Shown here piece by piece: positions 1 to 64,000 of a stretch of DNA of 64,000 nt. Source of the DNA: Alkaliphilus serpentinus (GTDB lineage: Bacteria > Bacillota > Clostridia > Peptostreptococcales > Natronincolaceae); the NCBI RefSeq assembly GCF_009017255.1, contig NZ_WBZB01000039.1:1-64000 (forward strand), given 5' to 3'. The position numbers and the translations under genes were made by a program. Each line of letters begins with the position of its first letter. Position 1 is the first letter of the stretch. The notes under the pieces were generated by a model. It had not been told where the DNA came from and searched no databases. It saw nothing but the letters and a program-made list of their open reading frames with translations.

Positions 1-94
1 TCACTTTTAACTTTTCACTTTTAAATAAATTTTGCTGGCTTATATTCTAAACTGTTCAGTTTTCAAAGACCTGCTATACTGTTGAAAATCCTTT

Positions 95-304
95 ATCTTC
101 TTCGTTGCTTCATAAATTTTGAATCCTCACCTATATCTGTATAGGCTCCGGTGAAAAATTTACTTGCGCCTTGAATCTAAAGTTTTTGAACAGCATTTCT
201 TACTGTTGCTAATTCCTCATCTTCTTCGTTGCTGCATAAATTTTGCATCCTCGCCTATGTCTGTATAGGCTCCGGTGAAAAATTTACTTGCGCCTTGAAT
301 CTAA
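95..304. repeat. Tandem-spaced 86-bp intergenic repeat, two copies
   Basis: Two copies of an 86-bp sequence lie at 95-180 and 219-304, 124 bp apart, and differ at only a few positions. Each carries a short perfect hairpin, CCTATA-TCTG-TATAGG in the first copy, and partly complementary AT-rich outer arms (AAATTT at each side). No open frame of convincing length runs through them. The rest of 1-661 is AT-rich and I see no gene in it; 1-25 is a CACTTTT-rich run like others in the window. The copies look like a dispersed, possibly structured repeat; its function is unknown. Confidence 0.75.
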
Positions 305-641
305 GTCCTTTTGAGCATTCTCATTAAAGCTCTTTCAAGGGGTTTACCCCCTTTGCCATCAACTGGCGACTTATCTAATATATCATATTTTCATCTTCAT
401 GTCAACCTCTTTTTTAAAATACATTTTTTACATTTAATAGTCTTTTGCATTAACAGATATTTTTATACATTCATTGAATCAATCACATAAATGTTTTTTA
501 CCTGTTGCCTTGAGGCGACTTTAATAATATACCACTTTTAAAAGGACTTTTCAACTGGTATTTTTTCTCTTTATTATACGCTTTTATCATCTGTATATCG
601 CTAAAATATTATGATATACAAAGGATATTATAATAAAATTA

Positions 642-665
642 AGGGTGAGATATTCTCACCCTTAA
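642..665 (-). terminator. Intrinsic terminator of the DUF1576 gene pair
   Basis: A perfect stem AAGGGTGAGA/TCTCACCCTT with a 3-base loop is followed on the minus strand by a T-rich tract. It sits directly after the stop codon of the 662-1012 gene. Confidence 0.8.
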
Positions 666-1012
666 CTACACTTTTTCCTAATTAATCTTATTTTAAGACA
701 GCTATCGATATATTCTACAGTAGAGTCATCTGTCATCATTCCTATAATGTTCAATTCATGATATTGCTGATTTTCGCCCACCAGCTCCCATGAGTATTCC
801 TCTACAGGTTCCTGCCTCGGTATTTCCAGAGACTCTCTTAACTCTGTTAATTCCTCCACCGATAGCTCAATGGGCTTGCAGGTTATACATATCTCCACTT
901 GATGATCATCTTTATCATCAATCATAATATGACAATCCCTAGCCCCTCGATGAATTGCATAATTCATTATTTCGTCTACTATTCTTATACTTCTTGATGG
1001 GTCTAATAACAA
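662..1012 (-). CDS. Small protein of unknown function, partner of DUF1576 protein
   Basis: This is a 116-residue acidic soluble protein with no membrane segment or signal peptide. The segment around residues 13-24 (DEIMNYAIHRGA) resembles the N-box of GHKL-type ATPases such as anti-sigma factors and histidine kinases, but I see no clear G-boxes, so ATP binding is only a guess. The start is a TTG codon with AAGGGGAG 6-7 bases upstream. It lies 2 bp behind the DUF1576 membrane protein gene, shares its promoter, and is followed by a terminator. The tight pairing suggests a joint role, perhaps as cytoplasmic regulator or partner of the membrane protein. I do not recognise a named family. Confidence 0.7.
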   Translation of the reverse strand: MLLDPSRSIRIVDEIMNYAIHRGARDCHIMIDDKDDHQVEICITCKPIELSVEELTELRESLEIPRQEPVEEYSWELVGENQQYHELNIIGMMTDDSTVEYIDSCLKIRLIRKKCS

Positions 1013-1014
1013 AT

Positions 1015-2313
1015 TTACTCTCCCCTTCTTAAGGAATCTAAAATTGGCACTAGAGTCGCTGCAACCAGTCCACCAGAAAAACCATTATTATAAAGATTGA
1101 TACCACCATGGACAATTCCAACATTCATAACCATCGCCATATGAAGAAATCCGGCAATTATTCCACCCTTCCAGCCAAACTCACCGGCAATGGGAGCAAG
1201 GCTAGTTCCAAATAGTGCAGCCAGCAATGGTCCAACAGCATTAATCTCCCACTTCATTATATAGGCTGCTAAAAGGACTCCAAGCATAACAGGTGTAATA
1301 TTTTTAGCATGTTTACCAAAAGATCCAAAGGCAACTACTGTAAATATACCCCCGATTATAGGCCCATTAAGCTGCCCTTTCACAAGTATGATATATAAAG
1401 TAGTTATTAATCCCAGTATACCCATGTTAATTAAGCTTAATCCAAAGCCATCTAAGAGAACAAAGTCTTCTACTAATCTACCTTTATGCTTTAATAGCCT
1501 TCCGTATCCTTTAAAGGAATATTTATTAAAGTAAAATCCTAATAAAACCATCGCTACAAATAGGATTACTATAAATAAACCAAGGCTTTTATTATATCCT
1601 TCAATAATCAATAACCTTTTTTCGTTTTCTAAATTAAAGGCCCTAAAAATAGCCATAAATAAGGTACCCACAACCCCCGCAGTAAAACCGATATTGTAAA
1701 GGTTGAAGCCTTGGTGAAACTTAATGAAATGATTTGCTAGAGGTGGCAGTATAAAGCCAATAACAATTCCCACTATGTTACCGAGGGCAATTGCCATTAT
1801 AGGGTCAAGGCCGAATCCATAGCTGACCTGACTAACAGCAGGGGCTAATGCCGTTCCAAATAGAGCAATTAAAATGAACTTGCTAAATTTTTCCTTCTTA
1901 TATAAACTGTAGAAATAAACCCCTAAAAGAATAGCCCAGATATTGTAGATATTCTTCCCAAAGAGGGCGAATCCTCCAACCGTCAGCACTGCTGCCATAG
2001 TTGTACCATTCATATTTACCCCATTAATCTTTGCAATGGTTATGGATATAATCATAAGTATACCACTATTCAATAAGGCTGCACCAATATTACCTACGTA
2101 CATATAGTCCGATACTAATATACTTGGATCTACCAGTATACTTTGCAGACCATTGAAAATTTCAATTGGGCTATTAAATATAAAGGCTGCCATCAACACA
2201 AACAGTGCGATTCCATACATTACTGTATATTTTGTTTTTTCGTTTATCATGATTATTTCTATATCCTCTTTCTCTTCCTTTGCATTCAACTGTAATTCCG
2301 CAGACCCTTGCAT
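1015..2313 (-). CDS. DUF1576 family polytopic membrane protein with internal duplication
   Basis: The 432-residue protein is almost all membrane segments (about 10-12) and matches the DUF1576 family as I remember it; the family has no established function. The two halves are clearly related. GFALFGKNIYNI...LGV (114-132) repeats as AFGSFGKHAKNI...LGV (328-346). ALFGTALAP (150-158) repeats as ALFGTSLAP (366-374). GFNLYNIGFTAGVV (202-215) repeats as GINLYNNGFSGGLV (404-417). Such duplicated folds are typical of transporters and channels, so transport is a fair inference. The ATG has AGGAGG 5 bases upstream. It is first in a two-gene unit with a strong promoter at 2377-2405. Confidence 0.85.
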   Translation of the reverse strand: MQGSAELQLNAKEEKEDIEIIMINEKTKYTVMYGIALFVLMAAFIFNSPIEIFNGLQSILVDPSILVSDYMYVGNIGAALLNSGILMIISITIAKINGVNMNGTTMAAVLTVGGFALFGKNIYNIWAILLGVYFYSLYKKEKFSKFILIALFGTALAPAVSQVSYGFGLDPIMAIALGNIVGIVIGFILPPLANHFIKFHQGFNLYNIGFTAGVVGTLFMAIFRAFNLENEKRLLIIEGYNKSLGLFIVILFVAMVLLGFYFNKYSFKGYGRLLKHKGRLVEDFVLLDGFGLSLINMGILGLITTLYIILVKGQLNGPIIGGIFTVVAFGSFGKHAKNITPVMLGVLLAAYIMKWEINAVGPLLAALFGTSLAPIAGEFGWKGGIIAGFLHMAMVMNVGIVHGGINLYNNGFSGGLVAATLVPILDSLRRGE

Positions 2314-2349
2314 TTATGATCCTCCTATCAACATTACATAAGATTGTTA

Positions 2350-2371
2350 TTAGTTGCACAATGTGCACTAA
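2350..2371 (-). promoter_or_regulatory. Operator-like near-palindrome at the DUF1576 transcription start
   Basis: TTAGT(T)GCACA and TGTGCACTAA form an inverted repeat with one extra base, placed 6 bp downstream of the -10 box, so it covers the expected transcription start. It could be a repressor site. No linked regulator for it is obvious. Confidence 0.45.
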
Positions 2372-2376
2372 ATCTT

Positions 2377-2405
2377 ATTATATCTAATTCTAGGTCCTGT
2401 GACAA
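2377..2405 (-). promoter_or_regulatory. Sigma-A-type promoter of the DUF1576 unit
   Basis: TTGTCA (2400-2405) and TATAAT (2377-2382) are separated by exactly 17 bp on the minus strand, about 65 bp upstream of the DUF1576 start codon. Confidence 0.75.
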
Positions 2406-2448
2406 CTAATTTGTATGCAAAGATAGTTAAATTTTGTTGTTGTTGTAT

Positions 2449-3204
2449 TTATATCATTGACCTATTTAGTTGTTTTCTTGCATTAAAATATCGCTTATAG
2501 GTTATCAGAGCTCCAGAAAATGTAGCTATAGACACTGTTGATATTAACATAAAGGTTACCATTATTTGATATCTTATGGCTAATACCGGTGATTGGCCTG
2601 CTAAAATTAAACCAGTCATCATACCTGGTAGTTGCACAATACCTAAGGTTTGCATTGAATCTACACTTGGCTGCATCCCTGTTCTAATGGCATCTCTAAT
2701 TAAATCTATAGAAGCTGTTTTTTCTGTTGCACCCAGTGCTAGCTTGATTTCAACCTCCTGATACTTGTTTTTAAAATTATTATTTAGCTGTTTAAAGGTT
2801 AATCCTAATGCAACCATAGAATTTCCAACAATCATTCCGCTTACAGGAATAACCTCCGATGGAGAATAGCTTATTGCACCAGTGATAACAAGGATCGCAA
2901 TAGTAATTGATGCTCCTAAAAAAATAGATACATATGCAGTTTTCTTAGTATCCTTTATTTGTCCTCCTCTTTTGGCAGCTATCTGACTGGCATTAAAAAT
3001 CATAAGTAGTAGTATTACTGTAGTGATAATCCAATTATCGACCTTAAATATATATGTTAACACAATACCTATTAACGATAGTTGTAGAGTGGCACGAATT
3101 ACTCCTATTATGATGTCCTTTTCTAGGTGTATTTTTTGTGTCTTTGATATTGATAGGGCTATCAATACTAATACCGTTGTAAAGGATAGGGTTAATATAC
3201 TCAT
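2449..3204 (-). CDS. fetB: FetB/YbbM-type ABC exporter permease (UPF0014)
   Basis: This 251-residue integral membrane protein has about six or seven hydrophobic segments and the family hallmarks NASQIAAKRGG (around 75-85) and LGATEKTASIDLIRDAIRTGMQP (154-176 region). The family includes E. coli FetB, whose FetAB complex exports iron and gives resistance to oxidative stress. The substrate here is inferred by family only. It follows its ATPase gene after 15 bp and is the last gene of the MarR-fetA-fetB unit. An RBS AGGTAG lies upstream of the ATG. Confidence 0.88.
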   Translation of the reverse strand: MSILTLSFTTVLVLIALSISKTQKIHLEKDIIIGVIRATLQLSLIGIVLTYIFKVDNWIITTVILLLMIFNASQIAAKRGGQIKDTKKTAYVSIFLGASITIAILVITGAISYSPSEVIPVSGMIVGNSMVALGLTFKQLNNNFKNKYQEVEIKLALGATEKTASIDLIRDAIRTGMQPSVDSMQTLGIVQLPGMMTGLILAGQSPVLAIRYQIMVTFMLISTVSIATFSGALITYKRYFNARKQLNRSMI

Positions 3205-3219
3205 AGTTCTACCTCCTCA

Positions 3220-3924
3220 TTAGCTTTCAATAAATTCTTTGATAAAGTCTTTTTGTTGATGACTAAAGAATTCTTCAGTCGTAGAGTCCATAAAAACAGT
3301 ACCCTCTTTGAAAAAGACAGTTCGACTTCCCATCCGCTTTGCTTGTTCTACACTATGGGTTACCAATATAATAGTAATGTGATATTTCTTGTATATGTCT
3401 TTTATAAATTCTTCAACTAGCTTTGTATTTATAGGATCAAGGGAAGAAGTTATTTCATCCAGCAGCAGCACCTTTGGCCTAAGCATTAAACTCCTTAAAA
3501 GGGAAATCCTCTGTTGCTCACCCCCAGATAAGTCCTTACATTTTTTATCAAGAATCTCCTTTTTAAGATTTAAGCTTGTCAGCATCTCAGTAACATAATC
3601 TTCATCCAATTCCAATTTTCCTAGTTTAATAGGATATTCAATATTCTCTCTAACTTTTTCACCAAATAAATAGGGGACTTGAAACACATACCCAACTTCT
3701 CTCCTGAGGTCTATTGGGTCTATCTCAAGTATATCTCTTCCGTCATATCTTATAACCCCTCCATTAAAGGACTCTAAGCCATTCAATAGTTTTAAAAAGG
3801 TGGACTTTCCACTACCCGATGGCCCCATTATATTAATAAACTCACCCTCTTTAAAGCTAAGGGTAATTTCCTTTAATATCGTTTGATGATTTCTAGCTAC
3901 TGATATATCCTCTACATTAATCAT
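3220..3924 (-). CDS. fetA: FetA/YbbL-type ABC exporter ATP-binding protein
   Basis: This nucleotide-binding subunit pairs with the FetB-like permease behind it. It shows Walker A GPSGSGKST, Q-loop YVFQVPYLFGE, signature LSGGEQQR, Walker B VLLLDEITSSLD and the switch His in LVTHS. I start it at the ATG at 3924 (MINVEDISV), giving 234 residues, because GAGGGAG lies 9 bases upstream and this ATG overlaps the MarR stop codon region by 8 bp, a translational-coupling layout. A longer frame begins at 3969, but that extension lies inside the MarR gene and looks non-coding. The role is likely metal or small-molecule export from the cytoplasm. Confidence 0.88.
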   Translation of the reverse strand: MINVEDISVARNHQTILKEITLSFKEGEFINIMGPSGSGKSTFLKLLNGLESFNGGVIRYDGRDILEIDPIDLRREVGYVFQVPYLFGEKVRENIEYPIKLGKLELDEDYVTEMLTSLNLKKEILDKKCKDLSGGEQQRISLLRSLMLRPKVLLLDEITSSLDPINTKLVEEFIKDIYKKYHITIILVTHSVEQAKRMGSRTVFFKEGTVFMDSTTEEFFSHQQKDFIKEFIES

Positions 3925-4363
3925 TTTCCAATGCTCCCTCATTAAATAAAGTGTCCTTGTTAATCCCATCTAGCACCTCTATTAGCAGCTGCCTAAGTTG
4001 TTGGCCTTTATCCCCTTTTACAGGTCGAAAAAAGTTATAAGAAAATATTTTATCTTCCTTTATATGATGCTTTATTTGATGGATCCCCTTATCTGTAAGG
4101 GAAATATATACTACCCTTCTATTTTTATTACCTCTCACCCTATTTATCAAGTCATTTTTTTCTAACCTATCAATTATCCCCGTTAGGGTGGAGGGGGGGA
4201 TATGGTATTTCTCACTTAAATCCTTTGGAGTGACTTTACCACCAAAATAGATTCTCTCTAATATATACATATCCTGGGGCAATAGACCAGAGGACTTCAA
4301 TTGATATTCTTCCTTGAACTTAAATATATCAATCAACCTATGGATTAACTCTTGATCATTCAT
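3917..4363 (-). CDS. MarR family transcriptional regulator
   Basis: This 148-residue winged-helix regulator shows the MarR pattern, with HTH LSEKYHIPPSTLTGIIDRLEK near 50-70 and wing NRVRGNKNRRVVYISLTDKG near 75-95. RBS GGAGGTG is 5 bases before the ATG. It is the first gene of a three-gene unit with the FetAB-like exporter. A promoter and an inverted repeat sit just upstream, so self-repression and repression of the exporter, relieved by a ligand or metal, is the likely mode. The ligand is unknown. Confidence 0.85.
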   Translation of the reverse strand: MNDQELIHRLIDIFKFKEEYQLKSSGLLPQDMYILERIYFGGKVTPKDLSEKYHIPPSTLTGIIDRLEKNDLINRVRGNKNRRVVYISLTDKGIHQIKHHIKEDKIFSYNFFRPVKGDKGQQLRQLLIEVLDGINKDTLFNEGALEND

Positions 4364-4374
4364 AATTCCACCTC

Positions 4375-4399
4375 CGTATTATACGTTATTCGTATTATA
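4375..4399 (-). promoter_or_regulatory. Candidate MarR operator
   Basis: The region reads as an inverted repeat ATACG-AATAA-CGTAT and also as two direct copies of TATAATACG 16 bp apart on the minus strand. It lies between the -10 box and the RBS of the MarR gene, where a bound repressor would block initiation. That the adjacent MarR protein binds it is an inference. Confidence 0.55.
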
Positions 4400-4402
4400 A
4401 TT

Positions 4403-4431
4403 AGTATATCAAAGCACCTTTTAGATTTCAA
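4403..4431 (-). promoter_or_regulatory. Promoter of the MarR-fetAB unit
   Basis: TTGAAA (4426-4431) and TATACT (4403-4408) are 17 bp apart on the minus strand, 40 bp upstream of the MarR start codon. Confidence 0.65.
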
Positions 4432-4463
4432 GCAAAGAATCTCACACTCTCAATATATAAAAA

Positions 4464-4487
4464 GAAGATATCCCTTTAGATATCTCC
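4464..4487 (-). terminator. Terminator of the riboflavin operon
   Basis: A stem AGATATC/GATATCT with a short loop is followed on the minus strand by TCTTTTTAT. It sits just after the ribH stop codon. Confidence 0.75.
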
Positions 4488-4504
4488 TTAATCTTATCCC
4501 TTTA

Positions 4505-4966
4505 TTATATTTCCCTTAGAAGATTGGCCATTTCTATTGCCGTTACCGCTGCCTCAAAACCCTTATTCCCAGCCTTAGTACCAGCCCTCTCAATTGCCTG
4601 TTCTATAGTATCTGTTGTTAAAACTCCAAATATCGTTGGCACCTCAGTTTCTAAACCAACTAGAGCTACTCCCTTGGTTACTTCATTAGAAACATAGTCA
4701 AAGTGAGGTGTTGCCCCTCTAATTACAGCTCCTAAGCATATAACAGCATCGTATCTTTGGGTTTTTGCCATCTTTTTCGCCACCAATGGAATCTCAAAGG
4801 CTCCGGGAACCCATGTAATTTCTATATTGTCCTGGTATCCTCCGTGTCTTTTTATAGCATCTAGGGCTCCTGCCAAAAGCTTGCTACCAATAAATTCATT
4901 AAAACGTCCAATAACAATAGCAAATTTCAAACCTTCAGCTGTTAAATTTCCTTCGTAAACTCTCAT
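4505..4966 (-). CDS. ribH: 6,7-dimethyl-8-ribityllumazine synthase
   Basis: RibH condenses 5-amino-6-ribitylaminouracil with 3,4-dihydroxy-2-butanone 4-phosphate to make lumazine, the penultimate riboflavin step. The 153-residue length is normal. Family motifs are visible: [12 protein letters not shown] near the N-terminus, the substrate loop VPGAFEIPL, and [14 protein letters not shown] containing the catalytic His. It is the last gene of ribD-ribE-ribBA-ribH, 2 bp after ribBA, and is followed by a terminator. In the cell it forms icosahedral assemblies with riboflavin synthase in some relatives. Confidence 0.97.
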
Positions 4967-4968
4967 TA

Positions 4969-6183
4969 TTAATTCTCCTCCTTAAATTCTAACATGTGGC
5001 CTAATTTTTTTTGTTTAGTTTTAAGATAATACTCATTCTTTTCATTATGATTCATTTGAATAGGTACCCGTTCTACCACCTCTAGGTTATATCCTGACAA
5101 TCCTACTAACTTGCGTGGATTATTGGTTATAAGCCTAATTTTTTTAACGCCTAGATCCTTTAATATTTGTGCACCTATACCATAATCCCTCATATCTTCT
5201 GGAAATCCAAGGGCTAAATTAGCTTCCACTGTATCATAGCCTTCATCCTGAAGGGCATAGGCTCGAAGCTTATTAATCAAACCGATACCTCTACCCTCCT
5301 GTCGCATATAAAGGATTATTCCCCTACCTTCCTCCTCTACCATTTCCATAGCCGTTCCCAATTGATCACCACAGTCGCATCTTAAAGAACCAAAGGCATC
5401 CCCTGTTAGGCATTCAGAGTGAACCCTTACTAAAACCGGTTCATCTCCAGCGACATTCCCCTTCACCAGCGCCACGTGGTGTTCATTATTCAATATGTTT
5501 TCATAGCCTACTATATTAAAGCTCCCGTGACTTGTAGGCATCTTTGCCTCCGTCACCCTTTTTATGGTTCTTTCATTTTTTCTTCTGTAGGCAATTAAAT
5601 CTGCAATGGTAATAATCTTTAAACTATGCTCCTTTATAAATTCCATTAACTGTGGAACCCTTGACATGGATCCATCATCATTCATAATTTCACAGATCAC
5701 TCCTGCAGGATATAGTCCAGCCATTCTAGCTAAATCAACTGATGCCTCAGTGTGGCCTGCTCTAGTAAGTACTCCTCCTTTTCTAGCAGAAAGGGGGAAT
5801 ATATGGCCTGGTTTTTTAAAATCCTTTGGCTTTGTATCTGATTTAACCGCCTTTAATACTGTTAATGCCCTTTCGTGGGCTGATATCCCTGTGGTGGTTT
5901 CGATGGCATCTATAGATACAGTAAAGGCCGTTTGATGCTCATCAGTATTTCTAGTTACCATTTGAGGTAAGTCTAATTCTTGTAGTCTCTCAGCCGTCAT
6001 GGGTAGACAAATTAAACCTCGTCCATATTTAGCCATAAAGTTTATGGTCTCTGGGGTTATAAGCTCAGCAGCTGCAACTAAATCTCCTTCATTCTCTCGA
6101 TCTTCATCATCAATTACTACAATCATTTTCCCTTTTTTAATATCCTCTAAAGCTTCTTCAATGTTGTTAAATTCATATTCCAT
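4969..6183 (-). CDS. ribBA: Bifunctional DHBP synthase / GTP cyclohydrolase II
   Basis: This 404-residue fusion supplies both precursors of riboflavin. The N-terminal half (about 1-200) is 3,4-dihydroxy-2-butanone-4-phosphate synthase, with [13 protein letters not shown] and [15 protein letters not shown]. The C-terminal half (about 205-400) is GTP cyclohydrolase II, with zinc-binding cysteines in [19 protein letters not shown] and the catalytic region RQEGRGIGL. The length and domain order are standard for Firmicutes RibBA. It lies between ribE and ribH in the riboflavin operon, so it is controlled by the FMN riboswitch at 8081-8198. Confidence 0.97.
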
Positions 6184-6205
6184 CTAATCTCAACCTTTCC
6201 AATTA

Positions 6206-6856
6206 TCAAAATCCATGCTTCGCTAGAAATTCCATCGTGATATCCTTCTTACCATTTTCCTTGTCATCTTTGTGATTTATAAGCTTTTCAATATATTTTA
6301 CAATCATATCACACTCAAGATTTACCAATTGCCCCACGCCTTTTTCAATAAGGGTAGTTTCATCTTTAGTATGGGGGATGATGGAAACCTTGAATATCCT
6401 ATCATCAACATAGGCCACCGTTAAACTAACTCCATCTATGGCAATGGATCCTTTATTAATAATGTATTTCAGTAATTCCCTAGAGGGTTGAACTGTAATC
6501 CATACAGCATTATCCTCTTTTTCATATTCCTGTATAATGCCTACATCGTCTATATGACCGCTGACAATATGTCCACCTAGCCTAGTTCCAACGGCAACTG
6601 CCCTTTCTAAATTAACCCTACTACCGACCTTTAAACTTCTTAGATTGCTTCTTCGCATGGTTTCTGCCATTACATCTACCCTAAAACTATTGGAGTTAAA
6701 TTGATTAACCGTAAGACATACACCATTTGTTGAAATACTGTCCCCCAGCTTCACATCCTCCAATACTTTTTTTGCCTCGACAACGATACTTGCACCATCA
6801 CCACTTTTTGAAAGGCTCTTAATTTTTCCTATTTCCTCAATAATACCTGTAAACAT
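6206..6856 (-). CDS. ribE: Riboflavin synthase alpha chain
   Basis: RibE dismutates two lumazine molecules to riboflavin. The 216-residue protein shows the two tandem lumazine-binding repeats: MFTGIIEEIG opens repeat 1, and HIVSGHIDDVGII opens repeat 2 near residue 95. The conserved NGVCLTV and DGVSLTV motifs occur once each. The C-terminal tail rich in lysine and ending FLAKHGF is common in clostridial versions. It starts 1 bp after the ribD stop and precedes ribBA. Confidence 0.96.
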   Translation of the reverse strand: MFTGIIEEIGKIKSLSKSGDGASIVVEAKKVLEDVKLGDSISTNGVCLTVNQFNSNSFRVDVMAETMRRSNLRSLKVGSRVNLERAVAVGTRLGGHIVSGHIDDVGIIQEYEKEDNAVWITVQPSRELLKYIINKGSIAIDGVSLTVAYVDDRIFKVSIIPHTKDETTLIEKGVGQLVNLECDMIVKYIEKLINHKDDKENGKKDITMEFLAKHGF

Positions 6857-6857
6857 A

Positions 6858-7958
6858 TTACTTATCTCCTTTAAAGTATCCTTCTATTAATAGATCCTTA
6901 CCTAAGTACCCAACCCTTAGGTCATTAAGCATGAAAGCGTCATCCACATTGATTTTTCCTTCGCCCTCCACAGGGGTTAAGGCAGCAGTGCCACCTAAAA
7001 TTTTAGGTGCTATGAAGGTAATCATTTTATCCACGATTCCTTCCTCTAAGGCAGAGTAATTCAATGTACCTCCACCCTCCAATAAAATGCTATCTATTCT
7101 CCGTTTTCCCAGTTCTATCATCAGTTGATTTAAATCAACTCTGTTGTTCTTTTCAGGTAATATAATGATTTCTACATGTTTGTCCTTAAGCTTCAAAAGC
7201 TTCTCCTTAGGTCCTCTGTTGGTGGTGGCAATTATCGTTGGCTGCTGCGATGCAGTTTCAACAACAATACTATCTAATGGAATTCGCAAGCTACTATCTA
7301 CGATAACTCTTGTTGGGTGACTTACTTCTTCTAAGGGTAATCTCGTATTTAATCTAGGATTATCTTTAATAACTGTTGTTATTCCAACCATTATTCCTGC
7401 CACTCTATTTCTTATTTGGTGGACATAGTATCTAGATTCCTCTCCTGTTATCCATTTAGAGTTTCCTTCTGCGGTAGCAATTTTTCCATCCATCGACATG
7501 GCTGTTTTCAAGATTAAAAAGGGTTTACTTGTGGTTATGTATTTAATGAATATTTCATTTAGCCTACGGGCCTCCTCCTCTAAAACACCATGAATAACCT
7601 CTATACCGTGGTCTTGCAAAATCTTTATTCCCCTACCAGCAACTAAAGGGTTAGGATCTGTCATGGCAACTACAACGGTTTTAATTCCTGCCCTTATGAT
7701 GGCCTCAACGCATGGAGGTGTTTTCCCATAATGGGAACAGGGCTCTAGATTTACATATAAGGTTGTACCTTCCCCTTGAAAATTAATTTTCTTTAAGGCA
7801 TCCAGCTCGGCATGATCTCCACCATAAACCTTATGGAATCCCTCCGAGATAATTTTATCATCTCTTACAATTACAGCTCCCACCAAAGGATTGGGCCTAG
7901 TTTTTCCCATGCCCTCCTCTGCCAGTTCAAGGGCCCTTTTCATATATTTAATATCCAT
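6858..7958 (-). CDS. ribD: Bifunctional diaminohydroxyphosphoribosylaminopyrimidine deaminase / reductase
   Basis: RibD performs the deamination and side-chain reduction steps of riboflavin synthesis. The N-terminal deaminase (about 1-145) has the zinc site HAE and PCSHYGKTPPC. The C-terminal reductase (about 147-366) begins PFLILKTAMSMDGKIAT and has LLEGGGTLN. I place the start at the ATG at 7958, giving 366 residues, because AGGGAGG is 8 bases upstream; an in-frame GTG at 7967 would overlap that RBS. It is the first gene of the riboflavin operon, preceded by terminator and FMN riboswitch. Confidence 0.96.
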   Translation of the reverse strand: MDIKYMKRALELAEEGMGKTRPNPLVGAVIVRDDKIISEGFHKVYGGDHAELDALKKINFQGEGTTLYVNLEPCSHYGKTPPCVEAIIRAGIKTVVVAMTDPNPLVAGRGIKILQDHGIEVIHGVLEEEARRLNEIFIKYITTSKPFLILKTAMSMDGKIATAEGNSKWITGEESRYYVHQIRNRVAGIMVGITTVIKDNPRLNTRLPLEEVSHPTRVIVDSSLRIPLDSIVVETASQQPTIIATTNRGPKEKLLKLKDKHVEIIILPEKNNRVDLNQLMIELGKRRIDSILLEGGGTLNYSALEEGIVDKMITFIAPKILGGTAALTPVEGEGKINVDDAFMLNDLRVGYLGKDLLIEGYFKGDK

Positions 7959-7993
7959 AAATTTCACCTCCCTTTATTTTTCCCTTTAAACCA

Positions 7994-8022
7994 ATAAAAA
8001 AAACCCTGAGTTACCTCAGGGT
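7994..8022 (-). terminator. Riboswitch-controlled terminator before ribD
   Basis: A perfect ACCCTGAG/CTCAGGGT stem with a 4-base loop is followed on the minus strand by eight T residues. It lies between the FMN aptamer and ribD, the expected place for the terminator that forms when FMN is bound. Confidence 0.88.
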
Positions 8023-8080
8023 CATTGTTTATGAATAGAAATCAACCTAATAGAAAGCATAGGCCTTCTATTATATTACT

Positions 8081-8198
8081 CCTTCTCTCATCCAGACTAT
8101 AACTGTCGGCTCTGGAATTACACCAGATCTGCCAAAAGGCTCGCGGGCTTCGTTATAAACGTTACCGCCGGTAGGGAATCGCACCCTGCCCTGAAGGT
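8081..8198 (-). ncRNA. FMN riboswitch (RFN element)
   Basis: Read on the minus strand, this region has the conserved RFN blocks: TTCAGGGCAGGGTGC at the 5-prime side, then CCCTACCGGCGGTAA, AGCCCGCGAG, and CCGACAGT followed by the GGATGAGAGAAGG closing strand. These pair as the known six-stem FMN aptamer. It sits upstream of the riboflavin operon with a terminator in between, so control by premature termination is expected: high FMN turns rib genes off. Confidence 0.97.
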
Positions 8199-8262
8199 TT
8201 CATTATTAATTGTATTTAAAAGATATCATAATTTGTGATCTAACACAAGGAAAAATTCATAA

Positions 8263-9165
8263 TTATGCTTTAGCTTCCGTAAGCTTTTTGCCTTCCTTGT
8301 GGTTTACAATCAGTATTCCCATAATGATGACCACGCCACCCAAAAGCTGCAATGGATATAAGCGTTCTCCAAGCAACAAGAAGGCCGCTATTACTCCTAT
8401 AAAAGGCATTAGGTTTATATATACATTGGTTTGGGACGGCCCTAAATTCTTTAAAGCATATAGATAGAGAACATAGCATAGGGCTGAGCAAAATAGTGCT
8501 AGATATAAAATGTTGACCCATGACAATAGAGAAATCGACTGCCACTGACCCCTTTCCAAAAGAGCAAAGGGTACTAAAAATATTCCACCTATTATACTTT
8601 GATAGGTTGATATAGAAATTGTAGGATATTTTCCATCTAAGGACTTATTAATCATTGAGTAGGCTACCCAGCTTAAGGCTGCGCCAATCATCAGTAGGCT
8701 TCCTATTATTACTTCATTACCTGCATTAACTGAAATGGAATTACCGATTACCAGCACTACTCCTAGAAGGGATAATATAACTCCAAGCATTTTCTTGGGT
8801 CCAATTTTAACTTTGTATATAAGGCCCTCTAGTACCACTGTAAATAGAGGTATAGCTGCCAAAAGAATTGTGGCATTGGCTGCACTAATAAATCTGAGGC
8901 CGTAGTTTTCAAATATAAAATAGACAGTAACACCAATTGTGCCACCCAACGTCATATTTTTTATATCTTCCTTCTTTAGCTTAACATTTGGATTCATTCT
9001 TAAATTCAGAATGATCAAACATACAGAAGCTATTATAAAGCGTAGAAGTGCAAGGGTTGCAGGGGGAACCTCCCTTAGGGCGATCTTATTGCTGGAAGCC
9101 GATATACCCCAGAAAAGGACCGTCAACAATATTGCGATATTTGCATAGAGTCTTTTTTTATTCAT
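8263..9165 (-). CDS. EamA/DMT family transporter
   Basis: The 300-residue protein has ten hydrophobic segments in two five-helix EamA repeats (about 10-145 and 155-288), as in RhaT/YdcZ-type drug/metabolite exporters. The second repeat ends with FLLLGERLYPLQLLGGVVIIMGI, a typical EamA pattern. RBS AAGGAG lies 9 bases before the ATG. It lies just upstream of the FMN riboswitch on the same strand but is not behind it, so it is not evidently part of the riboflavin regulon. The substrate is unknown. Confidence 0.9.
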   Translation of the reverse strand: MNKKRLYANIAILLTVLFWGISASSNKIALREVPPATLALLRFIIASVCLIILNLRMNPNVKLKKEDIKNMTLGGTIGVTVYFIFENYGLRFISAANATILLAAIPLFTVVLEGLIYKVKIGPKKMLGVILSLLGVVLVIGNSISVNAGNEVIIGSLLMIGAALSWVAYSMINKSLDGKYPTISISTYQSIIGGIFLVPFALLERGQWQSISLLSWVNILYLALFCSALCYVLYLYALKNLGPSQTNVYINLMPFIGVIAAFLLLGERLYPLQLLGGVVIIMGILIVNHKEGKKLTEAKA

Positions 9166-9410
9166 TGAAGTCTCTCCTTAAGTAATGTAAAAATTGAGAA
9201 TTAAATACTCAAAGGAATGAAAATCAAATATATTCATCAAGGTGACTATTTTTTTATAACTAATATTTATTTCCAACCCTACTGATTATTAATTAGTTTA
9301 TATGCCCTTTTAATAATATCCTAAAGTGATGTTTTTGTAAATAAACTTCATCACTCTATTGTATTTACTTGCATACTGTAATTAATATGATACAAAAAAG
9401 GAGGGATTAA

Positions 9411-10046
9411 ATGCTACAGGCAATTATGATTGCATTTGCCATCAGCGTAGATAGCTTTAGTGTAGGTGTTGCTTATGGTGTAAAAAATATTAAAGTGCCT
9501 CTCCCTTCAATATTTATATTAGATATCATATCTGTGGTCTTATTAGCCTTGGGTCTTTTTACAGGAAATCTATTAACCAGGATTTTCCCTCCTATCGTTA
9601 CAAATTTATTGGGCTCTATTATAATAATTGTCATTGGTATATGGTTCCTCATAGAAGGATGGCTTAATTACAAATTCCCTAAAGAAAAGATTCAACAGCA
9701 AGCTACAATAGCCTTTATAAGCATAAAATCATTGGGTATTGCCATTTCTGTATTAAGGAATCCCTCTGGGGCAGATTTAGATGTTTCAGGTACTATTGAT
9801 ACTAAAGAAGCTATGCTTTTAGGCTTTGCCCTTGCCATAGACTCCCTTGCAGTTGGTATCGTGGTTTCAATAAACTCCCTAGCAATTATATTATCCGCCT
9901 TAGTTTTGGTAGCCACAATGAATTTCTTGTTTTTATTAATGGGCATTTTCATCGGCAAAAGGTTTCTAATGAAAAGCTTAAAAGAAAAAACCTCATTAGT
10001 ACCTGGTTTCATTTTAATAATACTGGGGATAATACGCTTATTATAA
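9411..10046 (+). CDS. ytaF: Sporulation membrane protein YtaF (MntP-like)
   Basis: This 211-residue membrane protein has about six transmembrane segments and the MntP/YtaF pattern of two related halves: AFAISVDSFSVGVAYG (about 7-22) and GFALAIDSLAVGIVVS (about 138-153). The central NPSGADLDVSGTIDTKEA loop marks the YtaF subfamily, which is linked to sporulation in Bacillus. The Asp in each half recalls the manganese exporter MntP, so a metal-related role is possible. RBS AAGGAGGG is placed well before the ATG. A DUF1622 gene follows in the same direction. Confidence 0.85.
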   Translation: MLQAIMIAFAISVDSFSVGVAYGVKNIKVPLPSIFILDIISVVLLALGLFTGNLLTRIFPPIVTNLLGSIIIIVIGIWFLIEGWLNYKFPKEKIQQQATIAFISIKSLGIAISVLRNPSGADLDVSGTIDTKEAMLLGFALAIDSLAVGIVVSINSLAIILSALVLVATMNFLFLLMGIFIGKRFLMKSLKEKTSLVPGFILIILGIIRLL

Positions 10047-10123
10047 AAATTCTATGGAAATACTATTTTCATTAAATACTGTAATGGATTTAATTAGGCT
10101 TATGATAAATTTAGGAGGTTCAA

Positions 10124-10519
10124 ATGATACTAGAACATTATATAGAGGATTATATTCAGTTGATTGTAGTATATACAATTTATGTACTGGAGTTAATTGG
10201 TATTTTCATTATTGGCTATTCAGCCGTAAGAGGTTTCTATAATTATATTAAAGAAAAGCTAAAATTTAATGATACCTGTATAAAGATCGAAATTGCAAAG
10301 GGTTTAGCCTTGGGTTTGGAATTTAAGCTAGGCGGCGAGGTTCTTAGAACAATCCTTGTTAGAACCATGGATGAAATCAAGGTTCTAGCTGCTATCATTG
10401 TCCTTAGGGTGATTCTTACCTTTGTTATCCACTGGGAGATTTCTTCTGAATTGCATCAAGATGAAGAAATTAGAGAATCTATGAATCGCAAACAGGCCTC
10501 TTTGAAAAAAGAAAAATAG
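10124..10519 (+). CDS. DUF1622 family membrane protein
   Basis: The 131-residue protein has two or three membrane helices (about 12-35 and 85-106) around a conserved KIEIAKGLALGLEFKLGGEVLRT segment (58-80), which defines DUF1622. The function of the family is not known. RBS TTAGGAGG lies 6 bases before the ATG. It is 77 bp after ytaF on the same strand and is followed by a strong terminator, so the two may be co-transcribed. Confidence 0.85.
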   Translation: MILEHYIEDYIQLIVVYTIYVLELIGIFIIGYSAVRGFYNYIKEKLKFNDTCIKIEIAKGLALGLEFKLGGEVLRTILVRTMDEIKVLAAIIVLRVILTFVIHWEISSELHQDEEIRESMNRKQASLKKEK

Positions 10520-10562
10520 AAATGTAAGTACCTCTTTAGAAGATTTGAGACTAATAGGTTGC

Positions 10563-10600
10563 AAAACCCCAAAGTCGGCCTGAGCTTAATTTGGGGTTTT
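10563..10600. terminator. Bidirectional terminator between DUF1622 and YcgQ-like gene
   Basis: Arms AAAACCCCAAA and TTTGGGGTTTT pair perfectly around a 16-base loop. Both strands have T tracts, so it can serve the converging genes on both sides. Confidence 0.85.
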
Positions 10601-10603
10601 CGT

Positions 10604-11161
10604 CTATGGTTCTAAATAGTGCTCTTCAGGTTCTGGAATTGCCTCTAATGAATTTACAACAATTAAAGGTTTCTGACTTTCCTCTCCTAAATCCTCATCA
10701 TAATAGTTCATAGCCTGTAGGCTTCCTTCAATTTTTACCCATGTATTTTCCTCTGGTATATCACCATCATAATAGCAATTAAGAGTAATCATCTCTGGGT
10801 CATTCTCGCAACAGGTAATGACATATCGCGTTAAATAAAAGCTATTCTCCTCTAAATCCTGTGGTTTTAATACAAATCCTTGGATATCCACCCCCATACC
10901 ATGATAGTCTTCAAAGTTATACATAAGCTCCACCATGTTTATTAAATAATTCTCATTATTAAAGATCATTACACCATTAATGATTTTCATGGCTTCCATG
11001 GGATCTCTTAAATTGATCTCTTCCCTCAAGTCTTCTGTACTGCTTTGATCAGTTGGAAATTCTTCATTTGGTTTTTTGGCTACGCTATATATTGTAAAAA
11101 ACAATAATGACATAATGATTAAAGGTACTATAGCTTTTGTAATAATATCTTTTTTACCCAT
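10604..11161 (-). CDS. Membrane-anchored protein with YcgQ/DUF1980-like C-terminal domain
   Basis: This 185-residue protein has one N-terminal membrane anchor (about 9-27), an acidic linker, and an extracytoplasmic domain. The stretch LTRYVITCCENDPEMITLNCYY (about 113-134) followed by NTWVKIEGSL strongly resembles the C-terminal part of the TIGR03943/DUF1980 (YcgQ) family. Full-length members have several helices and pair with the permease YcgR; here only the C-terminal domain and one helix are present and no ycgR-like gene is near. The paired cysteines CC may bind a metal. RBS AGGAGG is 5 bases from the ATG. Function unknown. Confidence 0.72.
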   Translation of the reverse strand: MGKKDIITKAIVPLIIMSLLFFTIYSVAKKPNEEFPTDQSSTEDLREEINLRDPMEAMKIINGVMIFNNENYLINMVELMYNFEDYHGMGVDIQGFVLKPQDLEENSFYLTRYVITCCENDPEMITLNCYYDGDIPEENTWVKIEGSLQAMNYYDEDLGEESQKPLIVVNSLEAIPEPEEHYLEP

Positions 11162-11226
11162 TACAACCTCCTATTAACTAAATCTGTATATCTATGAAAT
11201 TATATTAGAGAATTGTGTGTTTTATT

Positions 11227-12615
11227 CTATATACTGGGGCTATCTTCTGTTAATCCTTGGTCATCCTCCTTATATAAACCCCAATATCCATAAGCCAGGG
11301 TTATCATGGGTAGAACATAGCATATAATTGCTACCGGTAAGTATTTGATAGTGCTGACCCCTAAAAGGGATACGATGGCAACAGCATTTACATTCCATGG
11401 TATCAGTGGTACTAAGACTGTACCGGTATCAGCAATGGTTCTAGCAAGGGTTTTTCCGGAAATTCTTCTCTTTTTAAATTCATCCTTCATGAATCTGCCT
11501 GGGATAATTATTGATAGGCTTTGATTACAAGTAATTGTAGCTATAATAAAGCTTAAGAGAGAGGTTTTATAGATGAGTCCCCCCACCTTATGAATCCCCT
11601 TTAAATACCATCGCTTAATTGCCTCCATCATAGATAGCTCTTCTATTAATCCGTTGAGGGCTGTAGATACTCCAATGATGATAATTACATTCTTCATGGA
11701 TAATAATCCTCCACCTGAAATCAACTGAGCCAGTTGGGGGTCTAGGGGATAATAACCTGAAAATAATGATTTGGCTACTTCTATAAAAGAAGGGTTATAT
11801 ACGAAGGCTATAATTCCTAGGCTTGCAATTAGGCCAGTAGCCATACAATATACTATGGATACCTTCAGTAGTGACATGAATAAGATCACCAGTGGTGGCA
11901 AAAATGAATACCAGCCCATAGAAAAGCTACCGTTTATAATCCTCATGGTTTCTTCTATTTTTTCTAGACCCAATCCCTCCACCATATATCTATCTCCGGT
12001 AACATAATAGAATATTATAGAGATGACAAAAGCAGGGATAAGGGTTGTCATCATATGTTTAACAGTCTCCATCAGCTTCGATTCCGTTACACTAACAGTT
12101 AGGTTTAAGGAACTGGACATTGGTGAGGACCTGTCACCAATATATGCACCAGATATGATAGCCCCAGCTACTAGATATGGCGGTAATCCCATAGCCCTTG
12201 CAACCTCCATAAGGGGAATTCCTACGGTACTGATAGTACCAATGGAAGTGCCTAAAATCATTGAAATACCGCTACTTATAATAAAAGCTGCTAAAGGAAA
12301 ATTCATATTAGACAGATAGCTCAGTCCCACTTTCATCATTGCAGGGATAATACCACCCATCATCCATGCAGCTGATATCATCCCTATTAATGACATGATG
12401 ATCAGCAAAACATAGGCCTTCCTAACTCCCCTATACATCATAGATAGCAGTTCATCTAGATTGTAACCATGGGCTTTTCCCACCGATAAAACCAAAACAA
12501 GACCAAATAACAAGCCATAATAGGCCACTTTAAAAATACTAATACCTAGCAGGATAGCTATTAGTGTCAAAACAACACATATAATCGATGTTTTAGTCTT
12601 AATTTCCCTCTTCAT
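11227..12615 (-). CDS. nhaC: NhaC family Na+/H+ antiporter
   Basis: The 462-residue protein has 11-12 membrane helices and NhaC-family signatures, including SAAWMMGGIIPAMM, GTSIGTISTVGIPL and the conserved GAYIGDRSSPMSSS around residues 153-166. Relatives exchange Na+ (or substrates such as malate-lactate) for protons, helping pH and sodium balance. I start at the ATG at 12615 because GGAAGG lies upstream; an in-frame GTG at 12633 would come before that RBS. It stands alone, divergent from the folT region. Confidence 0.87.
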   Translation of the reverse strand: MKREIKTKTSIICVVLTLIAILLGISIFKVAYYGLLFGLVLVLSVGKAHGYNLDELLSMMYRGVRKAYVLLIIMSLIGMISAAWMMGGIIPAMMKVGLSYLSNMNFPLAAFIISSGISMILGTSIGTISTVGIPLMEVARAMGLPPYLVAGAIISGAYIGDRSSPMSSSLNLTVSVTESKLMETVKHMMTTLIPAFVISIIFYYVTGDRYMVEGLGLEKIEETMRIINGSFSMGWYSFLPPLVILFMSLLKVSIVYCMATGLIASLGIIAFVYNPSFIEVAKSLFSGYYPLDPQLAQLISGGGLLSMKNVIIIIGVSTALNGLIEELSMMEAIKRWYLKGIHKVGGLIYKTSLLSFIIATITCNQSLSIIIPGRFMKDEFKKRRISGKTLARTIADTGTVLVPLIPWNVNAVAIVSLLGVSTIKYLPVAIICYVLPMITLAYGYWGLYKEDDQGLTEDSPSI

Positions 12616-12699
12616 TCTATGTCCTTCCTTCACAATGTTATAGTATTAGTACTAAAAAATTTGCTGAAAGCTTCATTCCTCTATGATTAATTAATTTTT

Positions 12700-12765
12700 A
12701 CTTACATATTTCACTTTTCACATTTCATTTTTCACTTTACATTTTTTATTTTTCATTATTATCCC
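12700..12765. repeat. AT-rich CACTTTT-type simple repeat
   Basis: Imperfect repeats of TTTTCAC/TTTTCAT units run between nhaC and the THF riboswitch. Similar runs lie at 1-25, 32092-32158, 59310-59340 and 62950-63055, all in intergenic DNA. No protein-coding sense is visible. Confidence 0.6.
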
Positions 12766-12866
12766 TTATATATTCTAACACTTTTTATCAAAAATTGCTT
12801 GTTAGTTCCCATATATTACAAAGCCTTTACATATCCTTGTTTTCATAGTATTATATAATAACGAAG

Positions 12867-12960
12867 GCAGAGTAGACATTATGCGTTAAGTGTTAGGAGA
12901 TGGGAAGTCGCTCCTAAACGAAGAATTATTCAATTCGCGATATAATGTTGCGTCCGCTGC
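12867..12960 (+). ncRNA. THF (tetrahydrofolate) riboswitch aptamer
   Basis: The region matches the THF (folT-type) riboswitch: closing stem GCAG/CTGC, then AGTAGA, stem ACATTAT/ATAATGT, the conserved GCGTTAAGTGTT block, stem TTAGGAG/CTCCTAA capped by the ATGGGAAGTCG loop, AACGAAG, and the 3-prime GCGTCCGCTGC. It is 79 bp upstream of a FolT-type transporter gene, the usual target. The start of transcription and the ligand response are inferred from family knowledge. Confidence 0.93.
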
Positions 12961-12967
12961 TGCATAT

Positions 12968-13032
12968 GAGAGATACCATGATATTCTCTTAATGTGTAGC
13001 GCCTTATGCCTACTAATTAAGAGAAAGGAGGT
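12968..13032 (+). promoter_or_regulatory. Expression platform of the THF riboswitch
   Basis: TTCTCTTAAT (12984-12993) is exactly complementary to ATTAAGAGAA (13016-13025), which abuts the AGGAGG ribosome site at 13027-13032. An alternative weaker hairpin pairs 12968-12975 with 12983-12990 and would release the RBS flank. The two are mutually exclusive, which suggests control of translation initiation. Confidence 0.6.
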
Positions 13033-13038
13033 AAGCAA

Positions 13039-13593
13039 ATGGCAATCTCTCACAAATCATCAAAAACTGGTTTCATCACTCAAAGTAGATTATCAACTAG
13101 AAAGCTGGTAATGGCTTCATTGCTTGCAGGCTTAACGATTATCCTTACTAGGTATGGATCTATCATGCTGGCTGGAGGTACTATAAGGCTAGGCTTTGGA
13201 AACCTACCCGTTATACTTTCTGGCATACTTTTAGGCCCTATAGGTGGTGCCTTAACTGGTATCGTAGGGGATCTTCTAGGAGTCTTAGTTTTATCTCAGG
13301 GTGGCTTTCATCCTGGATTCACTTTAAGTGCTGCTTTAACAGGATTCATTCCTGGTTTAGTCGTAGCATTAAACCATAAGAAAAAGTTTTCTTTCTTAAA
13401 TATTGTGTTGGCTAATCTATTGGTTTATTTAGTAATTTCATTAGGCTTAAATACTCTATGGCTTACTCAATTAATAGGCAAGAGTTTCTTTGTTTTATTG
13501 CCAGCTAGAGGACTAGCCCAAGGTATTGTAACAGTAATAACCATATTTTTGATATACTTCCTATCAAAATTCTTTAAATACTGGGAAAATTAA
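13039..13593 (+). CDS. folT: Folate ECF transporter substrate-binding (S) component
   Basis: This 184-residue membrane protein has about five or six helices and the ECF S-component pattern, including RLGFGNLPVILSGILLGPIGGAL near residues 51-73 and GDLLGVL. Upstream lies a THF riboswitch, which in Firmicutes controls folT, so folate is the likely substrate. It would work with shared EcfA1/A2/T proteins encoded elsewhere. AGGAGG is 6 bases before the ATG. A terminator follows directly. Confidence 0.92.
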   Translation: MAISHKSSKTGFITQSRLSTRKLVMASLLAGLTIILTRYGSIMLAGGTIRLGFGNLPVILSGILLGPIGGALTGIVGDLLGVLVLSQGGFHPGFTLSAALTGFIPGLVVALNHKKKFSFLNIVLANLLVYLVISLGLNTLWLTQLIGKSFFVLLPARGLAQGIVTVITIFLIYFLSKFFKYWEN

Positions 13594-13594
13594 T

Positions 13595-13617
13595 AAAAGG
13601 ACCGCAAGGTCCTTTTT
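13595..13617. terminator. Terminator between folT and the malEFG operon
   Basis: AAAAGGACC/GGTCCTTTT pair around a GCAA tetraloop, with T runs on both strands. It can end folT and the converging mal operon. Confidence 0.85.
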
Positions 13618-13661
13618 TAGTTTGAAACTAGTATCAATAATCCAGATCTTAATCTTATTTT

Positions 13662-14504
13662 TTATCCCTTTACTCCCCCAACTGTTAATCCACTTACAAT
13701 ATACTTTTGGAACACCATATAGATAATGGTTAAGGGTAGTGCCATAATTATTGATCCAGCACAGAAAACTCCCCATGAGACGGTTCTAAAGTCTGCTGCC
13801 CAACCAAAGAGACCTTGAGCTAGGGTATACATTGATCCATCCGATAAAAAAAGATATGAGGTTACGTAATCAGTCCACGGAGCAGTAAAAACAAAAATTG
13901 CTGTAATGGCAATAGCTGGCTTTGCTAAGGGTAGCATGATCAGAGTAAAGATTTGAAGCCTAGATGCACCATCTACAATGGCTGCTTCCTCGATGGATTT
14001 AGGAACCGTATCAAAATATCCTTTTAGATTCCACACTGCAAAGGCCATGTTGGCGGCAGACCATATAAATATTAGGCTCATGTAAGTGTTTTTAATCCCC
14101 AATACCTTCACCAGCATTAGCTGAGGTACCAAGGAGGCAGTTGCAGGTAGCATCATATATACTACAAAAGAGGCTAAGCCTGATTTTTTTCCTGGAAAAT
14201 CAAACCTGGAAAAGGCGTAGGCAGCTAGGGTAGCTAGGGTTAAACAAAAAATTGTCGTACCAGCTGCAAATATAAAGCTATTCTTTAACCACATTAAAAA
14301 TCTAGGATGGGATAGCACCGTAGTAAAGTTCTGTATTGTTGGATTTTGTGGCAACAGATATAAGTCCGTTGTTACTAGAGTAGTTCTACTATCAAGGGCA
14401 GTATTTAACACCCACCATATTGGTACCAGAGTGATCATACATACGGTTATCATAAATAAATGGGTAAAAAAGTAACTAATTTTTTCCTTCATTTTTCTAC
14501 TCAT
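13662..14504 (-). CDS. malG: Maltodextrin ABC transporter permease, MalG type
   Basis: The 280-residue inner-membrane permease has six helices and the binding-protein-dependent transport EAA motif, EEAAIVDGASRLQIFTLIMLPLAKP (about 155-180). It ends YIVSGLTVGGVKG, the hallmark MalG C-terminus. It starts directly after the malF stop codon with no gap, in a malE-malF-malG order. It would pair with MalF and the MsmX-like ATPase encoded at 20800-21912. Confidence 0.94.
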   Translation of the reverse strand: MSRKMKEKISYFFTHLFMITVCMITLVPIWWVLNTALDSRTTLVTTDLYLLPQNPTIQNFTTVLSHPRFLMWLKNSFIFAAGTTIFCLTLATLAAYAFSRFDFPGKKSGLASFVVYMMLPATASLVPQLMLVKVLGIKNTYMSLIFIWSAANMAFAVWNLKGYFDTVPKSIEEAAIVDGASRLQIFTLIMLPLAKPAIAITAIFVFTAPWTDYVTSYLFLSDGSMYTLAQGLFGWAADFRTVSWGVFCAGSIIMALPLTIIYMVFQKYIVSGLTVGGVKG

Positions 14505-15464
14505 TTACTCCACCCCTTCCTGCGATAATGCCTTTGTTACCCTCATGTTAATCATGGTAATGGCTATTAGAATTATAGAAACGATAACCGAATAGGTTGC
14601 TGCCATCGAATAGGCATTTTGTTGGGTTAAAACATTAAACTGATAGGTAGATACAATTTCAGTAGCCTTGTTTGGCCCACCACCGGTAATAAGATATATT
14701 ACATTAAAATTGGTAAAGGTCCAAATTGTTCCTAGAATGGTTGCAGGAAGCATAGCTGGTTTTAGTAACGGCAGGGTTATATTCCTAAGTTTTTGCCAAG
14801 GTGTTGCTCCATCAATATCTGCTGCCTCATAATAATCCCTAGGTATACTTTGGAGGGCACCTGTGGCCACCATTGTCATAAAGGGAAAGCCCAACCAAAT
14901 ATTTACGATAATTGCTGACATTAATGCCAATTGTGGATGGGATAACCAAGGTACTGGTTGAATTCCTAAATTTCTTAGTATGATATTAAAAAAACCAAAT
15001 TGCTCATTATACATCATTCTCCAAACCAAGGCTGTTACAAACTGTGGTATAGCCCAAGGTAAAATAATTAAGGTTCTGTAGAACCCCTTCCACCTCAGCT
15101 TTGGCCTGTTTAAGGTTAATGCCAAAACAAGACCTACAGTAACATGAAAAAAGACGTTGGCAAAGGTCCATACAAAGGTCCTTATTAAAACCCTAAAGAA
15201 TTCTGCATCCAAACCACCTAAGGCCCTTATATAGTTACGTAATCCTACAAATCTTACGGTATCTTGCCCCATGGTATATAGGTTTGAGTTAAAGAAGGAA
15301 AGGCCAATACCATATATAATTGGACCAATTGAAATGATTAAAACCAATAGCATAGAAGGTAAAACATAATAATAAGCTTGCTTATTTTTTTTCATCCTAT
15401 GCCATAGCTTTCCTTCCTTTGAAATTGTCGAGGTTGTTTTTTCACTGACAATCACCGGTTTCAT
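14505..15464 (-). CDS. malF: Maltodextrin ABC transporter permease, MalF type
   Basis: The 319-residue permease has a cytoplasmic N-terminus, six or seven helices, and the EAA loop YEAADIDGATPWQKLRNITLPLLKP (about 220-244). The N-terminal helix YYYVLPSMLLVLI is typical of sugar permeases of this class. It lacks the large periplasmic loop of E. coli MalF, as usual in Firmicutes. GAGGAG lies 9 bases before the ATG. It follows malE after a stem-loop at 15512-15538. Confidence 0.94.
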   Translation of the reverse strand: MKPVIVSEKTTSTISKEGKLWHRMKKNKQAYYYVLPSMLLVLIISIGPIIYGIGLSFFNSNLYTMGQDTVRFVGLRNYIRALGGLDAEFFRVLIRTFVWTFANVFFHVTVGLVLALTLNRPKLRWKGFYRTLIILPWAIPQFVTALVWRMMYNEQFGFFNIILRNLGIQPVPWLSHPQLALMSAIIVNIWLGFPFMTMVATGALQSIPRDYYEAADIDGATPWQKLRNITLPLLKPAMLPATILGTIWTFTNFNVIYLITGGGPNKATEIVSTYQFNVLTQQNAYSMAATYSVIVSIILIAITMINMRVTKALSQEGVE

Positions 15465-15511
15465 TCTTTCACTCCTCGTTGAAAAAGCCGTCTATAGTTC
15501 TATTTTAAATG

Positions 15512-15538
15512 ATTAGGCCTGGATAAACCAGACCTAAT
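15512..15538 (-). terminator. Intercistronic stem-loop between malE and malF
   Basis: ATTAGGTCTGG and CCAGGCCTAAT pair on the minus strand with a 5-base loop and only a weak T tract. Such partial terminators or RNA-stabilising hairpins often keep binding-protein levels above permease levels. Confidence 0.6.
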
Positions 15539-15550
15539 CTTATTTTAGAA

Positions 15551-16798
15551 TTATTCACCTTTTGCTTCTTTAATAGCTTGCTCTATGGTAGTTTGTACTG
15601 TGTTAGCAACATCGGATGGATTTCCATTTGAGTCAAGAACTGAATCTATACCATCCTTAACTGGAGTCCATACCTGACCCATTTCTGGAATAGCTGGCAT
15701 AGCAATGGCACTTTTGGCCTGCTCCTGAATTAATTGATCAGTCCACTTGTCAAGGGCTCCTACCTTCGTATTGGCAGGTACTGTTCCAACCATTTCATTA
15801 AACATCTTTGCAATTTCTGCAGATGCCATAAACTTTGCAAACTCATTGGCTGCTGCCTTGTTTTGTGACTCCTTAGACATAAAGGCCATCTTTACACCCA
15901 TAAAAGGCTTAGATTCATTTCCTGTGATGTCATTCTTAGGAAAAGTAGTGGCTCCCCAGTTTACACCTGCTGCTTCTAAATCTCCAAAGCTCCATGGTCC
16001 ATTTATCCAGAAGGCTGCTTTCCCTTCCATAAATAAAGCTTGTGCTGTACCATAATCCAATTGCTTAGGCATAACCTTTTCTTCGTTCTTTAGTTTATCT
16101 AAAAAGTCTAAGTAAGCAATAAACGCTTCATTGTTGAAGTTTGGTACTGCTTCGTCATCTTTGTTAAAGTTAAATATTTCATTTCCAAAACCAGAGAAGA
16201 AAGGATGGGTGAAGTAGAATATTCCATTATAGTCAAATACAATACCCCAGTTTTCGCCTTTGGTATTTTCCTTAGCTATGTTAACCATTTCTGTGATGGT
16301 TTTAGGAGCTTCGGTAACTAGATCTTTGTTGTAGATAAGTACAATTGCTTCCATTGACATAGGATAGCCATAATGCTTACCAGCGTAGGCACCTGCTTCA
16401 TAGGTACTTGGTATATAATCGCCCTTTACAGACTTCACCCCATCGTCTATTGCTTGAACCATGTTGGCAACAGCAAATTCACCTGTCCAGTCATGGGGTC
16501 CAAAGAAAATATCTGGGCCATCTCCCGTTTGAATTGAAGCCTTTAGCTTATCTTTATAGCCACCTTCAAATGGTGTGTACAATAAATCAAATTGAATTTT
16601 TGGATGCTTTGCAGTAAACTGCTTAGTAGCTTCAATTAAAGCTGCTTCTTCTTGACCAGTCCATCCATGCCATACCCTTAATGTAACCTCTTGCTCTGGA
16701 TCAAATTTACCTATTTCAGAGCTGGTGGATGTAGAACAGCCTGCTAATAAAACTACAAACATCGTAATCAGTAAAGCAACGCTGATAAGTCTTTTCAT
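15551..16798 (-). CDS. malE: Maltodextrin ABC transporter solute-binding lipoprotein
   Basis: The 415-residue extracellular sugar-binding protein has a lipoprotein signal peptide (about 1-20) ending in the lipobox LAGC. The mature part reads as family 1 binding protein, with VTLRVWHGWTGQEE, PDIFFGPHDWTGEF, and EGKAAFWINGPWSF. Neighbouring malF, malG, malQ and an MsmX-like ATPase support maltose or maltodextrin as ligand. A strong promoter and a cre/LacI-like operator lie upstream. RBS AAAGGGGG. Confidence 0.93.
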   Translation of the reverse strand: MKRLISVALLITMFVVLLAGCSTSTSSEIGKFDPEQEVTLRVWHGWTGQEEAALIEATKQFTAKHPKIQFDLLYTPFEGGYKDKLKASIQTGDGPDIFFGPHDWTGEFAVANMVQAIDDGVKSVKGDYIPSTYEAGAYAGKHYGYPMSMEAIVLIYNKDLVTEAPKTITEMVNIAKENTKGENWGIVFDYNGIFYFTHPFFSGFGNEIFNFNKDDEAVPNFNNEAFIAYLDFLDKLKNEEKVMPKQLDYGTAQALFMEGKAAFWINGPWSFGDLEAAGVNWGATTFPKNDITGNESKPFMGVKMAFMSKESQNKAAANEFAKFMASAEIAKMFNEMVGTVPANTKVGALDKWTDQLIQEQAKSAIAMPAIPEMGQVWTPVKDGIDSVLDSNGNPSDVANTVQTTIEQAIKEAKGE

Positions 16799-16834
16799 GA
16801 ATATTTCCCCCTTTTACAATAATCTACATTTTTT

Positions 16835-16850
16835 ATGCAACCGTTTGCAT
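16835..16850 (-). promoter_or_regulatory. cre/LacI-type operator at malE
   Basis: ATGCAACCGTTTGCAT is a near-perfect palindrome 9 bp downstream of the malE -10 box. Its minus-strand form fits the catabolite-response consensus WTGNAANCGNWNNCW at every position. CcpA or the LacI-family regulator at 17095-18105 could bind it; the sequence alone cannot decide. Confidence 0.78.
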
Positions 16851-16858
16851 CTAATAAA

Positions 16859-16888
16859 ATTATATACCATACTCTCTACCCTTGTCAA
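16859..16888 (-). promoter_or_regulatory. Strong sigma-A promoter of the malEFG operon
   Basis: TTGACA (16883-16888) and TATAAT (16859-16864) are both perfect consensus with an 18-bp spacer, about 60 bp upstream of malE. Confidence 0.85.
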
Positions 16889-17006
16889 TATAAAAAAATT
16901 GTCTCATCCGTCCATTTTGAATATTATTACTCTTGAGATAGACCTCTTATATGATAAAGAGATTAGAATTCTTTTTCTATTGAAATTACCCTTATCCAAT
17001 ATAAAA

Positions 17007-17031
17007 AGAGCAATACCTATTGTACTGCTCT
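17007..17031 (-). terminator. Terminator of the LacI-family gene
   Basis: AGAGCAATAC and GTACTGCTCT pair, with a mismatch inside, and are followed on the minus strand by TTTTTAT. It lies about 65 bp after the LacI-family stop codon. Confidence 0.65.
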
Positions 17032-17094
17032 ACTTTACCCGATAGTACCTATGACTCTGTATTTTGCCTACTTTTACGACAATCTAGTAGATGA

Positions 17095-18105
17095 TCATCT
17101 ACTAGAATCCCTTTTAATAAATTCTGTATCAACTATATAGAAATTATGTTGTAATTTTCCATTGTCTATACCATCTAAAAGAAGTCTGGCTGCGTGATTT
17201 CCCAGGTCGGTTGCGTTGATTTCTACTGAGGTTAAGCTTGGGGTTAAATATTGTGCCAGTATAGTATTGTTAAAACCTGTAATAGATATTCCTTTAGGAA
17301 TCGCATAGCCCATCTCCTTAATAGCCCTCATACTACCATAGGCAATCAAATCGTCTGTAGTGACGATTGCATCAATATCATGAACCTTCCGCAGAAGCCT
17401 TAAGGTAGAACGATATCCCTCATCTTCAGTAAAATCTACCTCTACCACAAGATTAGAATCGTAATCTATGCCATGCTTATTTAAGGCCCTTTTATATCCT
17501 AAAAATCTATTTTGAGTAACCTTTAACTTCTGGTCTCCACCTAAGAAAGCGATCCTTTTATGGCCTGATTTAATAAGACTTTCTGTAACCTCAAACATGG
17601 CTACCTCGTTATTGTTATCTATCCATAGAATTTCATCCTTCTTTATTGGTGTACCAACTACAACAAAAGGAAAGTTGTTTTCCATAAGAAACTCTATATT
17701 TTTATCCTCTTCTCTTACGGTCATTAAAATTATTCCATCCACCCTTTTGGAATTAACAATCCTTATAATTTGCTCCAGTTCATCCTCTTCATTTCTAGCA
17801 GAAGATAGTAGAAGGGAATAGTTCTGACTCTCTAGGTATCTTGTAACCCCTAAAATAAACTGAGTAAAGAAGGGATTGACAAAGCTATCCTCAGCTGAAG
17901 CGGGAAGAATCATCCCTAAGGTCTGGGAGGATTTATTAGCAAGGCTTCTGGCTATCTCGTTTGGATGGTACCCTAATTCTTGTACGATTTCCTTTATTTT
18001 ATCTTTAGTGACCTGACTAATAAGGGGACTATTTTTTAAGGCCCTAGACACGGTGGATGTAGAAACCTGAGCTTTTTTTGCTACTTCCTTTATTGTAACC
18101 TTCAT
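17095..18105 (-). CDS. LacI family transcriptional regulator, probably of maltodextrin genes
   Basis: The 336-residue protein has an N-terminal LacI HTH, with TIKEVAKKAQVSTSTVSRAL (3-22) and hinge LGYHPNEIARSLANKSS. A periplasmic-binding-protein-like sensor domain follows (about 60-330). It sits between malE and malQ, and TGCAAAC-type palindromes occur upstream of both, so it is the likely local repressor with maltose or maltodextrin as inducer. CcpA could share the same sites. RBS AGAAGGAAG precedes the ATG. Confidence 0.9.
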   Translation of the reverse strand: MKVTIKEVAKKAQVSTSTVSRALKNSPLISQVTKDKIKEIVQELGYHPNEIARSLANKSSQTLGMILPASAEDSFVNPFFTQFILGVTRYLESQNYSLLLSSARNEEDELEQIIRIVNSKRVDGIILMTVREEDKNIEFLMENNFPFVVVGTPIKKDEILWIDNNNEVAMFEVTESLIKSGHKRIAFLGGDQKLKVTQNRFLGYKRALNKHGIDYDSNLVVEVDFTEDEGYRSTLRLLRKVHDIDAIVTTDDLIAYGSMRAIKEMGYAIPKGISITGFNNTILAQYLTPSLTSVEINATDLGNHAARLLLDGIDNGKLQHNFYIVDTEFIKRDSSR

Positions 18106-18201
18106 ATTAACGCTTCCTTCTATTAAATATTCTAAATTAACATTAATTTTATCATTATTTTCCTTTCAGGTGAATAGCTATTTCATTATTTATTTGTCTC
18201 T

Positions 18202-19710
18202 TTATCTACCTCGACCAGTTTTTTCTGTTACCTCAACAAGAAATTGTTCCATTTCAGGGGTCACCTGATTTTGTGTGAACCGCCAGTCCCAATTACCTCC
18301 TACTGTTCCTGGATAGTTCATTCGACCCTCATTATCTAAGCATAACACATCCTGCATAGGTATGATTGCTATCTGGGAGGCAGTGGTCATGGTTATTTCA
18401 ATCAACCTCCAACAAATCTCCTTGCCATCCATCCCTTTATGAATCCCGTAATATCTATCAAGAATATTCAACACATCGGTGGCACCAGTTTCAACTAGAC
18501 TTTTGTACCAGCCTAAAGAGGTTTCATTATCATGGGTTCCAGTATACACCACTGAATTAGCCTCAAAGCCCATTGGTCGTTGATTTCTTGGGTTATGAGG
18601 ACCAAAGGAAAACTGTATAATCTTCATACCAGGAAACTGAAACCTGTTCTTAAGATGATTTACTTCTGGAGTAATAAATCCTAAATCCTCTACTACAACA
18701 GGCAGCTCTTTAAGATGCTTGAAGATAGTTGTAAAAAGCTCTGCTCCCGGAGCTTTTACCCACTTCCCCGTTGCAGCTGTTGGAGCACTGGCTGGTATCT
18801 CCCAATAGGCTTCAAAGCCTCTGAAATGATCAATTCTTATGATATCTACTAGCTCCATCAGTTTTGCGAATCGATATCTCCACCATAGGAAATCATCTTC
18901 CATCATTTTATCCCATCTAAAGTGAGGATTACCCCATAACTGTCCGGTTTTACTAAAGTAATCCGGTGGAACTCCTGCTACCTTCGTAGGATTTCCTTTT
19001 TCATCAACCTCAAAAAGATGGGGCTGAGTCCATGCATCACTACTATCATAGGAAATAAATATAGGCAGGTCTCCTATAATTTTAATATGATTCTCATTGG
19101 CATAGGCTTTAAGCTCCTTCCATTGCTTATCAAAGATATATTGTAGAAAGTGATGAAATTCTATTTCTTCACGCAAAAGCTTTTTGTAGTGTTCTATCCC
19201 CTCTGGAGTCCTATAGGCAATTTTATCATCCCATTGGTTCCATGGCCTTTCATTATGATGATTTTTTAAAGCCATAAAAAAGCAGTAATCAAAAAGCCAG
19301 TAGCTATTATTTGATAGAAAGCTCTCATATTCTCCACTGTTATCTGCATTATTAAACCTACTAAAGGCCCTTCTAAAAACCTTCAATTTATAATCCATAG
19401 CTCTTTGAAATTCTACCCTTTTGTCATTAAACTTCGGAAGATCTTCTAAATCCTCCGGAAGAATCAAACCATCTTCCATTAATTTATCGATACTAATAAG
19501 ATAGGAGTTACCTGCAAAGGCTGAGAAGCCTTGATAGGGGGACTCGCCATATCCGGGAGGGGTTAGGGGAAGTATTTGCCACAGACTTTGCCTGCTTCTT
19601 ATTAGAAAATCTATAAATTCATAAGCCTCGTTTCCCATATCCCCAATGCCGTACTTAGAAGGCAGAGATGTGGGATGAAGGAGAATGCCACTGGATCTTT
19701 GCAATATCAT
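18202..19710 (-). CDS. malQ: 4-alpha-glucanotransferase (amylomaltase)
   Basis: MalQ transfers glucan segments between maltodextrins in the cytoplasm and releases glucose. The 502-residue length fits GH77. Motifs seen are the opening RSSGILLHPTSLPSKYGIGD, IIGDLPIFISYDSSDAW, IRIDHFRGFEAYWEIPA with the nucleophile Asp, VVEDLGFITPEV with the acid Glu, and YTGTHDNETSLGW. It degrades the sugars imported by MalEFG. A cre/LacI-like operator lies 31 bp upstream of its start, and RBS GGAGGG precedes the ATG. Confidence 0.97.
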   Translation of the reverse strand: MILQRSSGILLHPTSLPSKYGIGDMGNEAYEFIDFLIRSRQSLWQILPLTPPGYGESPYQGFSAFAGNSYLISIDKLMEDGLILPEDLEDLPKFNDKRVEFQRAMDYKLKVFRRAFSRFNNADNSGEYESFLSNNSYWLFDYCFFMALKNHHNERPWNQWDDKIAYRTPEGIEHYKKLLREEIEFHHFLQYIFDKQWKELKAYANENHIKIIGDLPIFISYDSSDAWTQPHLFEVDEKGNPTKVAGVPPDYFSKTGQLWGNPHFRWDKMMEDDFLWWRYRFAKLMELVDIIRIDHFRGFEAYWEIPASAPTAATGKWVKAPGAELFTTIFKHLKELPVVVEDLGFITPEVNHLKNRFQFPGMKIIQFSFGPHNPRNQRPMGFEANSVVYTGTHDNETSLGWYKSLVETGATDVLNILDRYYGIHKGMDGKEICWRLIEITMTTASQIAIIPMQDVLCLDNEGRMNYPGTVGGNWDWRFTQNQVTPEMEQFLVEVTEKTGRGR

Positions 19711-19741
19711 TTATTAACCCTCCATCCAAAATTAATAATTT

Positions 19742-19757
19742 ACGCAAACGCTTGCAT
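19742..19757 (-). promoter_or_regulatory. cre/LacI-type operator at malQ
   Basis: ACGCAAACGCTTGCAT is a palindrome closely similar to the malE operator at 16835-16850. It lies 31 bp upstream of malQ, and no clear promoter could be assigned beside it. Confidence 0.7.
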
Positions 19758-19772
19758 AATGCTTTATTTAAT

Positions 19773-19799
19773 AAGCGGCAGCCAAGCTCCCTACCGCTT
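19773..19799 (-). terminator. Hairpin at the end of the msmX-regulator unit
   Basis: AAGCGGTAG and CTGCCGCTT pair on the minus strand (one G-U) at the stop codon of the 19798-20781 gene. The following ATTAAATAAA is only moderately T-rich, so termination may be partial. Confidence 0.55.
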
Positions 19800-20781
19800 A
19801 TGTAATACTTTTTCTAAGAAGCCAACTAAGCTTAAAAAACATCGCATCATTAAACTTTCTTAAATCTAGGCCTGTATCTCTGTAAAATTTATCTAATCTG
19901 TAATTCAAGGTATTACGATGAATATATAGCTTTCCTGCTGCTTCACCTAAGTTCAAATCGCTATTTAATAGAACTTCCATTGTATAAACTAAATCTTCTT
20001 CCATCTTATCATATAGGTCTTTTTTAAAGTTTTCAATATATATTTTTCTTCTCTCTTTATAAGGGATTGAATAAATAAGCCTTTCCAGTTTAATATTTTC
20101 TGTATTCAGTACATGTTCACCAGGAAAGAAAACCTTCCCTATTTCAATAACCTCCATAGTCTCTTTAAATGCCTCATATATATCCTGAAGTTTATCATAG
20201 CCTCTACTTATGGTTATTTTAATATCTATAAGGAGTTCGGCATTGATGGTATCTCTAATTTGATTAGCTAGGGCGATGGGGTTATGACTATCCCCAGCAA
20301 CAAATAGAACTATGCCATAGTCCATCTCTACAGAAATGACCCTTTGATCCCCCTTAAAGGCAACGTTTAAAAGTTGTAGAGTATCTGTCATGTCGATATT
20401 CTCTTCCCCCTTTAAGAGGATAAGTCTGTATAAATCAGAGGCTTTCATCAATTGTTGCTTAGCCCTTTTCAATAGCAATGGATCATACTGACCTTTAAGC
20501 AAGGAGATTAATAACTCTTCTCTACTATAGCTGTTCTGATTATAGGTTTGAATAATCAGTAGTTCTAGCAGTTTCCAAACCTCTAGCCCAAGACGATCTT
20601 TAGATGCCAAGTATAGCTCATCATTCCCCTGTAGCTTTATGGAATATGTAAAATGATATTCTAAAAATTTGGCATCATTATTTTCGGTAGCTATTAGAAG
20701 GTTCTTATTTTCGTCAAATAAGGCCAGACTATAACCGATGCTGCTATTAAAATGCTTAAACAACTCATTTAATGCCTTCAT
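19798..20781 (-). CDS. CdaR/PucR-type transcriptional regulator
   Basis: The 327-residue protein has no DNA-binding domain at its N-terminus. Its C-terminus (about 270-322) carries the PucR-type HTH: LNLGEAAGKLYIHRNTLNYR followed by LDKFYRDTGLDLRKFNDAM. The middle resembles the GGDEF-like domain of CdaR regulators, and the N-terminus may be a sensor. It starts 18 bp after the MsmX-like ATPase gene and shares its transcript. Family members respond to small metabolites such as sugar acids. A role in regulating multi-sugar uptake is inferred from position only. RBS GAGGGA. Confidence 0.82.
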   Translation of the reverse strand: MKALNELFKHFNSSIGYSLALFDENKNLLIATENNDAKFLEYHFTYSIKLQGNDELYLASKDRLGLEVWKLLELLIIQTYNQNSYSREELLISLLKGQYDPLLLKRAKQQLMKASDLYRLILLKGEENIDMTDTLQLLNVAFKGDQRVISVEMDYGIVLFVAGDSHNPIALANQIRDTINAELLIDIKITISRGYDKLQDIYEAFKETMEVIEIGKVFFPGEHVLNTENIKLERLIYSIPYKERRKIYIENFKKDLYDKMEEDLVYTMEVLLNSDLNLGEAAGKLYIHRNTLNYRLDKFYRDTGLDLRKFNDAMFFKLSWLLRKSIT

Positions 20782-20799
20782 ATTGATCCCTCATTATCA

Positions 20800-21912
20800 T
20801 TAAAAGATTGCGACCTCTGTTTCTTTATCGAAAATGTGGATTTTATTTGGGTCAAAGGCCACGTTTATTTGGGTATTTGGTTTAATATTTGAAGAAGATG
20901 CACCGACTCTACCAGTGAAGCTATCCTTTCCAACCCTTAAGTAAATATAGGTTTCAGCACCCATAAGCTCTGATACTTCTATTGTGCCCTCTACAATACA
21001 ATTAGGATACTTTTTAAGAGTCAAATCATCATTATAGATGTCCTCTGGTCTTATACCCATTACTACATCTTTGTTTATATAGCCTTTATCAAGAAGCATC
21101 TTAGATTTTTCTTCAGTTAACTGAATTTTATTATGATCAAAAACAAATACAGTATGTTGGCCTTCTGTTAAAAGCTTTCCTTCTACAAAGTTCATTTGAG
21201 GGCTTCCAATAAACCCTGCAACAAACACATTGGTTGGATAATTATAAAGGTTTAGGGGTGTATCCACCTGTTGAACAATTCCATCCTTCATAACCACAAT
21301 TCTATCACCCATTGTCATAGCTTCTGTTTGATCGTGGGTTACATAAATAAAAGTTGTTTGAAGCTTCTGATGGAGTTTAGAAATCTCAGTTCTCATTTGT
21401 ACCCTAAGTTTTGCATCTAGATTTGAAAGGGGTTCATCCATCAAGAAAACCTTGGGCTCCCTAACAATAGCTCTACCTAAGGCAACCCTTTGCCTTTGTC
21501 CACCAGAAAGGGCCTTTGGCTTTCGCTTCAAATATTCCTCAATATTTAGGATTTTGGCGGCCTCCATAACCCTTTTGTTGATTTCATCCTTTGGTGTTTT
21601 TTTCAGTTTTAGTCCAAAGGCCATGTTTTCATATACTGTCATATGGGGATATAGTGCATAGTTTTGGAACACCATTGCTATATCCCTATCCTTTGGAGCA
21701 ACATCGTTTACTAATCGATCGTCAATGTATAGCTGACCTTGGGATATTTCCTCTAAGCCCGCAATCATCCTTAAAGTTGTAGATTTTCCACATCCTGAAG
21801 GACCTACCAACACAATGAATTCTTTATCGTTAATTTCTAAGTTGAAGTCCTTTACTGCAGTAATATTCCCTGGATAAACCTTATAAATGTTTTGAAGCGA
21901 TAATTTTGCCAA
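20800..21912 (-). CDS. msmX: Multi-sugar ABC transporter ATPase, MsmX/MalK (UgpC) type
   Basis: This 370-residue ATPase energises sugar import, probably through MalFG and perhaps other permeases. It has Walker [14 protein letters not shown]-loop [17 protein letters not shown], signature [15 protein letters not shown], Walker [16 protein letters not shown], and a C-terminal regulatory OB-type domain (about 240-370) ending NPNKIHIFD. The start is a TTG at 21912, before [15 protein letters not shown], with GGGAGG 8 bases upstream. A frame open to 22002 adds 30 residues unlike the family. It leads a unit with the CdaR/PucR-type gene. Confidence 0.93.
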
Positions 21913-22164
21913 TTCTATAACCTCCCTATCAAAATATTTATTTGCCCCTATATATCCACAATAGGCAAACTTATAATAATATTCTATATTAAAGGAAGGC
22001 AATTAATAAATTGACAAAATTCACAAAATTTCAAAGCCACCTTGTACCAACGGCTTTAGATGGTTTGAAGACTGTCCCATGTCATCTTATAGTTTAATGC
22101 TATCATAATTTTGTTCAATATGACAGAAAAAGAATTTTACTAATTAGCAATTTAAGAAAAACAA
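21913..22164. other. Intergenic region upstream of msmX
   Basis: No gene, clear promoter or operator is visible between the msmX start and the peroxiredoxin terminator. The sequence is AT-rich. Confidence 0.5.
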
Positions 22165-22192
22165 ATAGGGACTGATATTTATCAATCCCTAT
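22165..22192 (-). terminator. Terminator of the peroxiredoxin gene
   Basis: ATAGGGA...TCCCTAT arms with further internal pairing (GATA/TATC) are followed on the minus strand by TTGTTTTTC, 25 bp after the stop codon. Confidence 0.75.
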
Positions 22193-22217
22193 CATTCTAA
22201 GGTTATCCCTTTAGATT

Positions 22218-22763
22218 TTATAAAGTTTCATCTCCCGGCATCCAATCGATGGGGCATAAGCCGCCACTTTGTAAGGCTTTTAAAACCCGTAAAGTTTCAT
22301 CAACACTTCTACCAACATTTAAATCATGAATTACAGAATATCTTAATATTCCTTCAGGATCAATAATAAATAATCCTCGAAGGGCTATACCTTCTTCCTC
22401 AATTAAAACCCCATAGTCTCTTGCAACTTTTTGGGTCATATCTGAAGCCAATGGAAGTTTAAGTTTTCCTAAGCCACCTTGATCAGCTGCAGCATTAATC
22501 CACGCCTTGTGGGAATGTTCACTATCTGTACTGACCCCTAATATATCTGCATTCATAGCTCTGAACTCATCTATCTTACTGTTATAACCTTTAATTTCTG
22601 TGGGGCAAACAAATGTAAAATCCAATGGATAAAAAAACATCACTAACCATTTTCCCTTGTAACCATTTAGAGTTACACTCCCAAAGTTTTTACCCTCACC
22701 ATCAACTGTTTTCATCTCGAAGTGTGGTGCCTTAAGTCCAACTGTTCTTTCCGCCATAATCAT
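22218..22763 (-). CDS. Typical 2-Cys peroxiredoxin (AhpC/Prx)
   Basis: This enzyme reduces hydrogen peroxide and organic hydroperoxides in the cytoplasm. The peroxidatic Cys lies in DFTFVCPTEIKGYN near residue 50, and the resolving Cys in the C-terminal GGLCPIDWMPGDETL. I start at the ATG at 22763 (181 residues), 4 bases after AGGAGG; the ATG at 22757 (MAERTVG) is equally possible. A longer in-frame extension to 22826 has no RBS. A glutaredoxin gene lies divergently 174 bp away. Confidence 0.93.
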   Translation of the reverse strand: MIMAERTVGLKAPHFEMKTVDGEGKNFGSVTLNGYKGKWLVMFFYPLDFTFVCPTEIKGYNSKIDEFRAMNADILGVSTDSEHSHKAWINAAADQGGLGKLKLPLASDMTQKVARDYGVLIEEEGIALRGLFIIDPEGILRYSVIHDLNVGRSVDETLRVLKALQSGGLCPIDWMPGDETL

Positions 22764-22936
22764 TTTACCTCCTATTAATAATAATTTGTCCATTATATTA
22801 TATCCACTGCTTTTCAATTTAAACATAATTATTATTAATTAATATTGATTATTATTTAAAGTTTTCATATCTTTGTTAATGTCTAGTAAAATGGGTATTA
22901 TATAATAAGTATTAATATAGCATAAGGAGGATGATT

Positions 22937-23191
22937 ATGAAGGAAGTAAAGATTTATACTAAGAACTATTGTCCCTATTGCAAGAAGGCTGTAGCCTTAC
23001 TTAAAAGTAAAAGCTTAAACCTTGAAGAAATTGATGTAACCTATGATGAGGATACATTTAAAGAAGTATCGTTAAAAACAGGGTGGGATACAGTGCCTCA
23101 GATTTTTATTGATGGACAATTTGTAGGGGGCTGTGACGATATTCATCAGTTAGATGAAAAAGGAGAACTCAATAAACTTTTAGGGATATAA
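22937..23191 (+). CDS. Glutaredoxin, GrxC type
   Basis: The 84-residue thioredoxin-fold protein has the redox motif CPYC near the N-terminus (KNYCPYCKKAV), the cis-proline region TVPQIFID, and the glutathione-contact GGCDD. The start is the ATG at 22937, since AAGGAGG ends 6 bases upstream; an ATG at 22931 abuts the RBS directly. Its position next to a peroxiredoxin gene on the opposite strand hints at a shared redox role. Confidence 0.93.
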   Translation: MKEVKIYTKNYCPYCKKAVALLKSKSLNLEEIDVTYDEDTFKEVSLKTGWDTVPQIFIDGQFVGGCDDIHQLDEKGELNKLLGI

Positions 23192-23222
23192 ATCCCTTGT
23201 TGGTACCATGATTAAAATAGTG

Positions 23223-23270
23223 AAAACCAGCATCCTAAACTTTTTTTAGTAGGTTTAGGATGCTGGTTTT
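23223..23270 (+). terminator. Terminator of the glutaredoxin gene
   Basis: A long perfect stem AAAACCAGCATCCTAAAC/GTTTAGGATGCTGGTTTT encloses a T-rich loop and ends in a T tract. It can also act on the minus strand. Confidence 0.88.
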
Positions 23271-23304
23271 TATAGCAATTAAAAAAATATTACTTCAATC
23301 ATTT

Positions 23305-23481
23305 TTACTCATTTAAATCCATTACGGGTACTTCTCTAGTTTCTGCCGAGAATATATCGTCTTTAATTTTTGCTGTATTACTACCGCTATTCAACTCTGC
23401 AATCCAGATATTCTTTCCTCTATAGCTGACAGGTATCCTATTTTGAGAACTAAATATTTCTTGCGCTCTTTTCATATCCAT
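23305..23481 (-). CDS. sspH: H-type small acid-soluble spore protein
   Basis: This 58-residue protein begins MDMKRAQEIFSSQNRIPV and continues with SYRGKNIWIAEL and ETREVPVMDLNE. It matches the SspH family, with its MDxxRAxEI start, the VxYxGxxVWI core and a V-V-x-L end. SASP proteins are made in the forespore, so this marks a spore former. AGGGAG lies 8 bases before the ATG, and an ATG two codons inside is also possible. No forespore sigma site was identified with certainty. Confidence 0.88.
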   Translation of the reverse strand: MDMKRAQEIFSSQNRIPVSYRGKNIWIAELNSGSNTAKIKDDIFSAETREVPVMDLNE

Positions 23482-23565
23482 TTTAAAACACTCCCTAATT
23501 AATATTTTATATCTTTATTGTTTCAATAAAATATTAGAAAATACATATATATATGCTGATACAAT

Positions 23566-23588
23566 AAAAAGCCCTATTGCTAGGGCTC
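23566..23588 (-). terminator. Terminator of the GGDEF-EAL gene
   Basis: AGCCCTA/TAGGGCT with a TTGC loop is followed on the minus strand by TTTTTATTG, 15 bp after the stop codon. Confidence 0.85.
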
Positions 23589-23603
23589 AAATCTATCAAG
23601 AAT

Positions 23604-25712
23604 TTAATCAGCAAGGGCCTCTTGGAGGTTAGTATTTTGCTCCTTTAGCAATTCTTCCATTTCCATTGCCGGAATTGGTGGTTTAAAATAATATCCTTGA
23701 ATGTAATTGCATCCTTTACCCCTTAAGAGTTCCAGTTGTTCTTCAGTTTCTACTCCTTCTGCCACAACCATTAGATTTAGACTATGGGATAAGGCAATCA
23801 CAGCATCGGTTATTGCAGCGTCGTTTGTGTTATTGGTTAAGTTACAAATAAATGACCTATCAATTTTAATTTTATGAATGGTAAATTTTTTTAGATAGCC
23901 TAAGGATGAGTATCCTGTTCCAAAATCGTCAATACATATTTCAATCCCCATCTTCCTAAGATTTTCAATAACCTTTATTGTAAAAACAACATTTTGCATA
24001 GCTGCTGTCTCGGTAATCTCCAGCTCTAGACTGTTACCGCAAAAATTGGTGTTGTTGATGGTTTTTATAATGGTTTTTAAAAGGTTTTCGTGCTGAAAAT
24101 GATGAGGTGAAATATTTACAGCTAGCCTAAGGGATTTATTGTATTTTTGCTGCCATTCCTTTACTTGGTTACATGCAGTATGTAAAACCCATTCCTCCAT
24201 TGGAATAATCAAGCCTGTCTCCTCAGCTATTGGTATAAAATGAGATGGTGAAATCATCCCTAATTCAGGATGCTTCCAACGTATTAAAGCTTCTACTCCA
24301 ACGATTTGGTTGCAGGTTATGTCAACCTGTGGTTGATAGTATACCTCAAAATCCTCCCTTTCTAAGGACTTGCGCATGCTGTTCTCTAAGATATGTCTTT
24401 GGTAAACCATTTTTTGTAGGTCCTCTGAGTAAAAATTGTATTTATTCTTACCGCTATCCTTCGCTTTATACATGGCTAATTCTGAGTTTTTCAATAGATC
24501 TACAGGGCTACCACCATCTCTGGGATATATAGCAATACCGATACTGGGTGTTATATGAATCTCTTGAGTCCCTAGATTGAGGGGCTTATTAAAATGGTTA
24601 AGGATTTCTTTTGCTACAAGATCAGGAGTTTCGGATTGAGTTACATTCTGTAGAAGTATTACAAACTCATCTCCACCTAGTCTAGCTACTAAATCATCGG
24701 GAGTTAACAGTTCCTTAAATTTAGCTGCCACCTTAATTAATAAGTCATCTCCAACATTATGACCAAGACTATCATTAATGTGCTTAAAACGGTCTAAATC
24801 AATAAAGAGAAGGGCAAAGCTCTTCTTCTTTCTATAGAAATGTGCTATCCCTTGGGTAAGCTTATCTAAAAAGTGGGTTCTATTCGGTAGCCCAGTTAGT
24901 GGATCGTGATAGGACTGATAACGGATGGTTTCTTCTGCAGATTTCAGATCGGTAATATCTATAAAGGTTGTTACAACTTCTTTGGGAGTATTGCTTTTAT
25001 CAAGTATCGGTTGGGCATTAACCAATAACCACCTATATTGCTTAGTGGTAGGATGTATGATTCCTATAGTAGCATTTCTAATAGGTTTGCAAGTTTTCAT
25101 CACCAGCATGGCTGGATGGTTTTCCTTTGTAAGGATTTTACCATCGGGATATATTAAGCTTCCTTCTGTATCCAAAATTGTGGTCCCCTTCATATCCTCC
25201 ATCGATAGCCCTAGAATTTCTGCCGCTATATTGTTGACATCAATTATTTTACCGGTGCTATCCTGAACAATAACCCCGCCAGAGATGGCTTCATATAAGC
25301 TTTTATAACGCCTTTCACTGGCATCTAATGCCCTTTTACTAAGCTCCTTCTCCTCTATTTGTTCTTGTAATATAATTCCATATTTTTTTAGCTCACTGTA
25401 GGTGATACTAAGCTCCCGATGGGATTTATGTAACTGTTCCATATATTTACTTAAGATTAGATATAAAATTGCTGTAGTTATTACTACATAAAACCAACCT
25501 TTGAAGGTTTGTATATAGGTTAATCGATTTTTATCTGTTACGATAAAATTTAAGACCTTATCCGACAATATAATCCAAAGTATACCCATAGTAAGATACA
25601 ACAAGGATGTTTTTTCAGGGACTCCACCATAGGATGTCCTGCCTGCTTGCTTATACATTATAAATACGATTAAAAACAGTGGAATTAGGCTCAAAAAAAT
25701 TGGTAACCCCAT
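23604..25712 (-). CDS. PAS-GGDEF-EAL cyclic-di-GMP signalling protein
   Basis: The 702-residue protein has two or three N-terminal membrane helices (about 5-21, 38-55, 74-90) and a short coiled region. A PAS domain follows (about 135-258), then a GGDEF domain (about 268-430) with intact LGGDEF near 347-352, and an EAL domain (about 440-690) with EALIRW and DDFGTGYSSL. Both catalytic motifs look intact, so it could make and break cyclic di-GMP. I choose the ATG at 25712, 6 bases after GAGGGGG; an ATG at 25718 overlaps the RBS. It appears monocistronic. Confidence 0.93.
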   Translation of the reverse strand: MGLPIFLSLIPLFLIVFIMYKQAGRTSYGGVPEKTSLLYLTMGILWIILSDKVLNFIVTDKNRLTYIQTFKGWFYVVITTAILYLILSKYMEQLHKSHRELSITYSELKKYGIILQEQIEEKELSKRALDASERRYKSLYEAISGGVIVQDSTGKIIDVNNIAAEILGLSMEDMKGTTILDTEGSLIYPDGKILTKENHPAMLVMKTCKPIRNATIGIIHPTTKQYRWLLVNAQPILDKSNTPKEVVTTFIDITDLKSAEETIRYQSYHDPLTGLPNRTHFLDKLTQGIAHFYRKKKSFALLFIDLDRFKHINDSLGHNVGDDLLIKVAAKFKELLTPDDLVARLGGDEFVILLQNVTQSETPDLVAKEILNHFNKPLNLGTQEIHITPSIGIAIYPRDGGSPVDLLKNSELAMYKAKDSGKNKYNFYSEDLQKMVYQRHILENSMRKSLEREDFEVYYQPQVDITCNQIVGVEALIRWKHPELGMISPSHFIPIAEETGLIIPMEEWVLHTACNQVKEWQQKYNKSLRLAVNISPHHFQHENLLKTIIKTINNTNFCGNSLELEITETAAMQNVVFTIKVIENLRKMGIEICIDDFGTGYSSLGYLKKFTIHKIKIDRSFICNLTNNTNDAAITDAVIALSHSLNLMVVAEGVETEEQLELLRGKGCNYIQGYYFKPPIPAMEMEELLKEQNTNLQEALAD

Positions 25713-25814
25713 ATCCATCCCCCTCTATATCCTTTATTGTATGTTTGTACCCTTAACCAACAAAAGTAAACGAAATATTACATAAATATAGAAATTAATT
25801 AATAAATTTACAGA

Positions 25815-26195
25815 TTATAATAGATTCGACAGGACAAAGGCTTCCCTTTCTGACAGATGCTCTATTAAATACCTGAGTTTTACAATTTCTCCAAGGGTGT
25901 AGGTTTTATCTTTTAAATCTGAATAGGTATCTATTTTTCGGATGGCGACTTCAATTGCATCCAAATTATAATGCTCTAAAAACAAAACCCAAATCTTAGA
26001 CTTTTCTTCCCAGTCTTCTTTAAGAAGCCCTAAGGTTTCCCTTGTCATTTCCCAATTTTCATCATCAATATACCCTTCTAATTTCGTTATCTCCTCTGAT
26101 AATTCTTCACATCCATTTTGAACATAATTTTGAAATACTGTAGCTCCAATAAAAAAAATGATTACTAGAATAATCGTTCCAATAACTGCCTTCAT
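25815..26195 (-). CDS. DUF4363 family protein
   Basis: This 126-residue protein has one N-terminal hydrophobic segment (about 4-24) that could be an anchor or a signal, followed by an acidic, mostly helical extracellular domain with WEEKSKIWVLFLEHYNLDAIE. It fits the DUF4363 family, which is often linked to DUF421 genes; its function is unknown. It starts at the ATG at 26195, 6 bases after GGGGAGG, and lies 18 bp behind the DUF421 gene. Confidence 0.82.
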   Translation of the reverse strand: MKAVIGTIILVIIFFIGATVFQNYVQNGCEELSEEITKLEGYIDDENWEMTRETLGLLKEDWEEKSKIWVLFLEHYNLDAIEVAIRKIDTYSDLKDKTYTLGEIVKLRYLIEHLSEREAFVLSNLL

Positions 26196-26213
26196 AAGTA
26201 CCCTCCCCATTTG

Positions 26214-26888
26214 TTAGCTAGTCTTTTTTTGTGCATAAAATTTCTCATCGGAAGAGATAAATGCAAAAAAAGTATCTTTAATGCTATCAATACTTTCTTT
26301 TTTGAGTTGATTAATTACCCATTTTTCATTATGACCTGCTTTCATGAGATTTTTTTTCATTAATTGACCATCCACGATTAATGTGATTGGAAGCTCCTCC
26401 TGCTGGGGTAAAATCTTTAAATCTTCCCTTAATACCTTCTGTTTTTCTGCTCTTGGAATTAGACTTAGGTCTCCATTGGTTTCTAAAATGGCATATTCAA
26501 TATCATGAAGATTGAGATAGTCTTTACCCCTTAGCTGTTCTAGTAAATCATTCATATTGATTCTTAGACGTTTAAGCTCATGCTGAACAAGCTTTCCCTT
26601 ATAAATCAGTATACTGGGCTTCCCACATATAAGCTCCCTCAGCCTTTCACTTTTTAGAGACATATAGGAGGTGATTATTTGCACAGATAATAATGTAATG
26701 ATGGGAACAATACCATTAAACAAAGGTATTGCTGCATTTTCCATTGGTGTAGTTGCTAAATCAGCAATCATAATCATGATAACCAACTCGAAGGGTTGCA
26801 TTTGAGCAATTTGACGTTTACCCATAACCCTCATGACAACAACAACAATAAAATATAAAATAAAAGCTCTGGTAAAGCTTATTAGCAT
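26214..26888 (-). CDS. DUF421 (YetF/YcaP-type) membrane protein
   Basis: The 224-residue protein has three N-terminal membrane helices, with RVMGKRQIAQMQPFELVIMI (about 20-39), and a cytoplasmic domain with GKPSILIYKGKL and INMNDLLEQLRGKDYLNLHDIEYAILE. These mark DUF421/YetF, which is linked to spore germination or envelope functions in Bacillus. It forms an operon with the DUF4363 gene. A second DUF421 gene is at 61778-62512, so this strain has two paralogues in 36 kb. Confidence 0.9.
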   Translation of the reverse strand: MLISFTRAFILYFIVVVVMRVMGKRQIAQMQPFELVIMIMIADLATTPMENAAIPLFNGIVPIITLLSVQIITSYMSLKSERLRELICGKPSILIYKGKLVQHELKRLRINMNDLLEQLRGKDYLNLHDIEYAILETNGDLSLIPRAEKQKVLREDLKILPQQEELPITLIVDGQLMKKNLMKAGHNEKWVINQLKKESIDSIKDTFFAFISSDEKFYAQKKTS

Positions 26889-26957
26889 AATTTGTTACCC
26901 CCATTATAGATTTTCTAATTTATTATTACCACCTAGCTGTGTTTTTATATGTAGAAA

Positions 26958-26986
26958 TAAAAAAATCCCACCCTTGGGTGAGATTG
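26958..26986 (-). terminator. Terminator of the aldehyde dehydrogenase gene
   Basis: ATCTCACCC/GGGTGGGAT pair on the minus strand (one G-U) and are followed by seven T residues. Confidence 0.8.
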
Positions 26987-27140
26987 ATATTTTTATATCA
27001 ATGCCTTGCTAGCGCAATGATAATTGTTGAATTGATGATGCTAGTTAACTAGTCAAAAAATACTAATATATATATTATAAATTTTATGCCTAATTCCTAG
27101 CTAAGTGACTAACTCAACCGTCAAGCTGTTGATTATCTAC

Positions 27141-28583
27141 TTATATCTCTATTGAAACAAACTTAATCTCTAAAAACTCCTCTATTCCATAATGACCGCC
27201 TTCTCTACCTATACCACTTTCTTTAAAGCCTCCGAAGGGAGCTTGGGGTGTTGAAGGTCTGCCATCATTAACTCCTATGATGCCATACTCCAAGGCTTCC
27301 ATCACCCGTATGCTCCTCGACAAGGATTGGGTAAAGAAATATGCAGCTAAGCCATAGCTACTGTTATTAGCCATTTTAATTACTTCTTCTTCAGAATTAA
27401 AAGAAATAATCGGCATGATGGGCCCAAAGGTCTCCTCCTTTGCGATAATCATATCTCCAGTTGCGCTGGCAATTACCGTAGGCTCCATAAAATATCCGCC
27501 CTTTTTATTTATGCCTAAATGCTGTCCTTTTCCTCCATAAACTAGCTTGCCACCCTTATCTAGGGCATCCTCTACATGCTTCTGTACCTTTTCAAAGCTA
27601 TTGGAATCAATTAGCGGTCCAATCTCTACCCCTTCAACTAACCCATTGCCCAATTTTAGATCCTTAATTCTTTCTACCAGCTTTCTTAAAAAAGCATCTA
27701 AAATATTCTCATGGACATAAAATCTATTTGAGGATATGCAGGTTTGACCACAGTTTCTAAACTTAGATGCTACAGCCCCGTCAACAGCTTTATCAATATC
27801 AGCATCCTCGAATACAATAAAGGGCGCATGACCACCTAACTCAAGGGATACCTTTTTAACTGTATCTGCCGACTGCTTCATCAGCTGCTTTCCAACCTCT
27901 GTTGAGCCTGTAAAAGTAAGCTTTTTCACCCTTTCATCCTCCATAAGGGCGGCACCAATTTGGCTAGAGACTCCCGTTACCATGTTTACAACCCCCGGTG
28001 GAAAACCCGCTGCTTCTACTAGTTCCATAAACTTGATTGCCGTTAAGGGAGTTTGACTTGCTGGCTTCAAAACCACTGTACACCCTGCTGCCAATGCTGG
28101 TGCCAGTTTCCTTGTAATCATTGCTAAGGGAAAATTCCATGGTGTTACTGCCGCAACTACACCTATAGGCTGCTTCAAAACCATAATCCTTTTTTCTTTA
28201 CTGGAGGCTGGAATTGTTTCTCCATATACCCTTTTGGCTTCCTCTGCATACCATTCTAAAAAGTTGGCTCCATATATACATTCTCCCACTGCTTCCTTTA
28301 GGGGTTTTCCTTGTTCTAAGGTCATAATTCGAGCTATTTCTTCCTTCTCCTCCATTACAAGGTCATATAGCTTCCTTAATAGACTACCCCTTGCAGAAGC
28401 AGGTAGTTGTGACCATTCTTTAAAGGCTCCATCGGCAGCATCAATAGCCTCCTTTGTTTCAGTTCCTCCACCCATGGGAACAGTTCCTAATAATTCTCCT
28501 GTAGCAGGATTATGTACCTCTATTCCTTTACCGTTTTTTGCCTCCACCCAACAGCCATTGATATACATTTTGTTATTCTTCAT
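27141..28583 (-). CDS. gabD: NAD(P)-dependent aldehyde dehydrogenase, succinate-semialdehyde type
   Basis: The 480-residue enzyme fits the GabD-like branch of the aldehyde dehydrogenase family. Motifs seen: TPWNFPLAMITRKLAPALAAG, cofactor loop TFTGSTEVGKQL, catalytic Glu in LELGGHAPFIVF, catalytic Cys in FRNCGQTCISSNR (near residue 280), and the C-terminal PFGGFKESGIGREGG. Succinate semialdehyde is the likely but unproven substrate. No GABA or butyrate genes are near, so the context is silent. RBS AAAGGAA and ATG at 28583. Confidence 0.88.
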   Translation of the reverse strand: MKNNKMYINGCWVEAKNGKGIEVHNPATGELLGTVPMGGGTETKEAIDAADGAFKEWSQLPASARGSLLRKLYDLVMEEKEEIARIMTLEQGKPLKEAVGECIYGANFLEWYAEEAKRVYGETIPASSKEKRIMVLKQPIGVVAAVTPWNFPLAMITRKLAPALAAGCTVVLKPASQTPLTAIKFMELVEAAGFPPGVVNMVTGVSSQIGAALMEDERVKKLTFTGSTEVGKQLMKQSADTVKKVSLELGGHAPFIVFEDADIDKAVDGAVASKFRNCGQTCISSNRFYVHENILDAFLRKLVERIKDLKLGNGLVEGVEIGPLIDSNSFEKVQKHVEDALDKGGKLVYGGKGQHLGINKKGGYFMEPTVIASATGDMIIAKEETFGPIMPIISFNSEEEVIKMANNSSYGLAAYFFTQSLSRSIRVMEALEYGIIGVNDGRPSTPQAPFGGFKESGIGREGGHYGIEEFLEIKFVSIEI

Positions 28584-28698
28584 TTATAATCATTCCTTTC
28601 TAGTGTAGCCTTTATCAAAGGTTAGATTGTTTTGCTTTATATATTTTTCTTATTTTTTTGCCTATTCCTTTTTCCTTAATACTTCTTACTTATTCCAT

Positions 28699-28789
28699 AT
28701 TACCTATTACCTATTACCTGTTACCTATTACCTATTACCTGTTACCTATTACCTGTTACCTATTACCTGTTACCTATTACCTATTACCT
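28699..28789. repeat. 13-copy tandem heptamer array, RTTACCT
   Basis: Thirteen perfect consecutive 7-bp units read ATTACCT or GTTACCT. The order of the first base is A A A G A A G A G A G A A. Degenerate copies flank the array. Seven is not a multiple of three, so all frames stay open and the reading frames through it are artefacts. On the minus strand the unit is AGGTAAY. It fills most of the gap 28584-28908 upstream of gabD, in which I see no gene. Function unknown; slipped-strand variation is likely. Confidence 0.9.
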
Positions 28790-28908
28790 ATACCCTATTT
28801 ATACTATCCTATTCTTATTGCTACTCCTTATAACCTTTAAACTCCTTTTTAGAAGATACTACCATATTATTTGATATTAAAACAAGGCCTTCTTTTTATT
28901 TACCAGAA

Positions 28909-28949
28909 AACCCTGTAGCTTGCAATTAATAAGTCTTCAGCAGGGTTAT
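28909..28949 (-). terminator. Weak terminator of the M20 amidohydrolase gene
   Basis: AACCCTG and CAGGGTT pair on the minus strand around a long partly paired loop, followed by TTCTGG. The hairpin begins in the stop codon region. Confidence 0.5.
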
Positions 28950-30145
28950 TTAATTTTTCCACCTAAGGCCTTTAAAGTATTTAAGATTTGCATCATTACC
29001 CCAATTTTTAAACAATCCTCATCAATATCGAAGTGCTGTGTATGACCACAATGGACTATTCCTTTATCGGGATTACCTGAACCCAGAACAAAAAACACTC
29101 CAGGTAGGGCTTCTGTAAAATATGCAAAGTCCTCCACCCCTAGACTAACCTTTGATATGTTAATTGTATTCTCTTTGCCCAAAAACTCTATAGAGTTTTC
29201 TTCAACCAATTTAACCAGGGGATCATGGTTTATTAAAGCGATATACCCCTCTTCTATATTGAGATGTCCTTCACCCCCTAGTGATGTAGCCACTCCTGTA
29301 ACCACTTCTTGAACTCTCTTTAAAACCATTTCCCTTGTGGTAGGATTGATGGTCCTAACTGTTCCACCCATTTCAACCATTTCTGCAAGGATGTTATTTT
29401 GTGCGCCGCCGCTGATGGTTCCGAGGCTTATGACAGCCGAATCCCTTGGGTCAACATCCCTAGCGATTATTGTTTGAAGGGCGGAGATTATATGGGCTGC
29501 TATTACAATGGAATCGTGTCCTCCGTGGGGATAGGCTCCATGGCTACTGGTACCTTTGACTTTAATACCAATGGTATCCGATTGAGCATTCATTTGGCCG
29601 TATCGAAGGGCGATCTTTCCTACCGGCAACTCCGATGAAACATGCAAACCAAATATGGCTTCAACCTTTGGATTTTCCAGCACTCCATCCTCAATCATGG
29701 GTTTAGCTCCTCCAATGGTCTCCTCAGCAGGCTGAAATATTAGCTTGACCTTGCCAGATAAGCTGTCTCTATGGTTATTTAAAATTTTTGCCGCCCCCAA
29801 CAGAATTGTCATATGGGCATCATGGCCGCATGAATGCATTACACCTTTTTTACTTGAGGAATATGGAGTTTTTTTTAGATCCTCCATCGGAAGGGCATCC
29901 ATATCAGCTCTAAGGCCAATGGTTTTCCCTCCCTTACTGCCATGGATAATTGCCACTACCCCATGATGATTGATAAAGGTGCTGTACTCAATACCCATCT
30001 CCTTTAAGTATTCAATAATTTTTTCCTTTGTTCTTGTCTCCTTTGTTGAAAGTTCTGGATTTCTATGGAAATCCCTTCTAATTTCTATTAGCCAATCAAA
30101 TATTCCTAGAACTTCTTTATATAAATCTGCAGTATTAAACTTCAT
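28946..30145 (-). CDS. M20 family amidohydrolase (N-acyl-amino acid hydrolase type)
   Basis: This 399-residue metalloenzyme hydrolyses amide bonds of acylated amino acids or peptides. Metal ligands and family motifs are visible: GLRADMDALPM (about 80-90), MHSCGHDAHM (about 105-114), FQPAEETIGGA (about 139-149), GLHVSSELPVG, and the late VEDFAYF and HTQHFDIDED. I start at the ATG at 30145, overlapping the end of the upstream gene by 11 bp with GGAG upstream. The overlap with an LD-carboxypeptidase gene suggests coupled peptide or murein-fragment turnover. Confidence 0.9.
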   Translation of the reverse strand: MKFNTADLYKEVLGIFDWLIEIRRDFHRNPELSTKETRTKEKIIEYLKEMGIEYSTFINHHGVVAIIHGSKGGKTIGLRADMDALPMEDLKKTPYSSSKKGVMHSCGHDAHMTILLGAAKILNNHRDSLSGKVKLIFQPAEETIGGAKPMIEDGVLENPKVEAIFGLHVSSELPVGKIALRYGQMNAQSDTIGIKVKGTSSHGAYPHGGHDSIVIAAHIISALQTIIARDVDPRDSAVISLGTISGGAQNNILAEMVEMGGTVRTINPTTREMVLKRVQEVVTGVATSLGGEGHLNIEEGYIALINHDPLVKLVEENSIEFLGKENTINISKVSLGVEDFAYFTEALPGVFFVLGSGNPDKGIVHCGHTQHFDIDEDCLKIGVMMQILNTLKALGGKIK

Positions 30146-31061
30146 CCAACACACTCTCCTGTATCAGTATTTTACCCTCTTCGGCATTTATTGTGGTTCT
30201 AGCACCTAAAGGAAGGGTAATATTGGGTTTGCAATGGCCTGCCATTAAATTATATAAAATAGGTATATTATGGGGCAACTTCTCTTTAAATAGCTTATAT
30301 AGCGGTACATCCTTATGGTCCTCCTGATAACAGCAATCCTTAAAGTTTCCAATTATAATTCCCGCTACCTCCTCTAGCTTTCCAGCTAAAGATAGCTGGG
30401 TAAGCATTCTATCAATTTTATACCCTTCCTCCTTGATATCCTCAACAAATAGTATCCTTCCCTTCGTTTCTATTTCATAGGGTGTTCCAAGGGTGGATAC
30501 AATCATTGATAAATTTCCCCCCGTTAATATACCAGAGGCAATACCCCTTCTTAATGTATGAATTTCATAGAAGGGGGGATTATTAATTTCATATGAGCCT
30601 TTATTGATCATTATCGTATTTAGTAGACTACTGGCTGTAAATTCATCCATATGAGGGATATTTAAAGCCATTGGACCATGGAAGGTTATCAGTCTTGATA
30701 GCTGATTGATAGCTATATGGATGGCTGTTATATCACTATAGCCAATAAAGATTTTTGGATTTTTCATAATCATATCAAAGTCAATATTTTTCAGTAGCCT
30801 TTGGGAACCATAACCACCTCTTAAAGACACTATTCCCTTTATTTCTTTGTTGCTAAAGTAGTTGTTAATATCCTTTACTCTGATAGAATCATCTCCTGCT
30901 AAGTATCTGTCCTTTGAATAGCAGCTTTCTCCCACCTCAATTCTAAAGCCCATTGCCTTGAATTTTTCTATTGCTTGATCTAATTGTTTACCTTGTAGGG
31001 GACTGGCTGGAGCCACTATCCCTATTAAATCACCTTTTTCTAGTCCTTTGGGCTTAATCAT
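30135..31061 (-). CDS. ldcA: LD-carboxypeptidase, peptidase family S66
   Basis: This 308-residue enzyme cuts the L-D bond of murein tetrapeptides in recycling, or is a MccF-like self-protection relative. The nucleophile Ser lies in FIGYSDITAIH, preceded by VSLRGGYGSQRLL. Later conserved parts are GGNLSMIVSTLGTPYE and EDIKEEGYKIDRML, and the C-terminal His lies near GHCKPN. I pick the ATG at 31061 (MIKPKGLEKGD), because the family begins this way; the RBS GGGGG is not strong. It overlaps the M20 gene downstream. Confidence 0.9.
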   Translation of the reverse strand: MIKPKGLEKGDLIGIVAPASPLQGKQLDQAIEKFKAMGFRIEVGESCYSKDRYLAGDDSIRVKDINNYFSNKEIKGIVSLRGGYGSQRLLKNIDFDMIMKNPKIFIGYSDITAIHIAINQLSRLITFHGPMALNIPHMDEFTASSLLNTIMINKGSYEINNPPFYEIHTLRRGIASGILTGGNLSMIVSTLGTPYEIETKGRILFVEDIKEEGYKIDRMLTQLSLAGKLEEVAGIIIGNFKDCCYQEDHKDVPLYKLFKEKLPHNIPILYNLMAGHCKPNITLPLGARTTINAEEGKILIQESVLDEV

Positions 31062-31212
31062 GTTTTCAACCCCCAATGTATAGAATACTATTATCAATCA
31101 CATTATAACCATTCACACTATTATATGAATCTATTAGTTATTTTGTTTTAATAACCCTTTTATTGTGATATAATTTTTTTCGGTGAATATTATTTCTTCA
31201 GGAGGTGGTATA

Positions 31213-32043
31213 TTGTCAGTTCTAAAGGCTATTATTTTGGGAATCGTGCAAGGTTTAACGGAGTTTTTACCTGTAAGTAGCTCTGGACATCTATCAATTA
31301 CGCAGTATTTATTAAAGGTTCCTGAGGATAATGTACTGTTTTTAACGGTTATGCTTCATTTAGGCACCCTTATTTCAGTGTTTTTTGTATATAGTAAAGA
31401 TATATTTCTAATGATTGTGGAGTTTTTCAAGTTCATATTTGACGTGATGAGTGGAAAGGGTTTTTCCTTAGAAAATCAGCATAGGAAGCTTGCCGCCATG
31501 ATTATTGTTGCAACAATTCCAACGGGCTTTATGGGGATTTTTTTTAAAGACCTATTTGCCAGTTTTTATACCTCCCAGTTGGTGGTGGGAGTTGCCCTTC
31601 TAATTACTGGTACCCTTTTATGGGCTGCTGAAAAGTTCAATAGTGGGAGAAGAGATATTGGTGATATGAAATGGTATGATGCAGCCTTTGTAGGTTTTTT
31701 TCAAGGCCTGGCCATAACCCCAGGCATATCCCGCTCGGGTTCAACCATTGTAGGTTCATTGTTTAGAGGCTTTAATAAGGAGTTGGCGACAAAGTTTTCC
31801 TTCCTTATATCTATTCCAGCCATTTTGGGAGCAACGGTTTTTGAGGTGAAGGGAGCCTTAGAGGTTGGCTTAGGGGATTTAACCTTTGGAGTTTTATTGG
31901 CTGGTATTCTTGCAGCCTTCCTATCTGGGGTATTTGCCATAAGAAGCCTAATAAACTTCATCAAAAAAGAGAAGCTCTATTACTTCTCTTTTTATACCTG
32001 GACCCTTGGGGCCATCATTATTGTTTGGACTATAGTAAGATAA
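31213..32043 (+). CDS. uppP: Undecaprenyl-diphosphatase UppP (BacA)
   Basis: UppP dephosphorylates undecaprenyl pyrophosphate at the membrane, so the lipid carrier can be re-used for cell-wall synthesis. It can raise bacitracin resistance. The 276-residue protein has about eight helices and the hallmark motifs GLTEFLPVSSSGHLSI (near residues 13-28) and PGISRSGSTIVGSLFRG. The start is TTG at 31213, 6-7 bases after GGAGGTGG. A terminator follows. Confidence 0.95.
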   Translation: MSVLKAIILGIVQGLTEFLPVSSSGHLSITQYLLKVPEDNVLFLTVMLHLGTLISVFFVYSKDIFLMIVEFFKFIFDVMSGKGFSLENQHRKLAAMIIVATIPTGFMGIFFKDLFASFYTSQLVVGVALLITGTLLWAAEKFNSGRRDIGDMKWYDAAFVGFFQGLAITPGISRSGSTIVGSLFRGFNKELATKFSFLISIPAILGATVFEVKGALEVGLGDLTFGVLLAGILAAFLSGVFAIRSLINFIKKEKLYYFSFYTWTLGAIIIVWTIVR

Positions 32044-32051
32044 AAGATTGA

Positions 32052-32083
32052 AAGGTGCTTAGAAAAGTCTAAGCATCTTTTTT
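32052..32083 (+). terminator. Terminator of uppP
   Basis: AGGTGCTTAGA and TCTAAGCATCT pair (one G-U) and are followed by TTTTTTAA. Confidence 0.8.
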
Positions 32084-32091
32084 AATGTTGA

Positions 32092-32158
32092 TCACTTTTC
32101 ACTTTTCACTTTTTATTTTTAATTTTTCACTTATTCCCTATTACTTATTCCCTATTTC
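32092..32158. repeat. CACTTTT / CTTATTCCCTATTA simple repeat
   Basis: Three TTTTCACTTTT-type units lead into two near-identical 14-bp units (CTTATTCCCTATTA and a CTTATTCCCTATTT copy). It lies between the converging uppP and MazG genes and covers the last codon of the latter. Confidence 0.6.
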
Positions 32159-32478
32159 CTCGTCCACCTATCAGCATCACGGGTATTAAACTTATCCATC
32201 ATCCTATAAAAGGCTTCCTCTAAATCTATATTTAGGGAATTGGCAAAACAGGTTAGAATAAACATACAGTCAGCCAACTCCATTGCCACACTATTTTCGG
32301 GCTCATCCTTTCTTTTGGGCTTTTCTCCATATAAATGATTGATCTCCCTTGCAAGCTCTCCTGCCTCTTCTGTTAATCTGGCCATTAGTGCCAATGGGCT
32401 AAAATATCCCTCTTTAAACTGACCTATATAATCATCCACCTGCTGCTGCATTCCCTTAATGGTAAGATTTTTATCCAT
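32152..32478 (-). CDS. MazG-like nucleotide pyrophosphohydrolase
   Basis: The 108-residue all-alpha protein of the MazG/YpjD superfamily probably hydrolyses (d)NTPs to monophosphates. The metal-binding pattern is visible as LTEEAGELAREI (about 35-46) and ELADCMFILTCFAN (about 67-80). Its length suits a single-domain MazG. RBS GGGAGG is well placed before the ATG. Its 3-prime end runs into the AT-rich repeat at 32092-32158. It is monocistronic. Confidence 0.9.
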   Translation of the reverse strand: MDKNLTIKGMQQQVDDYIGQFKEGYFSPLALMARLTEEAGELAREINHLYGEKPKRKDEPENSVAMELADCMFILTCFANSLNIDLEEAFYRMMDKFNTRDADRWTRK

Positions 32479-32601
32479 AAGAATCCACCTCCCTTTTAAT
32501 GATTTCTATGTAAGAACCTTTTCTCCTGCATAACTAATGACTAGATATTCTAAACCTTCAATAATAGTATTTTCACTATGTTCATAATTATCGCTTTTAC
32601 A

Positions 32602-32641
32602 CAAAAAACCCCTGCAAAACAGAAGGATGTTTTACAGGAGT
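32602..32641 (-). terminator. Terminator of the cupin gene
   Basis: CTCCTGTAAAACA and TGTTTTGCAGGGG pair on the minus strand, followed by TTTTTTG. The rest of 32479-32739 holds no visible gene. Confidence 0.8.
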
Positions 32642-32739
32642 CATTAACTGATCAACAGTGGTTAACGGTGAACTCCATCACCTATGTATCGAAGACATAT
32701 ACCCTTTTATAGTAAAGATTGGTGATAATCAAGGCCTTA

Positions 32740-33030
32740 TTATTTAAGCTGTTCTTTATCAAAATGAAAGGTATATGCCTTATTAATTCGTTTCTTAACC
32801 TCCCAATGGCATTTAAGTCCTTTAGGGAAAATTACAAGCATGTTCTCCTTTATATGAACCTCTTCATCCTCTGTAGTTACAATTACATCTCCGTCAAATA
32901 CATATGCCGTCTCTTCCTCAGGATACTCCCAACCGAAGGAGCTAGGTTCACAATTCCATCTATTCCATGTGTCCACACCAAGGCCTTGGGCATCCTTATA
33001 GCTAAGCTGAAACACCTTTATCTTGTCCAT
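32740..33030 (-). CDS. Small cupin-domain protein
   Basis: The 96-residue protein fits a single cupin barrel of the DUF861 (Cupin_3) type: EYPEEETAYVFDGDVIVTTEDEEVHIKENMLVIFPKGLKCHWEV. The usual His ligands are mostly absent, with only CHW near the end of the barrel, so metal binding is doubtful. RBS GAGGAG before the ATG. It is monocistronic with a terminator behind. Its substrate or partner is unknown. Confidence 0.82.
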   Translation of the reverse strand: MDKIKVFQLSYKDAQGLGVDTWNRWNCEPSSFGWEYPEEETAYVFDGDVIVTTEDEEVHIKENMLVIFPKGLKCHWEVKKRINKAYTFHFDKEQLK

Positions 33031-33160
33031 TATTCACTTCTCCTCTTGAATAAATAATTATTATTATATCATATTTCTCCCATTTCATAACAAATAAAAA
33101 AAAGAGTTACATTATATATCCTCCTAAATATTTCATATATAACATTCTAGGCGTAATAAT

Positions 33161-33192
33161 AAAAGGTTTCCCATTTAATCGAGAAACCTTTA
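33161..33192 (-). terminator. Terminator of asnB
   Basis: AAAGGTTTC/GAAACCTTT stem with a loop of about 12 bases, followed by TTATTATT on the minus strand, just after the asnB stop. Confidence 0.7.
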
Positions 33193-33201
33193 TTATTTTT
33201 A

Positions 33202-35043
33202 TTACCTAATCTCCACCTTATATTCCCTCATCCAAATATCCATTTGAATTAAATATGCTATCAACTGAGGACCTGTCATCAATTGGCCAAACCACGGGGT
33301 TTTTAAGGTTTCGCCTCCACTTTCTATTAGCTGTATTGCCTTTTCTCTACTGATTAATTGAAGTATCGGAGAATGCTTATTCTCAATAATCTTCTTTAAG
33401 ATTTTCTGAACCTCCTTTAAATAGGAAGGATTATGGGTTTTGGGATAAGGACTTTTCTTCCTTTCAATTACATCTTGGGGCAGTATTCCCTCTAAGGCCT
33501 TTCTTAGTAGTCCCTTTTCTCTACCCTGGTAAAATTTCATATCCCATGGTATATTCCATACATACTCCACAAGCCACTGATCTGCAAAGGGAACCCTAAC
33601 CTCAAGGCCATTAGCCATACTCATTCGATCCTTTCTATTTAAGAGGGTCACCATAAACCACTTTAGATTTAAGTAAAAGATTTCTCTTATCCTTTTTTCC
33701 AAGGGGCTATCTCCTTCAAAGGTAGGTACCTCCCTTAATGTATTCTTATATTGTAGATCTACATACTCAGCTATAGGCAACTTGGCAAATTCTTTGGATA
33801 ATATCCCCTGCCTTTCATTGATAGCCTGGGACCATGGGAAGGTATTGGCATTGTATAATTCTTCCCTTGTAAACCATGGGTAACCACCAAATATTTCATC
33901 TGCGCATTCCCCTGATAATGCCACTGTTGCCTGCTGCCTAACCTCTTTACAGAATAAGTACAGGGAGGAGTCTACATCCGCCATCCCTGGCAAGTCACTG
34001 GCTAATACAGCTTTATGAAGGGCTTCAGCCAATTGAGGTGTGTCTACTATTACTGAATAATGATTAGAGTCAATGGCTTTTTGCATCTTGTCTATCCATT
34101 CCTTATCGGAATTAGGTTGAAAGACACTAGGTTGAAAATAAGTTTCATTATCAAAATAATCTATTGAAAAGGTCTTTAACTTTCCCTTTCCTTCCCTTTC
34201 AAATGCTTTAGCAGTTACTGCTGATATACAGCTGGAGTCTAATCCCCCAGATAAAAAGGTGCAGACAGGAACGTCAGAAATTAATTGCCTTTCTATTGCA
34301 TCCATCAATAAGAATTTTACATGCTCCACTGTTGTATTAAAATCTTCAGTGTGGGCCTTACTCTGCAGCTGCCAATATTGCCGTATTTCTAAGCCTTCTC
34401 TACTATAAATTAAATAATGGGCTGGCGGCACCTCTTTAATATGCTTAAACACTGCTTTACCGGGAGTTCTGGCAGGTCCTAGGGCAAATAGCTCTAATAT
34501 ACCCTCCTCCTCAATAACAGAGGGAACCGCCGGATTAGCTAGTATTGCTTTAATCTCTGAAGCAAAAACAAAGCTTGTGTCTACCTTGGAATAGAATAAT
34601 GGTTTTACCCCCAGTCGGTCTCTGGCTAGAAACAACTCTTTTTTTTCTTCATCCCATATTCCAAAGGCATAAATTCCATTAAGCTTGTTGAGACAATCCC
34701 TGCCCCATTCAATATAAGCTGTTAGTAGAACCTCTGTGTCTGAGTAGGATTGAAAGCCATAGCCTCTATTAACAAGAAGCTTTCTAACGTCCTCTGTATT
34801 ATAAAGCTCTCCGTTATAGATTATTGTATACCTTCTTCCATCTACAATTCTCGTCATTGGCTGCCCACCACCCTCAGGGTCTACAACTATTAGCCTCCGG
34901 TGCCCTAACAAAGCATTGGTTGTTGCATACACTCCTTCTGCATCAGGCCCCCTTTTGGATAAGGTAGTGATCATCTTATCCATGACAACCCCTCTATCTA
35001 GTAAATTCTTTTCATAATCAACCCATCCAACAAAACCACACAT
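33202..35043 (-). CDS. asnB: Asparagine synthase, glutamine-hydrolysing
   Basis: AsnB makes asparagine from aspartate with glutamine and ATP. The 613-residue protein begins MCGFVGWVD, so Cys2 becomes the N-terminal nucleophile of the class II glutaminase domain (about 1-210; RLIVVDPEGGGQPM, YNGELYN). The synthetase domain (about 230-610) has the PP-loop FLSGGLDSSCIS and ALSGECADEIFGGYPW. I use the ATG at 35043, 9 bases after AAGGAG; an open frame to 35109 would bury the catalytic Cys. It is divergent from an ABC exporter. Confidence 0.95.
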   Translation of the reverse strand: MCGFVGWVDYEKNLLDRGVVMDKMITTLSKRGPDAEGVYATTNALLGHRRLIVVDPEGGGQPMTRIVDGRRYTIIYNGELYNTEDVRKLLVNRGYGFQSYSDTEVLLTAYIEWGRDCLNKLNGIYAFGIWDEEKKELFLARDRLGVKPLFYSKVDTSFVFASEIKAILANPAVPSVIEEEGILELFALGPARTPGKAVFKHIKEVPPAHYLIYSREGLEIRQYWQLQSKAHTEDFNTTVEHVKFLLMDAIERQLISDVPVCTFLSGGLDSSCISAVTAKAFEREGKGKLKTFSIDYFDNETYFQPSVFQPNSDKEWIDKMQKAIDSNHYSVIVDTPQLAEALHKAVLASDLPGMADVDSSLYLFCKEVRQQATVALSGECADEIFGGYPWFTREELYNANTFPWSQAINERQGILSKEFAKLPIAEYVDLQYKNTLREVPTFEGDSPLEKRIREIFYLNLKWFMVTLLNRKDRMSMANGLEVRVPFADQWLVEYVWNIPWDMKFYQGREKGLLRKALEGILPQDVIERKKSPYPKTHNPSYLKEVQKILKKIIENKHSPILQLISREKAIQLIESGGETLKTPWFGQLMTGPQLIAYLIQMDIWMREYKVEIR

Positions 35044-35194
35044 TCCCTTCATCTCCTTCAAAGTCCTAATAAATTTCCATATAATTAGAATATGATTACT
35101 ATAGTTCATATGAGTTTGTCTTCATTAAATGTTTAATATGTGCTATAATTATTTCGTTAGTGGGCCGAAAAGTTTATACGAAAAAGGTGATTGA

Positions 35195-36919
35195 ATGATA
35201 AAACGATTTGTTAAGTATTATCGCCCCCATCTACCATTATTCTTTTTAGATTTTGGTTGCGCATTTTTAATTGCTTTATTAGATCTTATATTTCCGATGG
35301 TTACTAGATGGACCATTAACTCTGTCCTGCCGGACAAAAACCTCAATCTTCTTCTAATGATTGGTGGAGGTTTATTGGCATTGTACGTAGCCAGATACAT
35401 ATTAAACTATATCGTAGACTACTACGGTCATGTTTTGGGTGTAAGAATGGAGTATCATATGCGGAAGGATTTATTTAGTCATATTCAAAAGCTATCCTTC
35501 AATTTCTTTGATAATACAAAAACCGGCCATATCATGTCTCGTTTGGTAAACGACTTAAATGAAATTTCGGAATTGGCCCACCATGGCCCCGAGGATCTGT
35601 TTATTGCTACTGTAACTCTACTAGGCTCCTTCCTAATCATGATGACAATTAATTGGCAATTGACCCTAATTGTATTTGCAATTATTCCTATTATGCTTTA
35701 TTTTGCCATTAGTAAGAATAAACGTATGCAGTTTGCTTTTAAGGATATGCGTCTTAAGATTGCCGATATCAATGCACAGGTAGAGGATAGTATAGCTGGT
35801 GTTCGGGTGGTAAAGTCCTTCACTAATGAATGGTACGAGCAAGAGAAATTCGAGAAGGGCAATAAAAATTTTCGCCTCTCCAGAGAGAATGCCTTTAAGG
35901 TAATGGCTCAATTTTTTTCTGGCATTGGTTTCTTTTCTAATCTTATAAATCTATTGGTTTTATTTATTGGGGGACTTTTTATCTATTATAATAGGTTAAC
36001 GGTTGGAGATTTAGTAGGCTTTCTACTATATGTATCCATGTTCCTTCAACCCATTAGACGAATTACTGCTTTGGTAGAGAATTATCAGAGGGGTGCTGCA
36101 GGCTTTAACCGTTTTCTAGAAACGCTAGATATCAATCCAGATATAGTAGATTCGCCTGATGCAGTTGAAATTGGACGTCTTAATGGAAATATTGAATTTT
36201 CAAATGTTACCTTTAGCTATAATAACAAGGGGGATGTTTTGAAGGATATTAATTTTAAAATTGACAAGGGAGAAACAGTGGCCTTTGTTGGCCCCTCGGG
36301 AGCAGGAAAAACCACCCTTTGTAGTTTAATACCCCGTTTTTATGAAATTGATAAGGGATCTCTAATGATTGATGGTATGGATATACGAAAAATGACCCAA
36401 AGATCCCTTAGAGATAATGTTGGAATCGTTCAACAGGATGTATTTTTATTCTCCGGGACAGTTAGAGATAATATTGCCTATGGTAAGGTTGCTGCAACAG
36501 ACCAAGAGATTATAGAAGCTGCCAGGCTAGCTAATGCTCATGAATTTATTATGGCATTGGAAAATGGCTACAACACTTATATCGGCGAGAGGGGAGTAAA
36601 GCTTTCTGGAGGACAAAAACAAAGAATCTCCATTGCTAGGATATTCTTAAAAAATCCACCAGTATTGATTCTAGATGAAGCCACCTCTGCCCTAGATAAC
36701 GAAACAGAAAAGGTCATTCAAGAATCCTTTGTAAAGCTGGCTAAGAGCAGAACTACATTAGTTATCGCCCATAGAATGGCCACCATAAGAAATGTTGATA
36801 GGATTATGGTCCTTACTGAGGATGGAATAATTGAAGAGGGAAATCATAGTACCCTAATGGATAAGGAAGGGGTATATGCACGACTTTATAAAGCACAGTT
36901 TGATGATTTGGTCTCATAA
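35195..36919 (+). CDS. ABC exporter, fused permease and ATPase
   Basis: The 574-residue half-transporter has a six-helix membrane domain (about 1-310) and an ATPase domain (about 330-570). ATPase motifs: Walker A GPSGAGKTT, Q-loop IVQQDVFLFSGTVRDNI, signature LSGGQKQRISIARIF, Walker B VLILDEATSALD, and switch IAHRMAT. The family (MsbA/LmrA/BmrA type) exports lipids or drugs as a dimer. It is a single gene, so it probably forms a homodimer. RBS AAAGGTGAT; a terminator follows. Substrate unknown. Confidence 0.92.
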   Translation: MIKRFVKYYRPHLPLFFLDFGCAFLIALLDLIFPMVTRWTINSVLPDKNLNLLLMIGGGLLALYVARYILNYIVDYYGHVLGVRMEYHMRKDLFSHIQKLSFNFFDNTKTGHIMSRLVNDLNEISELAHHGPEDLFIATVTLLGSFLIMMTINWQLTLIVFAIIPIMLYFAISKNKRMQFAFKDMRLKIADINAQVEDSIAGVRVVKSFTNEWYEQEKFEKGNKNFRLSRENAFKVMAQFFSGIGFFSNLINLLVLFIGGLFIYYNRLTVGDLVGFLLYVSMFLQPIRRITALVENYQRGAAGFNRFLETLDINPDIVDSPDAVEIGRLNGNIEFSNVTFSYNNKGDVLKDINFKIDKGETVAFVGPSGAGKTTLCSLIPRFYEIDKGSLMIDGMDIRKMTQRSLRDNVGIVQQDVFLFSGTVRDNIAYGKVAATDQEIIEAARLANAHEFIMALENGYNTYIGERGVKLSGGQKQRISIARIFLKNPPVLILDEATSALDNETEKVIQESFVKLAKSRTTLVIAHRMATIRNVDRIMVLTEDGIIEEGNHSTLMDKEGVYARLYKAQFDDLVS

Positions 36920-36924
36920 TAAAA

Positions 36925-36950
36925 CAAGCCAGTATTCACTGGCTTGAATT
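36925..36950. terminator. Bidirectional terminator between converging ABC genes
   Basis: CAAGCCAGT/ACTGGCTTG stem with an ATTC tetraloop and T-rich flanks on both strands. Confidence 0.8.
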
Positions 36951-36964
36951 TATTATGCCTTCTT

Positions 36965-38566
36965 TTAAGGAGCTATATCAACAAACTTCCTTTCGTATAT
37001 TCCATATACGATATATATTGCAACTATATAAAGAATGATGAAGAAGGCACTTAATACCCCTATGATTGTGTTGGCACCTAAGCTTGACATCATCTTATAT
37101 AATAAGAAGCCTATTCCACCGGTAATCACCCTTAACAATAGGGAAAGCATAATATTTAAGTTGTTTTTAACCGCCGCAGTAGGACTAGACCAATTTAATA
37201 ATGGCCTTTGAATATTAATCGCAATGTCTATGGTTGAAAAGAACAAGGTTGTGGCTATACAAAAGGCTGCGGCCAACAAAATCATGGTGAAGTTAACAGG
37301 CAAATAATAGGCAGCGGCTACACCAAGGATGATTGAACCTGTAAAATTAATAATTAGAGTTGTATAGATCCTATATTTAATGTTATCTCTAGCGCTTATG
37401 GGTAGAACCTTGGTTTCCCAGAAGGCCTTTCCTTCCCTTGTAATTGCAGTTGCTGAAAGGCTTCCCATAATTGCTGGTGTTGAAACTACAATGGTATAGA
37501 TATAGATAATGTAGGGCTCTAGGGCTTCAGAGTTAAATAGGTCACCACTAAGCTCTCCTGTCAAAGATGTTAATACAAACATCAGTATTGGGATAAACAT
37601 CGTTAATACTGTATTTAACAAAAAGGTTGGATTGCTGGTTATAATGGCTATATGCCTTTTAATGATTTGGATTCCAATGCTTCTACTTTTATAGTATATT
37701 TTCCCCTTTTCTATTAAAGCAGAACCTTCTTGGTTAAACTTTAATAATGCAGCGCTATATAGCTTTTTAGCAAATAGCTTTAATACCACAATAAAGGCAA
37801 GGTTTAAAAGAATGAATAATCCTCCATCTAGTAGTGACCCCTGAATCATCTTTGTTAACCAGATGCTAGGTGGAAATTTGTGGCCGATTAGTCTTAACAA
37901 CCCATCCTCCTGGGATAGAAGATTGTTTATAGCATCAGGCTGCATTTGTATTCTGGTCATTAGAAGTTGCACTCCAATCACTATTGCAATCAGTACCAGA
38001 TTTCCCACAATCACCAGCATATTTCTCTTCCTACCTCTACCTATTAAAGACATAAAGGGCAAAACAATCAGTGTAGAAATAATCATTGGTAAAAGTGGCG
38101 AAATCAAAAGGGCCATTATCCCTAAGATTAGACTAAGGACCTTTACCCCATCAATTGTTCCATAAATCACTACTGAGGTTCCTAGAAAAAAGCAGCCTAT
38201 AGCAAGGAGATAAATATACACCGAAGCCAGCTTAGAGAATACAATGGTGTCCTCCTTAACAGGCAGGGTAGCGATCAGCCTTAAATCCTTTGAATAAAAG
38301 AAAATCGATATAATAAAGGGGATACCTGCAAATAACATCAGCATCACATTGGCTATATAAATATAGGTGATGGTTAACTCAGGATATCCAATCATAGAAA
38401 AGGAATCATATAAGGTTAAGGCCAATTGAATCGCTGGAAGAATCAATAGAGCTGGCAATAACATCGTTAATATTCCCAGAAACTTATTTTTTACATTCAG
38501 GTGCTGGGTATATTTACTAAAGAAATCCTTTATCTGTATTTTGGTTAAGGCTATGAATTTATTCAT
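36965..38566 (-). CDS. ABC transporter permease, 12-helix type
   Basis: The 533-residue protein has about 12 hydrophobic segments in two blocks. It pairs with the ATPase encoded just upstream, whose stop overlaps its start by 8 bp (ATGACGAAAGATGAATAA). It resembles the large ABC-2-like permeases of Firmicutes with long hydrophobic stretches such as FLGILTMLLPALLILPAIQL. Export is likely, the substrate is unknown. It ends the probable GntR-led operon from 42125 to 36965. Confidence 0.8.
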   Translation of the reverse strand: MNKFIALTKIQIKDFFSKYTQHLNVKNKFLGILTMLLPALLILPAIQLALTLYDSFSMIGYPELTITYIYIANVMLMLFAGIPFIISIFFYSKDLRLIATLPVKEDTIVFSKLASVYIYLLAIGCFFLGTSVVIYGTIDGVKVLSLILGIMALLISPLLPMIISTLIVLPFMSLIGRGRKRNMLVIVGNLVLIAIVIGVQLLMTRIQMQPDAINNLLSQEDGLLRLIGHKFPPSIWLTKMIQGSLLDGGLFILLNLAFIVVLKLFAKKLYSAALLKFNQEGSALIEKGKIYYKSRSIGIQIIKRHIAIITSNPTFLLNTVLTMFIPILMFVLTSLTGELSGDLFNSEALEPYIIYIYTIVVSTPAIMGSLSATAITREGKAFWETKVLPISARDNIKYRIYTTLIINFTGSIILGVAAAYYLPVNFTMILLAAAFCIATTLFFSTIDIAINIQRPLLNWSSPTAAVKNNLNIMLSLLLRVITGGIGFLLYKMMSSLGANTIIGVLSAFFIILYIVAIYIVYGIYERKFVDIAP

Positions 38567-39278
38567 CTTTCGTCATCTCCAAGAATATTTCTTCAAGGGT
38601 AGCAGTACTGTTCTTCTTGATGTTTTCTAGGGTATCACAGGCTATAAGCTTTCCTCTATGGATGATTGCAACCCTGTGACAAAGATTCTCTACCACTTCC
38701 AGCACGTGGGATGAGAAAAATACTGTTCCACCCTTTTGACAATGGTCCCTCATAATATCCTTCAGTATTTTTGCCGAGTGGGGATCTAGACCCACCATAG
38801 GTTCATCCAGAATAAACAAATTAGGATTCGGCAACAGAGCTCCAGAAACCAAAAGTTTTTGCTTCATACCATGGGAATAGGAGTTAATGGTTTGAGTTAA
38901 GGCATCATATATTTGAAAGGCCTTGGTAAACCTCTCGATCCTCTCCTTCCGCTGTTGAATGGGTACTTCATGGATATCTGCGATAAAGTTCAAATAGTCA
39001 ATCCCTTTCACCGCATCAAAAATGGTAGGATGATCCGGAACAAAGGTGAAATTTTTCTTTGCCCCTACAGGCTCTTTCGAGATATCTATTCCATTAATCT
39101 CAATGGTTCCCTGTGTTGGTGCTATAATCCCTGTAATCATTCTTATGGTGGTTGTTTTACCTGCACCATTGGGTCCTATAAAGCCGATGATTTCCCCCTT
39201 TTTAATTTCTAATGATAAATTATCTACGGCTTTTTTCTTGTTGTCATACACCTTTGATACATTTTTTACTAAAAGCAT
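38559..39278 (-). CDS. ABC transporter ATP-binding protein (CcmA/YtrB type)
   Basis: The 239-residue ATPase has Walker A GPNGAGKTTTIRMITG, signature YSHGMKQKLLVSGAL, Walker B LFILDEPMVGLDPHS and switch SSHVLE. Such ATPases serve exporters in YtrA-controlled operons. It overlaps the permease gene by 8 bp and starts 30 bp after ybaK. RBS AGGGGTG before the ATG. Confidence 0.9.
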   Translation of the reverse strand: MLLVKNVSKVYDNKKKAVDNLSLEIKKGEIIGFIGPNGAGKTTTIRMITGIIAPTQGTIEINGIDISKEPVGAKKNFTFVPDHPTIFDAVKGIDYLNFIADIHEVPIQQRKERIERFTKAFQIYDALTQTINSYSHGMKQKLLVSGALLPNPNLFILDEPMVGLDPHSAKILKDIMRDHCQKGGTVFFSSHVLEVVENLCHRVAIIHRGKLIACDTLENIKKNSTATLEEIFLEMTKDE

Positions 39279-39308
39279 TTACTACACCCCTTTTACATTT
39301 ATTTGTCA

Positions 39309-39785
39309 TTAAGATTGTATTGTTAAGCTACCTGTTTTGGCCCCCACTACCTTCACCAAATCCTGTGGCTTTAAAAGTATTTGCACTCCCCTTAAGCCGC
39401 CACTTACCATAATTCTTTCAAAGGCTAGAGCGTTACTATCGATGATTATTGGGTAGCTCTTCTTCATTCCAATGGGTGATACTCCACCCCTTATATATCC
39501 AGTTAATTGTTGAATTTCTTTAGTTGCAACCATTTCTACTTTTTTATTACCACTAAGGCTAGCCAACTCCTTTAAGTTCAGTTGTCCATCCCCTGGTATG
39601 CAGGCCACTAAAATTCCAGTTTTATCCCCCCTGGCAACCAGTGTTTTAAAAATTTGATTTAAAGGAATCCCAATCTTTCCTGCTACATTTTCTGCACTTA
39701 CATCTGTTTCATCCACCTGATATTCTATAATTTCATAATCAATTTTTAGCTTGTCCAGGATTCTCGCTGCATTGGTTTTTTTCAT
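39309..39785 (-). CDS. ybaK: Cys-tRNA(Pro)/Cys-tRNA deacylase YbaK
   Basis: YbaK removes cysteine misloaded on tRNA-Pro, as an editing factor in trans. The 158-residue protein has the INS-like domain, with KTLVARGDK (catalytic Lys region), PGDGQLNLKELA and GYIRGGVSPIGMKKSYP. I use the ATG at 39785, 6 bases after AGAGGGA; an ATG at 39791 abuts the RBS. It is embedded between yhfC and an ABC ATPase, an odd place for a translation-quality enzyme and perhaps only co-transcribed. Confidence 0.92.
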   Translation of the reverse strand: MKKTNAARILDKLKIDYEIIEYQVDETDVSAENVAGKIGIPLNQIFKTLVARGDKTGILVACIPGDGQLNLKELASLSGNKKVEMVATKEIQQLTGYIRGGVSPIGMKKSYPIIIDSNALAFERIMVSGGLRGVQILLKPQDLVKVVGAKTGSLTIQS

Positions 39786-39799
39786 ATTCATTCCCTCTT

Positions 39800-40597
39800 T
39801 TATTCTATAATAAAGCTCCCATGATCTTCATCTATCCTCTCCCTTGACGCCATAATAAATTTTAATGCTATTAAAACAAATGTCCCTAATATTCCTTCAA
39901 CGATCCATATATTCCACTTCCAATACATAAGGGTAACTAAAGAACCATTTAAGAAAGCATGAAGGAGAATGGAATATATAACATATTTAAACTGCTTTCT
40001 CTTTACTGCCATCAAAACTATTAAAGAGAAGGCTATATGAACGACTATTGTAAAAAGCCTCTCCACTCCTCCAGCCAAGAAGGCGGCTGAGGGAAGATTA
40101 ATGAGTTGTTCCTTCAGATAATCTCCAACCCCTAAGGGTAAAAGGCTACCTATGGTAGTATCAAAGATACCTCCATTGATCATAAAGCTATATACAATAT
40201 TGTTAATACTGGTGAAACCCAATAAATATATGGCTTCTATCCCTCCATGACCTATTCCAAAGGCCACTCCGTTTTTCCAGTCTAGCTTATTCTTTAAAAG
40301 AAACTTAAAGCCTAAAAATCTACCCACTTCTTCAAACAGTCCTGCCGTAATGCTTAAAAAGAGAATATATATCCATATATTTGACATGATATTGTTGTAC
40401 CAAGGTTCCTTCTCTAACATCTTCAGCAGAGGGATTCTAGTGATTATCTGAAAAACAAAGAATATTAATCCTCCAACCAATACAGAAACTACCGAAGCCT
40501 TTTTAACCCTACAAATATATATGGCTAAGGCTATGGGAACCAGAAAAGAAATAATCAAGGAAACAAACATAAAAAATATTGACAAACTACTAACCAA
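39800..40597 (-). CDS. YhfC family intramembrane metalloprotease homologue
   Basis: The 265-residue membrane protein has about eight helices. ITAGLFEEVGRFLGFKFLL (EExxR, about 81-99) and GIGHGGIEAIYLLG (about 114-127) are the two catalytic-like motifs of the YhfC/CPBP family of intramembrane peptidases. TTG start 8 bases after AAGGAGG. Its place in a GntR-ABC operon hints at a role in processing or resisting an exported molecule, but there is no direct sign of a substrate. Confidence 0.85.
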   Translation of the reverse strand: MVSSLSIFFMFVSLIISFLVPIALAIYICRVKKASVVSVLVGGLIFFVFQIITRIPLLKMLEKEPWYNNIMSNIWIYILFLSITAGLFEEVGRFLGFKFLLKNKLDWKNGVAFGIGHGGIEAIYLLGFTSINNIVYSFMINGGIFDTTIGSLLPLGVGDYLKEQLINLPSAAFLAGGVERLFTIVVHIAFSLIVLMAVKRKQFKYVIYSILLHAFLNGSLVTLMYWKWNIWIVEGILGTFVLIALKFIMASRERIDEDHGSFIIE

Positions 40598-40621
40598 ACA
40601 TCATTCCTCCTTTTCGTACTC

Positions 40622-41731
40622 CTACTTCGTAGTAGAATATATTGACCAGCCTAAAACAATTATCGTAATAATTCCCAGTATGACCCCTATAGGATTGCCA
40701 AAATTTACCGTCCAACCGATTCCAAACCTTTTTTCAATCCAAAGGCTTGGGTCCTGAGGATTAAAATAGAAAATTCCTAGCTTCCAAAACTGATCATCAT
40801 CTCTATTTACCAGTTTTTCATCCCTCTCCTCATTGGTGCTTACAGTAATTTTACTGCCACTTTGTCCTGTTGATATGGCAAGGATGATAAGAGTTAAAAT
40901 TGGTGCAGCTATTAATACTATGTTAGCCACCATATTAAATACCCCTGAGGTTTTTATAATTTCAATAATCATCAGCTGCTGATATGCAAAATATAAGCAG
41001 ATAATTGTGGCAGTAAAGATTGTAAAGGCTACCCATCTTCTGTTGGCTGTTAGATATTGCTCAACTGATGTTTTAGGTTTTGAAGGATTTAGGGTCATCT
41101 TACTCCTCCCTATTACAATTGAAATATAATAAAACATCAGTACCATAGCCAGTTGAGAAAGGGGCATTCCAAAGGCAGAAGAAAAACCTTTATTACCATA
41201 TTCAATAACCTTCCCCGTAATATCAAACTTCATAGGAATTCTATGGGGTAAATGGGGATACATAATCATTGTAAAGAGCCAGGTGAAAATCGTAATTACT
41301 GCCGGTATCAAGAACCACTTCATAGAGGGCATTTTATTAGCTGAACCTCTAGAGGTACTAATCATTACAACCTGTTTTCTGTTTATAAGCCATCCCTCTG
41401 CAGCCTTCAATTTCTTTGTTTTCAGGTGAATGAAGATGTAGTTTATAGGTAAAACCATTATGGCTATGGTAATTCCCATATTCAGAAGCCTAATATCATT
41501 TCCTCTAAAGGCAAAGAAAATAATCAATCCCACGATGATGCAAAAACTAACTAAATAGTTTCTTCGGTACTCCTTTTTTAATATTAGTACTTTTTCATCC
41601 TTCAATACTTCCTCTGGGATGTTTACACCAAAAAGAAGGGTTTTTCTTATATAGTTGGGTAGCAATAACCCAAATATCAAAAATGGGATATATATCGTAA
41701 AAAGATTTAACCAAAGGGTAAATGTAAACAT
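40622..41731 (-). CDS. DUF1648/DUF5808 membrane protein
   Basis: The 369-residue protein has about eight helices. Near residues 155-205 a DUF1648-type segment (VFTWLFTMIMYPHLPHRIPMKFDITGKV style; IPMKFDITG is diagnostic) lies between membrane blocks. The C-terminus has DDQFWKLGIFYFNPQDPS and WTVNFGNPIG, typical of DUF5808. These proteins are usually encoded next to a YtrA-like GntR regulator, as here (1 bp gap). Their function is unknown; SdpI-like immunity proteins also carry DUF1648. Confidence 0.82.
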   Translation of the reverse strand: MFTFTLWLNLFTIYIPFLIFGLLLPNYIRKTLLFGVNIPEEVLKDEKVLILKKEYRRNYLVSFCIIVGLIIFFAFRGNDIRLLNMGITIAIMVLPINYIFIHLKTKKLKAAEGWLINRKQVVMISTSRGSANKMPSMKWFLIPAVITIFTWLFTMIMYPHLPHRIPMKFDITGKVIEYGNKGFSSAFGMPLSQLAMVLMFYYISIVIGRSKMTLNPSKPKTSVEQYLTANRRWVAFTIFTATIICLYFAYQQLMIIEIIKTSGVFNMVANIVLIAAPILTLIILAISTGQSGSKITVSTNEERDEKLVNRDDDQFWKLGIFYFNPQDPSLWIEKRFGIGWTVNFGNPIGVILGIITIIVLGWSIYSTTK

Positions 41732-41732
41732 T

Positions 41733-42125
41733 TTATTTCCTCCCCCTTCCTATAAAGCTAGAGTATTTCTTATCAATCATCCCATGGAAGTCCTCTTTAG
41801 AAACTCCCCTTAGATAGGCTTCGGCCGCCAAGGTTTCTAGATTCTCCTCCAAAGTCTGAAGATAATCCTCTGTTAACTCAGCCTTGAGGTCTGGATTAAT
41901 CATAACTCCACTTTTTCTGTGAACCACTACCCAGCCCTCCTGTTTTAGCTGGGTGTAAACCTTATTTACTGTATGAAAGTTTATACCTATATCAGCAGCC
42001 ATCTGTCGAACCGAAGGGAGATCCTCACCTATGGCTAATTCTCCAGTGGCTATTCCTTTAATAATTTGGTTTTTTATTTGTTGGTAAATGGGGGTTTCCG
42101 ACTCAAATTCAATTTTCAACAGCAA
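41733..42125 (-). CDS. GntR family regulator, YtrA/YhcF subfamily
   Basis: The 130-residue protein is a GntR HTH domain (about 8-75; PSVRQMAADIGINFHTVNKVY) with a short C-terminal helical dimerisation tail rather than a large sensor. This suits the YtrA branch, which represses ABC transporter operons induced by cell-envelope antibiotics. The TTG start lies 7 bases after AGGAGG. A 23-bp palindrome overlaps its -10 region, so self-repression of the operon is likely. Confidence 0.9.
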   Translation of the reverse strand: MLLKIEFESETPIYQQIKNQIIKGIATGELAIGEDLPSVRQMAADIGINFHTVNKVYTQLKQEGWVVVHRKSGVMINPDLKAELTEDYLQTLEENLETLAAEAYLRGVSKEDFHGMIDKKYSSFIGRGRK

Positions 42126-42146
42126 TTTTACCCCTCCTCGTTATAT

Positions 42147-42185
42147 CTGTTATATATATTATATAACAGTTCTACTATTAATCAA
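42147..42185 (-). promoter_or_regulatory. Promoter with overlapping GntR operator
   Basis: TTGATT (42180-42185) and TATAAT (42158-42163) are 16 bp apart on the minus strand. A perfect palindrome, CTGTTATATA-TAT-TATATAACAG at 42147-42169, covers the -10 box. It fits the site expected for a YtrA-type repressor. Confidence 0.75.
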
Positions 42186-42234
42186 GATATTTTTTACAGA
42201 AAAGGATGTTAATATTCCTTAACAAATAAAAAAA

Positions 42235-42493
42235 CCACTAAACTAGTGGCTCAGACCATCGAAAAAGTATAAAACTACACTTAAATCCCTATATTCTTGA
42301 ATAATGAGAAATCTGCGGAGATAAGAATAAAAGAAGGAGAAAATTACAGATGAGTGTTTTCAATGTCTGAGCCGAAGGTGAGTTTTGAAAACACCTGTAA
42401 TTTTTGAGTTCATCCTGCCTTTTGACCGAGAGCCAATTTCTCAGTTTTAAAATATAGGGTTTTTTGATAACCTCAGCCACTAAACTAGTGGCT
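42235..42493. mobile_element. MITE-like palindromic element in the MATE gene terminator
   Basis: A 17-bp sequence, CCACTAAACTAGTGGCT, occurs at 42235-42251 and again at 42477-42493. Between the copies lie 225 bp with nested inverted repeats: outer 42250-42266/42460-42476 (12 of 17 match), CCCTATATT/AATATAGGG at 42287-42295/42451-42459 with GAGAAAT/ATTTCTC inside, and a strong inner pair 42341-42363/42375-42393 (AAATTACAG, GTGTTTTCAA). There is no transposase. The copies are the MATE gene terminator hairpin, and the second overlaps its stop codon. An insertion that duplicated the hairpin is the simplest reading. Confidence 0.6.
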
Positions 42494-43858
42494 TAAGGCA
42501 GATTTTACTTTAGATTTGCTGTGATATCTCGATAAGAAAAGGATAAACCAGGCGGTTAATATAACCCCTTTAAAAACGCTACTCATACTTATGCTCCACC
42601 AAACACCATCTAATCCTATGGTATCTATTGCAGAAAGGATCATAGCAGAAGGGATTCTTAATGCATTGAATATGATCCCAACTATAGAAGGGGGTATGGT
42701 TTTACCTAATCCATTAAAGGCTCCACCTGTGGCTATTTCAATACACATAAATAGCTGAGAATAACCTAGGATTCTTAAATAGATGATTCCAATCCTTAAT
42801 GCCTCTTCTTCCCTAAGGAAAGCGTTAAAGATTGTACCACCACCAAATATTAATAAACCAGTGGCGAATAAACCTATAGAGCCCACCATAAGAATGGCAG
42901 AAAAGTAACCTTTATATATTCTATCCCATTTTCCAGCCCCAAAGTTTTGGCCAGTAAAGGTACTAAGGGCTGTGGCAAAGCCCCCTGCCGTCATCCAAGA
43001 AATTGCCTCAATTTGACTGCCAATACGCTGAACAGCCACCGGAACTGGTCCCCATTGGGCAATGATTCTAGCTATAAACATGGCAAATATCGTAAAAAGA
43101 CCGCTCTGCAGGGCTACTGGAGCTCCAAGTCGGACGATTTCCTTTACCCTAGCTTTATCAATAGATGAGAATAACTTCAAGTTCGAAAAAACCTCTGGAT
43201 GTTTTTTAGTTTCTAGCAGAAAAACGGAGGTTACAATCATTTGAGAAGCAACAGTGGCTATAGCAGCCCCCATAACCCCCATGGCTGGTATAGGCCCTAA
43301 GCCCAGAATAAGAATAGGGTCTAATATCATATTGGTTATTAATCCGATGACATTGATAATAAAGGGTACCCTGCTATTGCCATAACCATTTAATATGGCT
43401 GTAAAAACAGGATTGATAAAGCTAAAAATCATCCCTAATGCAATGATGGTTAAATAGGCGGTGGCTTGACTCACAACCTCTTGATGATCAAGGTTAAAAA
43501 AGCCTATCAGTTGATTTTTAAATAATATTAATAGGAGTCCATAGCCTAGGGCTAATCTAATATTGATGTCAATGGAGGATTTAACATAGCTTTTTACAGC
43601 TGAAAGATCATCCCTTCCAACTGATTGAGCAACTCCAACCTCTGCCCCAATTTTGGAGATATATATAAGGGCCATAGATAGCCAAATAAAGAATCCTGCA
43701 GTACCAACAGCAGCTACTGAAAGACTTCCTAGCCTACCAACCCACATCATATCCGTTAAATTATAGGCCATCTGTACAAAGGAGGTTCCCATAATGGGGA
43801 GGGCCAATTTTATAAGGGCCTTTGCTATATTACCTTCTGTTAGGCTGTTTCTTTTCAA
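42485..43858 (-). CDS. MATE family multidrug/Na+ efflux transporter
   Basis: The 457-residue protein has 12 helices in two related halves. It shows the MATE start IAKALIKLALPIMGTSFVQMAYN and the second-half counterpart VRLGAPVALQSGLFTIFAMF. Relatives export cationic drugs with Na+ or H+. The TTG start is 9 bases after AAGGAGG. The terminal codons and the stop lie inside a terminator hairpin, a copy of which flanks the MITE-like element at 42235-42493. Confidence 0.92.
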   Translation of the reverse strand: MKRNSLTEGNIAKALIKLALPIMGTSFVQMAYNLTDMMWVGRLGSLSVAAVGTAGFFIWLSMALIYISKIGAEVGVAQSVGRDDLSAVKSYVKSSIDINIRLALGYGLLLILFKNQLIGFFNLDHQEVVSQATAYLTIIALGMIFSFINPVFTAILNGYGNSRVPFIINVIGLITNMILDPILILGLGPIPAMGVMGAAIATVASQMIVTSVFLLETKKHPEVFSNLKLFSSIDKARVKEIVRLGAPVALQSGLFTIFAMFIARIIAQWGPVPVAVQRIGSQIEAISWMTAGGFATALSTFTGQNFGAGKWDRIYKGYFSAILMVGSIGLFATGLLIFGGGTIFNAFLREEEALRIGIIYLRILGYSQLFMCIEIATGGAFNGLGKTIPPSIVGIIFNALRIPSAMILSAIDTIGLDGVWWSISMSSVFKGVILTAWFILFLSRYHSKSKVKSALSH

Positions 43859-43961
43859 TTTAATAATCCTCCTTCATATAGTAACATTGACTATTCAATT
43901 ATACTTATTTTGAAGGGGTTTTTTCAATACCTACAGTTTAATTTCTTTAGTACCTAAGTTT

Positions 43962-44912
43962 CTATAGGTTCACATGACTTTTTGCCAACACTCTATCTAA
44001 CCATCCAAGGATGTCCCTATAAACCTCCTCTTTATTACATTCATTAAGCATTTCATGTCTTCCATCCTTGTAAAGCTTTAATGACACGTCGTCAAAGCCT
44101 CCACTGGTATAGTCTTCATAGACCTCAGTCACACCCTTGCCATCTTTGCCAACTGGGTCCTTCTCTCCGGAAAATATGAGTATGGGTAGCTCCTTTGGGA
44201 TATTCTTTAATCCATCAGCTGAGTTCGCTTCTTTTAATCCCAAAATAATGTCCTTATAAAAGCTAGTTGTACAAACTCCTCCACAGAAATCATCATATAT
44301 ATATTTATCTACCTCTATTTTATCGCTGGTTAACCAGTCAAATTTTGTTCTAGTGGGCTCAAAGCCCTGGTTAAATCCGCCAAACATCAAGTTATCCATT
44401 AACTTACTTCTACCTCTTTTTCCTAATCTTATAGTCTCCAGCTTACAAATCAGAAGGCCTAATTCTCCACTAAGTCCTGCCTTCCCAGAGGTGCCACTGA
44501 GTATTACTCCCATAACCTCTTTACCATACTTTTGAATATAGGTTCTGGTTAATAACGATCCCATACTATGACCTAAAATAAAAATTGGGGTATCTGGATG
44601 CTGACCCTTGATAAGGCTTGTTAGCTGTTGCATATCCTTAACTACCCTTTGCCAGCCCTCTTCCTCAGCCAAAAAACCTAGCTCCTCCGACGACTCAGCG
44701 GTTTTACCATGGCCGATATGATCATTGGCATATACTCCATAACCATGGTTGGTGAGAAAAGTAGCAAACTCCTCATATCTTCCCGAATGCTCTGCCATTC
44801 CATGGGCTATTTGCAGAACTGCCTTAAGCTTGATTTCATCTGGTGGCAGCCATATTTTATAGTGGATGGTTTTGTCGTCATAAGCTTGGTAGGTGCTCTC
44901 CCTATAATTCAT
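43962..44912 (-). CDS. Alpha/beta hydrolase, lysophospholipase/monoacylglycerol-lipase type
   Basis: The 316-residue hydrolase has the nucleophile elbow GHSMGS (Ser near residue 116), oxyanion-hole QIAHGMAEHSGRYEEFA, the catalytic Asp near GEKDPVG, and the His in LYKDGRHEMLNE. This is the pattern of serine hydrolases of the lysophospholipase (PldB-like) group. It lacks a signal peptide and so is probably cytoplasmic. RBS GGAGGGG before the ATG. Substrate not known. Confidence 0.9.
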   Translation of the reverse strand: MNYRESTYQAYDDKTIHYKIWLPPDEIKLKAVLQIAHGMAEHSGRYEEFATFLTNHGYGVYANDHIGHGKTAESSEELGFLAEEEGWQRVVKDMQQLTSLIKGQHPDTPIFILGHSMGSLLTRTYIQKYGKEVMGVILSGTSGKAGLSGELGLLICKLETIRLGKRGRSKLMDNLMFGGFNQGFEPTRTKFDWLTSDKIEVDKYIYDDFCGGVCTTSFYKDIILGLKEANSADGLKNIPKELPILIFSGEKDPVGKDGKGVTEVYEDYTSGGFDDVSLKLYKDGRHEMLNECNKEEVYRDILGWLDRVLAKSHVNL

Positions 44913-45219
44913 ACTAGTTACCCCTCCAATACTATTTATTATATTATTTCGTATAAAAAAATGATTTTAATACTTCCTTTTTAAAATAAATCAAATTTAT
45001 ATTTCAATATGTTGATCCTTTACATAAAAAGCCTATGTAAATACATTTAATATTCTATATTTTCTAAGCTTCCCCTTTATATTTTTAACGACAACAAAGT
45101 ACATTCTTTGACATAGGGTGAAGAAGATATCAATTTTTATCCTCCCGTGGTTTTATCTTGTTTTTTACGATATAATGATTGTGTTAAAAATTGTAATTAT
45201 TCTAGGTAGAGGTGATTTG
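44913..45219. other. Intergenic region upstream of the two-component operon
   Basis: AT-rich, with no gene. A TATAAT at 45171-45176 lies 44 bp before the response regulator start, but no convincing -35 box is at the right distance; the activator site is unclear. Confidence 0.4.
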
Positions 45220-45900
45220 ATGCAGAGAATCTTAATTGTTGAAGATGATAAAACCATTGCTATGGGAATTGAATATTCCCTTAAACAAGAGGGCTTTGAA
45301 ACCTATATATGCCATGATGCCAGTAGCTGTAAAAAGATAATTGAAACCACTAGCTTTATGCTAATCATTCTAGATGTATCTCTTCCTGATGGCAATGGCT
45401 TTGAACTATGTAGGTTGATTCGATCAAAGTCCAGTACCCCAGTGATCTTTTTAACTGCCTGTGATGATGAAGTAAATGTGGTTATGGGGTTGGACATGGG
45501 AGCTGACGATTATATAACGAAGCCCTTTAGAATTAGAGAACTAACCTCTAGAATCAAAAGCGTTCTCCGAAGATATAACATTCATAATAATGGCAAAGCT
45601 TTAATTAATATTGGCGATATTACCATTAATCCTACTGAAGCTAAGGTCTTTAAGGATCATCAGGAGATTTTTCTTACAGCATTGGAATACAAGCTATTGC
45701 TAACCTTAGCAAATCATGAAGGAAAGGTATTAAGCAGAAATCAAATTCTGGAGGGAATCTGGGATGTGGCCGGTGATTATGTTAATGATAATACCCTTAC
45801 CGTTTATATTAAAAGGCTGAGGGAAAAAATTGAGGATGACCCCCAAAATCCACAAATTATCAAAACCATTAGAGGTCTAGGCTATAGGGTTGGTGAATAA
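45220..45900 (+). CDS. OmpR-family response regulator
   Basis: The 226-residue regulator has a receiver domain (about 1-115; acidic EDD, phosphorylated Asp in LIILDVSLPDG, Lys in ITKPFR) and a winged-helix DNA-binding domain (about 130-224; LTALEYKLLLTLANHEGKV and TIRGLGYRV). I start at the ATG at 45220 (MQRILIVEDD) after AGAGGTG; the open frame further upstream is hydrophobic and unlike the family. It is the first gene of a regulator-kinase-ATPase-permease set. Confidence 0.93.
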   Translation: MQRILIVEDDKTIAMGIEYSLKQEGFETYICHDASSCKKIIETTSFMLIILDVSLPDGNGFELCRLIRSKSSTPVIFLTACDDEVNVVMGLDMGADDYITKPFRIRELTSRIKSVLRRYNIHNNGKALINIGDITINPTEAKVFKDHQEIFLTALEYKLLLTLANHEGKVLSRNQILEGIWDVAGDYVNDNTLTVYIKRLREKIEDDPQNPQIIKTIRGLGYRVGE

Positions 45901-45901
45901 T

Positions 45902-47137
45902 ATGTCTCTACTAAAAAATCCTGAAGTTAAAAGAATACTATTTATGGCGTTATTCCTATTTTTAATCTTTATGTTTATGTCTATTGCTATGAGCTTTATC
46001 AATTTAAGATTTATTGACGGAATGATCAATCGTAATAATGCCGCTATTGTTGGATTCCTAGTGGAGGAATATCCTGGTGCTGAGGCTGAAATAGCCAAAG
46101 GCATCCTTGAAATTGATAATTCAAAAGTACAAAAGGGAAAAGGGATTCTTCAAAAATACGACTTAACCTCCCAAGATCTTCTACTGGAAAAAACCATCAC
46201 TATAGATATCTTTAAAATGAACATTCTTCTCTTTATTTTTATTGCTACTATCATTTCTACAAGCTTTTTAATATTGTTTTATTTATTTTTAAAGGGTCAT
46301 TACAGAAAAATAGAAGAGGTAACAAAGTATGCCCAAAATGTACAAAACAAAGATTACTCCCTTGATATTCGGGATAATTCTGAAGGAGATATTAGTATTC
46401 TTAAAAATGAAATCTATAGGATTACCACCATGCTAAAGGAGCAGGCGGAGGTTTTGCATAATGATAAAATGGCTTTGGCTAATTCAATTGCCGATATATC
46501 TCATCAGTTGAAAACTCCAATGACCTCATTATTCGTTATAAATGATTTATTGTATGAGACCCCTCCCGATGAGGTTCGAATCGAATTCCTTAATAGGATG
46601 AGATCACAGTTGAAGAGAATTGACTGGCTGGTTTCTTCTTTACTGAAGCTATCAAAGCTAGATGCTGGTACTATTGTAATGAAGAAGGAAAATGTAAATG
46701 TTAAAAAGCTGATAGATAGAGCTCTTGAAGAAATGACCATCCCATTAGAGATAAAAATGCAAAGGATTACTATAGAAGGTGATGAGGATAGCTGCTTTAT
46801 GGGTGATTTCAATTGGAGCCGTGAAGCCATAATTAATATTCTTAAAAATTGTATAGAGCATACACCCGAAGGTGGGAGTATTCATATAAGCTTTGAAGAG
46901 AACCCCATTTATACTGCAATTACCATTAAAGATACTGGCAGGGGTATAGAAAAGGAAGATATCCCCTACATCTTCAATAGGTTTTATAGAGGCCGCAATG
47001 CCTCTGCCGATAGCGTAGGTATTGGGTTGGCCATGTCCCACGCCATTATCGAGAATCAGATGGGGGATATAGTAGTTAGTAGTGAAAAAAATCAGGGAAC
47101 TGAATTTAAGATTAAATTTTTTAAGGGGATTATTTAG
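45902..47137 (+). CDS. Sensor histidine kinase with two-helix membrane sensor
   Basis: The 411-residue kinase has two helices (about 13-34 and 104-130) around a sensor loop of about 70 residues, a HAMP-like linker, the H-box SIADISHQLKTPMTSL (His near 200), N-box NILKNCIEHTP, and G-boxes DTGRGIEKED and VGIGLAMSHAI. The ATG at 45902 is 1 bp after the regulator stop. The layout with an ABC transporter resembles systems that sense peptides or antimicrobials, though the large BceS-like short loop is not seen. Confidence 0.93.
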   Translation: MSLLKNPEVKRILFMALFLFLIFMFMSIAMSFINLRFIDGMINRNNAAIVGFLVEEYPGAEAEIAKGILEIDNSKVQKGKGILQKYDLTSQDLLLEKTITIDIFKMNILLFIFIATIISTSFLILFYLFLKGHYRKIEEVTKYAQNVQNKDYSLDIRDNSEGDISILKNEIYRITTMLKEQAEVLHNDKMALANSIADISHQLKTPMTSLFVINDLLYETPPDEVRIEFLNRMRSQLKRIDWLVSSLLKLSKLDAGTIVMKKENVNVKKLIDRALEEMTIPLEIKMQRITIEGDEDSCFMGDFNWSREAIINILKNCIEHTPEGGSIHISFEENPIYTAITIKDTGRGIEKEDIPYIFNRFYRGRNASADSVGIGLAMSHAIIENQMGDIVVSSEKNQGTEFKIKFFKGII

Positions 47138-47146
47138 TGTTAAAAA

Positions 47147-47202
47147 GGTGACTAAATTGTCACCAAAAAAGTCACTGTATAGTCATTTTAGACAGATATA
47201 AT
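47147..47202 (+). promoter_or_regulatory. Candidate response-regulator site and promoter before the ABC genes
   Basis: GGTGAC-TAAATT-GTCACC is a perfect palindrome (47147-47164). GTCA recurs at 47159, 47171 and 47182, about one DNA turn apart, just upstream of a TATAAT (47197-47202). No good -35 box is seen, as expected of an activator-dependent promoter. Binding by the adjacent OmpR-type regulator is inferred. Confidence 0.6.
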
Positions 47203-47233
47203 GAACTTATCAAAATCAAAGGAGTAGAGAAAA

Positions 47234-47917
47234 ATGGAAATTTTAAGAGTAGAAAATCTGTCTAAAATTTATGGCAAAGGGGCCATACAAGTTAAAGCAT
47301 TAAACAACGTATCCTTCAGTGTTAAAAAGGGAGAATTTGTAGCGATTGTTGGGCCATCGGGATCAGGCAAATCTACCCTTTTACATGTTTTAGGAGGAGT
47401 TGACCGACCCACCAGTGGTAAGGTATTCATCGAGGATACTGATGTATATAGCCTTAATGAATCAAAGCTTGCCATCTTTCGAAGGAGGCAAATAGGCCTT
47501 ATCTATCAATTTTATAATTTAATCCCTATCCTAAATGTAGAGGAGAACGTTACCCTTCCCCTCCTATTGGATGGTGGGAAAATTAACAAAGGTAAGCTAG
47601 AGGAAATACTAGCAATTCTAGGTTTAACCGATCGGCTTAATCACCTTCCAAATGAGTTATCCGGCGGTCAGCAGCAAAGGGTTTCAATTGGTAGGGCCCT
47701 AATAAATAATCCTGCTCTAGTGCTGGCGGATGAACCCACCGGCAACCTAGATAGTAAAAATTCTAAGGAGATTATTGATCTTTTAAAGGTCTCCAATAAA
47801 CAGTTTAACCAAACCCTAATCATCATAACCCACGATCCTCAAATCGCCTTGCAGGCAGATAGGATAATTACCCTTGATGATGGTCAAATCATAAAGGATG
47901 AGGTGATTAGAGGGTGA
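47234..47917 (+). CDS. ABC transporter ATPase, MacB/LolD type
   Basis: The 227-residue ATPase belongs to the LolD/MacB/BceA group: Walker A VGPSGSGKSTLLH, Q-loop YQFYNLIPILNVEENV, signature LSGGQQQRVSIGRAL, Walker B LVLADEPTGNLDSKNS and switch THDP. RBS AAAGGAG. Its stop overlaps the permease start by 4 bp (GTGA), so they are translated together. Confidence 0.95.
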   Translation: MEILRVENLSKIYGKGAIQVKALNNVSFSVKKGEFVAIVGPSGSGKSTLLHVLGGVDRPTSGKVFIEDTDVYSLNESKLAIFRRRQIGLIYQFYNLIPILNVEENVTLPLLLDGGKINKGKLEEILAILGLTDRLNHLPNELSGGQQQRVSIGRALINNPALVLADEPTGNLDSKNSKEIIDLLKVSNKQFNQTLIIITHDPQIALQADRIITLDDGQIIKDEVIRG

Positions 47918-50475
47918 ATATTTTAAATAAGTTAACTCTAAAAAACCTACAGCTCAATAGAAGACGGACTATCGTAACCATTATTGGAATAATACTATCC
48001 GGTGCCATGATCTGTGGTGTGGCTGCCCTTGCAACAAGCTTTCAGGACTTACTGGTACAAGGAGCAAAGAAGACTGATGGTAATTATCATGCAATATTTT
48101 ATAACGTAAAATATGAAAACAGCAAATATATCACCAGTCATGCCTATACCAAGACTTCTATGTTAACGAAGGATATAGGCTATGGAGTTCTTGAAACTCC
48201 CAGGCAAGAAGAAAAGCCCTACTTATTTATTAAGGCCTATGATGCTGTGGCACTTGAAAGCCTACCCCTCACCCTTCTTGAAGGGAGACTACCCAATAAA
48301 GAAGGAGAGATGCTTGTTTCCATTGAGCTAAAAACAGCAGAAGCAAAGGATTATTTAATCGGAGATACCATCACAATAGATATAGGTAGTAGGATGGAGG
48401 AAGGAAACTATTTAGGTCAGGACATAGCTTTGAAGCCCCAAGAAAAACTTGTAACCTACAATACAAAGACCTATACAATAACAGGCTATATACAAAGACC
48501 TAGAAATGAGTATCCCGCATCCCCTGGCCATACTGCTATAGCCTTTTTAGATGAAGGCAACCTTCTCCCTCAAGACGAAGTGAATGTTTCAATTTTAGGA
48601 GTAAAGCCAAAAAAAATATTTGAAAAGGTTCCACAAATAGCTGAGACTGCTGGTGTAACTAGAATGTCCTATAATAATGAATTACTAAAATGGATGGGAA
48701 TATCCCAGAATGAAGCCCTCAACAATATGTTTGGTAGTTTAGCTTTAATTATAATTTCGTTGGTTGTTGTTGGTTCAGTTTCTGTAATCTACAATGCTTT
48801 TGCCATTTCTGTAAGTGAAAGAAAAAAGCAATTTGGAATGCTGGCCAGTGTAGGAGCTACTGCCTATCAAATTAGGAGAATGGTCTTCTATGAAGGCTTG
48901 ATTATTGGTTTAATTGGAATACCTATTGGGATTTTATCAGGCTTCTTAGGAATTGGAATTACCCTTAAGGTGGTAAACCACCTCATGGTGGATTCAATCT
49001 TTGGTTCCGGAATTGCTCTTAGGTTAATAATCAATCCAACCATTGTAATTACTACAATTCTCTTTGTAGGCCTTACCATCTTCCTATCAGCCTATTTTCC
49101 GGCTAGGAGGGCATCAAAAATATCTCCAATTGATGCCATAAGATTAACCACCGATATTAAGCTAAAGGCTAAGAAGCTTAGAACATCAAAACTCACAAGA
49201 ATCCTCTTTGGTATGGAGGGTGAGTTGGCACTTAAAAATTTAAAGAGAAATCGAAAAAGATACAGAGCAACAGTTTTTTCTTTGTTCATTAGTATCGTCC
49301 TATTTGTCTCCTTCTCGGCCTTTATGACCTATGGCTTTGCCAGTAGCGAATTGTATTATGGTGATATACCCTTTGACGTAGGAGTTATTAGCAATGAAGC
49401 TCCAACAGACAAGGCATTAGAGCTTTTTGAAGAAATCTCAGAGTTTGATCATATTGAAAGAGTTAGTATTCATAGAACTCTAAGAATTACTGGAGAAATA
49501 CCTGACATATCTTTATTTGGTCAATATCTTAGAGAGCAAATTCAAGAACATAATATGTTGGAGGAAAATTCTAAAGGGAATTATGAGATAAACATCAATG
49601 TAGTATCCTTAACCCCAGAGGAGCACCAGATTTATTTGGAGAGTTTGGATGCTAAACCAGCATCAACTAAGAACCTTGGTGCAATATTGGTGAATAAAAA
49701 TATCGTAGGTGGCAGAATAGAATATGAACCCCTTAACCTTGAGGTTGGTGATAAGCTTGATATACAAAGTAATAATTCGAGTCTTCAACTTGAAGTTACA
49801 GAATTAGCAGACAGTATTCCCTTTGGTGGTAGATATAACTCTATGGCAACAATCACAATGATCGTAGAAGAGGATGTCTTTGAAGAGATTTATCAAGCTC
49901 AATCCAAGGATATTCAAAAGAATAATTTAGTTGCCCACATAGCAATTAAATCAAGTAATAGTGCTAAGTTGATGGAGGACATTAAAAGCCTAATCAAAAC
50001 AGATGGTAACAAAGCCTTCAACGTTGTTGATATAACTACCATGAAGCAGGAAATGGAACGAATGAGAATTGTGATTGCCATCTTCCTATATGGCTTTGTA
50101 AGCTTAATAACCTTGATTGGTGTTACCAATATCTTTAATACAATTAGCACCAATGTGGCTCTAAGACGCAGGGAGTTTGCAATGCTTAAGTCAGTGGGTT
50201 TAACCCCAGAGGGCTTCAACAAAATGATCAACTTTGAAAGTATTTTCTATGGTTTAAAGGCCCTTTTATATGGCTTGCCTGTCAGCGGATTTTTAAGCCT
50301 ATTGATGCATAATTCCTTTGGCAACCTATTTGAGTTTGAATTTGTTCTTCCTTGGAAGGAGATATTTATCTGTATTGCAGGGGTATTTATAGTGGTTTTC
50401 GTAACTATGATGTATTCCAGTGCCAAGCTTAAAAGAGAAAATATTATTGACGCTTTAAAAGAAGAGAATTTATAG
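47914..50475 (+). CDS. FtsX/MacB-type ABC permease with two FtsX domains
   Basis: The 853-residue permease has a first helix (about 19-45), a large extracellular MacB_PCD-like region, an FtsX block (about 268-400; VSERKKQFGMLASVGATAYQ), a second anchor (about 445-470) with another extracellular domain, and a second FtsX block (about 715-848; LRRREFAMLKSVGLTPEG). This is two MacB-like units in tandem, so one protein can form the whole permease. It differs from the BceB plan, which has one long loop. GTG start; it ends the operon before a terminator. A role in peptide or envelope-stress defence is inferred. Confidence 0.9.
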   Translation: MNILNKLTLKNLQLNRRRTIVTIIGIILSGAMICGVAALATSFQDLLVQGAKKTDGNYHAIFYNVKYENSKYITSHAYTKTSMLTKDIGYGVLETPRQEEKPYLFIKAYDAVALESLPLTLLEGRLPNKEGEMLVSIELKTAEAKDYLIGDTITIDIGSRMEEGNYLGQDIALKPQEKLVTYNTKTYTITGYIQRPRNEYPASPGHTAIAFLDEGNLLPQDEVNVSILGVKPKKIFEKVPQIAETAGVTRMSYNNELLKWMGISQNEALNNMFGSLALIIISLVVVGSVSVIYNAFAISVSERKKQFGMLASVGATAYQIRRMVFYEGLIIGLIGIPIGILSGFLGIGITLKVVNHLMVDSIFGSGIALRLIINPTIVITTILFVGLTIFLSAYFPARRASKISPIDAIRLTTDIKLKAKKLRTSKLTRILFGMEGELALKNLKRNRKRYRATVFSLFISIVLFVSFSAFMTYGFASSELYYGDIPFDVGVISNEAPTDKALELFEEISEFDHIERVSIHRTLRITGEIPDISLFGQYLREQIQEHNMLEENSKGNYEININVVSLTPEEHQIYLESLDAKPASTKNLGAILVNKNIVGGRIEYEPLNLEVGDKLDIQSNNSSLQLEVTELADSIPFGGRYNSMATITMIVEEDVFEEIYQAQSKDIQKNNLVAHIAIKSSNSAKLMEDIKSLIKTDGNKAFNVVDITTMKQEMERMRIVIAIFLYGFVSLITLIGVTNIFNTISTNVALRRREFAMLKSVGLTPEGFNKMINFESIFYGLKALLYGLPVSGFLSLLMHNSFGNLFEFEFVLPWKEIFICIAGVFIVVFVTMMYSSAKLKRENIIDALKEENL

Positions 50476-50488
50476 AAAGATATCTAAA

Positions 50489-50517
50489 AACTGGAGAACT
50501 ACGAGAGTTCTCCAGTT
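50489..50517 (+). terminator. Terminator of the two-component/ABC operon
   Basis: AACTGGAGAACT/AGTTCTCCAGTT is a perfect 12-bp stem with a 5-base loop right after the permease stop. Confidence 0.8.
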
Positions 50518-50635
50518 ATCTATTGATGTTTTAAATTGAAAATACTAATACATTATTGATTTTTTGAGTCTTTAAGGTTTCTTATTTGGATGATTTGTGG
50601 CTAAAAGTTTAATCCTTTTAGAATTTAATTTAAAA

Positions 50636-50664
50636 AAGCTGAGAACCAAAACAATTCTCAGCTT
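50636..50664 (-). terminator. Terminator of the L,D-transpeptidase gene
   Basis: AAGCTGAGAA/TTCTCAGCTT with a 9-base loop, followed on the minus strand by TTTTTTAAATT. Confidence 0.82.
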
Positions 50665-50676
50665 AATATCTTAATA

Positions 50677-51444
50677 CTATTCCATCATCATAATCCCTAA
50701 GGCCTTAAAGGTTTCATAGGTAATGTTGGGGTTTTTACGAATTCCGTGATCCTCTTGAAATTTATAAAGGGCCTGCTCCATTCCCGGACCATATTTACCA
50801 TCAAGATAATCATAATTATAATAGCCCAGAATCTGTAATCTTCGTTGTACCTCCATAACATCAGAGCCAAAATCACCAGGTTGAATGGTATTTAACCCAT
50901 ATCCAAAGGGCCCATAGGCACCATTAACTATGGCCACTGGGGTTCCTACCTTCACGTAGGTATATAAATCTTCCACATCCCTATTATTCATTCTAATACA
51001 TCCCCCAGAAGCATTGTAGCCTATTGAATTGGGTTTGTTGGTTCCATGTATACCGTATTTACCCCAGGGTACGTTGATGCCCATCCACCGGGTTCCAAAG
51101 CCTCCACCCCATTTGGCTTTATTAATTACCTTCCAAGAGCCTATAGGGGAGGGTGTATCAATTTTACCACTGGCAACGTTGTATCTTTTTATAACAGCAT
51201 TACCGTTTAATAGATAGAGCTTCTTTTCTGCTATATCAATAAGAATTTTTAAATCTTCATAGTTGGGATTGTTTATTAACATTTGGTTTTCCCATTGCAT
51301 GTACTCATTAAAAACCTTTTCTGCCCCTACTGAAACTTTATGATTAAATATATTATAGCCAGCAGTAATAACTACAGTTAGACATAATATTAAAATAAAT
51401 AGTTTAATAGATCCTTTTATAGTAAACAACCCCATCCCCCCCAT
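50677..51444 (-). CDS. L,D-transpeptidase (YkuD) with peptidoglycan-binding domain
   Basis: The 255-residue wall enzyme forms 3-3 crosslinks in peptidoglycan outside the cell. It has an N-terminal anchor (about 9-28), a YkuD domain (about 60-175) with the signature HGTNKPNSIGYNASGGCIRM containing the catalytic Cys, and a C-terminal PG_binding_1 repeat (about 190-250; VMEVQRRLQILGYYNYDYLDG). The start is uncertain: ATG at 51444 lacks an RBS, while a TTG at 51429 lies 6 bases after a run of seven G. Confidence 0.92.
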   Translation of the reverse strand: MGGMGLFTIKGSIKLFILILCLTVVITAGYNIFNHKVSVGAEKVFNEYMQWENQMLINNPNYEDLKILIDIAEKKLYLLNGNAVIKRYNVASGKIDTPSPIGSWKVINKAKWGGGFGTRWMGINVPWGKYGIHGTNKPNSIGYNASGGCIRMNNRDVEDLYTYVKVGTPVAIVNGAYGPFGYGLNTIQPGDFGSDVMEVQRRLQILGYYNYDYLDGKYGPGMEQALYKFQEDHGIRKNPNITYETFKALGIMMME

Positions 51445-51569
51445 TAGTAATTATATGCGGAGGGACAGGGTCATTTACTTATAACTTTTGTCTATACATA
51501 AAATCATTGGCAGTATACTCATAAAAAGAATAAATTAAGCCAATTCTCTCTTCCCCTTGGTTTCTTGGT

Positions 51570-53018
51570 TTAATTTTGTTTTATCAATGAAAAACTCAGG
51601 CTGTAGTAGGTTTTTGTAGCTTTTTCTTCTGGAATCAGTATATGGGACTGAATTACTTTATAGCCTGAATAGTCAGTAACACATGTAAAGGTGATGCCTG
51701 CCTCTTCAAAACAAAAATCCTTAAAAGTGTTCTTTTCAATTTCCTCCCCTATTCGCCTTGGAAGTTTAGAAAATAAACCTATTTCCTCCTGGGCACCAGC
51801 GAAAGCAAGGGATACTAGAAACATTTGCTTGTCATATGAATAAAGCCATTTATCATTATTCGTGATTTCAATTTCAAAAGAAACTCCCTTCACATATCCG
51901 TTTGCAATTGTAAAATGATACTTTGGCTTTTCAGTATCTTGGATTTCAATATGGGTCCTTCCGTCAAAATCCTTTTTCACCCATTTTCCATCTTTATTTA
52001 AGTATTTATTGCCAAAGTTAATACCAAAAAACTCAGCATAATAATTGTGGTTCTCAACAAATTCTGCTACAGTCAAATTCCCTCGGTTGGGAGGAAGTTG
52101 CTGTGCGGAGGTTACTGTAAGCAAAAAAGCTATTGCAACTGCATGTGCACCAATATAAAACACACCTCGGTACCATTTGGTGTCTTTAAGAGTATAAGAT
52201 ACTTCCTCATCCCATGGTTGGGTTTCTTTCTCATTACACAGCTTATAGCTTTTCAAAAGACAAATTAAGTTATAGATTGGAATATTGTAACCCATCCCAG
52301 TACCTATAACACTCCAAGTTCTTTCTAATCCCTCAGCATAAGATAGTGGCCTACCATCAGGATTCTCAATTCTAAGTCCTAAAAGGGCCTTTCCCGGAGT
52401 AGTCCCCAACATATGGAGCCAGAAGGGTTCTATAAACAACATGATAGCAATTGATATGAAGGAATCAAGTGAGTTCTCAAAATTACCTCTAGTAGCCAAA
52501 TTAACATCAAATACCAATGCAAGTAAAGCCATCCAAAGAGTATTGTACATAAAGATGTCGAAGATTCTAGCTAAAAATCTACGCCATGGATGAAATACCT
52601 GTGGAAGCTCATCCCCTTTGATAGAAAAATATCCACTGTCTGTTCCTTTCATTGATTCCTTGATACAATTCAGATATTTCTTAGCATCCAAATCAGCAAA
52701 GGTTACCCATTCTCCCTGCATAGCCCGGCACACATCCTGCGCATAAGAAGCATCTTTCTTTTCTTGATCTAGTTTGACAATTTGCTTGGAAAGAGTGTCT
52801 AGCAAATCCTTACTTCCTTCTTTTAGGGCTTTAATTTCCTCTAAGGATATATGCAGGCTCCGTAAAAGTTTAATACGTAATAAAATTTGTAGATCATTCT
52901 GAGAATAATCTCTATATCCGTTATCCATGCGTTTTGGTGTAATGAGGCCCTCACGTTCATAAAATCTAATATTTCCTCGTTCCATCCCTGATAGCATTTC
53001 AACTTCTTTTATTGTCAT
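51570..53018 (-). CDS. Membrane-bound regulator: MerR HTH fused to RDD membrane domain
   Basis: The 482-residue protein has three parts. Residues 1-70 are a MerR HTH (MTIKEVEMLSGMERGNIRFY, REGLITPKRMDNGYRDY), followed by a helical stretch to about 105. Residues 143-270 form an RDD membrane domain (HPWRRFLARIFDIFMYNTLW, LGTTPGKALLGLRI) with another helix at 288-303. Residues 304-482 form an extracytoplasmic domain with no recognised family. DNA-binding and sensing parts are thus in one membrane protein. RBS AAGGAGG, and its own MerR-type promoter lies upstream. Target genes beyond itself are unknown. Confidence 0.88.
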   Translation of the reverse strand: MTIKEVEMLSGMERGNIRFYEREGLITPKRMDNGYRDYSQNDLQILLRIKLLRSLHISLEEIKALKEGSKDLLDTLSKQIVKLDQEKKDASYAQDVCRAMQGEWVTFADLDAKKYLNCIKESMKGTDSGYFSIKGDELPQVFHPWRRFLARIFDIFMYNTLWMALLALVFDVNLATRGNFENSLDSFISIAIMLFIEPFWLHMLGTTPGKALLGLRIENPDGRPLSYAEGLERTWSVIGTGMGYNIPIYNLICLLKSYKLCNEKETQPWDEEVSYTLKDTKWYRGVFYIGAHAVAIAFLLTVTSAQQLPPNRGNLTVAEFVENHNYYAEFFGINFGNKYLNKDGKWVKKDFDGRTHIEIQDTEKPKYHFTIANGYVKGVSFEIEITNNDKWLYSYDKQMFLVSLAFAGAQEEIGLFSKLPRRIGEEIEKNTFKDFCFEEAGITFTCVTDYSGYKVIQSHILIPEEKATKTYYSLSFSLIKQN

Positions 53019-53048
53019 ATCCGTCCTCCTTTACGATTTGTTGTCTTA

Positions 53049-53079
53049 ATAATAAACTATAAAGTCTGTTTATAGTCAA
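53049..53079 (-). promoter_or_regulatory. MerR-type promoter with 19-bp spacer and palindrome
   Basis: TTGACT (53074-53079) and TATTAT (53049-53054) are separated by 19 bp on the minus strand, longer than the usual 17. The spacer region holds ACTATAAA-CAGAC-TTTATAGT (53056-53076), a perfect 8-bp-arm palindrome. This is exactly the twisted-promoter design recognised by MerR activators, 31 bp upstream of the MerR-RDD gene, so autoregulation is strongly suggested. Confidence 0.85.
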
Positions 53080-53371
53080 ATGTTTTTATGTGAAACTCCT
53101 ATTTACACTAACATTATATAATACTCGCTACAGTATGTGTTGATACTCTAAATTATTGATAATATTTAATATGAATCATATTAACTACTATGTATTGATT
53201 CTCCATGAAGTTTTAGTACACCTTCACTAATCCCTCGACAATTTTCTTGTGTCTCTTGATACCAACTTGTAATTATGAAAGTTCTTTTAATTCACTTAAA
53301 CATAATCTTCTAATATAAGTACATACCAGATTTCCTGCTTATAGGTCAATTAATTAATGAATTTGAAATAT
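53080..53371. other. Intergenic region upstream of the MerR-RDD gene
   Basis: AT-rich, with no convincing gene on either strand. The only structured part is the terminator at 53372-53397. Confidence 0.5.
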
Positions 53372-53397
53372 AAAAAAAGCTTATCTCTAAGCTTTTC
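53372..53397 (-). terminator. Terminator downstream of the GNAT gene at 53497
   Basis: AAAAGCTTA/TAAGCTTTT stem with a TCTC loop, followed on the minus strand by TTTTTATAT. It is about 100 bp after the stop codon. Confidence 0.7.
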
Positions 53398-53496
53398 TCA
53401 TATCTGACATATAGTTGTTCTTTTGGTTTCTAGGTAGCATTTAAAGCATCTGACTTCAAACTTCTTTGCAAAATCTGCCTTCTCAACTAAGTATAT

Positions 53497-54300
53497 TTAG
53501 AATTTATACCAATAACATGTATACTCATATGCTTTTTCTAGACCCAGCTTTTCTGCCATTAATTTTGAACCAACATTATCTTCACTACAATCCCAATGGG
53601 GTTCTATACCCGTCTTCTTACACTCATTTAAAAACACTGTAGCTAGTTTATATCCATATCCTTTTCTTCTATGATTTTCTAATGTTTCTATTCCAATGGT
53701 ATGAGTATTATCCTTAACTAATCCAGAGTAGCAAATGCTTACTATTTCCTCTTCTATTAAGTAATAATAACATATACCTTTATCTAAAAAATTCTCTAGA
53801 CTTCCCCAGAATTGTTCTATTTTATTTCTCAAGAAATCTAAGTTGGAGATCTTTAAATTAAAGGTATTTATATCAACTTTCACTATATTCGCTATGTTTT
53901 CTTCACTTATTAAAGTTTCATTTTTTGACTTGTATACCAGCTGCTTATCTTTTCCTAGATTTTCACTTGAGAAAACTTCTTCAATTACTCTATTCCATCC
54001 TTGGGTAACTCCCGAAATTTCAATCCATTTGATACCAATGTTATTCAAGCTAGAATAAACACATCCTTCAATGAAAGATAAAAGTTCATTATTAAATTGA
54101 AGATTGCTATAATCCCCTAATAAATAGAAGCCTCCCATACCTAAACAAAAAACTAATGCTGATTTTGGTTGTCCTATGTCATCTACAAAAACCCACCCTG
54201 GATTATTTTTTTGAATTACTGATGCAGCCTCTGGAAATTTGTCATTTCTAATCAAATAATCTATTTTAGAGTACTTGTCTTTACTTAATTCTTCAATCAT
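53497..54300 (-). CDS. GNAT acetyltransferase, ZmaR-like (GNAT_acetyltran)
   Basis: The 267-residue protein has an N-terminal domain of unknown role and a C-terminal GNAT domain (about 170-267) with the acetyl-CoA loop ETLENHRRKGYGYKLA and the following WDCSEDNVGSKLMAEKLGL. The layout resembles the family that includes the zwittermicin resistance acetyltransferase ZmaR. Substrate unknown. RBS AAAGGATG and ATG at 54300. It is adjacent to another GNAT gene on the same strand, separated by a palindromic terminator. Confidence 0.85.
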   Translation of the reverse strand: MIEELSKDKYSKIDYLIRNDKFPEAASVIQKNNPGWVFVDDIGQPKSALVFCLGMGGFYLLGDYSNLQFNNELLSFIEGCVYSSLNNIGIKWIEISGVTQGWNRVIEEVFSSENLGKDKQLVYKSKNETLISEENIANIVKVDINTFNLKISNLDFLRNKIEQFWGSLENFLDKGICYYYLIEEEIVSICYSGLVKDNTHTIGIETLENHRRKGYGYKLATVFLNECKKTGIEPHWDCSEDNVGSKLMAEKLGLEKAYEYTCYWYKF

Positions 54301-54400
54301 AATTATTCATCCTTTCTATTAACTTCCGTTTTCCCCTTCTCTAAAGTACCCTTAGCTTTAGCCCATCCCCTGTATTAAAAGGATTTAGAATAATGGTTTA

Positions 54401-54442
54401 TATAAGAATAATGGCTGGATTAATCTAGCCATTATTCTTATA
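54401..54442. terminator. Perfect 16-bp palindrome between the two GNAT genes
   Basis: TATAAGAATAATGGCT and AGCCATTATTCTTATA pair perfectly around a 10-base loop. It lies downstream of the 54531-55076 gene and upstream of the 53497-54300 gene and fits a terminator, with T-rich flank on the minus strand. Confidence 0.65.
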
Positions 54443-54530
54443 TAAATATTAACATTTTTTCTCATAGAAAGCAATTTTCACTAATTCAGATTTAATATTG
54501 TAGTTAGAGTTATACAACACTCAAAACCTT

Positions 54531-55076
54531 CTAATTATTAATAACCTTCAGTAAAATATATCTTAAGATACCTTTAGGATTTTCAGACGTTGGGTATTTG
54601 TATTCTAACTTCTTAATTTCAAATCCACACTTTAGCATATTCTTTAAACTTGGTAAATTAAAGGGGGATATTGTACAAACCAAGTATTTTGCTTCTTTAT
54701 CCTCATCCTTACTTAAGTAATCCATTAAAGAGTTAAAGGTTTTTCTTTGTAGTTTGCTTCCACGATATTCTGGCTTAACAATCGTTGTCTCCAGCTGCAA
54801 AACCGAATCTAACTCATCGTCAACTAACCCTATATCACGACCAAGATTACGTTCTTCTTGTCTTGGATAGCTGGCATATCTATATCCAACTAACTGATTT
54901 GCTTCATTAAAGACACCAATTACATAGCCACCTTCTTTAAGCCCTCTTCTCATTTCATCTTCCGTATCCATCACAAAAATGTCTTTATCTTCTAATTGAT
55001 GATAAATTTCTAATTGCATACTCAATAGTTCATCGATATATTCTAGTCCAATTCTTTTCAATATTAGCCTTTCCAA
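54531..55076 (-). CDS. GNAT family N-acetyltransferase-like protein
   Basis: The 181-residue protein shows a GNAT-like fold: EGGYVIGVFNEANQLVGYRYASYP (beta strands before the core), LETTIVKPEYRGSKLQRKTFN (acetyl-CoA loop; a degenerate R-x-x-G/A), and TISPFNLPSLKNMLKCGFEI. I choose the TTG at 55076 (ERLILKRIG), because AAAGGTGG precedes it; the open frame to 55154 adds an isoleucine-rich stretch unlike the family. Substrate unknown; a canonical Q/RxxGxG/A is not perfect. Confidence 0.72.
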   Translation of the reverse strand: MERLILKRIGLEYIDELLSMQLEIYHQLEDKDIFVMDTEDEMRRGLKEGGYVIGVFNEANQLVGYRYASYPRQEERNLGRDIGLVDDELDSVLQLETTIVKPEYRGSKLQRKTFNSLMDYLSKDEDKEAKYLVCTISPFNLPSLKNMLKCGFEIKKLEYKYPTSENPKGILRYILLKVINN

Positions 55077-55227
55077 AACCTCACCACCTTTAAATAATGC
55101 CCCACTAGCTTTGATGATAATGATTATTATTAATATTACCCTATTCTTACCCATAACTCACAATTTCTTTATTCTATCGAATTGGTTCATAAAAAAAGAC
55201 CCCTATTAAAGTCCTATTATAGCAAAC

Positions 55228-55264
55228 AACCCTGTTCCCTCAATAAAACTAGGGGCACAGGGTT
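55228..55264 (-). terminator. Terminator of the aminotransferase gene
   Basis: AACCCTGT and ACAGGGTT arms, extended by C-G pairs, followed by TGTTTGC on the minus strand. Confidence 0.6.
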
Positions 55265-55321
55265 CTCATCCTTAAATGTATACTGATGCTAAAATCTTTT
55301 TTCATATGTCCCCCTGCTTAT

Positions 55322-56458
55322 TCATTTGCCTTCAAATAGCTCATAACCACTAACAAAGTATTCTTCCAACTTATTTAGAATCTCTTTGAAATTATCTCTA
55401 CCTAGTCCAATTCTAAAATAATTGCCTTCGTAATCAAATATATCACCAGGAACAATCATGATATTCTGCTCCTTTACAATTCTATCGCAGAACTCAACTA
55501 CATTTATTTTGGAATTAAGCCTAGGAAATGCTATTGACCCACCATTAGGTTCTATCCATGTAAAAAGGTTGCTAAACTTATGAAAGAAACTTCTTGCTGC
55601 TATTAAATTCTCTTGAATTCTCTCTTTATTTCTTTTTACGATAGCTTCCTTTTGTCTTAAGGCCATAATCCCTAAAATTTCACTAGGGGCACTGCCACAT
55701 ATGGTTGTATAATCCTTTAATGTAGCAAGTTCCTTCATAAGCTTATGGTCCTGAGTTGTAATCCAGCCTAGCCTAAGGCCAGGTAAGCTAAAGGTTTTAG
55801 ATAATCCAAATAATGAAATACCTTTTTCATAGAGATCGGCAACTGAGGACAATGCATTTTCTTCACTATGCTCTAATAGCCAATACATTTCATCAGAAAA
55901 TATGTATAAATTATATTTCTTAGCAATTTCAATTATTTTATTTAGTTCTACCCTTGTGGGCATATATCCCGTTGGATTATGAGGAAAGTTTATTATGATC
56001 ATTTTGGTGTTGGCTTGAATATTTCTTTCTAGAAAGTCTATATCTAGATGCCATTGATTATCCTTTTCTTCTATTCTCCAGTTGGTTACTGAAGCCCCTA
56101 AGGATTTGCAGATTTCAGCTAAGGATTGATAAATGGGATCTATTACAATAACATGATCTCCCTCGTCAACCACAGCATTCATCGCAACAAAAATTCCTTC
56201 CTCTGGAACAAAGGTTATAACATCTTGGGCATCAATATTCTTATAAAGACTGGCTATTTCCTTTCTCAGAATGGGATGCCCCATTGATTCAGTATAGCTA
56301 AGCTTTAAATGATTCCAAAGCCTTAAGCTCTCTTCATCAGCATTTGCGACAAGTTCCTCCATCGTTAAGCTTTCGCAGTCAGAAGGACTTAATAAGTATT
56401 GCGCAGTAAACTCATATATTGCAAAGTATCTTTCCAGCTTAAATTCCTTAATTTTCAT
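55322..56458 (-). CDS. PLP-dependent aminotransferase, class I/II
   Basis: The 378-residue enzyme has the PLP-lysine motif FGLSKTFSLPGLRLGW, the NFPHNPTGYMP cofactor region and SDEMYWLLEH. These belong to class I/II aminotransferases; family members act on amino acids or on specialised amino-acid metabolites. The neighbours do not show its pathway, and two GNAT genes lie next to it. RBS TAGGAGGG 7 bases before the ATG. Confidence 0.9.
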   Translation of the reverse strand: MKIKEFKLERYFAIYEFTAQYLLSPSDCESLTMEELVANADEESLRLWNHLKLSYTESMGHPILRKEIASLYKNIDAQDVITFVPEEGIFVAMNAVVDEGDHVIVIDPIYQSLAEICKSLGASVTNWRIEEKDNQWHLDIDFLERNIQANTKMIIINFPHNPTGYMPTRVELNKIIEIAKKYNLYIFSDEMYWLLEHSEENALSSVADLYEKGISLFGLSKTFSLPGLRLGWITTQDHKLMKELATLKDYTTICGSAPSEILGIMALRQKEAIVKRNKERIQENLIAARSFFHKFSNLFTWIEPNGGSIAFPRLNSKINVVEFCDRIVKEQNIMIVPGDIFDYEGNYFRIGLGRDNFKEILNKLEEYFVSGYELFEGK

Positions 56459-56576
56459 GAACTGATCCCTCCTATATCCTTATTAAATCTATTGTATCAT
56501 TTAAGTTAACTTAAATAAAATCTAAGAATATTTCTTATGTGTAAGGATTTAATTGGAGCTGGTAGAACTAAAAAAA

Positions 56577-56610
56577 CGAAGGATTAGCTTTTATTAGCGC
56601 TAATCCTTCG
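56577..56610 (-). terminator. Terminator downstream of the YjjG remnant
   Basis: CGAAGGATTAGC/GCTAATCCTTCG is a perfect 12-bp stem followed by seven T residues on the minus strand. Confidence 0.85.
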
Positions 56611-56650
56611 CTTTACTCATTTATTATATCCTCACACTTGCTAGGGTAAT

Positions 56651-57180
56651 TTAATCTTCAGTTGTATCCCCATGAAAGGTTACAGTAAAAACGTATGCTA
56701 CATCATACTCTTTAAGAGCTTCCATTCCTTCCTTCTCATCAAATATGCTTGATGGACTTTCAGTTGAGAGTTCTCTATTCTATTCAGCTGAACCTCTTTA
56801 ATCCCATTGGTAATTATCGCCAGCCTAAAGCCTTTGTCGAATAAATATCTACAAATATCGATTGCCCCTTCAATTATGAATGAGGCTTCTCCTAGGAATT
56901 GAAGATATCTTTGACTAAAATCCTGAAAATCTGATTTAACTGACAGCGAATGCTCCTGTATAAGTCTTTCAAAGCGCTTTGTTCTTAGTGTAATCATATC
57001 CACATTGCCCACCTCAAATTCCTTCCACAACTGCATATTGATGGTTCTGTAGCTATTAAGGATTTCATCGCTACATTCTATATCATGATCCTTTAATAGA
57101 CTGGTTAAGGCGAATACTTCCGCTTTTGTGTAATCAAACAATGTATCATCTGCATCAAATAAAATATATTGATAAATCAA
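56651..57180 (-). pseudogene. YjjG-type pyrimidine nucleotidase, truncated chimera
   Basis: The frame 56698-57180 (TTG start, RBS AAGGGGG) gives 160 residues that begin as the HAD nucleotidase YjjG: FDADDTLFDYTKAE and LAIITNGIKEVQLNRIENS. It then leaves the family and stops. The GxxKPDP motif and the last third (normally near 230 residues) are missing. In another frame from about 56760 to 56651 a sensible end reads STESPSSIFDEKEGMEAL and AYVFTVTFHGDTTED. That is an unrelated protein end, so a deletion joined two genes here. The source of the second part is unrecognised. Confidence 0.72.
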
Positions 57181-57246
57181 TTTTTAACCCCCTTTGTTGT
57201 TGGTAAGACTGTAAATTAATCCGTTGTACATAAATTTTAGATAAAA

Positions 57247-57849
57247 TTAACCCAGTATTTTAGCCAAGTATTGGGGCACCTCTACCTCTGCATCCCTGTT
57301 TATTAGCTTTACCTCTATACCCATTCTCTCGGCTCTATATACAAGGTCATGGGCGGTGGAGGTATAAAAGGAGGTTCCCACCACCAAAAGAACATCTGCC
57401 TCTGACACCATGCTTATTGCTTCAAAGTACAAGGGGATCTCATCGCCGTATAAAACAACCTTTGGCTGTAGCAATGTATCACAGTGGGTACAATAAATCT
57501 TCTCATTAACTCCTTCTAAATCATAACTCCTTAAGCACTTGGGACAAAAAATACTATTTAAGTTCCCGTGAATTTCAATAACCCTTTTGCTGCCTGCCTT
57601 TTCATGGAGGGAATCAATGTTCATTGTCACTATGGGTATATTGTGTTTAGCCAGTGCAAGATGGGCCCCATTGGGTTTAGCCCCTTTAATAGTGCTATGT
57701 AGCTCCTTTAAGATCTTATAGAAGTGATTGGGGTTTTCATTAAAATAGTCCCTTGTCAAAAGATTTCTAAGCTCTCCCATTTCATTAAAGGTAGGTATTC
57801 CGCTGGCCTTTGAAACTCCAGCTCCTGTAAAGGCGACAATCCTTTTCAA
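57247..57849 (-). CDS. Compact Sir2-family NAD-dependent deacylase
   Basis: The 200-residue sirtuin uses NAD to remove acyl groups from proteins. It has GAGVSKASGIPTF, the catalytic His in EIHGNLNSIFC, a four-Cys zinc site (FCPKC, CTHC), and VLLVVGTSFYTS. The usual TQNID is TMNID here, so the Gln is changed. It lacks some N-terminal loop segments of CobB, making it shorter than the usual 230-250. TTG start 8 bases after AGGAGG. Confidence 0.9.
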   Translation of the reverse strand: MKRIVAFTGAGVSKASGIPTFNEMGELRNLLTRDYFNENPNHFYKILKELHSTIKGAKPNGAHLALAKHNIPIVTMNIDSLHEKAGSKRVIEIHGNLNSIFCPKCLRSYDLEGVNEKIYCTHCDTLLQPKVVLYGDEIPLYFEAISMVSEADVLLVVGTSFYTSTAHDLVYRAERMGIEVKLINRDAEVEVPQYLAKILG

Positions 57850-57928
57850 CTAAAAGCCCTCCTTATGAATTCGATTGTTTGACTCTATTTTTTATAATTA
57901 GTATACTTTAGAAGGGGGTGATTTTCAA

Positions 57929-58098
57929 ATGAAAGATGATCAAAATTCAGTTCTACATCCTACACAGGGATTATAGCTTTTTTAATTGGTGCATGTTTCT
58001 TTGTGGCATCAGTTTCCATTTGGAAGCTTATTTGTCAGGCCCTACTAATTATTCTTGAGGCCTTTGAAAGCTATACAAGAAATACAAATAAAGGTTAG
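57929..58098 (+). pseudogene. Small membrane protein remnant with frameshift
   Basis: A good RBS (AAGGGGGTG) precedes ATG at 57929, reading MKDDQNSVLHPTQGL then a stop. Another frame across the same DNA gives a clean hydrophobic segment, GIIAFLIGACFFVASVSIWK, ending AFESYTRNTNKG and a stop at 58096-58098 within a terminator. The two parts look like one small membrane protein of about 55 residues broken by a frameshift. It may also be chance; no family is recognised. Confidence 0.45.
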
Positions 58099-58118
58099 GT
58101 ACCCTGTACCTAACCTTT
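58090..58118. terminator. Bidirectional terminator between the small remnant and 58121 gene
   Basis: AAAGGTTAGGTAC/GTACCTAACCTTT is a perfect 13-bp stem with a 3-base loop and T-rich ends on both strands. Confidence 0.85.
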
Positions 58119-58120
58119 AT

Positions 58121-58627
58121 TTATAGCAATCCCTTAATAGCATTTATAATATAGTTTCCTACCTCTTCAACATTAGCTCTTTTTGAAGGAGCAGTGATGC
58201 TGTCAATATCAATTAATTGATTATCCCATTGAGCTCTATCTGCTGTGTTAACCATATAAATCCTACTATAATCCTTAAGGCTTGTGATAAAGGCTTCTAC
58301 CTCTTTATGAAGACCGTTTGATTCAATTGAGGAAAAGATAATGATTGCATCCCATTCTTCATGATTAATCTCTGCTAGCTGAGTAATATCAACAACAGAA
58401 ATATAAACAGCATTTTCTTTATAATAACTTTCTACATTTTTTAGTACCTTTTCTTTAAAGGACTTTTTCTGAGTTGCAATTAAAACCCTTGAATCGTGGA
58501 CATCATCATTTATGCTATAGTTCTCTATTATTCCTTGAACCTTAGTCACTCTGTAGGTTAAGATTCCAGAAACGCCCAAAATCATAACGAGCAACACTAC
58601 TGCCATAACATTTCTCGCTGTTTTCAT
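58121..58627 (-). CDS. Membrane-anchored protein of unknown function, flavodoxin-like pattern
   Basis: The 168-residue protein has one N-terminal helix (about 6-27), then an extracytoplasmic or cytoplasmic alpha/beta domain. SRVLIATQKKSFKEKVLKNV, YISVVDITQLAEI and DAIIIFSSIES follow the strand-loop-helix order of a flavodoxin-like fold, but no FMN-binding T-x-T-G-x-T loop is seen. I start at the ATG at 58627, 6-7 bases after GGGAGG; a longer frame to 58711 lacks an RBS. Function unknown; not a named family that I know. Confidence 0.7.
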   Translation of the reverse strand: MKTARNVMAVVLLVMILGVSGILTYRVTKVQGIIENYSINDDVHDSRVLIATQKKSFKEKVLKNVESYYKENAVYISVVDITQLAEINHEEWDAIIIFSSIESNGLHKEVEAFITSLKDYSRIYMVNTADRAQWDNQLIDIDSITAPSKRANVEEVGNYIINAIKGLL

Positions 58628-58831
58628 GGTTCTACCTCCCATCAGATTGCCCATGGATCTTCCGCTTCTTTTAAAATTGTATTTATTCATATAAGTGAAT
58701 ATTTCAAACAAATAGAGTATTAATACTATTATATCAAGATTAAGAAATCAATCTCTAGTGAAATATTATGTAGTATATGCAACAATTAACTTTTTAGAGG
58801 TTTTTATACTATGTAACAGGCCGGAATATAA

Positions 58832-59221
58832 TTAAAATTTTAATATTTCATTCCACTTTTTAAGCTCTATCTTGTCACTACTAACATCCTTTATTGTAAT
58901 ATGACTCTCAAGCTCATTAATCTTTGTTCTAGCAATGGCTGCCATTTTTAATACATCTTTATTTTTTGAGGTTGAGGTGCCTGCCATAATTTCCATTAAC
59001 GCTGGATCATTTACAACGATGGTTATTTCCTCTTCTTTAAATTCTTCCATTACCTTTAATAATTTAACCAGTGCAGCTAAGCCTACCACTGCTGGCTTTT
59101 TATAGCTATCCCAAATGGTATCTTTTTTTATTAACTGATCCTTAAAAATTCTATATCGAATCTCTATGTCTTCTCCTTCATATCCAGCTGATATTCCCGC
59201 TAAGTATACTGTAATCATCAT
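58832..59221 (-). CDS. Uncharacterised protein, RNase H-like pattern without a clear catalytic site
   Basis: The 129-residue soluble protein begins ITVYLAGISAGYEGEDIEIR and has VVGLAALVKLLKVMEEFKEEEITIVVND followed by an alternation of helices. The strand order is like RNase HI (first strands, a long helix, then a DxxLxE-like strand VVNDPALMEIM), but the catalytic DEDD set is not convincing. RBS CGGAGGG before the ATG. Next to it lies a broken small gene. Function unknown. Confidence 0.55.
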   Translation of the reverse strand: MMITVYLAGISAGYEGEDIEIRYRIFKDQLIKKDTIWDSYKKPAVVGLAALVKLLKVMEEFKEEEITIVVNDPALMEIMAGTSTSKNKDVLKMAAIARTKINELESHITIKDVSSDKIELKKWNEILKF

Positions 59222-59309
59222 AACCCTCCGTATTTTTTAAATATATTTTTCACTTCCCTTGTAGCTAATAAGCTTAACTATATTAAATATTGTAGCTGTT
59301 ATTTTAAAT

Positions 59310-59340
59310 TTCAATCTTCCATTTTCAATTCTCAATTGCT
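59310..59340. repeat. TTTTCAAT-type simple repeat
   Basis: Short copies of TTTCAATCTTCCATTTTCAA-type units, like those at 62950-63055. Confidence 0.45.
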
Positions 59341-59493
59341 TCTTCTCATCTTTATAATACCTCTAACAATGATTATAACAGCCAAAACCAAATCGATGCT
59401 CCCTCTAATGATATAGCCTGTAGATATTCTATATATTGCTCATAGACCTATTACCCCCAGTATAATAAAAGTAGCAAGGTACCTTCTATCCAC
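59332..59493 (-). pseudogene. Small membrane protein with in-frame TGA
   Basis: A GTG at 59493 lies 7 bases after AGGAGG. The frame reads MDRRYLATFIILGVIGL, then TGA (59440-59442), then AIYRISTGYIIRGSIDLVL and on to a natural TGA at 59332, for 53 sense positions. The part after the stop is as membrane-like as the part before. A Trp codon (TGG) changed to TGA would explain it. It is not recognised as a known family. Read-through is possible but unlikely. Confidence 0.6.
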
Positions 59494-59535
59494 TATATTT
59501 CCTCCTAATATACGATTCTATCAGCTAACTTTAAT

Positions 59536-60255
59536 TTAGTTTCCCTCTCCTTTTGCCATAAGCTTGATATCCTTTATCTCCTCAGGTGTTAGATATCTCC
59601 ACTTTCCTGTTGGCAAATCTCCAAGGGTTAGATTCATAATCCGTATCCTCTTTAACTTTATAACTTCATAGCCAAATTGACTACACATTCTTCTGATTTG
59701 TCGATTCAGTCCCTGAGAAAGGATAATTCTAAAGGTCCTCTCATTCACCTTAATAACCTTGCATTTTTTCGTTATTGCATAGCTTTTCTTCACAGGATTA
59801 AAGATTTTAACTCCCTTTGACATGGCTTCTAGAAATGATGCTGTAATTGGCTTATTTACTGTTACGATATATTCCTTTTCATGATTATTGCTTTCTGCCA
59901 ATATTTCATTTACAATGCTTCCATCATTGGTTAGTAATATTAAGCCTTCGGAATCTTTATCTAATCTTCCTATGGGAAATATTCGTTTAGGATGCTTAAC
60001 ATAATCTATGATATTATCTTTTATATGCCTCTCAGTGGTGGAGATTATTCCTACAGGTTTATTTAAGGCAATATAGATATCATTTTTTTGAGGTATGACC
60101 AGCTTCCCACTCACCTCAACCTGATCCTCTTCATTTACAATTGAACCTAACTCAGCTATCCTTCCGTTTATTTTAACTTTTTGCTCCATGATCAGCTTAT
60201 CGGCTTCTCTTCTTGAGCAAAGACCTGTTGAGCTAATATAGTTATTCAGTCTCAT
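59536..60255 (-). CDS. rluF: 23S rRNA pseudouridine synthase, RluF type
   Basis: The 239-residue RNA-modifying enzyme has an N-terminal S4 domain (about 1-60; RLNNYISSTGLCSRREADKL) and a catalytic domain with the nucleophile Asp in PIGRLDKDSEGLILLTND, KEYIVTVNKPI, and QGLNRQIRRMCSQFGYEV. It is closer to RluF than to RluB because of the KVIKVNERTFRI and LTLGDLP segments. RBS AAGGAG is rather far (14 bases) from the ATG. Confidence 0.9.
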   Translation of the reverse strand: MRLNNYISSTGLCSRREADKLIMEQKVKINGRIAELGSIVNEEDQVEVSGKLVIPQKNDIYIALNKPVGIISTTERHIKDNIIDYVKHPKRIFPIGRLDKDSEGLILLTNDGSIVNEILAESNNHEKEYIVTVNKPITASFLEAMSKGVKIFNPVKKSYAITKKCKVIKVNERTFRIILSQGLNRQIRRMCSQFGYEVIKLKRIRIMNLTLGDLPTGKWRYLTPEEIKDIKLMAKGEGN

Positions 60256-60344
60256 AAAGTTCTTAAAGTCTCCTTACACTTATGTTGGTATATAAATTTA
60301 TTGTTGGTATATTTGATACCTTTTATTATAAGAATCAGCAAATA

Positions 60345-60374
60345 AAGCTAGAGTATATCTAAATACCCTAGCTT
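60345..60374 (-). terminator. Terminator downstream of the MBL hydrolase gene
   Basis: AAGCTAG...CTAGCTT arms with further internal pairing, followed by TATTTG on the minus strand, about 125 bp after the stop. Confidence 0.6.
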
Positions 60375-60498
60375 AATGATGTTAGTCAATACTCAGATGG
60401 CACCTGTTCTTAAATAAAAATATCATTTTAATCAATTTTCCAATATCATTATATTTCTTTTTATACCCAATGGAAAGGAAAATATTCTTTATAGCTGG

Positions 60499-61128
60499 CT
60501 ACTTAAAGTATTTTACATTTTTACTCCGAACATCCCCGATGGTTGAAGACTGACCATGTCCTGGATAAATTACAGTAGTATCCGACCATCTTGATACCTT
60601 GTTCATAATAGATTTCCTAAGAGCTTCTTCATTTCCTCCTGTAAGATCTGTCCTTCCCAAATCATCTTCAAAAACAGTGTCGCCGGTGAATACGATATTG
60701 CTATTACTTTCCTTAAGACATATTCCTCCAGGGGTATGACCTGGGGTATGAATCACCTCTAGCTTCAACCCTCCCACCCTGATTATACTACCATCCGTCA
60801 CCATGGTATCTACCTTTAAAGAAATATCTTCCCTTCTCATTTGGGCTGAGTAATTTATCTGGGGATCCATTAATCCTTCTACTTCTTTCTTATGAGCCAT
60901 AATGGGTATATTGAATATTTTCTTAAGGCCTTCTGCCCCTCCTATATGATCAAAATGACAATGGGTTACTATGATTCCAATCGGCTTTAATGAGTTTCTA
61001 TTTATACCCTTAGTTAGGGTTTTTTGATCATCTCCTGGGTCGATTACTAGAGCTTCTAGGGTATCTTCATCATAAATAATGTAGGCGTTTGTTTCATCCA
61101 TACCAACTATAAATCTATCAATTTTCAT
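60499..61128 (-). CDS. Metallo-beta-lactamase fold hydrolase, glyoxalase II/YcbL type
   Basis: The 209-residue zinc hydrolase has the THCHFDHIGG motif (HxHxDH), later metal ligands H in HTPGHTPGGI, D in FTGDTVFEDDLGRTD, and H in YPGHGQSS. It fits the small YcbL-type glyoxalase II-like group, which hydrolyses thioesters. ATG 6-8 bases after AGGAG. Confidence 0.9.
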   Translation of the reverse strand: MKIDRFIVGMDETNAYIIYDEDTLEALVIDPGDDQKTLTKGINRNSLKPIGIIVTHCHFDHIGGAEGLKKIFNIPIMAHKKEVEGLMDPQINYSAQMRREDISLKVDTMVTDGSIIRVGGLKLEVIHTPGHTPGGICLKESNSNIVFTGDTVFEDDLGRTDLTGGNEEALRKSIMNKVSRWSDTTVIYPGHGQSSTIGDVRSKNVKYFK

Positions 61129-61152
61129 TTCAGGTTCTCCTTCTATTAAACA

Positions 61153-61600
61153 CTAATTCATATTGTTCACATGATATATATCAGAAAACTCAATATTAAT
61201 GGCTTCTATGTAATTTCTTTAGATATCAGTAAAGGACAGTGGAATAGGAATTCCAGCAGCTGATTGATGCTAAATATTAAGTTTTAGGGAGTTCTTAACT
61301 CATGGGTTAAATTGTTAAAGTACTCGGTTTTCATCATAGCATATTCTTCCGATTCCTCCAACAGCTTTTTTTGCCTTTGTAGGTTCTCTTCTAAGATTTC
61401 TCTTCTTTTTCTTTCACTTATGTCGTAGATAATAATGAGAGCAGCATCTTCGCCAAGTTGGTAATATGGTATGGCCTTAAGCTCCACCCAAAGGATTTCA
61501 CCATTCCTTAATCTTAGTTTCTCTTCATAAGAAGAAATAAAAGTATAACTGGTTCTAGTTGGATATTTAGATTGAATCTAATTGCTTTAGTAGATACCAC
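61153..61600 (-). pseudogene. PAS-histidine kinase remnant with stops, frameshift and deletion
   Basis: A GTG at 61600 with AAGGGGG starts a frame that shifts near 61570. The next frame gives RNGEILWVELKAIPY, LIIIYDISERKRREIL (a PAC-like end), a coiled stretch, and the H-box MKTEYFNNLTHELRTP before TAA near 61284. After the stop the same frame reads NLIFSINQLLEF, as a kinase would. A final frame ends NIEFSDIYHVNNMN, a common clostridial kinase C-terminus, with stop at 61153-61155. The catalytic ATPase part is missing. So a full PAS sensor kinase gene has decayed. Confidence 0.72.
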
Positions 61601-61777
61601 AATGATCCCCCTTATGCAAATATAATATGAACAAACATTTATAGTTTCTACATATTTCTAATTTTTCCTTCTAAACTATAAGGATTTTCAGCTTTATTCT
61701 GTAGGTATAAGGTATAAAAGTCTGACCTTAATGAGATAACTAATAAAAACCTTTAGTACCTGGAGGTAACCCTATTT

Positions 61778-62512
61778 ATGCTAGATTTTAAAGAACTTTA
61801 TCAAGCAGTACACCATCCTATCATTGTATATATTTTATTAATTACTCTAACTAGAATCATTGGAAAAAAACTTCTAGGTCAGTTAACATTTTTTGACTTT
61901 GTAACTGGTATAACCCTTGGGACCATTGGTGGGGCCTATGTAGCCACTGAGGTTAAGGGTTACTATGTACTGGTTAGCGCCATTATAATGGCTGCTCTGG
62001 TTTATTTAACAGGTTTTCTAACAATGAAAAATGTTACTGCACGGAAGCTAATAGAAGGAGAACCCATCATAGTTGTTCAAAATGGCAAAATTTTAGAGGA
62101 TAATATGAGTAAGGTAAGATATAATCAGGACGACTTAATGATGCAGCTTAGAGAGAAGGATGTATTTGACTATTCCCAGGTGGAATTTGCAATCCTAGAG
62201 CCCCATGGAAAGCTTAGTGTACAAAAAAAGTCTCAATATAAAAATATCACTCCAACAGACTTAAATATACCAACCCAAGACAGAGGAATATCCTTTGAGG
62301 TTATCAGAGATGGGAGGTTACAAGAGGCTAATCTGAAGCAGAACAATATCTCTTTTACATGGCTTTACAACCAGTTGGTAGCTAAGAATGTAAAAAGCCT
62401 TGAGGATGTCTTTCTAGCCACCATGACTAAGGAGGGTCCGCTATATATCGACTTTAAAAAGGATGAATTAGTAAATCCCCAAAGATCAGAGGATGATGAT
62501 TCTTTAATATAG
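61778..62512 (+). CDS. DUF421 (YetF-type) membrane protein, second paralogue
   Basis: The 244-residue protein has N-terminal helices with ITLTRIIGKKLLGQLTFFDFV and GITLGTIGGAYV, then a cytoplasmic domain with GEPIIVVQNGKILEDNMSKV and DDLMMQLREKDVFDYSQVEFAILEP. These are DUF421 marks, as in 26214-26888, but the two differ clearly, so they are not recent duplicates. RBS GGAGG 10 bases before the ATG. Terminator at 62549-62586. Confidence 0.88.
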   Translation: MLDFKELYQAVHHPIIVYILLITLTRIIGKKLLGQLTFFDFVTGITLGTIGGAYVATEVKGYYVLVSAIIMAALVYLTGFLTMKNVTARKLIEGEPIIVVQNGKILEDNMSKVRYNQDDLMMQLREKDVFDYSQVEFAILEPHGKLSVQKKSQYKNITPTDLNIPTQDRGISFEVIRDGRLQEANLKQNNISFTWLYNQLVAKNVKSLEDVFLATMTKEGPLYIDFKKDELVNPQRSEDDDSLI

Positions 62513-62548
62513 TTGATAAATTTGCAAATGAAAAGAAATAAGTAAAAG

Positions 62549-62586
62549 CTCAAAGGAAATTACTATATCCCTTTGAGTATTTTTTC
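62549..62586 (+). terminator. Terminator of the second DUF421 gene
   Basis: CTCAAAGG/CCTTTGAG arms with a 13-base loop and a following TATTTTTT tract. Confidence 0.8.
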
Positions 62587-62594
62587 TCTTGGTT

Positions 62595-62846
62595 TTACAA
62601 AGGAAAAGCATTAGGATATTCTGTAAATATTTCAGAGTATCCTAGACTGCTTATATCCTCATCTGCAGTTGAATTGTGATTTTCATTTAGTTTGGTGATT
62701 CCCATTTGAAAGTCTACTGAATGATGGATATCAAAGAAAAATTCTTCCTGAACTCTATTCATCATATGAAGGCTAGGATCCTCTATATAGGGGATTTTGC
62801 CAGCTTCAGTATTGGTGTTTTGTGTGCCATCAATATTTATATTCAT
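62595..62846 (-). CDS. Small acidic protein of unknown function
   Basis: The 83-residue soluble acidic protein begins MNINIDGTQNTNTEAGKIPY and contains MMNRVQEEFFFDIHHSVDFQ. It has no Cys, no signal peptide and no membrane segment. AAGGAGG lies 12 bases before the ATG, so the start is plausible. I do not recognise a family. The next gene (hcp) is about 290 bp away, beyond AT-rich repeats. Confidence 0.5.
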   Translation of the reverse strand: MNINIDGTQNTNTEAGKIPYIEDPSLHMMNRVQEEFFFDIHHSVDFQMGITKLNENHNSTADEDISSLGYSEIFTEYPNAFPL

Positions 62847-62949
62847 TGATTTCTTTAACCTCCTTTTAATCTAAATACATACCATAAATTAATATTTTGT
62901 AAGAATTGCCAGCTTAGTCACTAACTGAAATTAGCAATTTAGACATCTA

Positions 62950-63055
62950 CTTATTTTCAATTTTCAATCTTTATATCACTTATTCCCATTCTGTTTTCCA
63001 TTTTTGTTCTTATGCTGTTTGTTTAATTTTCCATTTTCAATTTTCAAATTTTAAT
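62950..63055. repeat. TTTTCAATTTTCAA simple repeat
   Basis: Several copies of TTTTCAATTTTCAA and TTTTCCATTTTTG-like units fill the gap between the 62595 gene and the hcp terminator. No gene is seen in it. Confidence 0.55.
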
Positions 63056-63094
63056 TTTTTATAGTATTCCCATCAGATATGTAAATCCATACAA

Positions 63095-63118
63095 AAAAAG
63101 CTACCCATTTCTGGATAG
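63095..63118 (-). terminator. Terminator of hcp
   Basis: GCTATCC/GGGTAGC pair (one G-U) and are followed on the minus strand by seven T residues. Confidence 0.7.
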
Positions 63119-63137
63119 CCTTTTAAAGCATGTGTTA

Positions 63138-64000
63138 TTATTGAGCCATAAACATATTGATATCGTCTTCTACATTAGTAATTCCGCCTATACCAAAGTT
63201 TTCTACTAAGACCTTTGCCACGTTTGGTGATAAGAAGGCCGGTAAGGTTGGTCCTAAATGGATATTCTTAACTCCTAAATATAGTAATGCAAGTAAAACA
63301 ATTACTGCTTTTTGCTCATACCATGCAATATTATAAGAAATAGGCAGGTCGTTGATATCGTTTAGTTGGAATACTTCCTTCAGCTTTAATGCAATAACTG
63401 CTAATGAATAAGAGTCATTACATTGGCCTGCATCTAGAACCCTTGGAATTCCTCCAATATCACCTAGGCTTAGCTTATTATACTTATACTTTGCACAGCC
63501 TGCTGTTAATATCACTGTATCCTTAGGTAGTGCTTGCGCAAACTCTGTATAGTAGTCTCTGCTCTTCATTCTACCATCGCACCCTGCCATTACAAAGAAC
63601 TGCTTAATTGCTCCTGATTTAACTGCATCTACCACTTTATCCGCCAAGCTTAATACAGTATTGTGGGCAAAGCCCCCAATGATTTCACCCTTTTCAATTT
63701 CAATAGGTGCTTGACACTTTTTAGCCTGCTGAATAATTTCTGAGAAGTCTTTAGTACCGTCAGCCCTCAAAGGAATTTCCTTTAAGCCTGTAAAACCAAC
63801 TGCTCCAGTTACGTAAACCCTATCTTTATAAGAATCCTTTGGTGGAACTAAGCAATTGGTAGTCATTAATATAGGTCCATTGAAACTTTCAAACTCTTGA
63901 TCTTGCTTCCACCATGCATTTCCGTAATTACCAACAAAGTGGTCATATTTCTTGAAGGCGGGATAGTAATTTGCTGGTAGCATTTCACTATGGGTATAAA
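63138..64000 (-). CDS. hcp: Hydroxylamine reductase (hybrid-cluster protein), 5-prime end outside window
   Basis: This is the C-terminal half of Hcp, which reduces hydroxylamine or NO under anaerobic conditions with an Fe-S-O hybrid cluster. Visible are cluster ligand regions [32 protein letters not shown] and [10 protein letters not shown], plus the ending with [17 protein letters not shown]. The frame runs on past base 64000 (before MLPANYY it reads YTHSE), as Hcp is normally about 520-550 residues, so the gene is partial here. Terminator at 63095-63118. Confidence 0.95.

Follow-up and report, generated by a model that had tools for sequence, protein, structure and literature searches.

MerR proteins stand in textbooks as soluble regulators. 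They repress and then activate promoters with spacers of 19–20 bp by distorting the DNA, and in a recent review of the family the term "membrane" occurs 0 times and no membrane forms are described (PMC9909328). In TipA, sensor, activator and neutraliser are combined in one autoregulated gene, a "minimal autoregulated system" (PMC7762955).

Here, we analyzed a 482-residue protein encoded in the window, that is, the whole stretch of 64,000 nucleotides of Alkaliphilus serpentinus DNA under study. In common with TipA and AlbA, it has a MerR domain fused to a C-terminal module; TipA is autoregulated and described as a one-gene system (PMC7762955). However, TipA is soluble, carries a drug-binding domain and has a second, short product, whereas here an RDD membrane domain is followed by an unrelated C-terminal domain; no Pfam match to the TipAS/AlbA drug-binding domain was found in the 482 residues, where RDD is present instead. 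The MerR_1 profile and a 19-bp spacer with a palindrome are shared with activators of the CueR/BmrR type, which, in contrast, are soluble and usually act on a resistance gene, while no neighbour is conserved here. With regard to ToxR/CadC-like regulators, the resemblance lies in a DNA-binding domain, a membrane part and a probable outside domain in one protein. Nevertheless, the protein does not belong to that class, whose members have a winged helix of the OmpR/PhoB type and cross the membrane once; Pfam and hydropathy instead give MerR as the DNA-binding domain and, as the membrane part, a polytopic RDD domain with at least three transmembrane (TM) segments. Two open-access papers on these regulators make no mention of a MerR version. 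Finally, the RDD Pfam domain also occurs in an antiporter of Halobacillus andaensis, which is a stand-alone three-TM protein with no DNA-binding or C-terminal domain described (PMC5996927).

MerR, RDD and a C-terminal module lie in a single polypeptide

The open reading frame has an ATG start, an AGGAGG ribosome site and no internal stops (Table 1). As the original prediction held, MerR and RDD lie in one protein, and the Pfam matches for both are well above the curated cut-offs: MerR_1 (PF13411) with E=1.2e-17 and 64.1 bits against a cut-off of 21.6, and RDD (PF06271) with E=1.4e-12 and 48.6 bits against 24.1. PF00376 also exceeded its cut-off (33.8 versus 28.2 bits), and phmmer matched the MerR domain to CueR structures with E=1.3e-07. 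Residues 1–70, whose fit to a MerR profile had been named as decisive, thus match well over positions 1–65. An alignment showed the conserved RDD residues to be present (Arg in RRFLAR, Asp in IFD and Asp in PWD), and this is the only RDD domain in the source genome.

For the C-terminal part of about 176 residues, no credible family match was obtained in Pfam, NCBIfam or PDB. Members of this domain gave chance-level matches only against Pfam and NCBIfam, and a profile built from 14 relatives and searched against PDB chains had its best match, at E 0.37, with an unrelated protein. Predicted folds were of low confidence, both for the whole protein (pLDDT 40) and for the C-terminal domain alone (pLDDT 38).

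Table 1. Features of the MerR-RDD locus, with positions in the window.
Feature	Position	Strand	Evidence
CDS, 482-aa MerR-RDD-C-terminal-domain protein	51570..53018	-	ORF, Pfam, full-length homologues L002-L007, L104
MerR DNA-binding domain, residues 1-65	52824..53018	-	Pfam PF13411; phmmer to CueR structures
Predicted dimerisation helix and linker, residues 66-142	52593..52823	-	Matches with other MerR proteins that have a membrane anchor
RDD membrane domain, residues 143-269 (TM1 152-170, TM2 187-205)	52212..52592	-	Pfam PF06271, hydropathy
Last clear TM segment, residues 285-303	52110..52166	-	Hydropathy
C-terminal domain, residues 307-482, acidic in homologues	51573..52100	-	Charge, alignment
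Promoter TTGACT-ATAAACAGACTTTATAGTT (19 bp)-TATTAT	53049..53079	-	Conserved in L002, L003, L004, L006, L104; unique in genome
Predicted MerR operator, perfect 8-5-8 palindrome ACTATAAA-CAGAC-TTTATAGT within spacer	53056..53076	.	Paired changes across homologues

The fused gene recurs in other genomes without conserved neighbours

Seven full-length fused homologues were found in other genomes, with identities of 33–74%: 74% in the metagenome-assembled genome BRH_c20a, 63% in G016 and G287, 53% in G130, 46% in G136, 43% in G163 and 33% in G782. Intact fusions in several genomes rule out a join of two genes by sequencing error, and the single gene that had been predicted is therefore real. No further full-length relative was present in 399 genomes sampled across the phylum, so that the family seems for the most part restricted to the order of the source genome. 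Viral contigs gave no match to the protein, and plasmids none covering most of it.

Comparison of eight neighbourhoods of 11–20 kb revealed no recurring neighbour gene family. The exceptions were genes common to G136 and G163, which are closely related, and one of Sir2 type that lies near the gene in the window and in G782 but in no other genome of the set; distant matches were also seen among ubiquitous ABC and kinase-like families. We rejected an operon with either the L,D-transpeptidase downstream or the acetyltransferase upstream, the neighbours not being conserved, and the gene appears to move by itself. The L,D-transpeptidase (YkuD, with a peptidoglycan-binding domain; 50677–51444, minus strand) lies just downstream on the same strand and is not conserved beside the homologues.

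Topology of the membrane part

Hydropathy gave three clear TM segments (Table 1) and a marginal one at residues 235–255 (KD 0.4–1.3; Wimley-White octanol −1.9 to −8.3). The C-terminal domain was predicted to be extracytoplasmic; charge and hydropathy support this, but the marginal segment, if it crossed the membrane, would place the C-terminus inside and so reverse the location. Such a four-TM arrangement, in which a membrane-associated regulator would sense an internal ligand, is compatible with every other reading considered below. In two DnaJ-RDD proteins, the stretch equivalent to 235–255 reaches a TM-level score; against this, the K/R-rich loop at 256–284 (+3 to +7) disfavours placing that loop outside, and a strongly acidic C-terminal domain, as in the homologues (e.g., +9/−28 and +11/−31; +21/−24 in the window protein), is expected of an outside domain. 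We therefore regard a cytoplasmic C-terminus as unlikely and favour three TM segments with the C-terminal domain probably outside, on the basis of positive-inside counts and acidity.

The RDD–C-terminal module also occurs without MerR

At 11 loci (L008–L018), the RDD and C-terminal module was found, whole or partial; those copies with a complete start begin shortly ahead of the PWRR motif and carry no MerR domain. In a tree of the RDD part, MerR-free and fused proteins were intermixed, a pattern that may reflect one or several fusions or losses. As the module exists MerR-free, it has a job not needing MerR, and it is chiefly for this reason that we read it as an effector as well as a sensor. 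Conversely, L019 is a MerR-RDD protein without the C-terminal domain, which argues that RDD can suffice for signal entry. The proposal that sensor, membrane part and DNA binding share one autoregulated polypeptide is borne out for the fusion and for a promoter linked to the gene; the C-terminal domain is a candidate sensor. In other families of the phylum, RDD is fused to an N-terminal J-domain that is DnaJ-like by motif (L033, L034 and L036).

The stand-alone module fits another explanation, namely an RDD cation/H+ antiporter with a built-in repressor/activator, in which the transported ion would be the signal and transport the output. This would agree with the Na+(Li+,K+)/H+ antiport reported for the RDD protein of Halobacillus andaensis (PMC5996927), but it rests on that single report and not on a family-wide function, and it leaves the extra C-terminal domain unexplained. 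Moreover, the third family aspartate, essential in the Halobacillus protein, is D in the seven aligned MerR fusions, whereas several of the stand-alone relatives have N or E at this position. We consider this explanation improbable.

A MerR-type promoter is conserved together with the gene

A MerR-type promoter lies directly upstream, 30 bp from the ATG, and is conserved together with the gene. Its 19-bp spacer and perfect 8-5-8 palindrome were found as predicted, the strongest evidence being their conservation in five other genomes. By themselves, perfect 8-5-8 palindromes are only mildly in excess in the window (6 versus 2.1 expected in shuffles); inside a TTGA...19 bp...TANNNT frame, however, none arose in any of 60 dinucleotide-shuffled versions of this sequence. 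The frame is kept upstream of six of the eight genes (the window gene, L002, L003, L004, L006 and L104), even for homologues of only 33% and 46% identity, and in the latter five it sits 52–80 bp ahead of the ATG while the surrounding sequence diverges. No MerR promoter was recognisable upstream of the remaining two, L007 and the L005 operon, where the gene is directly 3' of a methyltransferase gene.

With respect to the palindrome itself, A/T-to-G/C changes occur on both arms, as seen in ACTATAAA/TTTATAGT of the window compared to ACTGTAAA/TTTACAGT of L002, and two of the eight pairs are altered on both sides among the six sequences. In this set, 97.9% of the palindrome cells are paired, compared to 21–46% when the register is slid by 1–3 bases. 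A shuffle test of the paired changes gave values as high in 42 of 500 shuffles; since this is modest support at six sequences, the argument depends chiefly on the conservation of the position and of the sequence.

The gene's own promoter is the only recognisable site

Further target sites were sought with the 31-bp promoter pattern, allowing up to 3 mismatches, and with the reversed pattern as a control; sites differing at more than 3 specified bases escape this search. Exactly one site was found in the 3.29-Mb source genome (G000), at this gene, and one per genome in G016, G287, G136, G694 and G782, each upstream of the homologue. The control gave 0 sites in these six genomes, except for one chance match in G694. 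A shorter, looser pattern matched at the control rate with no excess, and shorter palindrome matches elsewhere in the source genome were discarded, those on C3 and C32 being within coding frames and that on C31 having no promoter frame. Across the order, the 31-bp pattern also matches other MerR genes, two of them with 0 mismatches; as it occurs, even without a mismatch, at unrelated MerR genes in G098 and G187, where the MerR-RDD protein was not found, it is partly a generic MerR layout.

Genome G278, whose MerR-RDD genes are without the C-terminal domain, holds two sites. One immediately precedes a MerR-RDD copy that is damaged (L088, about 1011–1883), which has in-frame stops in the MerR part and a conserved operator and may be a decayed paralogue or an assembly error. 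The other, with three mismatches, precedes a MerR gene that is truncated where the contig ends.

The original prediction had left the target genes unknown; in the absence of a second site genome-wide, the own gene is the sole recognisable target, and the protein looks like a regulon of one rather than a regulator with unknown targets. A predicted own-promoter site that is unique in the genome would fit the autoregulated one-gene arrangement of the TipA class. Two explanations compete over this result. A classical membrane one-component regulator would sense through the RDD–C-terminal module and would control, through differing sites, unlinked targets besides its own gene. In its favour, the targets of most MerR proteins are other genes, the sites may differ between promoters and, in the same genome, the MerR protein L131 has a 19-bp-spacer promoter before a divergent MATE pump. 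Nevertheless, the finding of just one site per genome at up to 3 mismatches in six genomes, the background level of the looser pattern and the lack of a conserved neighbour argue against it, and we hold it to be rather unlikely, though a serious alternative. The second explanation is homeostatic self-repression, with MerR on its own promoter fixing the level of a housekeeping membrane protein with no sensed ligand. A sole recognisable site and the absence of partner genes fit this as well, but a spacer of 19 bp, as conserved here, is the arrangement of MerR promoters that can be activated (PMC9909328), which makes it very improbable.

Other membrane-anchored MerR proteins

Several types of membrane MerR protein are common in the same order: MerR-2TM, MerR-DUF1648 (L084), MerR-5TM-tail (L091) and MerR-7TM (L095). 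Proteins of about 217 aa with a two-TM hairpin occur in many genomes of family f10 (examples are L020–L028, L089 and L108, at about 1501–2154), and no Pfam family above cut-off was assigned to this hairpin. Most of these two-TM proteins have their own 19-bp-spacer promoter with a CCTTCC...GGAAGG palindrome; it was seen directly upstream in at least nine of them, compared to 0–5% of cases with such a frame in shuffled sequence.

These proteins resemble the MerR-RDD protein in that a related MerR and linker module precedes the TM part; individual matches span residues 1–126 to 1–140, and the resemblance extends through the linker to about residue 138, just ahead of the membrane part. Their membrane modules and operators, in contrast, are different. 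The MerR-linker tree was poorly resolved, with some very long branches. The source genome has seven MerR genes, which include a second membrane protein of 242 aa with two TM segments (L130; G000:C22:2980-3186) and a protein of about 350 aa with its own 19-bp-spacer promoter TTGACTCTGCCCCTGGGGCAGGGTTTATTAT (L127; 658–1710).

Concerning the claim of an unusual, poorly described design, a search of the open-access literature found no description of MerR-RDD or membrane-tethered MerR proteins. Membrane anchoring as such, however, is less unusual than claimed, because membrane MerR proteins are common in related bacteria and several have their own MerR-type promoter.

Proposed mechanism and implications

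The explanation that we prefer, to which we give an even chance, is a self-contained, autoregulated membrane-bound MerR system with its own gene as main target, that is, TipA-like logic placed in the membrane. In a more far-reaching form, which we put forward tentatively and somewhat short of even, the membrane protein would be its own complete circuit, in which a MerR switch and a membrane effector or sensor have their own promoter as sole target and the protein multiplies itself on signal; more broadly, it would represent an undescribed class of tethered MerR proteins that join related MerR-linker parts to varied membrane modules under autogenous control.

We infer recognition of the DNA site and all later steps of the mechanism as follows. 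The MerR halves would dimerise at the membrane face and keep the 19-bp-spacer promoter repressed. In ToxR and CadC the promoter comes to the membrane, and it would have to do so here for an RDD-held dimer. A signal, which may be an ion, a compound that acts on the envelope or a stress on the membrane, would reach the RDD or the C-terminal module and alter the MerR dimer, so that the spacer is twisted and the gene activated. The product would be both sensor and response, with the RDD–C-terminal module doing a useful job such as transport, binding or envelope protection. Given a single recognisable site, the likely output would be further synthesis of the protein itself, in the manner of TipA.

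The MerR regulator described here is thus a membrane-bound, one-gene and apparently self-targeted form. A membrane-bound MerR protein touching its own promoter tests whether a transmembrane signal can drive DNA distortion. Furthermore, the fixed operator and the single target make a very simple reporter for ligand finding, and would provide a testable function for the RDD family, which is poorly characterised, and for the unnamed C-terminal domain.
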